Source: Lepus europaeus (taxonomy: Eukaryota; Chordata; Mammalia; Lagomorpha; Leporidae). Taken from it: a stretch of 64,000 nucleotides of DNA. The notes beneath the pieces were generated by a model that was given only the letters and a program-made list of their open reading frames with translations, did no database searches and had not been told where the DNA came from. Made by a program: the position numbers and the translations under genes. Shown one piece after another: positions 1 through 64,000 of the stretch; position 1 is the first letter of the stretch, and every line of letters begins with the position of its first letter. The DNA lies in assembly GCF_033115175.1 (NCBI RefSeq), contig NC_084833.1:50156716-50220715 (forward strand). Direction: 5' to 3'.

Positions 1-548
1 AGCCCCCCACCCCGAAAAAAGGTCAAACTGAAAGGACTAATGAGCATTTGATGAAAATAGAGACTAGGAAAAAAGACAAATCAATAAAGCCAAATTTTAG
101 TTCTTTGAGAAGAACAACAAAATTGATAACAGAGAGAGAGGGAACGAGAGAGAGAGAAAGAGGCTCAATATTTCTAAAATCAGCAATTATGCAGGAGACA
201 TTACAGAAATTTAATAAGTGGCATATGGGACTACTATGAACAATTCTATGTCAAAAAATTAGATGATATAGACATATTTCTAGAAAAATGCAAACTGCTC
301 AAACTGACTCAAGAAGAAAGAAAAAGTCCAGAGTAAAAATATGAAAAGTTCACAGACCTGTAACAAGTAAGGACTCTGAATTAGCAATCAAAACATCCCA
401 CAGAGATTAGCCCAGGTCAAGGTGACACCATTGGTGAATTGTACCAAATGTTTAAAGAAGAATTAAGACCAATTCTTCACAAAGTCTACCGCACCCCCAA
501 AAGAATAAAGGGAAAAGACTCCCTTCCCACCTTATCCTATAGACAAAC
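1..548 (+). mobile_element. Degraded L1 ORF2 fragment
   Basis: This A-rich stretch reads as old L1 ORF2 sequence from the region between endonuclease and reverse transcriptase, with many stops and frame changes. It is interrupted after about 548 by a MaLR LTR and resumes near 960-1145, where the wording corresponds to the reverse transcriptase start region. The assignment rests on likeness to L1 ORF2 only; no protein is intact. Confidence 0.6.
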
Positions 549-905
549 ATTACCCTGTCTTACTCTGCTTGGGCTACTATAACAGAAACACCTTAAACTG
601 GCTTAGTGCATGACAATAGTAACTCATGTCTTACAGGTTTGAGGTTGGATCCAAGCAGGAGGCATCAGCTGGTCCAGTTTCCGGGGAGGGCAGGCTTCCC
701 GCGTGTCCTCGCATCAAAGACCAGACACGGACCAGGGGTGTCTACCATGGGCCTCTATTCTAAAAGCACTAATGTCCTTAATGAGGAACTCCACCCTCGT
801 GACCTACTCACCTGGCATAGGCCCCATTGCCTCACACCGTCACCTTAGGAGCTAGGGCTTCAGCATATGAACTGGGGGACATGCAAACATTCATGTCATA
901 GCATG
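549..905 (-). mobile_element. MaLR-type LTR (MLT1/MST group), reverse orientation
   Basis: The segment opens with the complement of a MaLR LTR end (a 'gggctactataacagaaacacc' class start) and proceeds through the 'ggtttgaggttggatccaag' part typical of these LTRs read backwards. It interrupts an older L1. A 20-bp unit containing 'ggtatcacacacaaaacaaa' is tandemly duplicated just beyond it (about 920-962). The subfamily was not resolved. Confidence 0.55.
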
Positions 906-959
906 CCCAGGTACAAACCAAAGGTATCACACACAAAACAAAGGTATCACACACAAAAC

Positions 960-1145
960 AAAACAAAAATAATCATAGACAAATGTCCCTTATAAATATG
1001 AACATAAAATCTTGAACAAAATACAGATAAGCTGAAAATGACAATATATAGACAAGATTATGCGTTATGACCAATTGGGATTCATCACAAGATTGTAAGA
1101 CTGTTTTAACATAAGAAAATCAGCCTAACATCAAAATAATCTCGC
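960..1145 (+). mobile_element. L1 ORF2 fragment, continuation
   Basis: Wording such as 'ataaaatcttgaacaaaat' and 'gaccaattgggattcatc' matches the L1 reverse transcriptase region in which new templates are recognised. It continues the fragment at 1-548 across the inserted MaLR LTR. Not coding. Confidence 0.55.
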
Positions 1146-1425
1146 GTGGGAGACACTAAGAAGCTCCTGGCTCCTGACTTTGGATCGGTGCAGCTCTGGC
1201 CGCTGTGGCCAAATGGGGAATGACCCAGCAGATGGAAGACCTCTCTCTCTGCCTTTGCCTCTCTGTAACTCTGCCTTTCAAATCAATAAATAAAACTTTA
1301 AATAAGTAAATAAAGAAATAAATAAAGCAGAGGCAGGACTGTATCTGAGGAAGTGCAATATGGGATGCAGCCACCCCAAGTCATGGTTTACCTTACTGCC
1401 CCACAATGCCCATTTATGATACTAT
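1146..1425. mobile_element. Rearranged CSINE fragments
   Basis: From 1146 to about 1329 the 3' half of a CSINE is in plus orientation ('ctcctggctcctgactttgg', a CT-rich run, 'tctgcctttcaaatcaataaataaa'). From about 1345 to 1425 there is what looks like a CSINE head in reverse ('ggtttaccttactgccccacaatgcc'-type wording). The two pieces may be one rearranged copy or two adjacent ones. Confidence 0.5.
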
Positions 1426-1760
1426 AAACTAATAAAATATCTTAGAATAAATTTAACATAGAGAAAAATTTCCACACTGAAAAATACAAACATCATTGAA
1501 AGAAATTACTAACTAACTAAAAGACATCTGTATTCATGAATTGGGAGGTGTAGTACTGTTGGGATGGCAGTACTCCTAAATCTACAGATTCACCCAATAC
1601 CTATCAAAGTTCTAACTGCCTCTTTTGTGGAACTAGACAAGCAGATTCTAAAAATTAACAAAGAAAATCAAGGGACCCAGAAAAGTTTTAAAAAATGATA
1701 AAAGATACAATTGGAGGACTCACAATTCCCAATTTCAAAACTTCCTACATTGTTACAGTA
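1426..1760 (+). mobile_element. Old L1 ORF2 fragment
   Basis: The wording ('cttagaataaatttaac', 'caattggaggactcacaattccc', 'atttcaaaacttcctac') is the L1 ORF2 region downstream of reverse transcriptase, heavily diverged. It ends at a reverse CSINE. No reading frame survives. Confidence 0.55.
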
Positions 1761-1762
1761 AC

Positions 1763-1981
1763 TTTTTTTTTTTTTTTTTGGACAGGCAGAGTTAGACAGT
1801 GAGAGAGAGACAGAGAGAAAGGTCTTCCTTCCATTGGTTCACCCCCCAAATTGGCTGCTACCACCGGCGCGCTGCACTGATCCGAAGCCAGGAGCCAGGT
1901 GCTTCCTCCTGGTCTCCCATGCGGGTGCAGGGCCCAAGCACTTGGGCCATCCTCCACTGCCTTCCCAGGCCTCAGCAGTAA
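1763..1981 (-). mobile_element. CSINE (rabbit C-repeat), minus orientation, head truncated
   Basis: A T-run (complement of the A tail) is followed by 'ggacaggcagagttagacag', GA-rich sequence and the body through 'gccatcctccactgcc'. The GC-rich promoter head is missing. It lies directly between two L1 fragments of different age, so it may mark an old junction. Confidence 0.85.
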
Positions 1982-3419
1982 CATTTTAAATGTGTATCGC
2001 TGATCTTGTACAACAAAAATAAAGCCGGAGGCATCACAATACCAGATTTCAGGACATATTTCAGGGCAGTTGTAATCAAAACAGCATGGTGCTGGTACAG
2101 AAACAGATCGATAGACCAATGGAACAGAATAGAAACACCAGAAATCAACCCAAACATCTACAGCCAACTTATATTTGATCAAGGAGCTAAAACCAATTCC
2201 TGGAGCAAGGACAGTCTATTCAATAAATGGTGCTGGGAAAACTGGATTTCCACGTGCAGAAGCATGAAGCAAGATCCCTACCTTTCACCTTACACAAAAA
2301 TCCACTCAACATGGATTAAAGACCTAAATCTATGACCCGACACCATCAAATTATTAGAGAACATTGGAGAAACCCTGCAAGATATTGGCACCGGCAAAGA
2401 CTTCTTGGAAAAGACCCTGGAGGCACAGGCAGTCAAAGCCAAAATTAACATTTGGGATTGCACCAAATTGAGAAGTTTCTGTACTGCAAAAGAAACAGTC
2501 AGGAAAGTGAAGAGGCAACCGACAGAATGGGAAAATATATTTGCAAACTATGCTACAGATAAAGGATTAATAACCAGAATCTACAAAGAGATCAAGAAAC
2601 ACCACAACATCAAAACAAACAACCCACTTCAGAGATGGGCCAAGGACCTCAATAGACATTTTTCAAAAGAGGAAATCCAAATGGCCAACAGGCACATGAA
2701 AAAATGTTCAAGATCACTAGCAATCAGGGAAATGCAAATCAAAACCACAATGAGGTTTCACCTCACCCCAGTTAGAATGGCTCACATACAGAAATCTACC
2801 AACAACAGATGCTGGCGAGGATGTGGGGAAAAAGGGACACTAACCCACTGTTGGTGGGAATGCAAACTGGTAAAGCCACTATGGAAGTCTGTCTGGAGAT
2901 TCCTCAGAAACCTGAACATAACCCTACCATACAACCCAGCCACTCCTTGGAATTTACCCAAAGGAAATTAAATTGGCAAACAAAAAAGCGGTCTGCACCT
3001 TAATGTTTATTGTAGCTCAGTTCACAATAGCTAAGACCTGGAATCAACCTAAATGCCTATCCACAATAGACTGGATAAATAAATTATGGGATATGTACTC
3101 TATAGAATACTATACAGCAGTCAAAAACAATGAAATCCGGTCATTTGCAACAAAATGGAGGAATCGGGAAAACATCATGCTGAGTGAAATAAGCCAGTCC
3201 CAAAGGGACAAATATCATATGTTCTCCCTGATCAGTGACAACTAACTGAGCACCAAAAAGAAAACCTGCTGAAGTGAAATGGACACTATGAGAAACAGTG
3301 ACTTGATCAGCCCTTGTCCTGACTGTTGATATACAACTTAATACTTTATCCCTTTTAGTATTTTTTTGTTCTGCTTAATACTATTGGTTGAACACTGTAA
3401 CTAATACACAATTATTCTT

Positions 3420-4144
3420 TTTTTAATCTTTTTTTAACTTTTATTTAATGAATATAAATTTCTAAAGTATAGCTTATGGATTACAATGGCTTCCCCCTCC
3501 CCCATAACTTCCCTCCCACCCGCAACCCTCCCCTCTCCCGCTCCCTCTCCCCTTACATTCACATCAAGATTCATTTTCAATTCTCTTTATATACAGAAGA
3601 TCAGTTTAGTATATATTAAGTAAAGATTTCAACAGTTTGCACCCACATAGAAACACAAAGTGAAAAATACTGTTGGAGTACTAGTTATAGCATTAAATCA
3701 CAATGTACAGCACATTAAGGACAGAGATCCTACATGAGGAGTAAGTGAACAGTGACTCCTATTGTTAACTTAACAAATTGACACTCTTGTTTATGGCATT
3801 AGTAATCACCCTAGGCTCTTGTCATGAGTTGCCAAGGCTATGGAAGCCTTTTGAGTTCGCTGACTCTGATCATATTTAGACAAGGTCCTAGTCAAAGTGG
3901 AAGTTCTCTCCTCCCTTCAGAGAAAGGTATCTCCTTCTTTGATGACCTGTTCTTTCCACTGGGATCTCACTCGCAGAGATCTTTCATTTAGGTTTTTTTT
4001 TTTTTTTTTTTTTTTTGCCACAGTGTCTTGGCTTTCCATGCCTGAGAAATTCTCATGGGCTTTTCAGCTGGATCCGAATGCCTTAAGGGTTGATTCTGAG
4101 GCCAGAGTGCTGTTTAGGACATCCGAAATTCTATGAGTCTGCTG
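3420..4144 (-). mobile_element. 5'-truncated L1 3' UTR inserted in antisense into another L1
   Basis: The complement of the rabbit L1 3' UTR runs from the 'ttttatttaatgaatataaa' end (3440s) to 'ctatgagtctgctg' (4144). It is flanked by the 17-bp duplication 'aatacacaattattctt' at 3403-3419 and 4145-4161, which proves a separate retrotransposition event into the L1 at 1985-5545. It is closely related to 4838-5545, creating a long inverted repeat. Confidence 0.9.
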
Positions 4145-4403
4145 AATACACAATTATTCTTAAATGTTGAAACTTAACTGAAAAGTGATCCTTGTTAAAT
4201 ATAAGAGTGGGAATAAGAGAGGGAAGAGATGTACAATTTGGGACATGCTCAATCAGACTTGCCCCAAATGGTAGAGTTAGAAACGTGCCAGGGGATTCCA
4301 ATTCAATCCCATCAAGGTGGAATGTACCAATGCCATCTCACTAGTCCAAGTGATCAATTTCTGTTCACAATTGATCATAATGATAGGACTAAAAGTCAAA
4401 GGG

Positions 4404-4741
4404 GGCCAGCACCGTGGCTTAAGAGGCTAATCTTCCACCTTGCGGCGCCGGCACACCGGGTTCTAGTCCCGGTTGGGGCGCCGGATTCTATCCCGGTTGC
4501 CCCTCTTCCAGGCCAGCTCTCTGCTATGGCCCGGGAAGGCAGTGGAGGATGGCCCAAGTCCTTGGGCCCTGCACCTGCATGGGAGACCAGGAAAAGCACC
4601 TGGCTCCTGGCTTCAGACCAGTGCAATGAGCCGGCCGCAGCGGCCATTGGAGGGTGAACCAACAGCAAAAAGGAAGACCTGTCTCTCTGTCTCTCTCTCT
4701 CTCACTATCTACTCTGCCTGTCCAAAAAAAAAAAAAAAAAG
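4404..4741 (+). mobile_element. CSINE, full length, with target duplication
   Basis: Head 'ggccagcaccgtggctta', body and CT-rich tail, then an A run. It is flanked by 'agtcaaaggg' at 4394-4403 and 4742-4751. It is inserted within the L1 3' UTR. The reading frames across it are side effects of the GC-rich SINE body. Confidence 0.92.
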
Positions 4742-5559
4742 AGTCAAAGGGATCACATAAACAAGACTAGTGTCTGCAAATACTAACTGATAGAATAAAA
4801 AATGGAGAGAATTATCCAACATGGGAAGCGGGATACACAGCAGACTCATAGAATGGCAGATGTCCTAAACAGCACTCTGGCCTCAGAATCAACCCTTAAG
4901 GCATTCGGATCCAGCTGAAAAGCCCATGAGAATTTCTCAGGCATGGAAAGCCAAGACACTGTGGCAAAAAAAAATGACCTAAATGAAAGATCTCTGCGAG
5001 TGAGATCCCAGTGGAAAGAACAAGTCATCAAAGAAGGAGATACCTTTCTCTGAAGGGAGGAGAGAACTTCCACTCTGACTAGGACCTTGTCTAAATATGA
5101 TCAGAGTCAGCGAACTCAAAAGGCTTCCATAGCCTTGGCAACTCATGACAAGAGCCTAGGGTGATTACTGATGCCATAAACAAGAGTGTCAATTTGTTAA
5201 GTTAACAATAGGAGTCACTGTTCACTTACTCCTCATGTAGGATCTCTGTCCTTAATGTGCTGTACATTGTGATTTAATGCTATAACTAGTACTCCAACAG
5301 TATTTTTCACTTTGTGTTTCTATGTGGGTGCAAACTGTTGAAATCTTTACTTAATATATACTAAACTGATCTTCTGTATATAAAGAGAATTGAAAATGAA
5401 TCTTGATGTGAATGTAAGGGGAGAGGGAGCGGGAGAGGGGAGGGTTGCGGGTGGGAGGGAAGTTATGGGGGGGGGGGGAAGCCATTGTAATCCATAAGCT
5501 GTACTTTAGAAATTTATATTCATTAAATAAAAGGTTAAAAAAAGTGAAAAAAAAGAAAA

Positions 5560-6745
5560 AATGTGTATTGAGGTAAGGAATAGACATAAATATCATCATA
5601 ATAAAATTGAGAGTGTAGAAATAAATTTAAATATTTATGCCCTATTTATTTCAAAAAAGTTTGCATGACAATTCAGTACAGAAAATAAGCAACTTTTTAA
5701 TAAATTATACTGGGAGCAATGGGTAGCCACATACAAAAATCTACCTGCACCCTCCTAACTCATACCATAGAAAGAAATCAACTAAAAGTAGATCAGACAC
5801 CTAAATATAAGAATTAAAGCTATAAAACTCTGAGATTTCATGACTTTGGATGAGCCACTGGATTCATATGTGTGGCATCTAAAGTACAAGGACCTTCCCC
5901 TCTCAAAATAAATTACAAACAGAATTGTGGTCTATAATAAACAACTTATAATAAATGAATGGATAAATGATTAACAAGGATTTGAATAAACATTTGTTTT
6001 TAAACTTACAAATGGGCAGTAAGCACATAAAATTAATGCCCAGCATCATTTGACATTAAGGAAGTATAAATTAAAAGCTCAAAAAATTATCATTTAACAC
6101 CCACTCCTCCAAGGATAGTTGTAATCAAAGAGAGATGACAGCATGTGCTAGTGATTGTAGAGGAAACTGGAGCACTCACACATTCTGGTAGGAAGGTAAA
6201 ATGGTACACTTTGAAACATAGTCTGGGAGTTCCTTAGAATATTTAACAAAGAATTATCGTACTACTCTGCAATTCCACTACTGGATATATACCCAATAGC
6301 ATTGAAAATGCATGTCCACACAAAAACTTGCAGAAGAATATTCATAAAATTGCTGTTGAAAAAAGCCAAAAAATAGGAAAATTTCTCTCTCACTTAATGA
6401 ATGAATAAGCAAATGAATGAATAAGCAAAAATGTGATATATCCATAAATATCCAAAAGAATAAAAAAAAAGAGTGTTAATATAGTGCATGAATGAGCTTT
6501 AGAAGTGCTATGCTAAATGAAAGAAGCCAGATGCAAAAGGCCTCATGACTCCATTTGTATGAAATGCCCAGAATAGGCAAATTCAAACAGAAAGTAGATT
6601 AGAGTGGCCAGCAGTTATAGGAGGCAGGAATGGGGAATGAAAGCTAATGAGTATGAAGTGTCTTTGGGCGGTCAGATATCTCTGACAGTCGCACAACCAT
6701 GAAAACATGCTAAAAATTTATTCCTTGTATACTTTAAAAGAGTGG
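5560..6745 (+). mobile_element. Old L1, ORF2 3' end and 3' UTR
   Basis: Diverged L1 ORF2 C-terminal wording ('ttaggaatatttaac'-like stretches, 'gcaattccactactggatat', 'atacccaatagcattgaaaa') is followed by an old L1 3' UTR ('ccatttgtatgaaatg', 'gtggccagcagttatagg'). No open frame. It is clearly older than the neighbouring L1. Confidence 0.6.
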
Positions 6746-6754
6746 ATTTAGGGC

Positions 6755-7062
6755 AAGTGAGTGGCCTAGCAGTTAGGATGCCACTTGGGATGCCCACATA
6801 CTGTATCAGAGTTCCTGAGTTCAAGTTGCAGCTCTACTCTCAATTCGAGCCTCCTGCTAGTGCATAGATGGGAAATAGCAGTGATGTCTGAAGTACTTGG
6901 GTCCACACCACCCACATGGAAGACCTGAATTTAGTTTCTGGCTCCTGGTTTGTTGCAGGCATTTGGGGGAGTGAATCAGCGGAAGGGCGCTGGAGTGAAG
7001 CAGCAGACAGGAACTCTCTCTCTCTTCCTCTCCTTACCTCCCTCCCTTTTAAATAAAAAAAA
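6755..7062 (+). mobile_element. CSINE, divergent subfamily
   Basis: Contains 'agtgagtggcctagcagtta', 'ttcctgagttcaagttgcag', the body 'agtacttgggtccacaccac', CT-rich 'ctctctctctcttcc' and an A-rich end. Its head differs from the GC-rich young type, so it belongs to an older CSINE subfamily. Confidence 0.75.
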
Positions 7063-7316
7063 ATTCAATCTTTTAAAAGTAATAGAGTCAATTCACTGAG
7101 AAGAAATAACAGTCCTAAATGTAAATGCACATAACAACAAAACCCCAAAATGCGGGAAGCAAAAAACTAAAACTAGAAATAGAAATGGACAAATTTGCAG
7201 TCAAAGTTGGAAATGATAGCAGTCGTGTCTCAGTAACTGATAGAATAAACAGCTTACCAGAAGTTTTCTAGCTATTGACAAGTTGGTTCTAAAATGTCTA
7301 AAGAAAGTTGAAAATG

Positions 7317-7638
7317 CTGCCGGCACTCTGGCTCACTAGGCTAATCCTCCACCTGCGGTGCCGGCACCCCGGGTTCTAGTCCCGGTTGCCCCTCTTCCAG
7401 GCCAGCTCTCTGCTATGGCCTGGGAAAGCAGTGGAGGATGGCCCAAGTGCTTGGGCCCTGCACCCGCATGGGAGACCAGGAGGAAGCACCTGACTCCTGG
7501 CTTCAGATTGGCACAGCATGCCAGCCACAACACACCGGCTGTAGGGGCTATTTGGGGGGTAAACCAATGGAAAAAGGAAGACCTTTCTTTCTCTCTCTCT
7601 CTCTCTCTCACTGTCCACTTCCCTGTCAAAAAAAAAAA

Positions 7639-7663
<25 letters not shown>
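7317..7663 (+). mobile_element. CSINE, young type, with target duplication
   Basis: Head 'tgccggcactctggctcac', body, CT-rich tail and a long A run. It is flanked by 'aagaaagttgaaaatgc' at 7301-7317 and 7664-7680. It sits inside an old L1. Confidence 0.92.
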
Positions 7664-7669
<6 letters not shown>

Positions 7670-7696
7670 GTTGAAAATGCAACATAGCCAAAACTG

Positions 7697-8036
7697 GGGC
7701 AGGCATTTGGCACAGTGGTTAAGATACTACTTGGTGTGCCTGTTTCCCATCCGGGAGTGCTGAATGTGAGGACTCACTCTGCTCTCTGCCCTGGTTCCAG
7801 CTCCCTGCTAATGTGCACCCTGGCAAACAGCAAGGGATGGTTCAAGTGCCTGGGTCCCTGCCACCCATGTGGCAGACTCAGATTGAGTTCCTGGCTCCAC
7901 ACTGGCCTGTTCCTGGCCTGTTCCTTGCTGTTGAGGGCATTTGGGAAATGAGCCAGCAGGTGGAAGATGTCTCTCTCTTTTTTTTTCTCTGTGTCTCTCT
8001 GCCTTTCAGAAAATATAAAAATTTTAAGATAAAATC
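7697..8036 (+). mobile_element. CSINE, older subfamily
   Basis: Head 'ggggcaggcatttggcacag', body 'agtgcctgggtccctgccac', a CT-rich run and 'tctgcctttcagaaaat'. It lies only 17 bp beyond the previous CSINE, within the same old L1. Confidence 0.8.
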
Positions 8037-8984
8037 ACCAAAATCATTTTGAAAAAGAATCAACATTATTAGGAGGACCTAATCTCCAGGCTTACTTTAA
8101 CACTACAGTGATAGAGACAGTGTGGCTTCGGCAAAAGGTAAGGCATTGCTCAAATCGACCGGTGACAAAGAAATAAGAGTCCAGAAATAATTCCACTCAA
8201 ATATAATGAATTCATTTCTGACAAAATGTAAGATCAATTAAATAAGGGAATAATTGTCTTTCCACAGTGGTACTGGAACAACTGGACATATGCAAAGAAA
8301 TTAATCTTGACCTTTACCTCTTACTTAATTCAAAAAAATAACTCAAAATGGATCATAGAAGTAATTAAATGTAAAAATAAAACATAAAACTATAAAATTT
8401 TTATGATAAAGTACAGAATAAAATTATTCTGACTTGGGACCTTGTTAGGCAGAGAGTTCTTAGATGTGAACCAAAACGCAATTCATAAAATAAAAATTGA
8501 TAAACTGACTCCATAAAAGTTAAAAAATATTTCCTCTAAGAGAGATATAAAGAAAATGAAAAAAGTAATCCACAGATTGGAGGAAAGCATTGGCAAATTA
8601 CTTGCCGCATAATAATTTTGCATCCACAACATATAAAGAACTCTCAGAATGCAACAATAATAAAGCAGGTAACACACTAAAATTTTAGAAAACTATTTGG
8701 ATACTTTGACAAAAGTAATAGATGGCAAACAAGCACAGGAAAAGATTCTCAGCTCCATTAGTCATTAAGAAATTCAGATTAAAACCACATGAGAGGCGAC
8801 TATATACCCACTTGTTGAAGTATTAAAACTCTCATACGTGGCTGGTTGGAACACAAAAGGGTACAGGCACTTTGGAAAACAATTTGGCATTTTCTGATCA
8901 AGTTAAACATATCCTTGCCAAATAACTCAGCAATTCTGCTCTAGGTATTTTCCCAAGAGAAATGAAAATGTATTGGATAAATTT

Positions 8985-9385
8985 CCAAGGGCTGGTATAA
9001 CAAATTATCAGAAATGTGGTAACTTAAATATAGATTTGTTCTCTCAAATTTCTGGAGGCCAAAAGTCCGCAATTTCAGTGTCAGCAGGGCTGCACTCCTT
9101 CCACAAACTCTTCAGAGAGAATCCGTGTCCTGCTTGCTTCTTCTTGCTTTTGGCAGTTGCTGGCTTCTGTGGCTATCTTGGCTTGTCCCCCTCTGCCTCT
9201 GTCTTCTTGCCAGCTTCTCCTCTGTGACTCCTTCTCCATGTTTCTTCTATGAATTCATCGTTGGACCCACCTGGATAATCCAGGATGACCTCATTTTAAG
9301 ATCCTTTTTTCCAAATAGGTTCCAGTGATTTGGAGATGGACATATCTTTTGGGGGATCCCCATTCAACCCACTGCACTTCTCTTC
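8985..9385 (-). mobile_element. MaLR-type LTR (MLT1 group), reverse orientation
   Basis: It begins with 'agggctggtataacaaatta' and passes through 'tttctggaggccaaaagtcc'. It ends at 'ttgggggatccccattcaac', the reverse complement of a MaLR LTR. It splits the L1 at 7080-9860. Confidence 0.65.
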
Positions 9386-9860
9386 ACACAGAAGTCTACC
9401 CATGAATTTTTATTGCACTTCTAGTCATACATAACAAAAACCACAGACAAAGGTCCTTCAATGGATAAACCACCTGTGATACATCCCTACAATGTAATAC
9501 TGCTCAGAAGGAAAAAGAGGCAAACTCTTCACACACGCAACAATACGGGTAAATCCTAGATGTGCTGTACTGAGTAAAAGAGACCAAGACTCCATTCTGA
9601 TTCCATTTATGTAACATTTTGGAGAAGGCAAAGCTATTGGACAGAGAAGAGAACAGTGGTTACCACAGGTGGAGAATAGAGGTAGCAATTGACTGCCAGG
9701 GGGAGGGGAGAGGGGCACTTTGGGGAGTCATGAAACTGTTTCCCGCCTTTATTTTGATGGTAATTACATGGCTCAATGTATTTGTCAAACCTATAGAACT
9801 ATACACCAGCAAGAATGAAACTCTTCTATATATAAATTTAAAACCACCATGTTTAAAATA

Positions 9861-10964
9861 AGACACTGGGTCCAGGACTCTGCACACCACATTTTCCTTC
9901 ATCAGGGGATCCCCTTTAGGCTCTGCCAGTTGGGGGCTCCAGAGACAAGAAGGAATGGGGAAGGAATTGTCTTCTAGTTTTGGTTCCTGAGTCTGTCTAC
10001 ATCATCCACGGAGTTGTTTACTCTGGCAGTAGAGTTTTCCCCACTCCTTGAGTAGCCTTGTTGCACTCCCTCCAGGATGCCAGCTCAGCTGTCTTCCCTT
10101 CTCACTGGTCTGGGAATTGCTCCACCTCTCTTGTTCTAGCCTTGTGGAGAGTAGCTGCTTCCTATAGTTTCTCTCCCTGCACTGTCTTTGTCCTCTTTTG
10201 CCTTTTTCAAAAAGGCAAACAACTAGTTAGTCAATGTTTTATATCAAATTATTTCTGCTAAAATTACTGATGCAGTTTCTGCTTTCCCTGCTAGAACTTG
10301 ACTGATAGGAAGCCCAAGCCTTTTTGTGTCCCACAAAGTCTGACATGATCTGTCCTCCCCATTTCCTCTCTGACCTTGTGTCCAACTTCTATTCCCCATC
10401 ATTCACTCTAGGTCTGATTGTCAGTTCATTGGAAATATGCATTAAGTCTCACCACAAGGATGCAGTCATCAGAAGTGTGTGAAACCTTATTGGACAAATA
10501 ACCTAGTCTCTGCAGCAAATAAATTGTGAGAGGGAAAAAAGAGAGGGAACCTCTAGAATAGAAAAGTCCAAAAAATATCAACTAGCAGCAATGTAAAGAC
10601 TATATATAATATATATGTGATAGTAAAGAACCAAGAAATTATTGCTAATTTATTTTAGCTACTAAAATGGATTAGTTATGTTTAAAGAACCCTAATTTAG
10701 AAATACTTGGCAAATATTTATGGATTGCTCAATAATAATACACTGGGGTAGGGAAGTACATGATATATGGATATAACAACATTGATCACTGGTCATTTTT
10801 GAAACCAACTAATGGGTACAAAGAATTCATTGTGTTATATAAAAGGTTGTAAAATTTTCTATATGTTTTCAATATCTAAGGGTCTACCACGTCAGGCAGC
10901 AAGACCAAATAATGGCCCATAGGTCTCTGGAAAACATCATGAGACACTGTTGAAAACTCTACAA
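9861..10964. other. Single-copy sequence, no gene seen
   Basis: No exon, repeat family or RNA gene was recognised here. Open frames are short and lack any recognisable domain. It lies downstream of the 3' end of CALCB. Confidence 0.5.
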
Positions 10965-11185
10965 TGCAGTGATTTCCACCGTAAGACCCAGAAACCAAGA
11001 CCTGGATTGTTATTGACTACCTGGGTGACCTTGGACTTCAGTTCTACATGCCTCCATTTCCTCAGAGGTGAGGTGGAAGAGTAAAATCTACTCCATGGTT
11101 TTGTCATGCAGATGAGATGAGTTCACAGGTTTAAAACACTGTCTTAGGACATCATCTGGCTTATGGTAAGTACTCAAAAGATGTT
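10965..11185 (+). mobile_element. MIR SINE, ancient
   Basis: The core wording 'acctgggtgaccttggact', 'cctccatttcctcagaggtg' and the 'ggcttatggtaagtactc' end correspond to MIR. It is strongly diverged and lies just past the predicted CALCB polyadenylation site. Confidence 0.6.
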
Positions 11186-11244
11186 AATTATTATTCTCAG
11201 TATTATTACACAGAAAATGAAACGAATCACAAGGGTCTTGAAAC

Positions 11245-11711
11245 AGATGTATCCAAAATATGTTTTTAATCTTGATGAAGTTCACAAATGGCACAATATT
11301 GACATTTCCTTAAATAAATTATATAGTCATGTTCTTAGACAACAAGGCACAGCATCACCATTACCGTGTGTTCCCAGAGGCCACAGAGGCAGTGATTTCA
11401 TGTTCCCCCAACGACTGGCAGAGCTGCCAAGATCAGCAGGATGGCTCTCAAAGAACCAATTTGCTACCAGATAAGCCAGTGAGAAATGCCATCAGATTTA
11501 CTGGACATAGAATCAAATACAAAAATGATGCACAACAAATATGGAATTAGCCTGTTTTGCATTCAGTTTCATTCCTTTCCAGTGACAAAGGTGCTTTTTT
11601 TTTTTTTTTCAATATCTGTTAAGATGCAAACGTGTGTCTTCCATGGGGCATTCTCACCAGGTTGTGGTCAAAAGAAATCAATAGAAGTGGTGAGTTCAGC
11701 ATCATGGTGAC
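11245..11711 (-). other. CALCB: CALCB exon 6 (3' UTR) with polyadenylation signal
   Basis: Read on the minus strand, an acceptor 'ctcctcacag' precedes exon sequence starting 'gtcaccatgatgctgaactc', which resembles the start of the CGRP-specific 3' UTR exon of CALCA/CALCB as I recall it. It is non-coding. A variant signal ATTAAA lies at 11265-11270 (complement), followed by a GT-rich stretch, so cleavage is placed near 11,245. The exact 3' end is inferred. Upstream of the acceptor is an unusually long pyrimidine run. Confidence 0.72.
11265..11270 (-). terminator. CALCB: Candidate CALCB poly(A) signal (ATTAAA)
   Basis: ATTAAA on the minus strand is followed by 'aaacatattttgg' and then a T/G-rich stretch. 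No canonical AATAAA occurs on this strand between it and the exon 6 acceptor. The call is inferred from position and motif. Confidence 0.55.
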
Positions 11712-11795
11712 CTGTGAGGAGAAAAAAAAAAAGAAGAGGAAAAGAAGGAGCAGAAGAGGAGGGGGAAGGGAAAGAAGTAGGAGAACAAGAAGTGA
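11712..11795 (-). promoter_or_regulatory. CALCB: Long polypyrimidine tract before CALCB exon 6
   Basis: On the minus strand about 75 nt are almost all C and T, leading to the acceptor AG at 11712. This is the splicing signal for the CGRP 3' UTR exon and is longer than usual. Confidence 0.6.
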
Positions 11796-12243
11796 ATAAC
11801 CACAATTGTCACTGAAACACATCCTGACTTACAGAGGTGCCTCTTTATTAGCACTGATGCATTATGGATATGAGATATGAGCAGGTTTATAAAGCAAATG
11901 GAGATTAGAAATACTTCAAACTGTGAGCCTTCAAATCAGTGTTCGTTTGATGACAGCTTTCCAGTCTGAACCTGTGAACACTATTCAAGGGTTGAGCCCT
12001 TTCTGAACCTTGGCTCAGCAATGAGGGGTGACGCTGACTGAAGTGTGTGCGCCCCTCCTTTAAAGTGGTCTTGACACTCCAATTTCAAGCTCAGTTCTTG
12101 CAGGAACTCACTACCTCAGCAGGAAGACTGTCACTGGAAACAAGGGACTTGAAGAACCCAACAGAGTCACCGGGTTTCAAAACGTGAACCTTGATCTCCA
12201 AATCCCTTCCTTGCCCAATCCCTTAGCACAAGGGCGGTCTCAC

Positions 12244-12428
12244 CTTCTTCCTGGAGTCATTCGGCTGCTCAGGCCTGGAGCTCCCTGCGACGCCGGCCGA
12301 AGGCTTCAGAGCCCACATTAGTGGGCACAAAGTTGCTCTTCACTATTCCCCCTGACCTGCTCAGCAAGCCTGCCAGCCGATGGGTCACGCAGGTGGCAGT
12401 GTTGCAGCCTCTCTTCTGGGCAGTGACA
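12244..12428 (-). other. CALCB: CALCB exon 5 (CGRP exon)
   Basis: The acceptor is 'tgcaaatcag' and the donor 'gaagaag|gtgaga'. The first base completes a Ser codon with the last two bases of exon 3. It encodes the KR cleavage site, all of CGRP, the amidation/processing tail GRRRRELQA and the stop (12269-12271), then 25 nt of 3' UTR. Confidence 0.92.
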
Positions 12429-14670
12429 CTGATTTGCAGGATGGGGAAAGAGGAGACCCGTCAATGGATGGCTGGGAGAGGTGTCTTCCCCCATGGGATC
12501 CTCATAAAGAGAATTGCAGCTCTGCAACATACTACTTAACAGTAAGTGTTTCTCCTAAATGCAATTATGCAATTAAGCTGTTAGGGGAAATGGCTGGCAG
12601 CCTTGGCAAGGAGCTATACCCAAAAATCATCACACACGCGCACATACACAGAGGGCAGCTCCAAACCAGGATGTTATGCTGAAACTCCAGAGAAAGAGCG
12701 AGCAGCAAGGCCCAGTCCACTTAATGACACACAAGGAGTATATGGAGATTATCTTGCAGCCACCAGCACCCACAAAACCATCTTCATGGGCAGATGAAAT
12801 TCCCCTAAAGCCTTTCCTGGAAGGCACTGAGAGATCAGGGTTGGCAGCATCTTCTCTCAGAAGTGGTTACGTGCTTCTAAGCACATGGGTCCTGCTACTT
12901 GCATGGGGTCACAGAAATCACGCACCACCCCATAGATGCAGCTACCTCGAACTAAGGCTACTTCTAAGCACGGGCATGGACACCCTCAAGCCTTGGATGT
13001 GGCCCAGAGCAGGTCAGGTGCTTTCATTCGTCAAGTGGTGAAGCATGAGGCATGTGCTGATTTTAGCATATTCAGAAGCAGGAAACAGATGGGCCTGCTG
13101 TGAAATCCTCTGGCGTGTCAATAAGCTCCCTTCACTCTCTTATCTCTACCCCAATCTGTGAGTTCTGCTCTCTCCCCTTCCATCCCAAGGTTCCCAGTGT
13201 TCTTGGTCAAATGTAAAGCCACCTACACTAGCCTGAAAAGCAATCAGAATGGAATCCACAGGCAATCGTGTTTATAAATGGGAGCATGAAAGAAAATCAG
13301 GAAGGAGTGGGACAGGTTCAGATGGCGTCCTGAGACACTGAAAAGTGGAGGCAGTTGTCTTGCTGCAAGCTTTTGGCTATGTTGCTTTACTGGCTTTGCA
13401 TTTCAATCCTGAAATCAATGCCAGCGAATGTACAAAAGTTGTCTGGGTTCTGTAAGGATGTGCCCAGCACATAAGCACTCAGATTACTACACCACTTAGA
13501 TTTGGGGCTGTCTAAGTTTCAGGGAAAAGACAAACCAGGAAGAAATACTATGTATGCCATGGGCAGTCAACAGAAGGTTAGGCCAGGCAGGGGCACTGCA
13601 AGTGGGGGCACAGCCCTCCACCAAGAGAGCTCTGAGGTGCTGCAGACCAGGGTGGAGTAAAGGGTGAACTTGACCTGCATTCCACACTGCTCAGTTCCTC
13701 ACGCAGAAGGGTTCCCAGAGCAGATTCATGGGCAACGCATGCCTCTGCACAGGCAGGGCTGGGGCCAAGCCAGGGGCTCTTCTGTGCTCTGGGCTCAGGG
13801 TACACAGAGGAGTGGGACTGGGGGAAGGGGTGCTCCTCCTGGCCCTATGGCCCCTTGCACATCTCTAAAGTGAGCACACATCTTATCACAAGTTCTAACT
13901 CACCCAATGCTGGGAGGTCTCCCCAGCACTGCAAGACCAATTTCCAGACTAAGCAGTTACACATACCCTCATTTTATTTCCTAATGCCTTTCAGAAATGA
14001 ATCTTACCACAGTCCCTTCAGCTGCAACATGGAAACTGACAATCACTGGGACACAGGTCTTGATGAATAACAACAGCGGGGCAGGTGCGTTCTCTCCTCC
14101 ATCTCTGGGATATGTCCTCCTGACTATGTCAGAGGCTGGTGGGGAGTCTTACCTGGAGCCCTCCGTCTCTAGCTCCTGCACCTGCTCTTGCTGCTCCAGC
14201 TCCAGCTTGCTGGCCTTCATCTGCACATAGTCCTGCACCAGTGCAGCCAGCAGGAGGCGCGCTTCCTCTTCATTAAGTGTGGCCAGGTCTGGGCTGCTCT
14301 CCAAGGCGGATCTGTGTAGGGCAAGCAAACCCAGCGCAGGTTCTGAGCCTCTGCGAGCCTCCTAGCCCCCGGGATAAGCAGCGAGGCTTCCCGATGCCTG
14401 CTTCTTCCCCTGAGGATGTGGCCGCTCTTCTCTCCGCCTCCCCCACCCCCCAGTGGACAGGGCATGAGGCCAGTTTCCACCTAAGGGCGCTGATTCACCA
14501 GCCACGCGTGACTTCAGAGGCATGGAACAGTCTGATCCCAGGGTCAGAGGGAGAGGAGTGCGCGGCCGCTTTGGGCTGGCTCACCTGAAGGGCGCCGCCT
14601 GGAGGCTGCCTGCCTGGCACAGGACCAAGATGCCTAGAGCCAGCAAGGGGGAGAATTTCCGGAAGCCCAT
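12269..14670 (-). CDS. CALCB: CALCB: beta-calcitonin gene-related peptide precursor, exons 2, 3 and 5
   Basis: This is a secreted neuropeptide precursor. CGRP is a vasodilator of sensory neurons acting through CALCRL/RAMP1. Splicing joins 14585-14670, 14153-14311 and 12269-12428, giving 134 codons plus stop; all junctions are GT-AG and keep frame. Residues 1 to about 25 are a signal peptide starting [18 protein letters not shown]. An acidic/Gln-rich propeptide follows, then KR, then the 37-residue peptide with the Cys2-Cys7 ring (GCNTATC), VTHRLAGLL helix and C-terminal Phe. Gly-Arg-Arg-Arg-Arg supplies the amide. Human CALCB is 127 residues; the extra seven lie at the end of exon 3. The peptide has Gly1, Ile22 and Glu35. 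[15 protein letters not shown] and the dead calcitonin exon favour CALCB over CALCA. Mammalian CALCA genes are the main alternative. Confidence 0.93.
12429..13384 (-). other. CALCB: CALCB intron sequence between calcitonin remnant and CGRP exon
   Basis: Single-copy intronic sequence in which no further exon or repeat was recognised. Short open frames here are not supported by any motif. Confidence 0.6.
13385..13520 (-). pseudogene. Decayed calcitonin exon (CALCA exon 4 equivalent)
   Basis: Read on the minus strand, an AG acceptor is followed by 'acagccccaaatctaag' and then text corresponding to the calcitonin exon. The frame gives [18 protein letters not shown], against the KRCGNLSTCMLGT expected of calcitonin. 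The KR processing site has become KW, calcitonin Gly2 is Ser and Cys7 is Tyr, so the ring cannot form. Similarity continues weakly to about 13385. Human CALCB is also known to have lost its calcitonin exon. The match was made by eye. Confidence 0.85.
14153..14311 (-). other. CALCB: CALCB exon 3 (propeptide exon)
   Basis: The acceptor is 'ccctacacag' and the donor 'ggctccag|gtaaga'. It contributes 52 full codons including the conserved [19 protein letters not shown] block, plus split Arg and Ser codons at its ends. Its last third is a Glu/Gln/Leu-rich run longer than in human CALCB. Confidence 0.93.
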
Positions 14671-14679
14671 GACGCCTTT
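14585..14679 (-). other. CALCB: CALCB exon 2 (start codon and signal peptide)
   Basis: The acceptor is 'tccctttacag' and the donor 'ccttcag|gtgagc'. Nine non-coding bases precede the ATG at 14668-14670. The encoded hydrophobic core (LLALGILVL) followed by small residues (AGSLQAA) is a standard signal peptide. The start is fixed by the family's conserved MGF opening. Confidence 0.93.
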
Positions 14680-15629
14680 CTGTAAAGGGAGAATGGCATT
14701 ACCACTGCGCCAAGACCACTGACCCAGGTTCTACTAGGTTCCGCAACTGCCACATGACCCCGGGCCGGCCATGCACGACCCGCACCTCTGTTCAGTTCTT
14801 GGCAGAAAGGCTGTGGTGAGCATCCTAAGATGCAATACTGTGAGAGGCTTGGTGGAGCAGACACTCGTGTCCTGGCGGAGATGTGGGGGTGTGGCTTTTG
14901 GAGAGGCACACAAACCCACACCTTTCATCCAGGTCTACGCGGAAACCAAGCGCAGACCCACCCTCTTGTGGACTTGAGCCTGTCTTCTCTGTAGCCTCGC
15001 CATTTGGGGACCACCTTCTCTGCGGGACCTGAAGCCAACCGTGCCAGTGTAGGGTGGGAGGGGTGGATCGGAAAGTGAGCAAACCTCGCAGCCCGCAGAT
15101 TTCGATTTGGAGATATTTTTAACGTGCCAGTTACAGGTGTCTCGGGACTTGCCTAGACCGCCAGCGCCCTGCGGGAGCGCAGGTTAGCAGCAGGTGGCAG
15201 GCGCACGGCCGCGGGGATTTGTCCACTCTTGCTGTCGGCTGACATCCCTGCCCCGCGTCCGACAGATGTCGCAGGAATGCCTGCGGACTAGGGCGCCTCA
15301 GAGGAAAGCTCAGGACTCCGCTGTCCAGGGAACCGAGCGTAATCCCTAAGGCTGCAGGTGCCGCGACACTTCTACATCAAACTGGAACACGATCCTGCAA
15401 AGGCACAAACTCGCCTACCTGGGCTCGCCGAGCTTCCAAGGCCCACACAGAGCCCCAGGGTTACTTCTGGGTTCAGCTCTCACAGGTGCGTGGAGAGCCC
15501 TAAGCGCACACCTACCTCGAGCCAGGACCAGGAGAGGGTAGGCAGGCCCAGAGATCCGAAAAGCGAACGAGCAAAGTGGATGAGTTAAGGAGACAGGCAG
15601 GTTATTAGAGTAATAGGGAACTTCCTCAC

Positions 15630-15692
15630 CTGGCGATGAGAGGCAGCGCAAGCGACAGGTCCACCCGGGAAGAACAGGACGCCTGCAGTAGG
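15630..15692 (-). other. CALCB: CALCB exon 1 (non-coding), inferred
   Basis: A consensus donor, 'catcgccag|gtgagg', lies on the minus strand with its exon side ending at 15630. The 5' end is placed about 25-30 bp downstream of the TATA-like element. There is no direct transcript support, so the start is approximate. Confidence 0.55.
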
Positions 15693-15830
15693 GGCCTTCC
15701 CAGCGGAGCCCCACGCTCTTATTCCAGTGACCGCGGGAGGCGGGAGGACCCCACCAGCAGATGCGGCCAATCCAAAGTGGCCTGGATCAGCCAATCAGAG
15801 GCCCGACCGAGCTCCGATTGCGTCATAGCC
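15693..15830 (-). promoter_or_regulatory. CALCB: CALCB proximal promoter
   Basis: On the minus strand, in order towards the gene, there is a CRE-like TGACGCAA (about 15819-15826), an inverted CCAAT box within 'ctgattggctgatcc' (15791-15798), a second ATTGG (15767-15771), and a TATA-like AATAAGAG at 15717-15724. Spacing fits a TATA-type start near 15,692. CRE and E-box control of CGRP genes is established in general; use of these exact sites is inferred. Confidence 0.6.
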
Positions 15831-16447
15831 GGCGCTACCCGCCCAGGTTTACTGAGAAGGGCGCTGTCGCCTGCCGCTGTCGTTTGCTTTGAGGTCATTG
15901 CTTGAGGAGCGGGAGGGCCTGGGAGAAGGCGGAGAGCATCACCGTTCAGAAAGTTGGGGACGAGTCAAGGGAGCGTTTGGCTTCATCTAAAGCGAGGGAC
16001 CAGAATTTGTCTCACTTCCCTGGTGCCTGAACTCAGGCACGCCAATGGGACACCCGAGTCTGGCCACCTGGATCCCCAAGACTGAACAGGAGTCCTGGGT
16101 TCTAAAGCGGTCTCAGCTGAAATAGTAGCTGGTGGTGGGGAAGGGGTGGGGGCCTCTAAGATTGATGACTTTAAACTATCTGGGTGGCCCCGGGAGTATC
16201 CCTCCCTCCCCCTCCCTTACCCTCCTTCCCTGAGCGCGTGCACCTTAGTAGCTTTGCTACTAAGGACCCCAGGGAAGGTAGCTTTGCTTCCAGTCCAGTC
16301 TGGCAGCTTAGGCTGAGAGCCAAAGAGAAGAGAGGACTCGGGAGGGGAGTAAGCCGGCCCTACCTGCCCAAAGAGCTCAGCATTCCCCACCTGGCCCCCT
16401 ACCTCTAAAATCCTGGGCTGCAGGTTCAGGGTTCCTCCCCCAACCCT

Positions 16448-16465
16448 AGGACCCTCCACAGCTGC
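16448..16465 (-). promoter_or_regulatory. Candidate E-box enhancer upstream of CALCB
   Basis: The minus strand reads GGCAGCTGTGGAGGGTCCT, about 760 bp upstream of the predicted start. Its first ten bases equal the start of the 18-bp USF/FoxA2 enhancer known from CALCA as I remember it, but the forkhead half differs. The call is by motif and position only. Confidence 0.35.
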
Positions 16466-17600
16466 CCTGCGCCTCTGGCAGAGTCCACCCGAGCTGTCAG
16501 GCCCGGGCCAGTGCCCAGGTCTTTATCGCTCCGCATCCCCATCCCGCTTCCCGGAAGAACTGAGCGCGCCAGGTACAGTGCCCAAAGGCAGATGGGGGGA
16601 AGGTGCTGCTGCCCAGGCGGCAGTCGGCGACTTTCACATGCGCTCCCCTCGCAACGACAGAAAACCAGGTGCGCGCATCACGCACTCACATGCCCGGACC
16701 TCCACCACACACTCCGCGTTTCCCGTGCTCACCCACACTCCCTCAGCCCAGGCGCTCGCTGGGATGCGTGCACCTCTCCAGCCGCTCTCAAAAGGGAGCG
16801 CGCGCACCAATCCAAACCAGTGCGCCCTGAGCTGCAAGCGCGCGTGTTTCTGCTTTTCTGGCATAGGCATGTTTTGTGTACCCTGTCCAGCAAACCTGAG
16901 CACCGGCACACGCACCTCCACGCACATGAACTCAGACTCTTCCTTTTTTCCTAAAGGAAAGCGGGTTTCTCCGAATCTGTGCTGCCGCCTCTTCTTGCTT
17001 CTGGGTCCGGGGAGACCCTAGCTCTAACCGAACGGGCCGGATTGGGCTGGAGGTGGGGACGGTAAGGAGGAAGAGAGGGAATGCCCCCCAACCCTCAGGC
17101 TTCAATCTCGCTCTGTACCACTAGCTAAAAAACGGCTGCCCGCGCCTCTGAGCTCAGAAGGCGCATCCAGGCAGCCTCGCTGGGGACTGCAGTGCGGGTG
17201 AAGCCAGAGGCTCGCTGGATCCCCCCGCTGGTGCTGTTTTCTGGAACTCAGTGGGTGTCTGTGTAGCCCCTCAAAAAAAAAAATCAGTTTTCTGTGGCAG
17301 GATCCTGCTAGTGGGAAGAAGGTGGGTTGACTGCCAGCAAAGAAACAATCGGAACCCCAGGTGACACCCCCTCCCCCAAAGAAGCGGAAGGGACCACCGA
17401 CTCTGGTGACGCCCTCGGTCTGCCTCCCCAAGGCGCAGAACGCTCCCAGGCAGGCTGGCCCGGAAGTCGCACCCTCCCCTGAGAGGCAGCGCAGCACAGA
17501 GAAAGGGACTGGCGGCTGGGGCTTACTGGATGCAGGGCAATCCCACACCGGGAACCATGGCGCTCTCTCCAGCTGGCTCTTGTACAGAATACATAGGTTT

Positions 17601-19060
17601 CTCTGTGCCTACATTCTTGAGGACGCAAGGAGGGCCACCAAAGCGGCCTTCACTTGGAAGCTCCCCTGCCTAAGCTCGGCATACAAGCTCTCTGTCTTGT
17701 TCCCGGCCAGGGAGAGGGGCTCCCCAGCGGAAAGGCGAAGTTGGAAGATGCCGTCAGCATGAGGCATCTCCCCCTCCCACTGCAGTATCCGCTGCAGCAC
17801 CACTCTCCGCGAGGCTCTGGGGCAGCTTGGAGGGTGGCGGGCGCAGTAGGAGAGTAGATGCGTAAGGTCCCAGACCTTGGAACCCTGAAGGCATCGGTGC
17901 CTCTCAGGGCATAGGAAGCAGGTGGAGAGACAAAAGCAGTCCCGATTGGTCTTTGGACACCAGGGAAGCCCTAAAACAAACTTGGCAAAACTCCCACTTT
18001 GTGGGGCTAGGGGCAGGAAAGCTAGGGCTGTCTCCAGAGATCCAGTTTGTGTCGCTAGAACTCTTAAGGGTAGTGCCGACCGCCATATTGGCACCGCAAA
18101 AGGCACAGTGCCAGGCTGCGCCCTCTGCTCCATCCCTGGGCTCCGGGTGTCCAGCCACGCCTCGCAAAGCTCCTGCCTGGGGCAGGGTAGAAGGCAGCTT
18201 CTATGAAGACCGCCAGGATTCAGATCCCAGCGCTCTGAAAAGAGTTCAGCAGACTCCAAGAGAAATTCAACAATCTCAAAACAAACATACTGGATTCGGC
18301 GAATTGAATTCTTTGGTGCCCCCACGAGACTGGCTATTTCAACTATGAGCACCAAGAATTATTTGACCTAGTCTTCTTCAGCTATTAACTTCTTTGCACA
18401 ATGTATGGCACACAGTAGGAGCTCAGCAACTGCTTGGTGAAGACAGAAGGGCAGGGTGGTGAATGAATGGACAGTCTGAAGCACCATCAGACAGTACATT
18501 CAGAGCCAAGATGAAATGGACAGTAGACCCAATTAAGATCCATTAGATGGGAGAGCAGATGTTGATTCAAAGATACTCCTCTTTATTTACTAAAAGGAAT
18601 CAATGGCTTGGTGAAAACTTTCTGGAATCTAATGTGAGAGGAAATGCAGAGTTTTCTCTTTGGGAGTCCACTGGATTGCAAAGCAAAACGAGGCAGTTTT
18701 TCTCAGCCCATCCTTGTATTGTATTAGTGGATGGGAGGAAAAGTCCATAAAACGATTGGCTTTCTAAATTGAGAAAATTACATCTTGGTTTCCCTGGAAC
18801 TGTTTTGAGCTTCATGGCATCTCAGTAGCCTAAGGCGAATGGTTTCCTAAGAAAATGTTTGACTTTTAAATCATCTCTCAAATATTTTGATGCCCAATTC
18901 AAATATTTTATAACATTACTTTAAAATTTTAATGTGATAGTCTTAAAATTTTATAAAGAAACAGGTTCCATGAACTACAGCTTTTGAAGTTGATTTTTTT
19001 TTTTTTGTATTTTGATGTACTCCATTTCTTAAGAAATTGTCCAGAAGAATTTTCCTTAAG
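17601..19060. other. Single-copy sequence upstream of CALCB, no gene seen
   Basis: GC content falls across this region. A 248-codon frame on the minus strand (17609-18355) is the longest in unique DNA here, but it has no recognised domain and no splice or start context that would support it. Confidence 0.5.
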
Positions 19061-19064
19061 AGAA

Positions 19065-19170
19065 AGTTTCATCCAGCCAACATATATTTACTGAGGGCCT
19101 ACAATATGCCAGCCATCATTCTAGACATTAGGAACTGCCAGGGAACAAAACAAACTCCTCGCTCAGTGCC
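19065..19170 (+). mobile_element. L2 LINE fragment
   Basis: 'atatatttactgagggcct', 'atatgccagccatcattcta' and 'gggaacaaaacaaac' match an ancient L2-type 3' region. Confidence 0.5.
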
Positions 19171-19607
19171 TTCTATCACAGTGATGTATTGAACAAGAGT
19201 CTTTGTATACCACATTGCTCCCCTAGTGAAACATCCTCCCTTACTCACATAAACTCATCTATTTGTCAAATAGATATTTACATTAAGACTATATGGATGT
19301 TATTCCTGCCCGGGTCACACAGTCTACTCAATTATATTTCCCCGCATATTCATTTATTTTGAATACTAGTCTCTTATTTTTCCCCAGTTTTCTTTCTCCT
19401 GATCACTTACTAATCCCTTTTCCTGGACACTATCTGTACCTCATTCACAATTTACTCCCTCACTTTGGTGGAGTATATTAACCATGATATGATTGACAAC
19501 TTCTCTGGAAAGAATTCTAGGATGGAAATCATTTTCACTGAGAATTTTGAAAGTATTCTCCAACTATCTTCTATCTCCAACGTGATTACTGAGAAACATA
19601 TTTCTGT

Positions 19608-19609
19608 GT

Positions 19610-19665
<56 letters not shown>

Positions 19666-19668
19666 TCC
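19608..19668 (+). repeat. (TTTC)n microsatellite
   Basis: About fifteen uninterrupted TTTC units. The predicted peptide through it is only the repeat. Confidence 0.95.
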
Positions 19669-19977
19669 TGTAATTGTTGTTAGCTGTTGTTGTTTTTGTT
19701 ATTGACTCTCTGTCTCTTCTCACCAGTATTCTAAAATTTCATGGTGATGTATCTTGGTGTGGACTGTTTATAATTACTGTTCTGAGTAATGAGGGAATCC
19801 TTACAACCTAAAATTTCATGTCTTTCACTTTAGGGAAATTTTCTTACTTTGCTTTTTTTTTCTTTTTTCTTCTTTTAATAAAACACAAATGATTATATAG
19901 TTCATAATGCTCTGTATCTTACTCTCATAACACTACTTTTATTTTTTCTTTTTTTCTACACTTCCCATAATCTCTTC

Positions 19978-20725
19978 TTTTAAACTTTTATTTAATAAAT
20001 ATAAATTTCGAAAGTACAACTTTTGGATTATAGTGGTTTCCCCCCCATAACCACCCTCCCACCCACAAATCATCCCATCTCTTACTCCCTCTCCTATCCC
20101 ATTCTTCATTAAGATTCATTTTTAATTATCTTTATATGCAGAAGATCAGTTTAGTATATATTAAGTAAAGATTTCAACAGTTTGCACCCACATAGAAACA
20201 CAAAGTGAAAAATACTGTTTGAGTACTAGTTTTACTGTTAATTTGCATAGTACAACACCTTAAAGACAGAGATCCTACATGGGGAGTAAGTGCACAGTGA
20301 CTGCTGTTGTTGATTTAACAACTGAAACTCTTACCTATGATGTCAGTAATCACCCAAGGCTCTTGTCATGAGCTGCCAAGGCTATGAGTTCATCAACTCT
20401 GAGCTTATTTAGACAAGGCCATAATCAAAGTGGAAGTTCTCTCCTCCCTTCAGAGAAAGGTACCTCCTTCTTTGATGGCCCGTTCTTTCTGCTAGGATCT
20501 CACTCACAGGGATCTTTCATTTAGGTCATTTTTTTTTTGCCACAGTGTCTTGGCTTTCCATGCCTGAGAAATTCTCATGGACTTTTTAGCCAGATCCGAA
20601 TGCCTTAAGAGCTGATTCTGAGGCCAGAGTGCTATTTAGGGCATCTGCCATTCTATGAGTCTGCTGTGTATCCCGCTTCCCATGTTGGATTGTTCTCTCC
20701 TTTTTAATTATATCAGTTATTATTT
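19978..20725 (-). mobile_element. L1 3' UTR fragment, minus orientation
   Basis: It matches the same L1 3' UTR as 3420-4144 and 4838-5545, read in reverse from 'acttttatttaataaatata' to 'attatatcagttattatttt'. It is more diverged than those copies. No coding part is present. Confidence 0.9.
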
Positions 20726-22335
20726 TGCTTTGCTTCTTGATAATCTCTTCCTCTCATTTTTCTGGGAGTTTTTTTTCTTGTTTTTTGGCAATTTTATATT
20801 GTTAACTTAGTTATATCAATTGTATTCATTTCTGAGCAATTTTACTCTGTGAACATTACTTTATTTGGCCTCCTGGTTTTCTATAATAGTGTGCAATATC
20901 TTCTCAAGTTCTCTGAGGCTATTAAATATCTTTTATTTGCTTTTTTAATTTTAGAGGCTATCCTCACACTTGTAGTTCTGGTTGGCTGCTGATTTACATG
21001 TAAGAGGGAGGTGATGAAGTGCTAATCAGAAGATGGGGATGTACTGATGGACCAGACTCTACAGTGATCAGATGGGAAGCGACTTTGCAATTTTACTGAG
21101 AACTGTAATCTATAAGTAACTAAAAATCTTTTATTTTGGCTTTTCCTTTTTGAGCCCTAAGAAGTGTCCTCCAGTCTCTCGTGTGGGGCAGCAGGATGCA
21201 GGTTGAGGTACAGTAAAGCTAATAAGTGAGGAGGGAAGCTGAGAGTCTTGCTGTTCACTGTGGTAATGCCCCACAGTTTTCTGTAACCCAAGAGGGGTAA
21301 TCATCTAACTGCCTAGGACCTAGGAGATCCTTGGTATAACTACCCCGGCCAGAGGCTTGCAATCACTCCTACATTCAGCTCATTCTCTAACTCGACCAAC
21401 AGAGGCAACCGGTTCATCAAAGTCCTGAGCTTTTCTAGGGTCCTTACTTCTTGATGTCTTTCCTGCTTGACCAGAGTTTATGCTAGAAACATACATCTTT
21501 ACACTGCATCACCTTCTGCCAAACAAGTTAAGAAGCCTGACCTAAGGAACGAGATACAGACAGTCTTCGTGGGCTCTGAAATGACACTCAATCCCTGGGG
21601 TGCCTCTACCTTAGCTGATACCCACCCCCATCACAAGGCCATCTGCCTGAAGGCTGCTCTCCCACACCACAGAGAAACAGAGATGCCAACATCCAGCCTA
21701 CAGAAGTCCCTTCTAGAGAATATTTTTAGAGTTGTCTGGGTCTGCCAGAGCATGAGCAAAGCATGGTGGCCCAGACCCAAGCTGGTCACTCTGAGAGATG
21801 AACAGACTCAGTGAGTGACGTCAAGGAATTACTCAGGTTGGGTTCCTCTGAGATGATTAAAATTCTGTCTTGGCACACAATTCTATTACAGGACCCAAAT
21901 TGACTCTCTCTCCCTGTCTGAGAGCATTGTTCTGCACTGCAAAGGAGGTGGAAGCACAGGTCCTTAAAACTTGCTTATCAAGCTAATTAGAGTAAAATCT
22001 TCATTCAATACTCTTGGACAATGAGAGTTTTTGCTGAAGGTAAATTCCCAGTTAACTGAAACACACTTGAAATGAAAAACACCTTTGAAAAAGCCATTTG
22101 GGGTGGAAACCCTCTTAAAATGCATTACACTCTCCTCATCACCTTCTCTGGATGACTCACAGCCATCACCCAAAGAACATCAGTCACAGCACTGTATCCT
22201 GAGTGAATGACCAGGCTGTTGACCTCCACACCTGCTGACCCCCAACTGCTGTGCTTTTGAGCTGTTGATCCACCATTTTCAGCTGGAGTTTTTGAGTTTG
22301 TGTGGTTCTTTCTGGTCGCTGTTATAATATCTGTT
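20726..22335. other. Single-copy sequence, no gene seen
   Basis: A 115-codon frame (21467-21814, plus) has no recognisable domain or flanking splice signals. Nothing else was identified. Confidence 0.5.
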
Positions 22336-22338
22336 CAG

Positions 22339-22630
22339 GGGCTGGTGTTGTGGCATAGTGGGTAAAGCCACTCGTGTGGTGCTGGCATCCCATATGGGCT
22401 CCAGTTCGAGCCTAGGCTGCTCCACTTCTGATCCAGATCCTTGCTAATGTCCCTGGGAAAGCAGTGGAGGATGACCCAAGTACTTGGGCCTCTGTATTCT
22501 TGTGGGAGATCTGGAGGAAGCTCCTGGCTCCTGTCTCCAGTCTGGCCTAGCTCCAGTCATTATAGCCATTTGGGGAGTGAAGCAGCAGATGGAAAATCTC
22601 TCTCTCTCTCATTCTGCCTTTCAAATAAAT
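22339..22630 (+). mobile_element. CSINE, older subfamily
   Basis: Head 'ggggctggtgttgtggcata', 'ccatatgggctccagttcga', the body and CT-rich tail, ending 'ctgcctttcaaataaatttt'. A dinucleotide repeat has grown from its tail. Confidence 0.85.
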
Positions 22631-22632
22631 TT

Positions 22633-22633
22633 T

Positions 22634-22665
<32 letters not shown>

Positions 22666-22666
22666 C
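22633..22666 (+). repeat. (CA)n(TA)n microsatellite at a CSINE tail
   Basis: A CA run passes directly into a TA run. It is seeded at the 3' end of the CSINE. Confidence 0.9.
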
Positions 22667-22839
22667 TGCTTCTAGCCCCAGGCCTAATCTACCTGAATTT
22701 CCACCTTCTAACTCAATACCATCAGGAAAACAATAGAAGTGTTCTTAGTAGAACTAGCTGGAGCAAATTAGAAGTGAGGAGGGTTAAGGGAAGATCTGTG
22801 TGTCTCTTCCATAACCACTGCTAAAGAATTCTAATGCAT

Positions 22840-23118
22840 TGGGACCTGCATTGTGGAGCAATGGGTAAAGCCGCTGCCTCAATGCTTACATCCCATATTG
22901 GCACTGTTTTGAGTCCCAGCTGCTCCACTTCTGATCAAGCTCCCTGCTAATGTACCTGGGAAAGCAGTAGAAAATGACCCAAATACTTGAATCCCTGTCA
23001 CACATGGGGGAGACCCAGATGGAGTTCCAGGCTCTTGGCTTTAGGCTGGCCCAGCAAATGTGGTCATTTGGGGGGGATGAACCAGTAAATGGAAAATTCT
23101 CTCTCTCTCTCTTTTTAG
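22840..23118 (+). mobile_element. CSINE, older subfamily
   Basis: 'gggacctgcattgtggagca', 'tcccatattggcactgtttt', body, and 'ttctctctctctctcttttt'. It is about 200 bp downstream of another CSINE in the same orientation. Confidence 0.8.
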
Positions 23119-23524
23119 AAAAATTATAATGCATTAACTTATGAGTTTTACTTCAGCCAGTTGAAGGTCATTTTCCTATCTTTTCTAGCTCTTACCTGTG
23201 GCCTGTATAGAGGAAGTTTCTTGATAGAGGACTGCCTCTGTGGTCAATTTAAGTGTTCCCTTGATGTTGAGGAAGTTTGAGATAGACCATAGGTTTAAAG
23301 TGGGGTCTTGCATAATAGTGCTGTCCTATAGAACTTTGTGTAGCAATGTATCTACCAAATCTGGTAATATAGCCACTAGTCCCATGTGGCTCTCGAACAC
23401 ACGAAATACAGCTAGTGCTATTGAGGAGCTGAATTTTTCATTTTACTTAGCTTTCATTAATTTAAAATCAAATGGTTATAAATGACTAGTGGCTCTTCTA
23501 CCAAGCAGCACAGGCCTATGCTAC

Positions 23525-23785
23525 AGACTGTCTGTTCAATGGATAGAAAGTGGAGTCAGACTGGATATTGTTCAAATTCAGGCTACCACATTTATTAGCT
23601 GGGTGACCACAGGCAAATCACTTAAACTTTATGTGCCTCTTGATTCTCACGTGTAAAGCAGGAATAATAATGTTTCTTATTCCATAGAACTGTTGTAAGG
23701 AGTCAATGAGGTAACATAAAGTGCTTAAGACAGCATATTGCAAATAGTAAGTGCAATGTAAATATTAACCATTGTCTTTCTTTGC
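23525..23785 (+). mobile_element. MIR SINE, near full length
   Basis: The MIR core and 3' end can be followed: 'gtggagtcagactgga', 'ttattagctgggtgaccaca', 'gcaaatcacttaaacttta', 'agtgcttaagacagcatatt', 'agtaagtgcaatgtaaatat'. Confidence 0.8.
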
Positions 23786-24017
23786 ATTTCTAGAAGCAGA
23801 CACTAAGACTAAAATTTGGTTACAAACCATTTATTTGGGAGTTGTCCCAGTAAAAGAGAAGGGAAGTTAGTCATTATGGAGTATGATAATGAGCAGGTTA
23901 GTGCTATAGGCAACTTGGTCATAATCCTCTGTAGACTCTCTGGGTTGCTGTAGAGAGCATGTCTCAGAATTATCCCCCCACCAAGGAATGATAAATTTAT
24001 TTATCCACCAACTCAAA

Positions 24018-24160
24018 ATGGGAGATCAGCTAGAGTCCCAGGCTCCTGAGGTCAGCTTGGTCCAGCTCTGGTTATTACAGGCATCGGGAAGTAAACCAGT
24101 GAATGGAAGATATTTCTTTCTTTCTCTCTCTTTCTCTCTCTCTCTCTTTGCCTTCAAGTG
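24018..24160 (+). mobile_element. CSINE 3' half
   Basis: 'gggagatcagctagagtccc' through the GC-poor body and the TTTCTC-rich tail at 24115-24150. The head is missing. Confidence 0.65.
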
Positions 24161-24256
24161 TTCATGAATGCCTCCAAGTGACAGAACCTTTTTGTCATGG
24201 TACCTTAGTATCTGGAACAGTGCCCAGCACAAAGATTGGGTTAATAAACATCTGAG

Positions 24257-24558
24257 AGGGGCTGGCACTCTGGTGTACCAGGTAAAGCAGTGCCAGCATC
24301 CCAAATGGGCACCAGTTCGAGTCCTGGCTGCTCCACTTCCGATCCAGCTCTCTGCTGTGGCCTGGAAAAGCAGTAGAAGATGGCCCAAGTCCTTGGGCCC
24401 CTGCACCTGCATGGGAGACCTAGAAGAAACTCCTGGCTTCAGATAAGCTCAGCTCCAGCCGTTGCGGCCATCTTGGGAGTGAACCAGCAGATGGAAGACC
24501 TCTCTCTCTGCCTCTGCCCCTCTGTAACTCTTTCAAATAAAATAAATAAATCTTAAAA
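24257..24558 (+). mobile_element. CSINE with target duplication
   Basis: Head 'ggggctggcactctggtgta', full body and tail ending 'aaataaataaatcttaaaaa'. It is flanked by copies of 'aataaacatctgag' before 24257 and after about 24559. Confidence 0.9.
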
Positions 24559-24599
24559 AAATAAACATCTGAGGACTGATAGGAACATAGGAATGTTTA

Positions 24600-24815
24600 C
24601 TCTGCATAGTTTAGTGTCCTAGGGGCTCTATCAAAATCATTTCACACAATCCTTACAACAACCATATGAAATACATACTGTTAGCTTCTCTTCCCAGTTG
24701 AGAAAACTGAGGATAGAGAAGCTAAGTACTGGTCAATGTTGTATCTACTGAACATAAGAGCAGGCTTTAAGCCCAAGCAGTCTGATACCAGAGTATAAAT
24801 ATTTGTGATTATTTG
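24600..24815 (+). mobile_element. L2 LINE fragment
   Basis: 'tttcacacaatccttacaac', 'cagttgagaaaactgagga' and 'gcaggctttaagcccaagc' match L2 wording. Ancient and non-coding. Confidence 0.6.
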
Positions 24816-25204
24816 CCTCTTTCATAGCAATTATAGATCTTTAAGAAGAAGAAGGAAGTTGTGATAAATAGCCACCTCATACTCAATCATGTAGAACAGG
24901 CCTGGAAAGCAGAGGAAATTTCAGGAGCCCTAACCGTCTCTCTAGATGCCTGGCTATAGTCATTACAGAAGACTCTTAGAGGGCTAAGTTCATATGCAGT
25001 ACCAATTTCAGTCCTTTGAGGGACATCACATTCCTCTGATTAGCTCATCTTTTCAGTGTATCTGAAGACCATTACAATGCTCTACTTAACAGCTTTCAGA
25101 TAGAGAACCTCCAGTCCCAAGGCCAGGTCCCTATATCTACTTAGTTGACTACTTCTCCACAGTGAGGAGTTTAGATGGGTCAGAGATAGTGTCTGTCTTC
25201 CAGC

Positions 25205-25310
25205 ACTGAATGAGTGAATGGATAAGTGAGTGCAGGAGTCAGAATTAACCAAAAGCTCTAAGTGAATGAATAATGAGTGCAGGAATCAGAATTAATCAAA
25301 AGCCTTAGCC
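25205..25310 (+). repeat. Tandem duplication of a ~50-bp unit
   Basis: 'gtgagtgcaggagtcagaat' and 'atgagtgcaggaatcagaat' head two adjacent copies, each continuing 'taa(c/t)caaaagc'. The copies differ at several bases. Confidence 0.8.
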
Positions 25311-25384
25311 CAAGGGCAACCAAGGTGATATTCAGGATCAAAATCAGATGCAATCTTACAGAGTAAAGATGTTATGCAACATTT

Positions 25385-25465
25385 TGCCTAGAGACAGCTA
25401 GTGCCTAAAACTGTGTCTGGCACATAGTAGTTATTCAACGAATATTTGTTAAATGAATAGTGGTA
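25385..25465 (+). mobile_element. MIR/L2 3' end fragment
   Basis: 'tgtgtctggcacatagtagt' and 'cgaatatttgttaaatgaat' are typical ends of MIR or L2 copies. Confidence 0.5.
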
Positions 25466-28400
25466 GTGCAAAAATTGCTTGCTTGTTTTTATTTCAGCTA
25501 TCCATCCTTACTCTTGCTTCATTGAATCCTTTATGGATTTGGATATTCAAGCTGTAATCCAAAACCAGAAAGAACTGAATTTGTTCTCCATAATAGAGGG
25601 AGAAAATTTTAAGATTCCTTAGAAAAAATATGAAAAAAATATAGGAGACAAACAGCAGAAGCCCCAGAGCTCACAGGGGTGAAGAGCAAGTGAGAAACTA
25701 CCCACGATTGTTAGGAGATGAGATAAGGAAAAAAAATGAAAGAAAAAAAGCCTAATGGGAACATTTAACCTTTCTTTAACCTAGAAGCTATGATGAATCT
25801 TATCCTGTAACCCTCATCTCTTTAATAAAAGTCAAGTATTTTTTTCTGTTTTGTGGAACTGGATATTTTTGAGAAAATCAAGGAATGGACTGAGTCTCAT
25901 CTCTCAAGGCAAGACCAAATGGAGCAGACACAAAAATTGGATTCTAGAGAATATGAGGCATAAAGCAGAGTTTGAGCTAACTCTACCTTGTTTGGGGTTG
26001 GCACAGTCCAAGTCACATACAGTCACATAGTCTACACTAGCTTCAACACAGCCCACTTAGTAATGGGACTCCTCAAGGTTATTGCCTTCCATTTGGCATA
26101 TATGGGTGTCAGTCCCTACCCTTGGGCTCTGTGGGACCCTAGGAAGAGTTGTTCACTGAAACATCTTTACCACATTGCATCAGTCCCTTTGATCTCACTG
26201 TGCCTGCCCCCAGTTCAGCCTATGACTCAGAAGTACCTTGTAGCCAAAGAAATCTGGTAGAGGACAAAGCCCTCACCCTATATTCCTTTTTAAGACTTTT
26301 GATGTTCTCATGTGTCATTTTGTAATTGAGATCATCAGTTAGTTGCCTGTATCTGATCCTTACTTTCCCTCCCTCCCAGCTAAACTCAACCTTCAGGCCA
26401 TACAATGGAATTGAACAAAATGAGTTAACAGTTTTCTATGTGAGTCACTGTGGGTGACTCTGTTCAGAGAGCACTGTGGAGCGAGCAGGCAGAGCCCAGG
26501 CAAGTGTTTCAGCCATCCAAGAACTGGCTGGCAGCCCAAGAGACACTCTCACCTGATGATGGACTAGCGGATGAGTCCTGGAGGAAATGGTTTCCAACAG
26601 CCGCAGAGAGTCTCTTGGCTCATGCACAGCAATGCTCTTCCCGATTAAAAACGTTGTCATCATTCACACTGCAATGTGAAACCCTTTTTTTATTTTTAAC
26701 ATCGTGCTCACATTTCTACAGGCTTCCATCTACTCTGCATATTAAAGATAAGACCCTTCCACAGAATGGTGACATCTCTAAGTCACTGTTCCACCCAAAC
26801 AGCCTGCATCATGGACAGAAAATTGTTGGCTGATCCTCAAAGGGCAGACACAAGCAGGGGCCTTTCCATGAACTGCTTCTCTTTGCTGACACTAAGAGGG
26901 AAATCATAAGTGGGAGGATGGGAGAAGGCTTTCTTTTCTAAAAGACTTGTAGTTATTCCTGAGAAATTCCTCCTCTTATTCCCGGAGGAAGTCATCTCTT
27001 AGATTCTGTCAGTCAGACAGGGAATGGCAGCCAAGGAGAGGCACTCAGAGAGGTTCCCAACTAATGCAACCAGAGGAAAACTGCCAAAGAAGCTGGGCTC
27101 CTTAGGATAAGTAAATTGAAGGATATTTTGGGGATAAAAATAAATCCTTTTTGTAAATGAAAGATGGAGAGCTGCTGGATATACAAATTGCCCTGTTCTG
27201 AACAATGATGTCACCAGGGCTGGCCTTGCAGACCGATGATGCAAACAAAGATGCTCTCAGACATACTTGATGACCCTTTCCTCCAGAGGGCTCTATCCTG
27301 TTTTCATCCCATGCTCACAGGACTTGCTATGGGCTTCTCAAAAAGACTTCACTTCAGTCATAATCCTCACGGGCCCAGACTGGGATTTTTCAGGATAAAG
27401 ACTTCCATATAGGGACTGGGGGAAGCTATCTAAAAACAGAAATGGCAAAGGAGAGTTGAGTAGTCCAGTGTAGTCTCTAAAAGGACACTGCTTCTGATTT
27501 TTAATTTCAGATGCAATGACCATTGAGTGTCATGTGTCATTGGAGAAACGCAGTGATCAGAAATCCACAAGAAGAGACACCACTCAAGAGTCTGAAATAT
27601 TTCAGGCCATAAAGTATGGATCTCATCCCAACATCCAACCAGAAAATTGGGGGAACTGGAGGCCCCAATATCCCCTCCCATTGTGGAGGGGTTAAAAATG
27701 AGAGTATCAGAATTCTGCTCTAATGATGGAGGAGACAGCAAAGCAATTAATCAGTGGACCATGCAGGAAATCAGTCCTAAGTATTAGCTCTTCATAACAG
27801 CAGTAGAGAAAGTACTAATTTGATGCTATATGAAGATCCTTGGATGCTGGTTCCTAATTAAAACTATTCACAAAAACCCAGTGGTGTGCAGGAAGAGAGT
27901 CTGAAAGAGCTCCAAAGGTAGCCAAGAGCTGGTGAGTGTTTTGAGTATGGCAACTCCAGGTCCCGGAAGGTGATAGCACAGATACTGTTGAAATATCTTC
28001 TACTTGCAATGAGACTAGTCAACATGGAGGACTTACAACTACAATAAGCAACCAGGAAACGTAAGGCAGAAGCCAACAGTGCTTTTTTTTCCCCCGATTC
28101 TTAAAGAACTCCAGTAACAAAACCTAAGTGACTCTAAAGACTGAATAGCTCATGGTTAAACTTTAGGTAGTTAAACAGGCTGTGAAGAATTTCCGGAAGT
28201 CTCCACCATTCTTCTCTCTTCTAACCTAATCTCAGTAAAGTACTGCAGACCCTGAGTTTGGCATTGTAGTTTACGTGTGTTCAATAGGAAACAGTTCCAC
28301 AGCAAAATCCTTAGGCAGCCTGGCTTGGTTATTTCCCAAGAAATACAGTTCCTTTGAGGACATGGCCACTGTAACAAGAATAATAATAAACACATATTTC

Positions 28401-28614
28401 ACAATTTCCATGCACCTAAGTCTGTACAAGTATTATCTATACAACTACACTAAGTGGTATACATATATGATAAAGCATGTATTTTACAGGATAGAATGCA
28501 TGTAATTAATAGGTAAGCAGGTTCTAAATGGTTCTCATTTTCACATAATCCATCCTTACCAAAAAAAATTTAAAAAGAATAAAAATCTTTCAAATGTTGC
28601 TAAAAAGTAACACC
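25466..28614. other. Single-copy sequence, no gene seen
   Basis: Mixed-composition sequence in which I could not recognise an exon or repeat family. The longest frame (26450-26833, plus) has no domain or supporting splice context. Confidence 0.5.
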
Positions 28615-28617
28615 TGA

Positions 28618-28950
28618 GGCCAGCGCTGCAGCTCATTTGGCTAATCCTCTGCCTGCGGCCCCGGCACCCCAGGTTCTAGTCCTGGTTGCGGCGCTGGTTC
28701 TGTCCCGGTTGCTCCTCTTCCAGTCCAGCTCTCTGCTGTGGCCCAGGAAGGCAGTGGAGGATGGCCCAAGTCCTTGGGCCCTGCACCCACATGGGAGACC
28801 AGGAGGAAGCACCTGGCTCCTGGCTTCGGATCGGAGCAGCGTGCCAGCCATAGCAGCCATTTGGGGGGTGAACCAACGGAAGGAAGACCTTTCTCTCTGT
28901 CTCTCTCTCAATGTCTAACTCTGCCTGTCAAAAAAAAAAATAAAAAAAGA
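28618..28950 (+). mobile_element. CSINE, young type, with target duplication
   Basis: Head 'ggccagcgctgcagctcatt', full body and an A-rich tail. 'agtaacacctga' occurs on both sides (28606-28617 and about 28950-28961). Confidence 0.92.
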
Positions 28951-28961
28951 GTAACACCTGA

Positions 28962-29930
28962 AAGAAACTGACCTAATTGAGGCCTTAGTTCTTGTAATGG
29001 TAGACATCCCCTTACGTATCCATACATAACTTAGAATAATGGAGATCACAGTATAACTAAACCATCCCAATAATATTTTAGATGTTACATTTGTATATGA
29101 TAACAATAAGGCTATAACTTACTACCATGGAGAGAATTTCACAAAATGATAGCTCAAGCCCCTGAAATAGTAATGGGGAAAGCTAATTACAAACTAATGT
29201 TTGTAATTAATATCCTAAATGGCTATAATATAGGATTCTCTGTTTTGTTTAAGAGAATAAATATGTTCTCCAATTTCAAAATATCAATTAAGAGGCCATT
29301 ATTTCCCCCTTGGGATTGCCAATTATTCCCCAAAAATGAAACATGAAATACACCTAATAAACACAGAATCTGAGCTAGAGGGTATTCTTGCTTAATTGAA
29401 GGCCAAAATTAAACAGGTCTGAATTATCAAAAGGCCTATAAATACAAAAGTCCTTTCCTAACTAGGAAAATGATTTAAATTCCTGTGTTCAAGGGGAAAA
29501 ATAGTACAGTTTTTCAAGAAGTAGTCAAAATTATTTCCAGTAGCTTAATAGAATAAGTTATACAAATGAAAGGCAATTAAATATAAAGGACAGTGTTTTT
29601 TTTTTTTTTCAATTTTGCCCTAATACATACACGGCATGAAATGATAAATCCATGATCTAGTATGGAAATTTGTCCACCCAGACCATTAGATGCTAGAGAC
29701 AACCTTGCAAGAACTGTAAGGCTTCTAAAGGCAAATTGCCCAGGGCCTTTTATCTGGGAGCACTTTGCTAGGTGCCCTAGAGAAAGCCAGAAGTATAAAT
29801 GGTTTGTTAGAATTCATGCTGTAAATGTATTCTTGATTACACTTGTGGCATTTTCTAGGCAAGGAAAGGTCTTTAGGAAAACAGATCTGGGCCTAATCAC
29901 TATTCCATGAGCACTGCTTTACCAGACTCA
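28962..29930. other. Single-copy AT-rich sequence, no gene seen
   Basis: No coding or RNA signature was found. A T run lies at about 29597-29609. Confidence 0.5.
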
Positions 29931-29931
29931 G

Positions 29932-30272
29932 TGTTATGATGTGAATATGTCCCCCAAAACCACATGTGAAGTAACAGTGTTGGGATGTAGGGCTGATGAA
30001 AGATGATTAGGCCATGAGAGTCCTGAACTCATGAATGGACTAATGATATTGAGGGAGTGAGTTCATTATAAAGGGATGACTTTGGCTTCTCCCCCCCTCC
30101 CCTCTCCTTACCTTGTCACCTTCCACAATGGGCTGATACAGCAAGAAGGCCCTCATCAGATACTAGCCCCTCAATCTCAGAGGTCCTAGCCTACAGTTGT
30201 CAGGAGCAAATACATTTCTATTTGCTAAAAATTACGCAGTGTCTGGAATTCTGTATTGCAACACAAAATGGA
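29932..30272 (+). mobile_element. MaLR-type LTR
   Basis: 'tgttatgatgtgaatatgtc', 'gattaggccatgagagtcct', 'gaatggactaatgat' and 'gttcattataaagggatgac' follow a MaLR (MST/MLT1-like) LTR in plus orientation. Confidence 0.65.
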
Positions 30273-33200
30273 CTAGGGGAGTTTATGCCTTACTCCCAAT
30301 TTCTTATGGCTATACCTATTTTCCACTGTTTGTGTTCACCTCAACCAATTAGCCTTAACACAGATCCCCATGTTCACAGGTCACTGAAGCTGCCCACCTT
30401 CCACCAGCCATGCACACATAAATCAAATGTCCTGAGACATTAGCTTGATTGGGAAAGATGAACCCATAGTTTTCTGGAGAGAAGAGGTAAAATAACCCAA
30501 AAGTGCTTAAGAAGTAATATCTCATGGGATGGACTTGACCAATGGGAAAAAAACACAGAGGGATGGCATAAATCATCTCCTTTCTTCCTTCTCTTCCCAT
30601 CCTCCCTTCACCTCCTCCCATCCCTTAACAAAGACTATTCCAAAGAAGGCAGTAGTAGCATGTTTGGCTTCTCTGAGGACGTTCTATTAGATCATTCAGT
30701 GAATATTTGCTATCTACTGCTGGTGGCCAGCTCAGTAACACATCTCCTTGTATTTATCTTCCCTCCTCCCTTGCTTCACTTCCCATCTTCCCCTGGAGTC
30801 AAATTGTTCACTCATCTCAAGATAATAAGGACATCATGAAGTTGGTAATGAGTGATGATGAAATCAGGCATGCAGACCTCATTATTAATGAGGCTTTTGC
30901 CTGTGCTTAACTGGGATCTGAAACTGTAGAAAATTAGGTATTGACACAATCAAGAAGCTACTTCACTCAGTTGGGATAATTTTATATGGTTAATCTATTT
31001 TAGAGTCCAAAGACTACTCTCTATATACATGAGAAGGAGTGGCTATTTACCCTCACTGCAAATTAACATATAATTTGAATATGACTTTGCCTTCCCTGTT
31101 CAGAACCACTTCTCATGAATTTATGAATGCCTGATTTTTTAAATTATGTCCCCCATAGCACTACCTAGGACAAAGATATCTGTGTATCTCAAAGAAGTGC
31201 AGAATTTGATTTTCTATGTACTCAACCCACTAAGTATCCAAAATATGGAATGCTGCAATGATCTGTTAAAGGCTCTGATAAGATACCATCTCAAGGACAT
31301 CCTGCAGTTAGGAAGTTGTCCTCCAGAATGCACGCAAGGAATGTATTGTGCCAGTGACGTATTTGTTATGCTGCATCCTCAGTAACTAAAAAACACAACT
31401 AAGAGGTGGAAATGAGATTGGCACATCTCACCACAGTTACTCCTAGTGACCTAGCTGTGGAATTTGTGCATCCTGTCCTCCCAATCTTAGTTCTGCAGTG
31501 GATCTCATGAAATCCATATCGACAAAAAAGTAGATATTTGGACTGAAAGAAGGACACTGATTAAGCAAAACTAAAGATTGACTTGGAGGAGAAAATGCCT
31601 ACCAATATGTCATATAGTCCACATGAGCATTTTGATCAGTGATTTGGATATATCTATTGAACACTTGTCCAGCAGATACGCCTAAGGATTCAGAACATAC
31701 TCTGGTTCTCAAAAAGTAGGTAATTTATCATTAGATAACTGTTAGTGTTAGCACAAAAATAGATTTCACCTTGGCATTTTGGGGAGTTTATAGGGCTTCA
31801 GTCAATATCTTGATGTCTGAGAATATTTGGAGCACTTCAATTTTTGAATGTCTGGAAGATGTATTGTTCAATTGTGTCTTTTGGTACTTTATACACTTCA
31901 CTATTCTACAATTTGAGGAATTCTTTAGAGATAGTTCATGTGAATAAATACACAGACTATCATTAACACTGCTCCTTAGAGAGCACATCTGCCTGTTATA
32001 CTTCTACATTCCGAGGATATCTGGAAGATGATCTCTGGCAAGTGTTTTAAGGAAAAAACACAAAAATCTAGTAACAAAGAGTGAGAACAAGTGAAGTTGG
32101 TTGAAAGAAAAGGGAGAATCTGCACTGCTACTAGTAAACATTCACTACTGAAATATTCATAGAGACAGCTGTTCTAAGCACAAAGGTCTGTTTCAGGCTA
32201 AGGGATCATGTTAGCACATGCAGTTCAGTGGAACCTGTACTCTGAAGAATTACAGAAACTATACCTACAGGAAGACTCTGTTTACACAATAGGAAGAAAT
32301 CCAGAAAGACTCAGCAAAAAGAGTGAACCACAAATATCGTATTGAACTGATTAGTGGGCAAGAACTACCAGGATGTCTAATCTGTAACATGAATGAATGA
32401 AAACATCTTCTGCGCTGAAGTTACCTCAAAGTTGTCAGCTAGTTTCCTCCCCTAATTCCAATATCTAACTTCAGATATGGTACACTGTGCTCAGAAATAT
32501 AGTTGCAGTTTGGTTCAGTGTTGTCACTGTACCTATATACAAACCCTCCACTCAAAGGAGGAATACATGACTGTATTCAAACCTTTTTAAAGCTTCTAAA
32601 AACTTTCACTGATTCTTGGCACAAAAATGTGTCCCCTTAAAACTAGGTTGTTGGGCAGACTCTAAGTAGTTAGGATACCATGTGTAAAGAATTTATCAGA
32701 GATCCTGAAAATACAATTCTATTTTATGTCCTTCAGCATTCTGGCACAACTGCTGTGTATGCTGCCAAGTTTTCTATTCACAGGGCAGAGCTTCCCTGTG
32801 GGGTTGGCAGGGGGAATCAGCTCTCTGTGTGTATGAAGAGGACACTACATCTGGCAGGTGGCAACTGACGTGAATACTCTACCTGCCCATTCAGACGTGT
32901 TCAAGAAAGAAGATTGGTGTTGTCTATATCAGGTTACTGTTCTAAGCTTTGAAGTTGGGAAACTCAAACACTTTTTTCAGAGTACCCAGAGGTGATCAGG
33001 CTTGCAGAACTGACTCCCATAAATGGAACTCATCAAATGAGAATATATCTAATATACAATGAAGGTTATACCTTCCTCTTTCCAAAAATCATAATTTTAT
33101 GCCACTTTCTGAAGCTCATTCTTCTTCATATTAACATAACTAAAAAACTAAATTAGCCTCCATGATCTTTCTTAGTGAGCAGAAAAAAGTTAAGGCACCA

Positions 33201-33766
33201 GAAATTTGAAAGTCAACAGAGATAATTCATCTCATTACTGGCAAAGCCTGGTAAGGTCCTGCCCCACAACAGAGTTACTCTCTATTGATTAGAATCCTTC
33301 ACTAAATATAGTCTTTGTGCCCATGGGATGATGCTGAACTGACACTGGCAAATTTTTATCTTACATTTTTCCTTTTTATAGACTTCACCTAAGATGCTTT
33401 TATAAGACAAAGTTTGAAACAGATTGTAAAATATATCTTTATGTAAAATATATTTCAAGAATGTATGCAAATACTTAGCTATTACAAATATTATATCCCC
33501 TTCTCAAGAAGCCTGGGTAATATTGGCAGTCAAATTCACATTTGGCAATGAGTAGGTGGTAAATGAGTGATAGGATAAATTCTAATATAATTCCCTGAGT
33601 CCGAGGTAGAACTGGTTTTAAAATTGCTTTGATGGGTTGAAAGGAAGGGAATAACAAAAATGAGCTGATTAAATCTGCAGTGGAGGGGTGAACAGTCATA
33701 TGGAGAGGCTATATGTCTTTGGGATATGTGGCTGTATCTTCCCACATCTTTGGACACTGCTTAATG
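30273..33766. other. Single-copy sequence, no gene seen
   Basis: Long stretch of ordinary AT-rich intergenic DNA. No exon, repeat family or RNA gene was recognised. It may hold very old repeats beyond recognition by eye. Confidence 0.45.
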
Positions 33767-33767
33767 T

Positions 33768-34150
33768 TGTTATGACTAAATGTTTGTGTACTCCAAGATT
33801 CATATGTTGAAGTCCTTACCCCCAATGTGGTGGTATTTTGAATTAGGGCCCTTGGAAATAATCAGGCTTAGATGAGGTTATCAGGATTGGGCCCTCCATA
33901 ATGGTGGGTATTTACAGATGTCCTTATGAGAAAAGGAAGAGACCAGCGCTGTCACTTTGTGCACTGAAGGAGGAGGTCATGTGAGCACAGAATGAGATGA
34001 AAGCTACCTACAAGTCAGGAGAAGGAGCCCCACAATGAAAGTGACCTTGCCACCACCTTGATCACGGGTTTCACAGTTTCCAGGACCATGAGAAATACAC
34101 TTTATGGTTAAGCCTCCTTGAATATGGTATTTGGTTATAAGATAAAAGCC
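33768..34150 (+). mobile_element. MaLR-type LTR (MLT1 group)
   Basis: 'ccaagattcatatgttgaag', 'tccttacccccaatgtggtg', 'gcttagatgaggttatcagg' and 'atgtccttatgagaaaagga' are the standard MLT1 order. It ends near 'catgagaaatacactttatgg'. Confidence 0.8.
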
Positions 34151-35279
34151 ACCTGTAATAAGATCATACACATTGTTATATTCACCTTCCTTGAGATATT
34201 TCTGCAGTATTTTATGCGGTCTATGCGAAACAAGCAGATCAATTCTTAACCACTGTTCCATGGCATGGTGAGTCAGTGTTTAAATTCACCAATAAGTAAC
34301 TGCAAGTCCCTTTAATGGCATCTTGGAAATCTTCCAAGAAAAAGCATAAATGCCCCGGGTTCATTTACAGGTCATAATCTGTAATTTGTCTCCAGGGTTT
34401 TTGAAAAGAAGTATGTATTTATATTCAGATTGATGGTCCCACATTTCGAACCCTGACTGAGTAGGTCTAGCACAATGTCCAGGCTACTAAAATTACTGTG
34501 GAGGATCTATTTCCTGAAAGCCTCTTTGAGTTCTCCACTCTCAGAGGTTTCACATAGTAAATGTATAGAAATTCATCAAAAAATCCCGGCCAAAGACAAA
34601 TCTGTGGATATATGTGCAACAGCTGAAATGTGAATTTGTTATTTCTATGATCCCATGACAAGTTTTATCCATTCCAAAAATATTTATTTATATCCTGAAA
34701 TGTGCTGATAATGTTGAAGGGCTTTTTACCTACTCTATGGTTCAAAGCAAGACCCTGGAGTAGGTATTCCATCTACTTTACAGCTTGGAATAGCAGAGAG
34801 AAATTAACTAATGTTCCAAAGAGTGTGCACATAGCTTACAGTAAAGCTAATAAGAGAACTCTTATCCTTACATTACATTGTAACTTTCTTTTCATCAAAT
34901 CCAGCTACTTCTTAAGTTAACCAAAATAGTTCAAAAACATTTTAAGTAGCCAACTGGGTACATACTTTTTTAAAGTATTCATTAAATTCAAGAGTGTCCC
35001 AACACTATTAATTAACAGAAAATGGGCTTCTTCTTCCACCTGTTCACCTAGAATTGTTGGAAGAAATGCTTATGAAAAGGAGGGAGGACTTTTTAGTTGG
35101 GAAATGAGTCTATTTCAGAACCCCTCCTCCCAAAAATCTTCAGTAAGTGATGATAGAGTTGCTGGATCCTTCTCTAAAACCTTGAATCTGCAATTGATCC
35201 TGGAAAGAAAATGTGTTAAGCATCAACAACAGTCAAAAAGGCTACTTTTTCAATTTTTAAAAATTCCTTCCACAAAAAA
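34151..35279. other. Single-copy sequence, no gene seen
   Basis: No recognised feature. Confidence 0.45.
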
Positions 35280-35560
35280 CAACCTATCCAGTTAAGAGAT
35301 ATGCAAAGGACTTGGATAGTTCTCAAAAGAAGAAATATAAATGATCAACATATGAAAACAATGCTCAATATCAGGGAAATTCAGATCAAAACCACAGTGA
35401 GCTATCATGTCACCCATGTTCGAATGGCTATTACTACAAAGACAGAAAGTGACAAATGCTGGCAAGGATGTGAAGAAAGAAAGACACACACTTTTGGTGG
35501 GAATATAAATAGTACAACCACCATGCAAATAGTATGGGGAACCTATTAAGGATGAGACAA
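35280..35560 (+). mobile_element. L1 ORF2 C-terminal fragment
   Basis: The wording 'gatatgcaaaggacttggat', 'atcagggaaattcagatcaa' and 'gacaaatgctggcaaggatg' matches the end of L1 ORF2. An 82-codon frame (35301-35549) is part of it. Confidence 0.8.
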
Positions 35561-36099
35561 TAAAACAAAGACCAAAAATTTAAATACTTTGTTTCTATAT
35601 AGCATTTATTCATAAAAACTTTGTGAATCTAATATTTAAATTAGATCTAAATATATACTAATTTTATGCTTTTCTTCTCTAGCAACTCTCCACACTCCCT
35701 TCCTCTTTCTTCATCCCCCTTGCCCTCCCAATAGGCAAGCATTAAAAAGGAAGCTTTCTGATCCTGAATGTTTTCACCACTAGAAATGATAAGTGTTGAA
35801 GAGATACATATACTTGCCTTGATTTAACATTACATAGGGTAGATGTATCATAACACATATACCTCATATGTATGTATAATTTTCATGTACCAGTTAAAAC
35901 TTTAAAAATAAATTTTAAAAAATGAAGTCTTTTAGCACAAACCAATTTTCTTCTAATTTAGTTCTATTTGCTATGGTTTTATGTATATATTCATTTAAAA
36001 TTCATGTTAGAACTCTAAACCCCAACATTCCTCTAGGAAATTAAATCGGGGAGGGTTCCACCCTCACAAATGGGATTAATTGCCTTATAAAAGAGGCTC
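35561..36099. other. Single-copy AT-rich sequence, no gene seen
   Basis: No recognised feature. Confidence 0.45.
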
Positions 36100-36103
36100 T
36101 TGG

Positions 36104-36440
36104 GGCCTGTGCCATGGCACAGTAGGTTAATCCTCCACCTGCGGCGCCAGCATTCCCATATAGGCACCAGTTCTAGTTCGGGCTGCTCCTCTTCCCATAC
36201 AGCTCTCTGCTGTGGCCTGGGAAAGCAGTAGAAGATGGCCCAAGTGCTTGAGCCCCTGTACTCGCATGGGAGACTGGGAAGAAACGCCTGGTTCCTAGCT
36301 TTGGATTGGCACAGCTCCAGGTGTTGTGGCCATTTGGGAGGTGAACCAACGAAAGGAAGACCTTTCTCTCTGTCTCTCCTTCTCACTGTCTGTAATTCTT
36401 TCAAATAAATAAATAAAAATCTTAAAAAAAAAAAAAAAAA
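36104..36440 (+). mobile_element. CSINE, full length
   Basis: Head 'ggggcctgtgccatggcaca', body, 'tctgtaattctttcaaataa' and an A run. It faces tail to tail with the minus CSINE at 36545-36880. Confidence 0.9.
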
Positions 36441-36544
36441 GGCTCCATGGAGCTTCCTGGTCTTTCAGCTCCTTCCACCATGGGGGACACAATGTTTGTC
36501 CATTGCCTTTCTGCATGGGCAACTTAATCAAGGAAATTTATTTA

Positions 36545-36880
36545 TTCATTATTTATTTTTAAAGGATTTATCTATTTATTTGAAAGTCAGAGGTACACAG
36601 AGAGAGGAGAAGGAGGGGTCTTCCATCCAGTGGTTCACTCCCCAGTTGTCTGCAATGGCTGGAGCTGCACCAATCTTCGCTGATCCAGAGCCAGGAGCTT
36701 CTTCCAGGTCTTCCACGAGAGTGCGGGGGCCCAAGGACTTGAGCCATCTTCCACTGCTTTCCCAGACCACAGCAGAGAGCTGGATCGGAAGTGGAGCAGC
36801 CGGGTCTCCAACCGGCACCCATATGAGATGCTGGCACTTCAGGCCAGGGTGTTAACCCACTGAGCCACAGTGCCAGCCCC
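36545..36880 (-). mobile_element. CSINE, minus orientation, with target duplication
   Basis: From 'aaggatttatctatttattt' to 'gagccacagtgccagcccc'. It is flanked by 'aatcaagg(a/c)aattta' at about 36526-36541 and 36881-36895. The second copy leads straight into L1 sequence. Confidence 0.88.
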
Positions 36881-36889
36881 AATCAAGGC

Positions 36890-39145
36890 AATTTATAATA
36901 AGTCCACAGCTAGCATATTTTTGAATGGGGAAAAGTTAAAAGCATTCCAACTAAGGTCCATAATCAGACAAGGATGCTGACTTTCATCACTGCTGTTCAA
37001 TATCATCCTGGAAGTTTTAGCCAGAGCCATTAGGCAAGAAAAAGAAATAAAAGAAATACAAACTGGAAAGGAGGACATCAAACTATCCTTATTTGCAGAT
37101 GACATGATTTCATATATATATTTCATATATATATTTATATACACCAAAAGACTCCACTAAAAGACTATTGGCACTCATAAAAGAGTTTGGTAAAGTGGCA
37201 GGATATAAGATTAATAAGAAAATCAATAGCCTTTGTATTCACAGACAATGCCATGGCTGAGAAAGAACTTCTAAAATCAATCCCATTCACAATAACTACA
37301 GAAAAAAATTAAACATCTTGGAATAAATTTATCTGAGGAGATAAAAGATCTCTCTGATGAAAATTACAAAACATTAAAAAAGAAATATAAGAAGACACAA
37401 AAAATGGAAAAATCTTGCATGTTTGTTGAGAGGAAGAATTAATATCATGAAAATTTCCACACTACCAAAAGCAATTTACAGATTCAATGTGATACCAATC
37501 AATGACATTCTTCTAAGATATAGAAAAAAAAGGTTCTGAAATTCATATGGAAACACAAGAGACCTCAAATAGCTAAAGCAATCTTATACAATGAAACAAA
37601 GCCAGAGGCATCACAATACCAGATTTCAAGACATACTCCAGGGCAGTTATCGTCAAAACACCCTAGCAATGGCACAGAAATGGACATGTAGATCAATATA
37701 ACAGAAAATAAACTCCAAAAATCAATCCACACATATACAATCAGCTAATCTAATCTCTGACAAAGGAGCTAAAATCAATTCCTGGAGCAAGCACAGTCTC
37801 TTCAACAAATGGTGCTGGGAAAATTGGATTTCTGTGTGTAGAAGTATGAAACAAGACCTCTCCTTTATATCTTACACAAAAAATCCAGTCAAAATGGATC
37901 AAGGACCTAAATCTATGACTGGATGCCATCAAATTCCTAGAGAAAAATGAGGAAACTCTGTAAGGCATTGGCATAGACAAAGACTTCTTGGAAAAGACCC
38001 AAGAAGCACAGACAAATCTCAAAATTGAAAAATGAGATTACATTTGAGAAGCTTCTACACTGCAAAAGAAAAGCTCAGCAAAGTGAAGAGGCAACCGACA
38101 GAATGGAATAAAATATTTGCAAACTTTGAAACTGATAAAGGATTAATATCCAGAATCTATAAAGAACTCAAGAAACTCAACCAACAAAACAAAAATCCAG
38201 TTAAGAAATGGGAAAAGGACTTGAATAGGCATGTTTCAAAAGAGGAAATTCAAATGGCCAACAGACACATTAAAAAATACTCAGGTTCAATAGCCATCAA
38301 GGAAATGCAAATAAAAACCACAATGAGGTTTCACCTCACCCCCGTCAGAATGGCTCTCATAAAGAAATCAAAAAACAATACATGCTGGTGAGTATGTGGG
38401 GGAAAAGGTACCCTAATCCACTGTTGGTTGGAATGTAAACTGGTATAGCCACTGTAGAAAACAGTATCAAGATAATGCAGAAATCTGAACATAGACCTAC
38501 CATATGATCCAGCAATCCCAATCCTTGAAATTTACCCAAACCAAAAGAAATCATCATTTGAAAGTTATCTGTACCCTCCTGTTAATTATATCTCAATTCA
38601 CAATTGCTAAGATACGGAATCAAATAAATGCCAATCAACTGAAGACTGGATAAAGAAATTATGGTATATATACACTATGGAATACTACTCGGCCATAAAA
38701 AAGAAATGCTATCTTTTGAAACAAAATGGTTGCAACTGGAAGCCATTATACTTAGTGAAATAAGTTAGCTCTAAAAAGAAATACCATATGTCTTCCTTGA
38801 TCTGTGATAACTAATAGAGTACCAAAAATGTAATGCATAGGAGTGAAATTGACATTTTGAGTTTGATTATTGTTTGAAGCCCTTGTCTCTATTTTTGAAG
38901 AACAGTGTTTTTTTCTTAATACTACTTGTTGAACTGTTTATTTAATGTAGGGTTAATCTTATGAGTGTCAATTGAAAATAGATCTTTGTAAAAATTAAGT
39001 TGGGAATAGGAGAGAAAGGAGGAAGAAGGGTGGGAGCATGGGCGAGACACAGAGTGGGGTGGGACATATCACTATGTCCCTAAAGCTATATATATAAAAT
39101 ACATGAAATTTGTATACCTTAAATAAACTTTTTTTAAAAAAACTG
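36890..39145 (+). mobile_element. L1, ORF2 RT to 3' end, degraded
   Basis: It starts in the reverse transcriptase domain; the catalytic FADD wording is at about 37092-37106 ('tttgcagatgacatgatttc'). It continues through ORF2 with a 119-codon open stretch at 38032-38391 and ends with a 3' UTR finishing 'cttaaataaacttttttt'. Stops and shifts are frequent. The 3' UTR is of a different type from that at 4838-5545. Confidence 0.85.
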
Positions 39146-39159
39146 ACACCACTGATATA

Positions 39160-41650
39160 CAAAGGATCAAAAGAAACTACTAAGAGAGAGTCAAGAGGGC
39201 AGAATAGGAAGCGATCTTACTGCTCTAGTCTAGGGGAAGATAGTTTAAAAAAGAAATGTAGTGAGTATAGGCTCAGGGAAGACTGAGGGAGAAAACAGCA
39301 GAGGAAACTCTACACAAATTAGAGGGACACTGTGGACCTACGTGGAGGGTTGGATGTACACAACTCAGGACCCAGCAGCCAAGAGCCTCAGTAACAGCTT
39401 TGGAGTGAGGTGAGACCAGACTGCAGCAGCCCAAGCTTCTGGTGTTAAAGCTGCATGAAAAGCCAGGTGGGAGTCTAGCATGGAGCCCTGTGGGGGACAG
39501 TGTATCTGTCAAGCTAGAGGGAAAAAAAGGAGGACACATTTCTCTCTCCCTGACCACAAGCACCAGTGTCCTATAACTAGCCAAGAGAGGGCAGGTGCCA
39601 CTTTGGATATCCACAAAAGCTGCACCAGATCATGTCCACGTGACCAACAACCAGCCATGAGGAGATGCAAAAGTTTGGCTGTGAGAACTGACAGGGGGCT
39701 GGGAGCTCGTGACTGTGGGAACCTTGTGTGCCCGGACTGTGAAAACACTGTGGCTGCTTCAGAGGGTGGAGAGTGTGTCTGGAATTTTAGGCAGCCACTA
39801 TGGGCTGCTCCATATGCTCAGGGCTCGCTGATTACCTCTTAAGGGTAATTGCTGCAGTATCCATGTTCACACCAAGGACTGCATGGATCTTTTGAATGGT
39901 TCTTGTGGGAGCACAGATGAAAAATGTAACCACTGTGGCATTGGTCTCCTTTGAGGAGAGGAGGTGAGTTGAGACTTAGCCAACAGAGCCAAACAAACCT
40001 TCCCTCTCATTAAAAAAAAAAAAAAAGATTTATCATGCCCAACTTGGGTGACACTTAGACACTCCCCTTACCCTGAAGTACTAAACAGAGCTCTCTGACC
40101 ACACTAAAAGAGCGGACAATCCACTAAGACACAGAGGTATAGTTCAAAGATAAAAGCCATCACAACGAGTACCAACAGAAAACCTTAAAAATAAATAAAG
40201 TAATTCAAGAAATAAGAATAAGGAAGACAACATGATGCCCCCAAAGGAACACAATAAAACTTTAATACTAAAATGTGAAGATGTACAGACTGATGAAATG
40301 CCAGAAATGTAATTAAAAAAAATTGATTGTAGGATTACTTAGAAGTAATCAGAAGCAAAGTCATAAACTAAAAAAGTCCATACATGCATGAATGAAAATT
40401 TTTCCCATGAAATTGAGATTTTAAAGAGAAATCAAAATGAAATATTCAGAATGCAGAATTCAATAGAATAAATTTTAAAATATTGTGGAAAGCCCTAAGA
40501 ACAGACTTGGTGAGGCAGAAGAAAGAATATAGGATTTAGAAGACAAATCTCTGGAAATTTTACAGACCAAAAAAAAAAAAAAAAAGAAGAAGAAGAAAAC
40601 TAAAAAGCAGTACCAGAGATTTATGGAATACTATCAAACAACCCAACATATGTGTCTTAGGAGTGCCTCAAGATGTGGAAAGAGAGAATGGGTTAGAAAG
40701 CCTTTTTAGTGAAATAATTACATAAAACTTCCCTAATTTGAAGAAAGGGAAGTCTAAGTACAGGAAGCACATAGAACTCCTAATAGACATGACCAGAAAA
40801 GATCTTCACCAGGATACATTTTAGTCAAACTCACCACAGTAAAACATAAAGAATCTAAAATGTGCACAAGAGATATACTAGGTTGGTTCCAGATAGTCTC
40901 CAATTAGACTCACAGCTGACTTCTCATAAAAAACTCTACAGACTAGGAGAGAATAGCAAGATACATTCCAAGTCTTAAGAGAAAAGAAATGTCCACCCAG
41001 AATACTGTACCCTGCAAAGCTCTCATTTATGAATGAAGGTGAAGTAAAGACCTTCCATAACAAAAAAAAAATTGAAATAATTTGTCACCACTAGTCCAGC
41101 CTTACAAAAGATGCTTACACAAAGAAACACAGAAACACGGTCATCACTATGAAAGAAACTGAAGGCAGAAAATCTCCCAATAAACGTGCAAAGGAAATAC
41201 AAAGTAAACAATAGGAATATTTATGGAAAAATGGCAGGGCCAAGTCCTTACTTATCAATAGTCATCTTGAATGTAAATGGTCTCAACTCTCCAGTTAAAA
41301 GCTATAGACAAGCAGAATGGATTAAAAAAATAAAACCCATCAATTTGTTGCCTACAAGAAACTCATCTCACTAACAAAGATACTTGCAGACTGAAAGTGA
41401 AATGATGGAAAAAGACATTCCATGCTAGCAGAAACCAAAAAAGAGCTGGTGTAGCCATCTTAATATGAAACAAAATAGACTAACACAAAAACTGTTAAAA
41501 GAGATTAAAGAAGTTCACTAGGTAATGATTAAGGGATCAATTCAACAGGAAGATGTGACTATTATAAATGTATATGCATCTAATTACAGGGTATCTGGAT
41601 ATTTAAAAGAAATGTTAATGGATATTGGTCTACTATGCTGTGTTATATGT
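39160..41650 (+). mobile_element. L1, 5' half: 5' UTR, ORF1 remnant and start of ORF2
   Basis: It opens with 'gagagagtcaagagggcaga', consistent with an L1 5' UTR, and continues through a broken ORF1 region with frequent stops. The inter-ORF wording 'ccacccagaatactgtaccc' precedes an ORF2 start near 41,230 (62-codon frame 41186-41374 with the endonuclease opening LSIVILNVNGLNSPVK). Similarity fades at about 41,640. L1 5' halves are rarer than 3' fragments, but nothing here is functional. Confidence 0.65.
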
Positions 41651-41741
41651 GTGTACATATTGTATGTCCACATGGGGAAATTTTATTAAGAGTTTTATTT
41701 TAAATGGCTTATAGATAAGATTGTCCATAAATTTAAGCTGC

Positions 41742-42090
41742 TAGCTGGCGCCGCGGCTCACTAGGCTAATCCTCCGCCTTGTGGCGCCGGCACACCGGGT
41801 TCTAGTCCCGGTCGGGGCACCGGATTCTGTCCCGGTTGCCCCTCTTCCAGGCCAGCTCTCTGCTGTGGCCAGGGAGTGCAGTGGAGGATGGCCCAAGTCC
41901 TTGGGCCCTGCACCCCATGGGAGACCAGGAGAAGCACCTGGCTCCTGTCATCGGATCAGCGCGGTGCGCCGGCCGCAGCGCGCCAACCGCGGCGGCCATT
42001 GGAGGGTGAACCAGCAGCAAAGGAGGACCTTTCTCTCTGTCTCTCTCTCACTGTCCACTCTACCTGTCAAAAAATAAAAAAAAAAAAAGA
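41742..42090 (+). mobile_element. CSINE, young GC-rich type, with target duplication
   Basis: Head 'tggcgccgcggctcactagg', GC-rich body, CT-rich tail and an A-rich end. 'ttaagctgc' occurs immediately before it (about 41732-41740) and after it. Confidence 0.93.
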
Positions 42091-42109
42091 AAAAAAACTT
42101 AAGCTGCAA

Positions 42110-42640
42110 AAATCAATCAAAGATACATTTTAATTTGTATGACCTGAATCTGTGTATCATATGTTTTAAACTTGTTGGTAGAAAGAAACTAAAAACATTT
42201 TAGATGGTTGTGCTTAAGTTTACTGGCTAAACTACACCATGTTAGATATTTAAGAGGTGTTTTCAAATACATGATTCTTAAAATTTCTAGAAGGCATTGG
42301 ACCTTCTGGTAAATGTTTTCTTAAGTTGTTATCTAATGGTTGAAACTGTTTGCTAAGTATTCATGTGATATTGCTATTGTCAGCAAGCAATCTAGGACTT
42401 GCTCCCTCATTTCTCTATTCTAAGCCCAACTTGTTCTTTCATTTCTCTATTCTCTTCAAGGTAGGAAACTAATTCTATTATGAAGGAATCTGTAGGATGC
42501 ACAATTTAATCTTTAGACCTTATAAAAGAGATGGCTAACATTTTTCTGTAACAGCATAGCCAAAATAAGAACTTAAATAATAATCTCATAGCTAGATTCA
42601 CCTCGCCATCAGCAAAGTATACAGTAAGTAGAAAAAACCT
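42110..42640 (+). other. Non-coding sequence of uncertain origin between L1 parts
   Basis: The sequence does not match L1 coding text, but it lies between the L1 5' half and an L1 3' UTR. It contains a repeated phrase, 'tcatttctctattct', at about 42409 and 42439. It may belong to a long L1 3' UTR variant or be host sequence. Confidence 0.35.
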
Positions 42641-43340
42641 CCCTTTCAGACCAAAGGGAAAGAAAGTTTTAAAGTGAGAATATAATTTTCCTCATGGGCA
42701 TTGTCTACCTTAGAAAAACTACTACAGAACATGCCTGTGACTATAGACTTGTAGTTCAGGCCACCAAAGATTAGAGATGGGAAACGGGCACTCCCTTGAC
42801 TTGCATCCTCTGGTCTGCTTTAACACAAACCAGGAGGAAAAGAAAGCTCGGCATCAGAAGCAATGGGTGGCAGGCCTATTAATGGCTGATCTGTACAGTG
42901 ATCTGCCCTCAAGGAGACCCAACAGGCCAGTCCACTGCAGTGGCTTTCAATGTGGTAAGCCTGGGCTTCAGCAGAAGTTAGCTTGTGAAGAGCCCTGGCA
43001 GCTCTGCCAAGATTTGGATCACTGGAAATGGACCTGCCCTGGAGTTGAAGGATGCCCAGGTCAGAGCCACAGATCTTATTGGCTCTAGGCTGAAAAGCTC
43101 TTCACTCAGCCCAACTTCCAAAGTGACCACTGCAGCTGAGGGGATGGTCAAGTAGGGTCAGCAACATTGCAGGCAGAACTGTAAATTTCTTGTTAGAGAT
43201 GCCACCTGCCTTTACCTGGCCAGTTCTCCTCCCAGGCCAGCCAAGTAATGAAAGTCAACAGAGTGCCTTCCCCTAGGAGGTTCACACCTCCCTTAGGATG
43301 TACCCCATGTGAAGAGATAGATAGGTCTGGGCCTCTTAAC
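42640..43340 (+). pseudogene. Degraded retroviral gag nucleocapsid/protease-like fragment
   Basis: A 103-codon frame at 42777-43088 contains two zinc-knuckle-like stretches, FQCGKPGL and CQDLDHWKWTCP, the pattern of class I (gamma-type) retroviral nucleocapsids. About 100 bases on, the text resembles a protease opening, with a break where the active-site aspartate would be. It has stops and shifts and lacks LTRs. It is unrelated to the provirus at 53-59 kb. The call is by pattern only. Confidence 0.5.
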
Positions 43341-43669
43341 TTACAAGGCCTAAAGCCCAACAGATTATTATCAAGCCCCTTCTGTCAGGTTCTATTTGCC
43401 TCTCAATCAGAAAAATTACTTGTAGCTTAGACAGCACCTTTCTTAGCTCCTCTAATAATGACTCTGTCCTTTGTTCTAGACCCTGTCTAGCGCACTTGGG
43501 CCTCATTCCTTTGTAATCATAACCTCTACTCTATCACCAATGGCTCTACTCCCAACCTGTGTGTACTGATGGTCCTCTTCCCCACTTAATGCTGTATAAT
43601 TGTTCAGACCTGGTAAATGCCACTCTTAGGATCATTGGTTACTATCCTCACTCTGTCTTTTATGACCTT

Positions 43670-44112
43670 GTCTAAATATGAGCAGAGTCTGTGAACTTGG
43701 AAGGCTTCCATAGCCTTGGCAACTCATGATGACAGCCTAGGGTGGTTACTGGCACCATAAACTAGAGTGTCAATTTGTTGGGTCGACAGCAGGAGCCACT
43801 GTGCACTTGCTCCTCATGTGGGATCTCTGTCCTTAATGTGCTGTACATTTTGATTTAATGCTATAACTAGTACTCCAACAGTATATTTCACTTTGTGTTT
43901 CTATGTGGGTGCAAACTGTTGAAATCTTTATACTAAATTGATCTTCTGTATATAAAAAGAATTGAAAAGGAATCTTGATGCAAATGGAAGGGGAGAGGGA
44001 GCGGGAGAGGGGAGGGTTGCGGGTGGGAGGGAAGTTATGGGAGAGGGAAGCCATTGTAATCTATAAGCTGTACACTGGAAATTTATATTCATTAAATAAA
44101 AGTTGAAAAAAA
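43670..44112 (+). mobile_element. L1 3' UTR, 3' part
   Basis: From 'tgaccttgtctaaatatgag' to 'attcattaaataaaagttg' plus an A run. It is the same family as 4838-5545. The sequence just upstream (43,340-43,670) is unlike the other copies here, suggesting a different L1 subfamily or a recombinant. Confidence 0.88.
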
Positions 44113-47100
44113 AGAGATATCAAAAAATTTCTGGAAATGAATGAAGATAATACAAAATATCAAAACTTATGGGATACAGCAAAAGCAGTGTTAAGAGGAA
44201 AGCTTATAGCAATTGGTGCCTACATCAAGAAATTGGAAATGCACCAAATAAATGAGCTATCAATGCATCTCAAGGACCTAGGAAAGCAATAGCAAACCAA
44301 ATCCAAAACTATTAAGAGAAGAGAAATAATTAAACTTAGTGAAGAAATAAAATTGAAACAAAAAATAAAAAAAAAATCAACAAAAAGCCAGTTTTTTTTT
44401 TAAAACAAAACAAAAATGACATACAGTTGGCCCAACTAACCAAAAAAACAAAAAATAAAGAAAAAACCCACATCAATAAAATTAGAGATTAAAAAGGAAA
44501 TGTACAACAGACACCACAGAAATAAAAGGAATCATCAGAAATTACTACAAAGAGATGTATACCAACAAATTGGGAAACAGAAATAATAGATAGATCTCTG
44601 AACACATACAACCTACTAAATTGAGCCATGAAGAAATAGAGAACCCAAACAGACCAATAACCAAGTCTGAGATTGAATCAGTAATGAAGACCCTCCCAAC
44701 ACTGAAAAGCCCCAACTGGATGGCTTCACTGTTGAATTCTACCAGTCATTTAAAGAAAAACTAACACCAATTCTTCTCAGGCTATTCAAAACAATTGAAA
44801 GAGAGGGAATACTCCCAAACTCTTATGAAACCAGCATCACCTTAATTCCTGAGCTTTAAAAAGATATGAGAGAAAGAGAACTATAGACCAATTTTCCTGA
44901 TGAACATAGATGCAAAAATCCTCAACAAAACACTGGCCAATCAAATCCAACAACACATCAGAAAGATCAATCACTTAGACCAAGTGGGATTTATCCCTGG
45001 TATGCAGGGATGGCTCAAACTTCACAAATCAATCAATGTGATACAACACATTAACAAACTGAAGAGAAAACACCATATGAATATCTCAAAGATGTACAGA
45101 AAGCATTTGATAAAATACAAGATCCTGTCAAGATGAAAACTTTAAATAAACTGGGTATAGAAGGAACATTCCTCAACACAATCAGGGCAATTTTTGATAA
45201 CCCATGGCCAGTGTCATATTGAATGGGGAAAAGTTGGAAACATTACCACCGAGATCTGGATCCAGACAAAGATGCCCACTTCTCATCATTGCTATTCAAT
45301 ATGATCCTGGAAGTTTTAGCCAGAGCCATTAGGCAAGAAAAAGAAACTGAAGAGATACAAACTGGGAAGGAGGAAGTCAAACTATGCCCATTTGCAGATG
45401 ATATGATTCTATATAGAGGATCCAAAAAGACTCCACTAAGAGACTATTGGAACTCACAAAAGAGTTTGGTAAAGTGGCAGAATATAAACCAACACAAAAA
45501 TAAATAGCTTTTGTATACACAGACAATGCCATGGCTGAAAAAGAACTTCTAAGATCAATCCCAAACACAATAACTACAAAAAAAATCAAATATCACAGAA
45601 TAAATTTAACCAACGATGTCAAAGATCTCTATGATGAGAATTACAAAACATTAAAGAAATAGAAGAAGATACAAAAATTAAAAAGTCTTCCATGTTCATG
45701 GATTGGAAGAATGAATATCATCAAAATGTCCATACTACTGAATCCAATTTATAGATTCAATGTGACACTAATCAAAATATCAATAACACTCTTCTCAGAT
45801 ATAGAAAAAATGATGCTGAAATTCATATGGAAACATAGGAGACCCCAGACAGCTAAAGCAATCTTATACAACAAAAACAAAGTCAGGGGCATCACAAAAA
45901 AATACCAGATTTCAAGACATGCTACAGGGCAGTTATAAACAAAACAACCTGATACTGCTACAAAAACCAGATGGATAGGAATAGAAATGCCAGAAATCAA
46001 CTCACACATCTACAACAAATTTATCTTTGATGAAGGAGCTAAAATCAATCCCTGGAGCAAGAACAGTCTCTTCAACAAATGGTGTTGGGAAAATTAGATC
46101 TCCATATACAGAAGCATGAAGCAAGAACCCTATCTTACACCTTAAGCAAAAATCCACTCAAAATGGACCAAAGACCTAAATCTATGACCCAATACCATCA
46201 AATTATTAGAGAACATTGGAAAAACCCTGCAAGATATTGACATAGGCAAAGACTTTTTGGAAAAGAACCCAGAGGCACAGATAATCACAGCCAAAATTGA
46301 CAAATGGGGTTACATCAAATTGAGAAGCTTCTGCACTGCAAAAGACACTCAATAAAGAGGCAACTAACAGAATGGGAGAAATTATTTGCATACTACAAAA
46401 TTGATAAAGAATTAATAACAAGAATACACAAAGAGATCAAGCAGCTCAACAACAACAAAACAACACATTTAAGAAATGGGCAAAGGACTTAATAAACAGG
46501 CATTTTTCAAAAGAGGAAATTCAAATGGCCAACAAACACATGAAAAAATGCTCAGGATCACTAGCCATCAAGGAAATGCAAATCAAAACCACAGCAAAGT
46601 TTCACCTCACCTCTGTTAGAATGGATTTCATACAGAAATCAACAAACAACAATTGCTGGTGAGAATGTGGAAGAAAATGTATCCTAATCCATTGTTGTTA
46701 GGAATGTAAACTGGTACAGCCACTGTAGAAGACAGTTTGGAGATAATGCAGAAATCTGAATTTAGACCTACCATATGATCCAGCCATCCCAATCCTGGAA
46801 ATTTACCCAAGGGAAATGAAATCAGCATATGAAAGTTATTTGTACCGCCATTTTTATTGCAGCTCAGTTCACAATAGCTAAGATATGGATTCAATCCAGA
46901 TGCCCATCAACTAAAAACTGGATAAATTATGTTATATGTACACCATGGAGTACTACTCAGCTGTAAAAACATGACATCCTGTCATTTGCAACAAAGTGGA
47001 TGAAAGTGTAAAACATTATAGGTAGTGAAATAAACCAATCCCAAAAGGACAAACACCGTATGTTCTTCTTGATCTGTGATAACTAATAGAGCACCTAAAT

Positions 47101-47420
47101 GGCAATCTATAAAAGTGAAATAACACCTTGAGATACAATGACTTTGAACAGTCCTTGTCTCGACTGTTGAGGAACAGTTTTTTCTTTTCATACATCCTGT
47201 TGAACTCTTTACTTAGTACAGAGTCAATTGTATGTGTATGAAGTTAATTGAAAATAGATGTTAATAAAAAAAACTAAGATTGGGAATAGAAGAGGAAGAG
47301 GGGTGGGAGTATATGTAGGAGTGTGGGTACAATGGGAAGAATCACAATATTCCTAAAGTTGTATTTATGAAAAGAATGAAGTTTGTGTTATTTAAATAAA
47401 AGGTTTCTGGGAAAAGAAAA
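44113..47420 (+). mobile_element. L1, most of ORF2 and 3' UTR, degraded
   Basis: It runs from the region between endonuclease and RT through RT (FADDMILY wording at about 45387-45412) and the C-terminal region, ending in a 3' UTR that finishes 'tatttaaataaaaggtt'. Open stretches at 44900-45136, 45223-45507 and 45711-45938 are pieces of one former ORF2. Many stops. Confidence 0.88.
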
Positions 47421-47483
47421 AATATAAATGAAGTAATATTTAGATTTGGGAAATCTGAATAAAGTAGGGTCTGTAGCTGAAAA

Positions 47484-47600
47484 AGGAAGGAAGGAAGGAA
47501 GGAAGGAAGGAAGGAAGGAAGGAAGGAAGGAAGGAAGGAAGGAAGGAAGGAAGGAAGGAGAGAGAGAAAAAGAAAGAGAGAGAGAGAAAGAAAGAAAGAC
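47484..47600 (+). repeat. (GGAA)n microsatellite passing into GA-rich repeat
   Basis: About nineteen GGAA units are followed by 'gagagagaaaaagaaagaga' sequence. Confidence 0.95.
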
Positions 47601-47604
47601 ATAC

Positions 47605-48810
47605 TCCTATGAAAAACTATTATGCTAACAAACTGGAATACCTCAAAGAAATGGATAAATTCTTGGATTCACATAACCTACTAAGATTAAATCAAGAAGA
47701 TATAGACAAGCTAAACAGATCCATACCAAACAAAGACATTGATGAAGTAATTAAAAATCTTCCATGAAGGAAAAGTCCAGGACCAGATAGCTTTACTACT
47801 AAATTCTGTTAATACATTCAAAGAGGAAGTAACAATATTCTTCAAACTATTCTAAAATATTTATTCATTTATTTTAAAAGATTTATTTATTGATTTGAAA
47901 GTCAGAGTTACAGAGAGAGATGGAGAGGCAGAAAGAGAAGTCTTCCATCTGCTGGTTCACTCAATTGGTCACAACATCTAGAGCTGTGCCAATCTGAAGC
48001 CAGGAGCCAGAAGATTCTTCTGGGTCTCCCAGGTGGGTGCAGGGGCCCAAGGACTTGTGCCATCTTCCAAAGCTTTCCCAGGCCATAGCAGAGAACTGGA
48101 TCAGAAGTGGAGCAGCCAGGACACAAACTGGCGCCCATATACGATGTTGGCACTAAGGGTAGTGGCTTTCCCCACTATATCAAAAAAGCCAGCCCCTCTA
48201 AAATATTTAACAAGATCAAATTATGACAAACTCTTTTTATGAGGCCCATATTACTTTGATACCAAAACCAAAGACATGATAAAAAAAAAAAGTAAACTAC
48301 AGGCCTGTATCCTTAATGAACACGATGAAAAGATTCTCAAGAAAATACTAGCAAATCATATCTAAAACTGCATCAAAAAGATCATACATCACAATCAAGT
48401 GGGATTTATCCCTGAGATGCAAGGGTGGTTCAACGTTCATAAATCAATAAACATCATAAATCAAATCAATAAAATTAAAAACAAAAACCATAGGGTCATC
48501 TCAATAGATGCAGAGAAAGTGATAAGATTCAACACTCTCTTCATAACAAAAACCCTCTACAAATTGGGCATATAAGAAACACTCCTCAAAATCATTGAAG
48601 GCTATATATCACAAACCAATAGCTAATATCATGCCGAATGAGGAAAAGCTGAAAGCATTTCCCCTCAGATCCAGAACAAAACAAAGATGTCCACTTTCGC
48701 CACTCTTGTTCAATACAGTACTGGAAGTTTCAGCAAGAGCTATTAGGGAGGAAAAAGAAATAAAGGGCATCAAAACTGGAAAAGAGGAAGTCAAATCATG
48801 TTTTCAGATG
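47605..48810 (+). mobile_element. L1 ORF2 RT-region fragment, split by a CSINE
   Basis: 'aactggaatacctcaaagaa' and 'gatttatccctgagatgcaa' are L1 RT text, ending at about 48810. The element is interrupted by a reverse CSINE at 47862-48197. Confidence 0.8.
47862..48197 (-). mobile_element. CSINE, minus orientation, with target duplication
   Basis: From 'aaaagatttatttattgatt' to 'aaaaaagccagcccc'. 'tctaaaatattta' flanks it on both sides. It is inserted in an L1. Confidence 0.9.
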
Positions 48811-48941
48811 AAATGGTTATTTTTCTATTCAACTGTTGTTTATAGCCATTATCTATATTCCCACTAAACTACTTGTTAAATTTCTCATTTGGTGATGTAT
48901 TAAGTCATTTTACTGTAAATTTAAAATGTTACCAAAAAACT

Positions 48942-49012
48942 AAAAAAAAAAGAAAGGGAAAAGGAAGAAAGGTAGGAGGGAGAGAGGGGAAGGGAAGGAG
49001 GAAGGAAAGGAA
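48942..49012 (+). repeat. Polypurine-rich stretch
   Basis: About 70 bases almost entirely A and G, containing GGA and GAA units. Confidence 0.8.
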
Positions 49013-49348
49013 TATCATTATGTTCTTAGAATTGTATCTAGAAAACACTTTGAATCTGTTTTTAAAAAACTAAAAATTAAAATAAAAAATTTCAGATCTC
49101 CAAAGAGAAGACTTTCTCAAGGATTTCTATATGACATTGCCAAGAGGTATCACCAAGGTCAAAGATGATTGAATGAGGAGTTGACAGTAAACTGGACTTT
49201 CTCCTGAGACTCTGGAAAGCGCTATGAGAAAAAGAATTCATTTTTTTAAAAAAATCAGAGCTCAAGAAAGGTGGCATGCTCCTTCTGGCCATGGGGACTG
49301 GGCACCAGGAGCAGGCACATGAAGGAAGCTGCATGGGTTTCAATTGAC

Positions 49349-49662
49349 TTTTTTTTTTTTAATTTGACAGAGTTATAGACACTGAGAGAGAGAGACAGAC
49401 AGAAAGAAAGGTCTTCCCTCCGTTGGTTCACTCCCCAAATGGCCGCACTGTGCCAATCCAAAGCCAGGAGCCAAGTGCTTCTTCCTGGTCTCCCATTTGG
49501 GTACAAGGGCCCAATCACTTGGGCCATCCTCCACTGCCCTCCTGGGCCACAGCAGAGAGCTGGACTGGAAAAGGGGCAACTGGGACTAGAACCCAGCGCC
49601 CATATGGGATGCTGGCACTGTAGGCGGAGGATTAACCAAGTGAGCCATGGCACTAGCCCCCT
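49349..49662 (-). mobile_element. CSINE, minus orientation, with target duplication
   Basis: A T run, GA-rich tail complement and body, ending 'gagccatggcactagccccc'. 'attgacttt' lies at both ends (about 49343-49351 and 49665-49673). Confidence 0.9.
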
Positions 49663-49975
49663 CTATTGACTTTCCTACTCCTGATTCAGGCCTTCCTGGG
49701 GCCTGACTACTCTCTGGCCCTTGGGTTGCATTTGTCATCCCCCATACTTTGCAGTAAGTCATTTTTTGTTTAAGCCAGATCAAATTGGTATGTATTGCAT
49801 CAACCAAAGAGCACTAAAATACAGGATTTCCCAAATGCTGAATTTATGGGTATTTCTCAAACACTTCACTCTTGTATGACTTCCCTCAGGATGTTTTCTT
49901 TGATCTGAAATTCACCTTTTCATCTCTGAATTCCTAGAATCTAGTTTAGTGTTTGGAACAACATAGGTGGTTACT

Positions 49976-50425
49976 ATGGTAGACAGAATAATAGCCTCCC
50001 CAAAATGCTATTTCCTTATCCCAAGGACCTTTGTATACCTGATCTTATATGGCAAAAGAAACTTTGGAGGTGTGATTAAATTAAAGATCTTGACATGAGG
50101 AGATTATCCACCAGACTCAGCATAATTACAAGGATCTTTTTAGGAGGGAGGCAAGATACTGAGAAAAAAATGAGGAAAAAGGAGCTGTGACCACAAAACC
50201 CGCTATTTGAGTGATGTGCTTTGAAAATGGAGGAAGAGGCTATAAACCAAGAAGGTACAAAAGGCAAGGAAACTGATTCTTCCTTGCAGACCCCGGAAAG
50301 AAAACTTTGTCAACACTTTTTCGACCTTGACCACCAGAACTAAGAGAATAAGCATTTATTCTGTTGTTTTAGGCCATTAAGTTTGTGTTCATTTGTTACA
50401 GCAGAAGTACAAAACTAATCTACTT
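49976..50425 (+). mobile_element. MaLR-type LTR (MLT1 group)
   Basis: 'ggtagacagaataatagcct', 'gtgattaaattaaagatctt' and 'ttgttttaggccattaagtt' follow the MLT1 order up to 'cagcagaagtacaaaacta'. Confidence 0.7.
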
Positions 50426-51263
50426 ATGCACTGACTCTTACATACTGACTGGTTGTTGAATAGTTTAAGGAATGAATGCAAAAACAAACAAAAAACACCT
50501 CTGTGGAGTATTTTTCTGCTTTTAGTCCTGATGCAAACTGAGCTACCGTAAGTCCAGGTAGTAGCCAGATCTACTGACCTCTTGCCCCAACCCTCACTGG
50601 TTGGAGCCCTGCTGAGTTCTATTGATTCTTACTCACCTACAATGGGCCAATGGGTTGCCCTTCGGAGTAGGGAGGTAGGCTATCCCACCATCCCCACTGT
50701 GGAAGGGGCTCCATAGCTGCATCCAGACCAACGCCAGGCTGCCTTTTGAAGGCTGGAAAACAAGAAATATCATCTCTTTCTCTTAAGCCACAGGAAAAAC
50801 TAAGGTCAAATTGTGATTATCTATGAAAGGTAAAATTTTAGGCGATTTTTAGTTTCATATTTGTTCTCTATGCTTTATAAGATTTCATATGAAACAAGTT
50901 CTGCCTAAGTGCAAAAAATAAATGAGAAAAAAATTTTTGTCCCAGGAAGTAAAAGGCATCTTTTACACAGGCTTTCAAAATAGCATGACACATCCATGAC
51001 TGTTTTATTTCTGGAAAACAAGTCAACAGTTTCAAGAACCATCCTGTTTTCAAAGGAAATGCATATTGAGATAAGAATGGAGTATTATATGGGATTAGGC
51101 TGACTGTTTTTCTCCGGCTGTCTCCAATGATTCCATTCAGCATCCGCAGCCAAAGGAGAACTCTGCATGTTGGCAGTGGAGGGGCAAACACACGCTCAGC
51201 AGGGGATGCAGGACTCTGGCCTTCGCAAGGATCTTTGTGGCATTATTTGCTTATTAGTTTATC
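50426..51263. other. Single-copy sequence, no gene seen
   Basis: A 107-codon minus frame (50868-51191) has no recognisable domain. Nothing else was identified. Confidence 0.45.
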
Positions 51264-51600
51264 TCAGGAGTTGGCAGACTTTTTCTGCGAAGGGCAAGAT
51301 AGTAAATATTTTAAGCTTTGCAGGCTCTACAATCTCTGTCACAAATACTCAATTCTGTCACTCTTGTGAAGACAGCCATCAACATAAGTGAAATAAGCAT
51401 GGCTGTATTCCAATAAAACTTTATTTATAGATACTGCAATCCGCAGTACATATAATTTTCATGTGTCACAAACTTCCATTTATCTTTTGACTTTTTTCCA
51501 ACCATTTAAACATGTAAAAATAATTCTTAGCTCACAGGTCATACAGAAACAGGCAGCAGATAGATTTTACCCATAATTGTAGCTGGCCAACTTCTGGTTT
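51264..51600. mobile_element. Old non-autonomous DNA transposon (hAT-like)
   Basis: The ends are inverted: 'caggagttggcagac' at the left and 'agctggccaacttctg' at the right. Inside are 'agtaaatattttaagctttg' and 'tattccaataaaactttatt', wording of a common mammalian hAT-type fossil whose name I cannot fix from memory. Confidence 0.6.
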
Positions 51601-52477
51601 ATATGACCTTTTGTTTTACAAAGAGTTCAAATAGACTTTTATTCTCAGTTATGTAATAAGGAATTTTCCTCATAAAAAGGTATTTGTACTGTTTTCAGAA
51701 ACACATACCAAAGCCATTACTTTATTATTGCAAATATACTATAATTATGCCTACAAGTTTAGAATATTTACATAATTAAAAGCTACTAACTGCCAAAAAC
51801 ATTCTATGAATTTTTAGATACTTCATCTAATAAGATACCAGATAGGGATCTTAATGTCTGTTAGGAATAAGGGAGTACATTTTAAAGTTCACGAAAAACA
51901 AGAAAATGTTCATTTTTTTGCAGAAAATTGTAATCCATGCATAATTTTTTTCTAAATATATATTTTCCATGGGCTTTATGAAGACCACTCATATGTTACA
52001 TATATTGTGCTGTGTGAAAGTGAACCCACGTGCTTAGGAATTGCCACTTGGCAATGCAACTACTGTCCACAGAAAAGTGGACATGAAATGGTAAAACAAG
52101 AATGCCCCCAAGTGGCAGCAGCTAAAGGAGAGACTCTCAACCAGGAATCTCCTCACACTAAGGCAGGCAGAATTGAATACCTGAATTGCCACTGCCAAGG
52201 CAGAATGCTGATCCCCCAGAAACAGAGAGCTCAGATTAGAAGACAGGAAGCAAGAGGACCTGGCAAATGGAGAGATAGGTCATTCCTAGGGCAATTAGAA
52301 ATTATACTTTGTAAAGTATATTGGAGGTAACAATATTCCTTAGTGCAATTGATAAATACCGGACTCTAAGTGAACTTTGAACAGGTTCATAAGCAGATTA
52401 AGAATGGATGCTCTAATAAAAGGAAGGGACAAGCCTGGGAAATAATACTCGTACGAACTTGTCCTGAAATTCAATGC
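51601..52477. other. Single-copy sequence, no gene seen
   Basis: A 107-codon plus frame (52007-52330) has no recognised domain. Confidence 0.45.
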
Positions 52478-52690
52478 AGTATGGCATTTAAGTTCACAGA
52501 CCCTGGAAGCATACTGCCCGGGACTGAACCCAGCTCTGCCACCTGCTAGCTGTGTAACTTAACCTTCCATGTCGTCTCCATGCCATTTTGAAGAAATGGT
52601 ATCTGTGAGTGACAAAGCAACTAATACTCATATTATAAATTTCTTAGAACAGTGCTTGGCACAGTGAGGGCTATATTAGTGTTAACTAGT
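52478..52690 (+). mobile_element. MIR SINE
   Basis: 'gactgaacccagctctgcca', 'cctgctagctgtgtaactta' and 'agtgcttggcacagtgaggg' match the MIR core and end. Confidence 0.8.
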
Positions 52691-52930
52691 GTCAGTATGA
52701 CTTTTTCAAACTTTTAACTTTGAATTCTTATTCCATGCCAGGTACAATGCAGAGACTATGAGAGGGGTTAACTCAGTTAATTCTCATAACAGTCCTATGA
52801 GTTTCACAATTATTTCCTATTTTATGGATGACAAAATTGAGGCAGGGAAGTTACGTCAACCAAGAGCACCAAGCTAGTAAGCCTTAGCATTGCACTTGGG
52901 ATCAAGTAGCCAAACTGTAGGGCTAATGCC
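52691..52930 (+). mobile_element. L2 LINE fragment
   Basis: 'tccatgccaggtacaatgca', 'ctcataacagtcctatgagt' and 'gatgacaaaattgaggcagg' are L2 3' wording. Confidence 0.65.
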
Positions 52931-53080
52931 CTCCCTTCCTTGCCTCCCAGTGGAAAGGGGTAGCTCCAGGTAAGTATGACCTGAGAAGGAAAAACCCACG
53001 TCACCTGGTCTATCTTAGCTCTGGTATACCCACCTCAACATCGCTACTTAGAAATCTAACAGTCCTTGCAAACTTTCAAG

Positions 53081-53085
53081 ATGAG
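53081..53085 (+). repeat. Proviral target-site duplication, left copy
   Basis: 'atgag' directly precedes the left LTR and recurs directly after the right LTR at 59422-59426. Confidence 0.85.
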
Positions 53086-53495
53086 TGTCGGACCCTCGCC
53101 AGCAAGGGTCCAACGCGATCACGACACGGTCACTGTTTCTCGGTTCTCAAGGAACTTTTACTTGTGGGGGCAGAAGGAAAGAGTGAGGGGGAGAGAAGAA
53201 AAGAGGAGGAGGAGCTCCAAGCCCAATTCCCAATGTCCCTTTATACCCCAAGTCCCGTGGAGCATCCGCTCCACAGCCAATAGCGGCTCTCTTCATGCGC
53301 AGTTCACGCTGGTGTCGCCCAATCAGATGAAAGGACGTGTATAGTCTCAGGTCGAAAGTTCATCTGTTTCACCGGGTTCCTCCTAGTTGTTTATGCGGAG
53401 TCCATTCTGTTTCATCTGTTTCACCTGGCTGTTTTCGTGGGCCTTGTGGTCGACCGATTGCTGCAAGCTATGCAGATGGCCTGCGGTTCCCCACA
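53086..53495 (-). mobile_element. 3' LTR of class II endogenous retrovirus
   Basis: A 410-bp LTR bounded by TG...CA. On the minus strand it has inverted CCAAT boxes, a TATA box (TATAAAGGG at about 53237-53245) and an AGTAAA-type poly(A) signal near 53157. It is almost identical to the LTR at 58990-59421, with about eight substitutions counted by eye and a 22-bp difference close to the U3 start. It follows a polypurine tract. Confidence 0.95.
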
Positions 53496-53496
53496 G

Positions 53497-53509
53497 CTCC
53501 CCCTTTTTT
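53497..53509 (-). promoter_or_regulatory. Proviral polypurine tract
   Basis: The minus strand reads AAAAAAGGGGGAG immediately next to the 3' LTR. This is the plus-strand primer of a retrovirus. Confidence 0.9.
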
Positions 53510-53651
53510 GTTATTTATGGCGCGGAGTCATGCCTGTCTTAGGTTCCCAGCGATGCGCCACCTGCTTACCCGTCATCAAAACATTGGGAAGCATGTCCCA
53601 AGTTCTGTCTTAGGTTGCTAGGGGCACTCGCTAGTGATTACCCGTCTTTGG

Positions 53652-53834
53652 CTACTGCTCCATCATGTCAAGCCATATCTGTTGCTGAGGGTCAGAGCGA
53701 TACATAGCAAGCATAGCCTGTCGGACCACTAGGTTAGTGCGTTGCTGACTCCTGACTACTGCCAGGATGACTCTGCTAATTAGGAGGAAGGCAATCAATA
53801 AGACTATCAATAGGCAAAGAAACAGTCTCTTCAT
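53652..53834 (-). CDS. Short membrane-protein ORF in place of env
   Basis: A 60-codon frame starts 8 bases after the pol stop. Residues about 4-28 are strongly hydrophobic (LFLCLLIVLLIAFLLI opening), followed by a polar tail ending in acidic and Gln residues. It has no surface-subunit or fusion-peptide features. It may be the membrane anchor and tail left after env deletion, or an independent small ORF. A GTG one codon upstream is in frame. Expression is unknown. Confidence 0.4.
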   Translation of the reverse strand: MKRLFLCLLIVLLIAFLLISRVILAVVRSQQRTNLVVRQAMLAMYRSDPQQQIWLDMMEQ

Positions 53835-53844
53835 CACTTATAAG

Positions 53845-56400
53845 CTAGTCACTTTCTATTATCGATGAGTCTGTTGTAGTTTCCACTGGGAAGGGTTCGT
53901 CAGGGATTTTTGCGAGGAGTCGAATCCTCCTTTCCGGCGTCCAAATCGGTTGGGAAGCCCCCTGCAGAAAAAAGCAGACAGCGCCTCGTACCCTTCTTAG
54001 TAGGGGATACGGGCCTTTCCATTGGTTATCTTGTAAGTCCTTCCACATAACCCACTGCACTGGCTCCTTGTCAGCCAAATAGGAATGTAACTCAGGAGTT
54101 TTGCCACACTTTTTCTTATTCAAAAAATTTATAGTATATAGAGCTATAGCTAATGCATCGCGATTAGCTACCACATATTCTCCTATTCCCCCTTTTTGTG
54201 TATTAAGGTTTTTAAGTACAGGTGAGTTCGTTCAATTATTGCCTGCCCTTGGGGATTATAGGGCACACCTGTAGCATGCTTTATGCCGAATTCTTTTAAG
54301 AATGTAGCAAAACGGGCCGAAGTGTACGCCAGCCCATTATCTGTTTTAATAATCTGGGGCACCCCCCAAGCAGCAAAGGACTGTAGACAGTGTTGAATTA
54401 CTGTTGAGTTCCTTCTTTGTTTAGAGCCGTGGCTGACACAATTCCAGAGAACATGTCCACTGACACGTGCAAACAGCTCTGGCGTCCAAAAGACAGGATG
54501 TGAGTAACATCCATTTGCCAGATATGGCATGGCCAGAGGCCACAGGGGTTGGCTCCCGCCGGAAGTTTGGGGACGGTGAAAACAACACATTTCTCACAAG
54601 ATTTAATAATATCCTCAGCTTGGCTGCGAGGAATATTGTATTTTTGACTTAAGGTAGTACTGTTTACATGCCACTTAGAGTGAAACTGCTTTACTTCTTC
54701 AAAAGTAGAGCAGGCAAGCAGAAAGCGAGAATAGTAATCAGCTAACATATTGCCCTAAGAGGTCCGGGTAAGTTGGAGTGAGCCCTAATATGATCTATAA
54801 ATATAGGTTGTGACCTTCATAATAACTCAGCAACTTGCTGCAAATAGGGATATATGGAAGAAGCCTTGGAAATGTGGCATACTTTATCTACCATCCTAAC
54901 AGCATTAACCACATACACACTATCCGATAAGATATTCAGGGGACCTGTTTCTTTTTCCAGTATGGTTGCAATAATGGCCAATTCAGCATGTTGGGGAGAA
55001 GGGGACGCAGTTTTGCACCATCAGTAAACACAGTCGGAGCTCCCTCTATAGGACTTTTGCGCACCCTTTTGATCCGTACTACAGGAACCTGTGCGCAGAA
55101 TGTAACAAAGGGATAAGTTGGATAGTGATTATCCACTTCTATATATAACGCCCAAGTCCAAATTTCCTTCATCCATGCTTCTGTAGCCTTTCTACCAAAG
55201 GGAACGATGCATCGCTCCGGGTATTTTCCAGAAATTTCCATAGTTCTGTGGGCCGCAGCAAGGATTAAATCGGCTGTGGCTGCTCCTTGAGTGTACAACA
55301 CCCGAGGTAAGTGGGAATGCGGATACACAAACAACAGGGGACCTCCTTGCCATATCACTGCAAAGGGATTTAAATGCTCTAGAAAAACCAAAACTTCTGC
55401 AGGTTGTGACACATCACACCTTTGCATCTACATGATTTTAAGGCGCTCTTCAACTTTTTGTAAGATTGCAGCTGCCTCTGGGGTCAGCATACGAGGTGAG
55501 GCAAGCTGTGAATCGCCTTCAAAATGTTAAACAATGGGCGCATTTCATCAGTGGTTAGTTTACAATAAGGCCGTATCCAGTTTAAGTTACCGCATAATTT
55601 TTGGAAGTCATTTAACATTCTAAGTCCTGCGGTGGATATGACAAAATCTAAAGGGGCCACCGTAGTTGGTGTTAACCTTAGCCCTAGGTACTGGACCACG
55701 GTGCCCTTTTGAATCTTTTCTGGTGCAATTTGTAACCTTGCAGTCTGCAAGCATAAGGTTAGCATGGTAAACGCTCTTTCTAGGGTGTCCTCCCTCGGGG
55801 CTGCCAACAACAGGTCATCCATATAATGATAGACTTTAACATCTAAACAATGCTGCCGCACTGGTTCTATGGCTTGTGACACATACATCTGACAAAGTCG
55901 GGCTATTAGTCATGCCCTGGGGAAGAACCTTCCATTCAAAGCGCTTATCTGGGCCTGAACTGTAAAGGCAAACCTCTGCATGTCAAGGGGATTCAGCAGG
56001 ATAGAAAGAAGCAATCCTTTAAGTAAGTCAATCACTATGATGGGCCAGGCCTTTGGAATCATTGCGGGAACTGATAGTCCTGGCTTAACACCCCCATGGG
56101 CTGCATCTGTTTATTGATGGCCCTTAAATTGTGTAACAACCGAAACTTGCCCGATTTCTTTTTTATAACAAAAATTGGGGTGTTCCAAGGTGAGGTGGAT
56201 GGTTGAATATCCCCCGCCTCTAATTGTTGCTGAACGAGCTCATGAACTGCAGCCAACTCTTGAGGAAGGGCCACTGGGGTATCCATATCGGGTTGTCATC
56301 TAGCCAATTTAATGGCAATGGGGATGGCTGCAGCGCAGTGGCCCCCAAGAAAAACCCAGGCCTTGTCGGCCTTCGCTCCCTCGGGGTTCAAGAGTATCTT
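53845..56400 (-). pseudogene. Proviral pol (RT, RNase H, integrase), broken
   Basis: Pieces in order: RT fingers (56059-56286), RT palm with YMDD at about 55814-55825 (55484-55888), RT connection to the start of RNase H with TDGA (54936-55427), integrase HHCC zinc domain and first catalytic Asp (54398-54748), integrase core with second Asp and Glu 36 residues apart (54183-54590), and integrase C-terminal domain (53845-54174). The catalytic D,D-35-E residues survive at about 54511, 54341 and 54233. Frames change several times and there are stops in the RT palm and RNase H, so no enzyme can be made. Confidence 0.92.
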
Positions 56401-57164
56401 ATTCCTTGTTCCTGTTTTCCCAGTCCTCCTCCTGCGTATCCCATCTTTCTCATCATTTCCCACCCCAGGGATTCATTAGTTAACTGCAAATGAAGTTGCT
56501 CTAAGACATCCCTCCCCCATAAAGTTACAGGGATGGCACACACATAAGGTTGTACTTTGCCTGTGGTGCCTTCTTGATCTTTCCAGTCTAGCACTTGCGC
56601 ACTTCGGAATGGGGCAACACCGGTGCCTAATCCTACCAAGGTGTTATCTCCTTCCTGGAGGGGCCATGAAGGAGGCCAGTCTTGTTCGGAGATAATACTA
56701 ACATCTGTGCCCGTATTTAACAGCCCCTTGATTGCCTTTCCTTTGATAATAAGAGTCCATAGTGGGCGCTCGCCAAGAGTCATAGTGAGGGCTGCAAAAT
56801 GCTTTCCTTGATTACCTCTAGTATCCTTTACAGGGCTTATTATTAGCAGCTGAGCGACGGGCTGCAATGGCAACAGTTGCACTATCCCCTTAGTAGATTG
56901 GAACATTACTTTGAGCTGTGAACAAGGCAACTGAATAAGCCCCGTTATAACCACTAATCCCTTTAATGAATTTGTAGCCCTTCCTATAATAACGCCTAAA
57001 CCGTTGATATCATCCATGGGCTCTCGAGGTTCCACATCTATTGCGTGGATTCCCATTTGAGGTGTTAATACTAAATAGTTGGTGGCTCGCAGCTCTGTGC
57101 AGTAAACGCTTGCCAGTCCTTTTGAGACGGTCCTACTCCTCCCATGGTTTGTCCTCTCACTCAT
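56388..57164 (-). pseudogene. Proviral dUTPase-protease (pro) ORF with lost active site
   Basis: An open 258-codon frame holds a diverged dUTPase-like domain (about residues 28-110), a retroviral aspartic protease (about 130-230) and a G-patch (233-255, GWEMMRKMGYAGGGLGK), the betaretroviral arrangement. The protease motif reads NTGTD at residues 150-154 where DTG(A)D is expected, so the catalytic Asp is Asn (codon at 56715-56717). GRDVL near residue 218 is the conserved protease helix. The frame is intact but the enzyme should be dead. Confidence 0.9.
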
Positions 57165-57179
57165 TGAGTTTTTGGGCCC

Positions 57180-58785
57180 CTACCACTCGTTTTTTTGGAA
57201 TGTACTATTCTGGCCACTTAATCTGGTGGGTGATAGGAGCGGATTGCCTGCCTTATCTTGCTTGGAATAGCACTCATTTGCCCAATGGTTGCCTTTACCG
57301 TATCGAGGGCACAGTCCTGGTTGGTGTCCCAATTGTCTCTGTTCTGTACATTCCCTTTTCATGTGACCTTCTTTTCCACACTTAAAACATCTTTGTCCTA
57401 GCCCGTTATTGCGTATAATTTTGGCCATGGCAATTGCTGCGTGCTCTCCCGAGGCTACTTCATCCTATGACATCCCTACAGATTTTTAGAAAGGTGGGAA
57501 TGTCCTTATGCTGCCAGGGTCTTAGAGCCTCAAGGCAGGTTTTGTTTGCTTGTTCATAGGCTAACCTTTGGACTAAAGGCATAGCCTCATCCATGGTCTC
57601 AAAGATATTGCCAGCAGCCTCCATTAATCTGTTCACAAAATCAGCATAGGGCTCTGTTGGGCCTTGTATAATCTTGGATAAACTGTGTCTGATCTCCCCT
57701 TTCCTTGGAATGACCTTCCACGCCCTCCAAGCTAGTTCTCTCACTTGCATCAAAACCTCATTAGGGCATCTAGCCTGAGCATGTTCGTCATTAAAAGCCC
57801 CTCCCCCATTTAGCATATCCTCGTTCCAGGCTGGCTGACCATTCCTAGCGTTATCATGGGCCTGAGCCCTCGCAAGCTCTCTGTAAGCCACGGACCAGAG
57901 GAGGAAGTCTCCCCCACCAAGCACTGCCTTAGCTAGGTTCCTCCAGTCCTCTGGGACTAGCCCATTGGTGCCTATGTTATCTAGGACCGCTTTAGTAAAG
58001 TTAGCATGTGGTCCATATAATTGTACTGATTGTTGTAATTCCTTCAACAATTTATGGTCCAGGGGGGTCCATCCCCGGTTGCCCTGCGTGTCCACTATCA
58101 CAGGGAAAGCCTGATTTATGTGGTGATATTCTTCCCACTTAGGGGGAGTGCCTCGTCCTCCTGCCAGTTTTTCTCGAGGAGGTTCCGGGGAGAAGCCCCT
58201 GCCTTTTATCTCTCTCGTGGAGGAGGAGTCCTCCGGAGGGGGGAAGAGTCTTGGTTAAGGTGATCGGTTGCCATGATGGCCGATCCTGCAAAGTTAGGTT
58301 AGCCAGTTTGCAGCAACACGGAGGAACTCCTCCTACGGGCAAATATGCCGAACAGGGGGGGGTGCAGAAGGAAGGGGTCTCTCATCCTCCCTATCTCTCT
58401 GTCCCAACCCATATTGGTCCTCTCTGTCTTCATCTTCTTCGTCTCCATCTAGGCTCCCAGATGGAAATTCTCTCTGTGTTTCCTCTAGTAAATCAGCCCC
58501 TTCATCTAAGAGGGTTGCTATTTCCTCCGAGTCATTACGGAGAGCTGGGTCGATCAGTTGCCATAACCTAAGGACTTCAGGCAATTTCTCTGCTGCCCTC
58601 AATTGTCTTCCGACCCTATGCCATTGTTCCTGATCTAACTCGCCACTCTCCACGAACCAGGGTGAGGTCTGAGCAACGGCTCTAGTGAATGCACATATAG
58701 TGGCTGCTTTCACGGGCGTCCCCGCTACTTTTAAAAGACAGCTTAATTACAGGCGCAACCTGGTTGTCGAGGGAGTGTTTCCCAT
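57180..58785 (-). pseudogene. Proviral gag, broken
   Basis: The ATG at 58783-58785 begins a Met-Gly-Asn opening suited to myristoylation, but codon 13 is a TAA (58747-58749). The matrix region continues open to 58333 (PWF motif and an acidic DGDEEDEDRED segment). The proline-rich middle changes frame between about 58,330 and 58,250. Capsid with the major homology region (QGPTEPYADFVNRL) is open at 57460-58101. A further frame change near 57,462 separates it from nucleocapsid (57180-57428). The first zinc knuckle is intact; the second has Tyr in place of its second Cys. Confidence 0.92.
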
Positions 58786-58969
58786 TGTTTTTTCCCGTAC
58801 CAACCCTAGGCTTTTTATATCACCCGCCTAGATTCCTGTGTTTTACACACGTTCTACTTTCCCTATTCCCTTTTTTCCGGTACCAACCCTAGGCTTTTTA
58901 TATCACCGCCTAGATTTCCGTGTCTTATGTTCAAACTTTTCTTACCTGCTTTCAGCGACCGGTCCGGCT
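58786..58969 (-). repeat. Proviral leader with imperfect direct repeat
   Basis: Two copies of a 48-bp unit at 58798-58845 and 58880-58927, both opening (plus strand) 'gtaccaaccctaggcttttt' and differing by small substitutions and a 1-bp indel. They lie between the primer site and gag, where packaging signals usually sit. Confidence 0.85.
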
Positions 58970-58987
58970 ATCCGAGTCACGGCACCA
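58970..58987 (-). promoter_or_regulatory. Proviral primer-binding site, tRNA-His type
   Basis: The plus strand here equals the 3' end of mammalian tRNA-His including CCA, over 18 bases as I recall that tRNA. It sits 2 bp from the 5' LTR edge, as expected for a retroviral primer site. Confidence 0.85.
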
Positions 58988-58989
58988 CT

Positions 58990-59421
58990 TGTTGGACCCT
59001 CACCACCAAGGGTCCAACGCAATCACGACATGGTCACTGTTTCTCGGTTCTCAAGGAACTTTTACTTGTGGGGGCAGAAGGAAAGAGTGAGGGGGAGAGA
59101 AGAAAAGAGGAGGAGGAGCTCCAAGCCCAATTCCCAATGTCCCTTTATACCCCAAGTCCCGTGGAGCATCCGCTCCACAGCCAATAGCGGCTCTCTTCAT
59201 GTGCAGTTCACGCTGGTGTCGCCCAATCAGATGAAAGGACGCGTATAGTCTCAGGTCGAAAGTTCATCTGTTTCACCGGGTTCCTCCTAGTTGTTTATGC
59301 GGAGTCCATTCTGTTTCATCTGTTTCACCTGGCTGTTTTCGTGGGCCTTGTGGTCGACCGATTGCTGCAAGCTATGCAGATGAGGAGGTTCTCACAGGTG
59401 GCCAGCCTGTGGTTCCCCACA
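58990..59421 (-). mobile_element. 5' LTR of class II endogenous retrovirus
   Basis: A 432-bp LTR, TG...CA, with the same TATA box (about 59141-59149) and CCAAT boxes as the 3' LTR. It carries 22 extra bases near the U3 start ('ggaggttctcacaggtggcc' region at about 59384-59405). The U5 end forms a short inverted repeat (GGACCCT/AGGGTCC). Confidence 0.95.
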
Positions 59422-59426
59422 ATGAG
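59422..59426 (+). repeat. Proviral target-site duplication, right copy
   Basis: 'atgag' immediately follows the right LTR and matches 53081-53085. Confidence 0.85.
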
Positions 59427-59429
59427 CTT

Positions 59430-60390
59430 TCAGTTTCCCCAAAACCTGCTCCTCCCATACTTTCTATGTCTTGTTTAACAGAGATACCATCTTTCCAGTT
59501 GCTCAGCCCATACATTTGAGATCATCTTTGACCTCTCTCTCACTCCACACAGTCAATCTAACAACACATTCCAGTTGGTTTTACCTTCTACCTTCTACCA
59601 GCTTCCATGCCCCATCACCTCCCACTGCTACGCAGCCTGTTGCAGTTGCTCTCACTGCCTCCTGCCTTGGTTGCTATGGGAACCTCTAACCTATCTTCCT
59701 GCATCCTCTCACACTCTCTCACAAAAGTCTATAATCAGCACCCTGTCCTGAATGCCCTGTGTCCCTTCCTTATTCTCTCTTGGTAGCATTTGTCACCTTC
59801 CATTCTATAAAATTTACTTACATTCTACTAGAAGAGAGAGACAAGAAATAAGTGTTACACGGGGAGGAATTTTGTTTGTTCTGTATACTGTTAAAATATA
59901 GGTCACATCACATCACTTCTGTATACTCAAGATCCATCAAAGCTCCTCTTTGCACTCAGAGTATCAAAGACCTTGCCAACACACCAGCCATCTCCACACA
60001 CTCCCTGCTCTAGCCTGTGCACATCCTCTGCATTCCACCTAGGACCCTTCTTCCCCCAGGAAAGCTCAGGCCTTACTCCTTTTCCTTCATTCCTTTCATA
60101 CTTCAATGATTCCCTGGATAATTGTATTTCCTGGCTACTCAAATTCAGCCCCACCCTACTCAAAGCATTTCCTGACCTTTTGCATTGTTTTATCTTTTCT
60201 CTGTAGCACTACCTACCATTTGCATTTTATTTCATACACTTTTATATTTTACTTATTTATATTTTTATAGTCTGACTTCCCTCCTAAAATATATATCTGT
60301 TTTGTGCATTGTTACAGCTGTAGCACCTAAAAGAGTCCTTTGCACACAGCAGGGACTCAATAAACATTGAATAAATATCAGAATGAATGA
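59430..60390 (+). mobile_element. L2 LINE, long 3' portion
   Basis: 'tctttgacctctctctcact', 'tcatcactt'-type wording, 'cctaaaatatatatctgttt' and the end 'gggactcaataaacattgaa' follow an L2 from its coding remnant to its 3' end. The provirus inserted at its upstream side. Confidence 0.65.
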
Positions 60391-60890
60391 GTGGGTGAAA
60401 AAGTTAATGAACTTGAATTAATGGCTAAGAAGTAAAAATGAGTATCAGAATCTCATTTTGTCATTGTCATGGTTATAGATGAACCCTGGACTTCAATCAA
60501 AATTTCAATCAGCTTTGTTAAAAGATTAGAGAAAGTAGTTTAGACCAGAGGCCAAAATGGGGGTTCCTTCTGAATTAGACAAAGGATTGACCTGACACAA
60601 CTGTCCAAGTAGAGATGAAGAATCTGAAACAGAGAACAAAAACGTAGCCAGGCTTCCTGAGGCAGGACATCCTTTCCACACACTGACTCCTTATCAGCAA
60701 GAAGCTGGAGAGAGAGAGGCAAGCTACTTTTTTGTTGCAGTGATCACGCCCCTACTGAAGCAATCTGATTACTGTTGTGCTCTCCTAAGTGGAATCCATT
60801 AGCTAATTGGAAGGAGCAAGTAAAAAGGAGGAGAGAGAAAGGAGAGGCCTGTCCCCAGCACTTCCTCGAGAAGATGCACAGGTAATAATA
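60391..60890. other. Single-copy sequence, no gene seen
   Basis: No recognised feature. Confidence 0.45.
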
Positions 60891-60896
60891 AATTAA

Positions 60897-61190
60897 AGGG
60901 TGTGTGTTTGGCACAGCAGTTATGGCACTGCTTGGCATACCTACTTTCCGTGTCAGAGTCCTACCTCTGCTCCCCATTACAGCTTCCTACTAATGTCCAC
61001 CCTGGGAGGCAGCAGTGATAGCTCAAGTCGTTGGGACCCCATCACCCACATGGGAGACCTGGATTGAGATCTGGGCCTCCTGATTTTGCCTGTTGCAGCC
61101 ATTAGGGGAATGAACTATTGGAGAAAGCTGCTCGCTCACTTGCTCGCTCGCTCTCTCTCCCTTTCAAATAAAATAAAAATATTTTTGTTT
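60897..61190 (+). mobile_element. CSINE, older subfamily
   Basis: 'gtgtgtgtttggcacagcag', body 'ttgggaccccatcacccaca', a GCTC-rich run and 'ctttcaaataaaataaaaat'. Its head is of the TTTGGCACAG type shared with 7697-8036. Confidence 0.8.
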
Positions 61191-61419
61191 AAAAATAATA
61201 AATTATAAAAATAAAGTATTCTAAAGTCACTCATGTAAGTAAGGAAAACTCATCCTGGTTTCTCATTCCGTAATGTAGGCTCAGCTAATCTCAGTTTAGC
61301 CTATTTTTATTTTCCATAATCCTCAGTTAAAGAATGCTCCCAGACATTATTATAAATAGATTTCTGGACTGACTGGACCCAACAATAGTTATAGTCAAGC
61401 TGCTTGTCCCTAAAATGAA

Positions 61420-61650
61420 TAATAAGAATAATAATATCATGTAACATTAAATAAGCATTTGCCATATGCCAGGCACCATTCTAAGATCACTATAAATTGA
61501 ATTATTTAAACCTAACTTGGACTGAGAGAGGCTAAGGAACTTATCCAAGTGTGCACAGCTAGTAAATGATGGAGCATTATTTCAGTCTAAGTCTGTCTGA
61601 TGCCAAAGTCTACATTTTTACCACTTAACTTCTTGCAACTGTGTCCTAAT
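61420..61650 (+). mobile_element. L2 LINE fragment
   Basis: 'gcatttgccatatgccaggc', 'ctgagagaggctaaggaact' and 'tgcacagctagtaaatgatg' match L2 3' wording. Confidence 0.7.
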
Positions 61651-61802
61651 TTCAAAACAAGGTGGTCCACCTCTTATAGGAGTCTTCCTTAGCCAGGATT
61701 TTTTTCAACCTGACAGACTAACTGTTATGGTCACACTTTCAGCAAATGTTCCTACCGAAGTCAATACCACGCCAGACCCTGTTGTTACAAATTAGGCCAC
61801 TG

Positions 61803-62118
61803 TGGCCGGCACCCCGGCTCACTTGGCTAATCCTTAGCCTGCAGCGCCAGCACCTCGGGTTCTAGTCCCGGTTGGGGCGCCGGATTCTGTCCTGGTTGCT
61901 CCTCTTCCAGTCCAGCTCTTTGCTGTGGCCCAGGAAGGCAGTGGAGAATGGCCCAAGTGCTTGAGCCCTGCACCCACATGGGAGACCAGGAGGAAGCACC
62001 TGGCTCCTGGCTTCGGATCTGCGCAGTGTGCCGGCCACGGTGGCCGTTTGGGTGGTGAACCAACGGAGGGAAGACCTTTCTCTCTCTATCTCTCTGTCTA
62101 ACTCTGCCTGTTAAAAAA
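61803..62118 (+). mobile_element. CSINE, young type, with target duplication
   Basis: Head 'ggccggcaccccggctcact', full body and A-rich tail. 'taggccactgt' flanks it at about 61792-61803 and 62121-62132. Confidence 0.93.
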
Positions 62119-62397
62119 AAACTAGGCCACTGTACAAATTAAGAAGGGGTTTGATGAATTAAGTATCTTTATAGAAGGGAAAAACAGACAGCAAGAGATC
62201 TTAACATATAAGATGTTGAAAGTATCATGGGTATTCTCTTTTCAGTAAAGACTGACAAATGAGAAGGTGAAAATATCACTCTCTCAAGTATTTGACCCCT
62301 ATTTATTTGAAAGAAAGCAAATATACTCTGTATTGCCATCAAGCAGCAACCCAAGCCACAGTGAATTTGTTATATGCCATTTCAATTAGTAATTTTC

Positions 62398-62750
62398 AAA
62401 AGATTTATTTATTCATTCATTTGATTATTTATGTAAGAGTTAGAAAGACAGGAATAATGAAGTTGAGAGACAGAGAAAGAGATTTATCTGCTGGTTCACT
62501 CCTCAAATGGCTGCAAATAGTCCAGCTGGGGCTGGACTAGGCAGAAGCAAGGAGCCAGGGACTCCCTCCAGGTCTCTCACATGAGTAGCACGGGCCCAAG
62601 TACATGGGCCACCTTCTGCTGCTTTCCCAGGTGCACTAGCAGGAAAGTGGATCAGCAGTAGAATAGCCAGGAGTTGAGCCAGCACTCTAAGAAGAGATGC
62701 TAGCAGCTTAAGTGGCAAGTTAACATGCTGCCCCAAAACACCTGCCCCTC
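62398..62750 (-). mobile_element. CSINE, minus orientation
   Basis: 'aaaagatttatttattcatt', GA-rich tail complement and body, ending 'catgctgccccaaaacacctgcccc' in wording typical of a reversed older CSINE head. Confidence 0.8.
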
Positions 62751-63000
62751 GATGAATAATTTTAATCAGCTTGCTTGAAAATGAAGCACCCCACTTCTAC
62801 AAGAATTTCATCACAGGCTGAGAGGGATTTTAAAAAAAGGAGTCTTTCATTAACTGGGAGGTGAGCCTAGATCAAAAACATGCTTGTCTATTTCATTTTC
62901 ACTGCTAGTGTTGAATGAGAAGTCAGAACAGTATAGTAAATTCCTCAAAACACTACATTCATTCACCTCCAAAGATTACATTTAAAAAAAAAAAAGATTT

Positions 63001-63345
63001 ATGCCGGCACCACGGCTCAATAGGCTAATCCTCTGCCTTGTGGTGCCGGCACACCGGGTTCTAGTCCTGGTCGGGGCGCCAGATTCTGTCCCGGTTGCCC
63101 CTCTTCCAGGCCAGCTCTCTGCTATGGCCAGGGAGTGCAGTGGAGGATGGCCCAAGTGCTTGGGCCCTGCACCCCATGGGAGACCAGGAGAAGCACCTGG
63201 CTCCTGCCTTAAGATCAGCGAGGTGCACCGGCCGCAGCACACCAGCCGCTGCGGCCATTGGAGGGTGAACCAACAGCAAAAGGAAGACCTTCTCTCTGTC
63301 TCTCTCTCTCACTGTCCACTCTGCCTGTCAAAAAAAAGTAAAATA
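63001..63345 (+). mobile_element. CSINE, young type
   Basis: Head 'tgccggcaccacggctcaat', GC-rich body, CT-rich tail and 'tgtcaaaaaaaagtaaaata'. It is tail to tail with the next CSINE. Confidence 0.92.
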
Positions 63346-63354
63346 AAATAAATT

Positions 63355-63712
63355 TTTAAAATATTTATTTATTTATTTGAAAGTCAGAGTTACATAGAGA
63401 GAGAAGGAGAGGTAGAGGTAGAGGTGGAGGTAGAGAGAGAGGGAGAGAAGAGAGGTCTTCCATCCGCTGGTGCACTCCCCAATTGGCCACAACCGCCAGA
63501 GCCATGCCAATCTGAAGCCAGGAGCCAGGAGCTTCTACCGGGTCACCCACACGAGAGCAGGGGCCCAAGGACTTGGGCCATTTTCTACTGCTTTCCCAGG
63601 CCATAGCAGAGAGCTGGATCAGAAGTGGAGTAGCCAGGACTCGAATTGGCTCCCATTATAGGAGGCCGGCACTGCAGGCGGCGGCTTTACCCATTACCAC
63701 AGTGCCGGCCCC
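63355..63712 (-). mobile_element. CSINE, minus orientation
   Basis: 'aaaatatttatttatttatt', GA-rich tail complement, body, and the head complement 'taccacagtgccggcccc'. It is paired with 63001-63345. Confidence 0.92.
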
Positions 63713-64000
63713 ATGAAGACCACATTTTATCTTACTATTGCATGCTTCCTAATTTCAAGATGTTAAATGTATTTAATTCACATTTAACATAGGTATAGTT
63801 GTTTTAGTTATATGTTTGTTTATTTTAAGCGAATTTACTTGGTAAATAAAAAACTGGTAACAGTATCTTGATCACTAATTTAAGAAATTTTTTTGTTATA
63901 ACCTATGCAATCTAAAAGTCCAAGGATCACTGGATTAGATGAAAATAGGATCCCATAGTTCTGTGAGCTCTTTGACAAGGAAAACAATATTTGAATCTAC
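63713..64000. other. AT-rich sequence, no gene seen
   Basis: No recognised feature up to the window end. Confidence 0.5.

Follow-up and report, generated by a model that had tools for sequence, protein, structure and literature searches.

What lies between the propeptide and CGRP exons of a calcitonin-family gene of the hare Lepus europaeus, and could calcitonin still be made from it? The question arises in a 64,000-nucleotide stretch of hare DNA (the window, to whose positions all coordinates refer; contig NC_084833.1), for which a preliminary description had claimed a recognisable calcitonin exon, damaged beyond use, on the minus strand. The following exons of the host gene encode the CGRP precursor:

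14585..14670, minus strand: coding part of exon 2 (signal peptide) of a CALCB-type gene; Pfam PF00214, E 9.7e-8 (14587-14670); a GT donor comes next and the splice is in frame
14153..14311, minus strand: exon 3, propeptide, with donor CCAG/gtaaga; Pfam PF00214, E 1.2e-10 (14155-14310)
12269..12428, minus strand: coding part of CGRP exon 5 with its stop; Pfam PF00214, E 2.3e-21 (12272-12427)

Translation of the window reveals that prepro-CGRP exons 2, 3 and 5 are open and in frame, giving a 134-residue precursor when spliced, with exon 3 joining exon 5 in frame. The start of the hormone in exon 5 (KR-GCNTATC...) is intact, and the CGRP of solved structures aligns with this exon in a structure-sequence search. 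The two best-matching rabbit CGRP2 entries, P0001 and P0002, share 93% identity with the hare precursor, against 82% for the lagomorph entries P0037 and P0040, which we take to be CALCA products, since P0040 has its N-terminal part in common with rabbit calcitonin P0123. By percent identity, the gene in the window is nearer to annotated CGRP2 than to the lagomorph CALCA product. The two rabbit CGRP2 entries themselves are not identical: the first CGRP residue is Gly in one and Ser in the other, and their propeptides differ too, which may reflect alleles or paralogues.

The features of the stretch in question, all upstream of exon 5 in the window's gene, are as follows:

13318..13516, minus strand: fossil calcitonin exon, complete coding relic with the position of the ancestral stop (HMM, tblastn and alignment)
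13065..13317, minus strand: remains of a 3' UTR belonging to the terminal calcitonin exon (blastn match to an assumed human CALCA 3' UTR)
13387..13389, minus strand: premature TAA, standing where the amidation/cleavage signal Gly-Lys-Lys-Arg has its second Lys (alignment)
13517..13518, minus strand: AA at the point where the exon's ancestral acceptor AG is expected (placed from proteins, not DNA)
13512..13513, minus strand: AG inside the exon, the acceptor named in the preliminary description; splicing here gives a frameshift, ...EGSRQPQI-stop
13508..13509, minus strand: the AG that follows, in frame with calcitonin; its use would yield ...EGSSPKSKWC...MQSQ-stop

The relic sits on the minus strand between propeptide exon 3 and CGRP exon 5 and is colinear, from 13516 to 13318 and with no indel, with intact CALCB-type exons. 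The preliminary description had placed the exon at 13385-13520; it is indeed there, but the coding relic runs 67 bases past that end. Two HMMs were built here from the database matches listed, one from 64 CALCA-type and one from 16 CALCB-type calcitonin exons, and of the 2119 ORFs of the window the stop-to-stop frame 13518-13390 came top with both (CALCB-type, 49.3 bits, E 3.7e-14; CALCA-type, 30.3 bits, E 2.9e-8). Second with both was ORF 13386-13321, the in-frame continuation past the stop, at 12.6 bits and E 0.01 with the CALCB-type HMM and E 0.78 with the CALCA-type HMM. In tblastn, the CALCB-type colugo protein P0174 matches 13518-13324 over 65 gapless residues (50.8% identity, E 3.7e-16), whereas the match of rabbit CALCA calcitonin is weak (31% identity, 33 bits). 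The CALCB-type 'GIDF' is present in the relic and its best matches are CALCB-type entries; by score, the relic fits calcitonin of the CALCB/CRSP type (49 bits) better than that of the CALCA type (30 bits). The claims of a recognisable, significantly aligning calcitonin exon between the propeptide and CGRP exons, and of its place within a CALCB-type (beta-CGRP) gene, are thus borne out. Taken alone, the fossil piece (43 residues) has no match in Pfam or among solved structures; with full-length P0202, a Pfam match extends to residue 96, about 14 residues into the fossil part.

The flanks of the relic were compared with an assumed DNA sequence of human CALCA exon 4, the coding part of which equals the tail of database protein P0121. 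By blastn, this exon aligns from 13512 to 13151 (E 2.9e-14) and its 3' UTR alone aligns from 13312 to 13151 (E 4.6e-9). A further UTR match at 13089-13065 has an E value of 0.015, no better than tandem-repeat matches at 47.5 kb; it is colinear in a pairwise alignment, in which the assumed UTR scores 60 compared with at most 17 in 200 shuffles. On these alignments, the 3'-UTR homology reaches 13151, and probably 13065, and therefore the terminal exon is present with its UTR, not the peptide part alone. The hare intron 5' of the relic reads NLLLTAHG in one frame, likewise found in P0200 and P0205.

Other calcitonin-like matches in the window (17665-17865, 55580-55825 and 62854-62982) are weak, with a best tblastn E value of 0.005, and were rejected; 55580-55825 looks like reverse transcriptase, and the other two are taken as chance. 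The minus-strand region 53086-59289 is an endogenous retrovirus-like insertion, with direct repeats at 53086-53385 and 58990-59289 (98%), a gag p24 at 57463-58101 and an aspartyl protease with a G-patch at 56391-57164; a piece near 55825 within it carries YMDD, which we take to be the reverse-transcriptase motif. What we assume to be a lagomorph SINE motif occurs in 8 copies in the window at up to 3 mismatches, against 0.00 expected. A scan of viral contigs for calcitonin DNA yielded 3 pattern matches and no relatives.

The signals of a functional calcitonin exon, i.e. the dibasic site, the Cys1-Cys7 ring and the amidation signal, are all missing from the hare relic. As had been claimed, the dibasic KR before Cys1 reads KW and Cys7 is Tyr; Cys1 is kept, and with Cys7 replaced there can be no ring. 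Pro-Gly-Lys-Lys-Arg reads Gln-Ser-Gln-stop-Ser, which excludes both amidation and C-terminal cleavage; this loss of the amidation signal, with the in-frame stop at 13389-13387, is absent from the preliminary description, whose conclusion that calcitonin cannot be made is upheld by the lack of dibasic site, Cys7 and amidation signal together. Its reading of Ser for Gly at position 2 as damage is mistaken, since 11 of the 15 intact CALCB-type rows among the matches listed carry Ser2, which is thus normal and no lesion. With respect to polyadenylation, neither AATAAA nor ATTAAA occurs on the minus strand from 13516 to 12440, the rarer variants there being AGTAAA (13391), TATAAA (13276) and AATGAA (13028).

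At 24 of 65 positions the hare has a residue or stop absent from all 12 intact CALCB-type rows compared, the mean mutual identity of which is 76%; these are 12 of the 15 intact rows listed, P0184, P0192 and P0199 being omitted (the P0192 exon equals that of P0194, and P0184 and P0199 differ in length or end). Differences from the assumed human CALCA DNA number 31, 19 and 25 of 66 at the three codon positions, and dN/dS against human CALCA is approximately 0.57 over 64 codons, not 1, one side being constrained; such values fit a comparison in which one lineage was constrained and the other freer. The 198 aligned bases of the relic hold no indel, and the adjoining 3' UTR relic has several gaps relative to the assumed human CALCA sequence. 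In simulations, 0.20-0.30 substitutions per site were needed for 24 to 28 changed residues, and the chance of zero indels was 0.04 to 0.001, rough values that depend on a proxy ancestor built here and on assumed indel ratios. The missing indels are regarded as a mild anomaly for long neutral decay and as no evidence of function.

The place of the ancestral acceptor we infer from read-through proteins. The hare read-through TGA AAC stands opposite Cys-Ser of the ground-squirrel read-through ...MSFPCSLDSPRSKRC (P0200, likewise P0205), and because the Ser codon of these read-throughs should hold the AG, the hare AA is placed at the ancestral acceptor, which has probably been lost by a change from AG to AA. 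The junction implied by P0202, 13517/13516, likewise falls at this AA in the window. The preliminary description held that an AG acceptor remains and makes low-level splicing possible; that holds for AG 13509-13508, but the AG it named, 13513-13512, was rejected as an acceptor able to serve the frame of calcitonin, for it leads to a frameshift and stop. AG 13509-13508 lies 4 nt beyond it and is in frame, and hence some splicing of exon 4 may be possible, although the predicted product could not mature to calcitonin. The New World monkey calcitonin entries P0167, P0170 and P0176 read GSSPRSKRC, as if the equivalent of AG 13509-13508 were used.

Exons 2 and 3 of the window, joined to the fossil, are identical over 124 of 124 residues to P0202, a Lepus europaeus 'calcitonin-like isoform X2', so that the gene, described earlier as rabbit, is that of the hare (rabbit CGRP2 reaches 93%). 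The protein is the same as the window reading, but the record presents the exon as an isoform, not a relic. An annotation pipeline has joined exon 3 to the fossil exon in L. europaeus (P0202; window 14670-13390), and either the reference allele at the exon junction differs from AA or the model is non-canonical. We consider P0202 probably to be a reading of the relic. It is suggested that P0037 and P0202 lie on one chromosome. A region search with the 45-residue fossil tail returned P0202 alone (1 of 1 candidate); this says little, since the search missed P0174 and other known relatives.

Several other accounts of the stretch have to be weighed. Chance resemblance is scarcely credible: the isolated 43-residue piece is indeed without Pfam or solved-structure match, but the HMM search (E 3.7e-14) already refutes such a reading, and the place between exons 3 and 5, the colinear continuation past the stop and the flanking homology argue against it as well. 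It is also very unlikely that the exon is a recent arrival from CALCA, brought in by gene conversion or retro-insertion and decayed since. Rabbit CALCA calcitonin matches weakly (31%, 33 bits), 'GIDF' and the best matches are of CALCB type, and the intron sequence 5' of the exon (NLLLTAHG) and the 3' UTR are both present; thus, although the calcitonin exons of CALCA and CALCB are similar enough for conversion in principle, recent conversion was rejected on the stronger CALCB-type match and the presence of flanking intron and UTR.

A further possibility, which we likewise consider unlikely, is that the exon is still spliced in hares to give a short truncated 'calcitonin-like' precursor with a residual role. 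The exact match of the database isoform P0202 to the window reading, the in-frame AG at 13509-13508 and the absence of indels over 198 bases are what this proposal would have in its favor; the lack of a dibasic site before Cys1, of Cys7 and of an amidation signal, the AA at the implied junction and the absence of AATAAA/ATTAAA from 13516 to 12440 tell against it. There is only a slim chance that hares splice the exon, either at the ancestral site in an allele that has AG there or via AG 13509-13508, into a truncated, non-amidated precursor, the frame being kept indel-free; were this so, the window would hold a variant of the exon that changes its product, rather than one merely rotting.

Our preferred reading, to which we give a probability of about 0.91, is that the stretch represents exon 4, the calcitonin exon, of the hare CALCB gene in degenerate form, its function having been lost in the lineage to the hare; it is supported directly by the homology, the lesions, the subtype and the intact CGRP frame. 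Counting against it are the isoform record P0202, the in-frame AG 13509-13508, the missing indels and the dN/dS below 1. On the mechanism we propose, CALCB would have received the whole alternative-splicing module upon the CALCA/CALCB duplication, i.e. the common exons 2-3, a terminal calcitonin exon equipped with a separate poly(A) site and then the CGRP exons. Along the hare lineage, the calcitonin exon would have lost its prohormone cleavage site, ring cysteine and amidation signal, and probably the ancestral splice acceptor and poly(A) signal too. The transcript would then be expected to run from exon 3 to exon 5, giving beta-CGRP; we infer this default splicing, as we do the timing of the loss and the neutrality of the decay.

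How general the loss may be was considered from a calcitonin-precursor query, with 120 of 231 matches listed and 83 rows with a calcitonin exon used (P0121-P0202 and P0205). These split into 64 CALCA-type and 17 CALCB-type rows, with P0190 off motif and P0193 of neither subtype; for counting signals, the latter two joined the CALCA-like rows, bringing these to 66. The dibasic site, Cys1, Cys7 and Gly-basic-basic are all kept in 15 of the 17 CALCB-type rows and in 62 of the 66 others among the matches listed, but not in the hare, the two CALCB-type failures being the hare and the galago P0185. Six of the 15 intact CALCB-type rows are named 'calcitonin gene-related peptide 2' isoforms, these six being from armadillo, shrew, a leaf-nosed bat, tamandua, a flying fox and meerkat (names per source). 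That tree shrew, armadillo, tamandua and leaf-nosed bat each have a CALCA-type and a CALCB-type entry suggests tandem genes. The preliminary description took loss of the exon as the accepted mark of CALCB. This agrees with the view in the relevant passages of two reviews, which give CGRP as the only CALCB product (PMC6283891, PMC7501564), but is weakened by the retention of the signals in 15 of the 17 CALCB-type rows listed and by the statement, in a passage of the former, that dog CRSP, a CGRP-beta orthologue, makes calcitonin mRNA (PMC6283891). The intact CALCB calcitonin exons are gene predictions; given the 15 of 17 rows, the loss looks lineage-specific and is no universal CALCB mark.

The intact CALCB/CRSP-type exons (tree shrew P0171, colugo P0174, armadillo P0179, aardvark P0181, dog P0194 and others) are the same exon as that of the hare, with which they share the 'SGI-F' hallmark and, in 9 of the 12 rows compared, the 65-codon length; unlike the hare, they keep KR, Cys1, Cys7 and Gly-Lys-Lys-Arg. 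The Otolemur garnettii entry P0185 is decayed like the hare relic, with KC for KR, Tyr for both Cys1 and Cys7 and Gly-Lys-Lys-Arg gone, but it lacks 3 residues relative to the hare frame and runs to the usual end. Because both tree shrew and colugo have intact entries, the decay probably arose independently in hare and galago. Among the CALCA-type calcitonins, manatee P0162 (Trichechus manatus) has Tyr for Cys1, and that entry may therefore itself be damaged. Human CALCB is reported, by Alevizaki and colleagues in 1986, to hold a dead calcitonin-like pseudo-exon between exons 3 and 5; by that description it is, like the hare relic, a dead calcitonin exon in a CGRP-only gene. The hare relic is a further case of a known kind of exon loss. 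Literature queries, none of which joined hare and CALCB, listed no paper whose title concerned a CALCB pseudo-exon in hare or rabbit.

The overall results make hare CALCB a clear case in which a tandem duplicate has lost one of two alternative products, and the 'calcitonin-like isoform' listed for the hare in the database is probably a relic. With the CALCB calcitonin exon predicted to retain its signals in various placental mammals and decayed in others, the statement that CALCB makes only CGRP looks lineage-specific, and repeated loss of the exon is open to comparative study.
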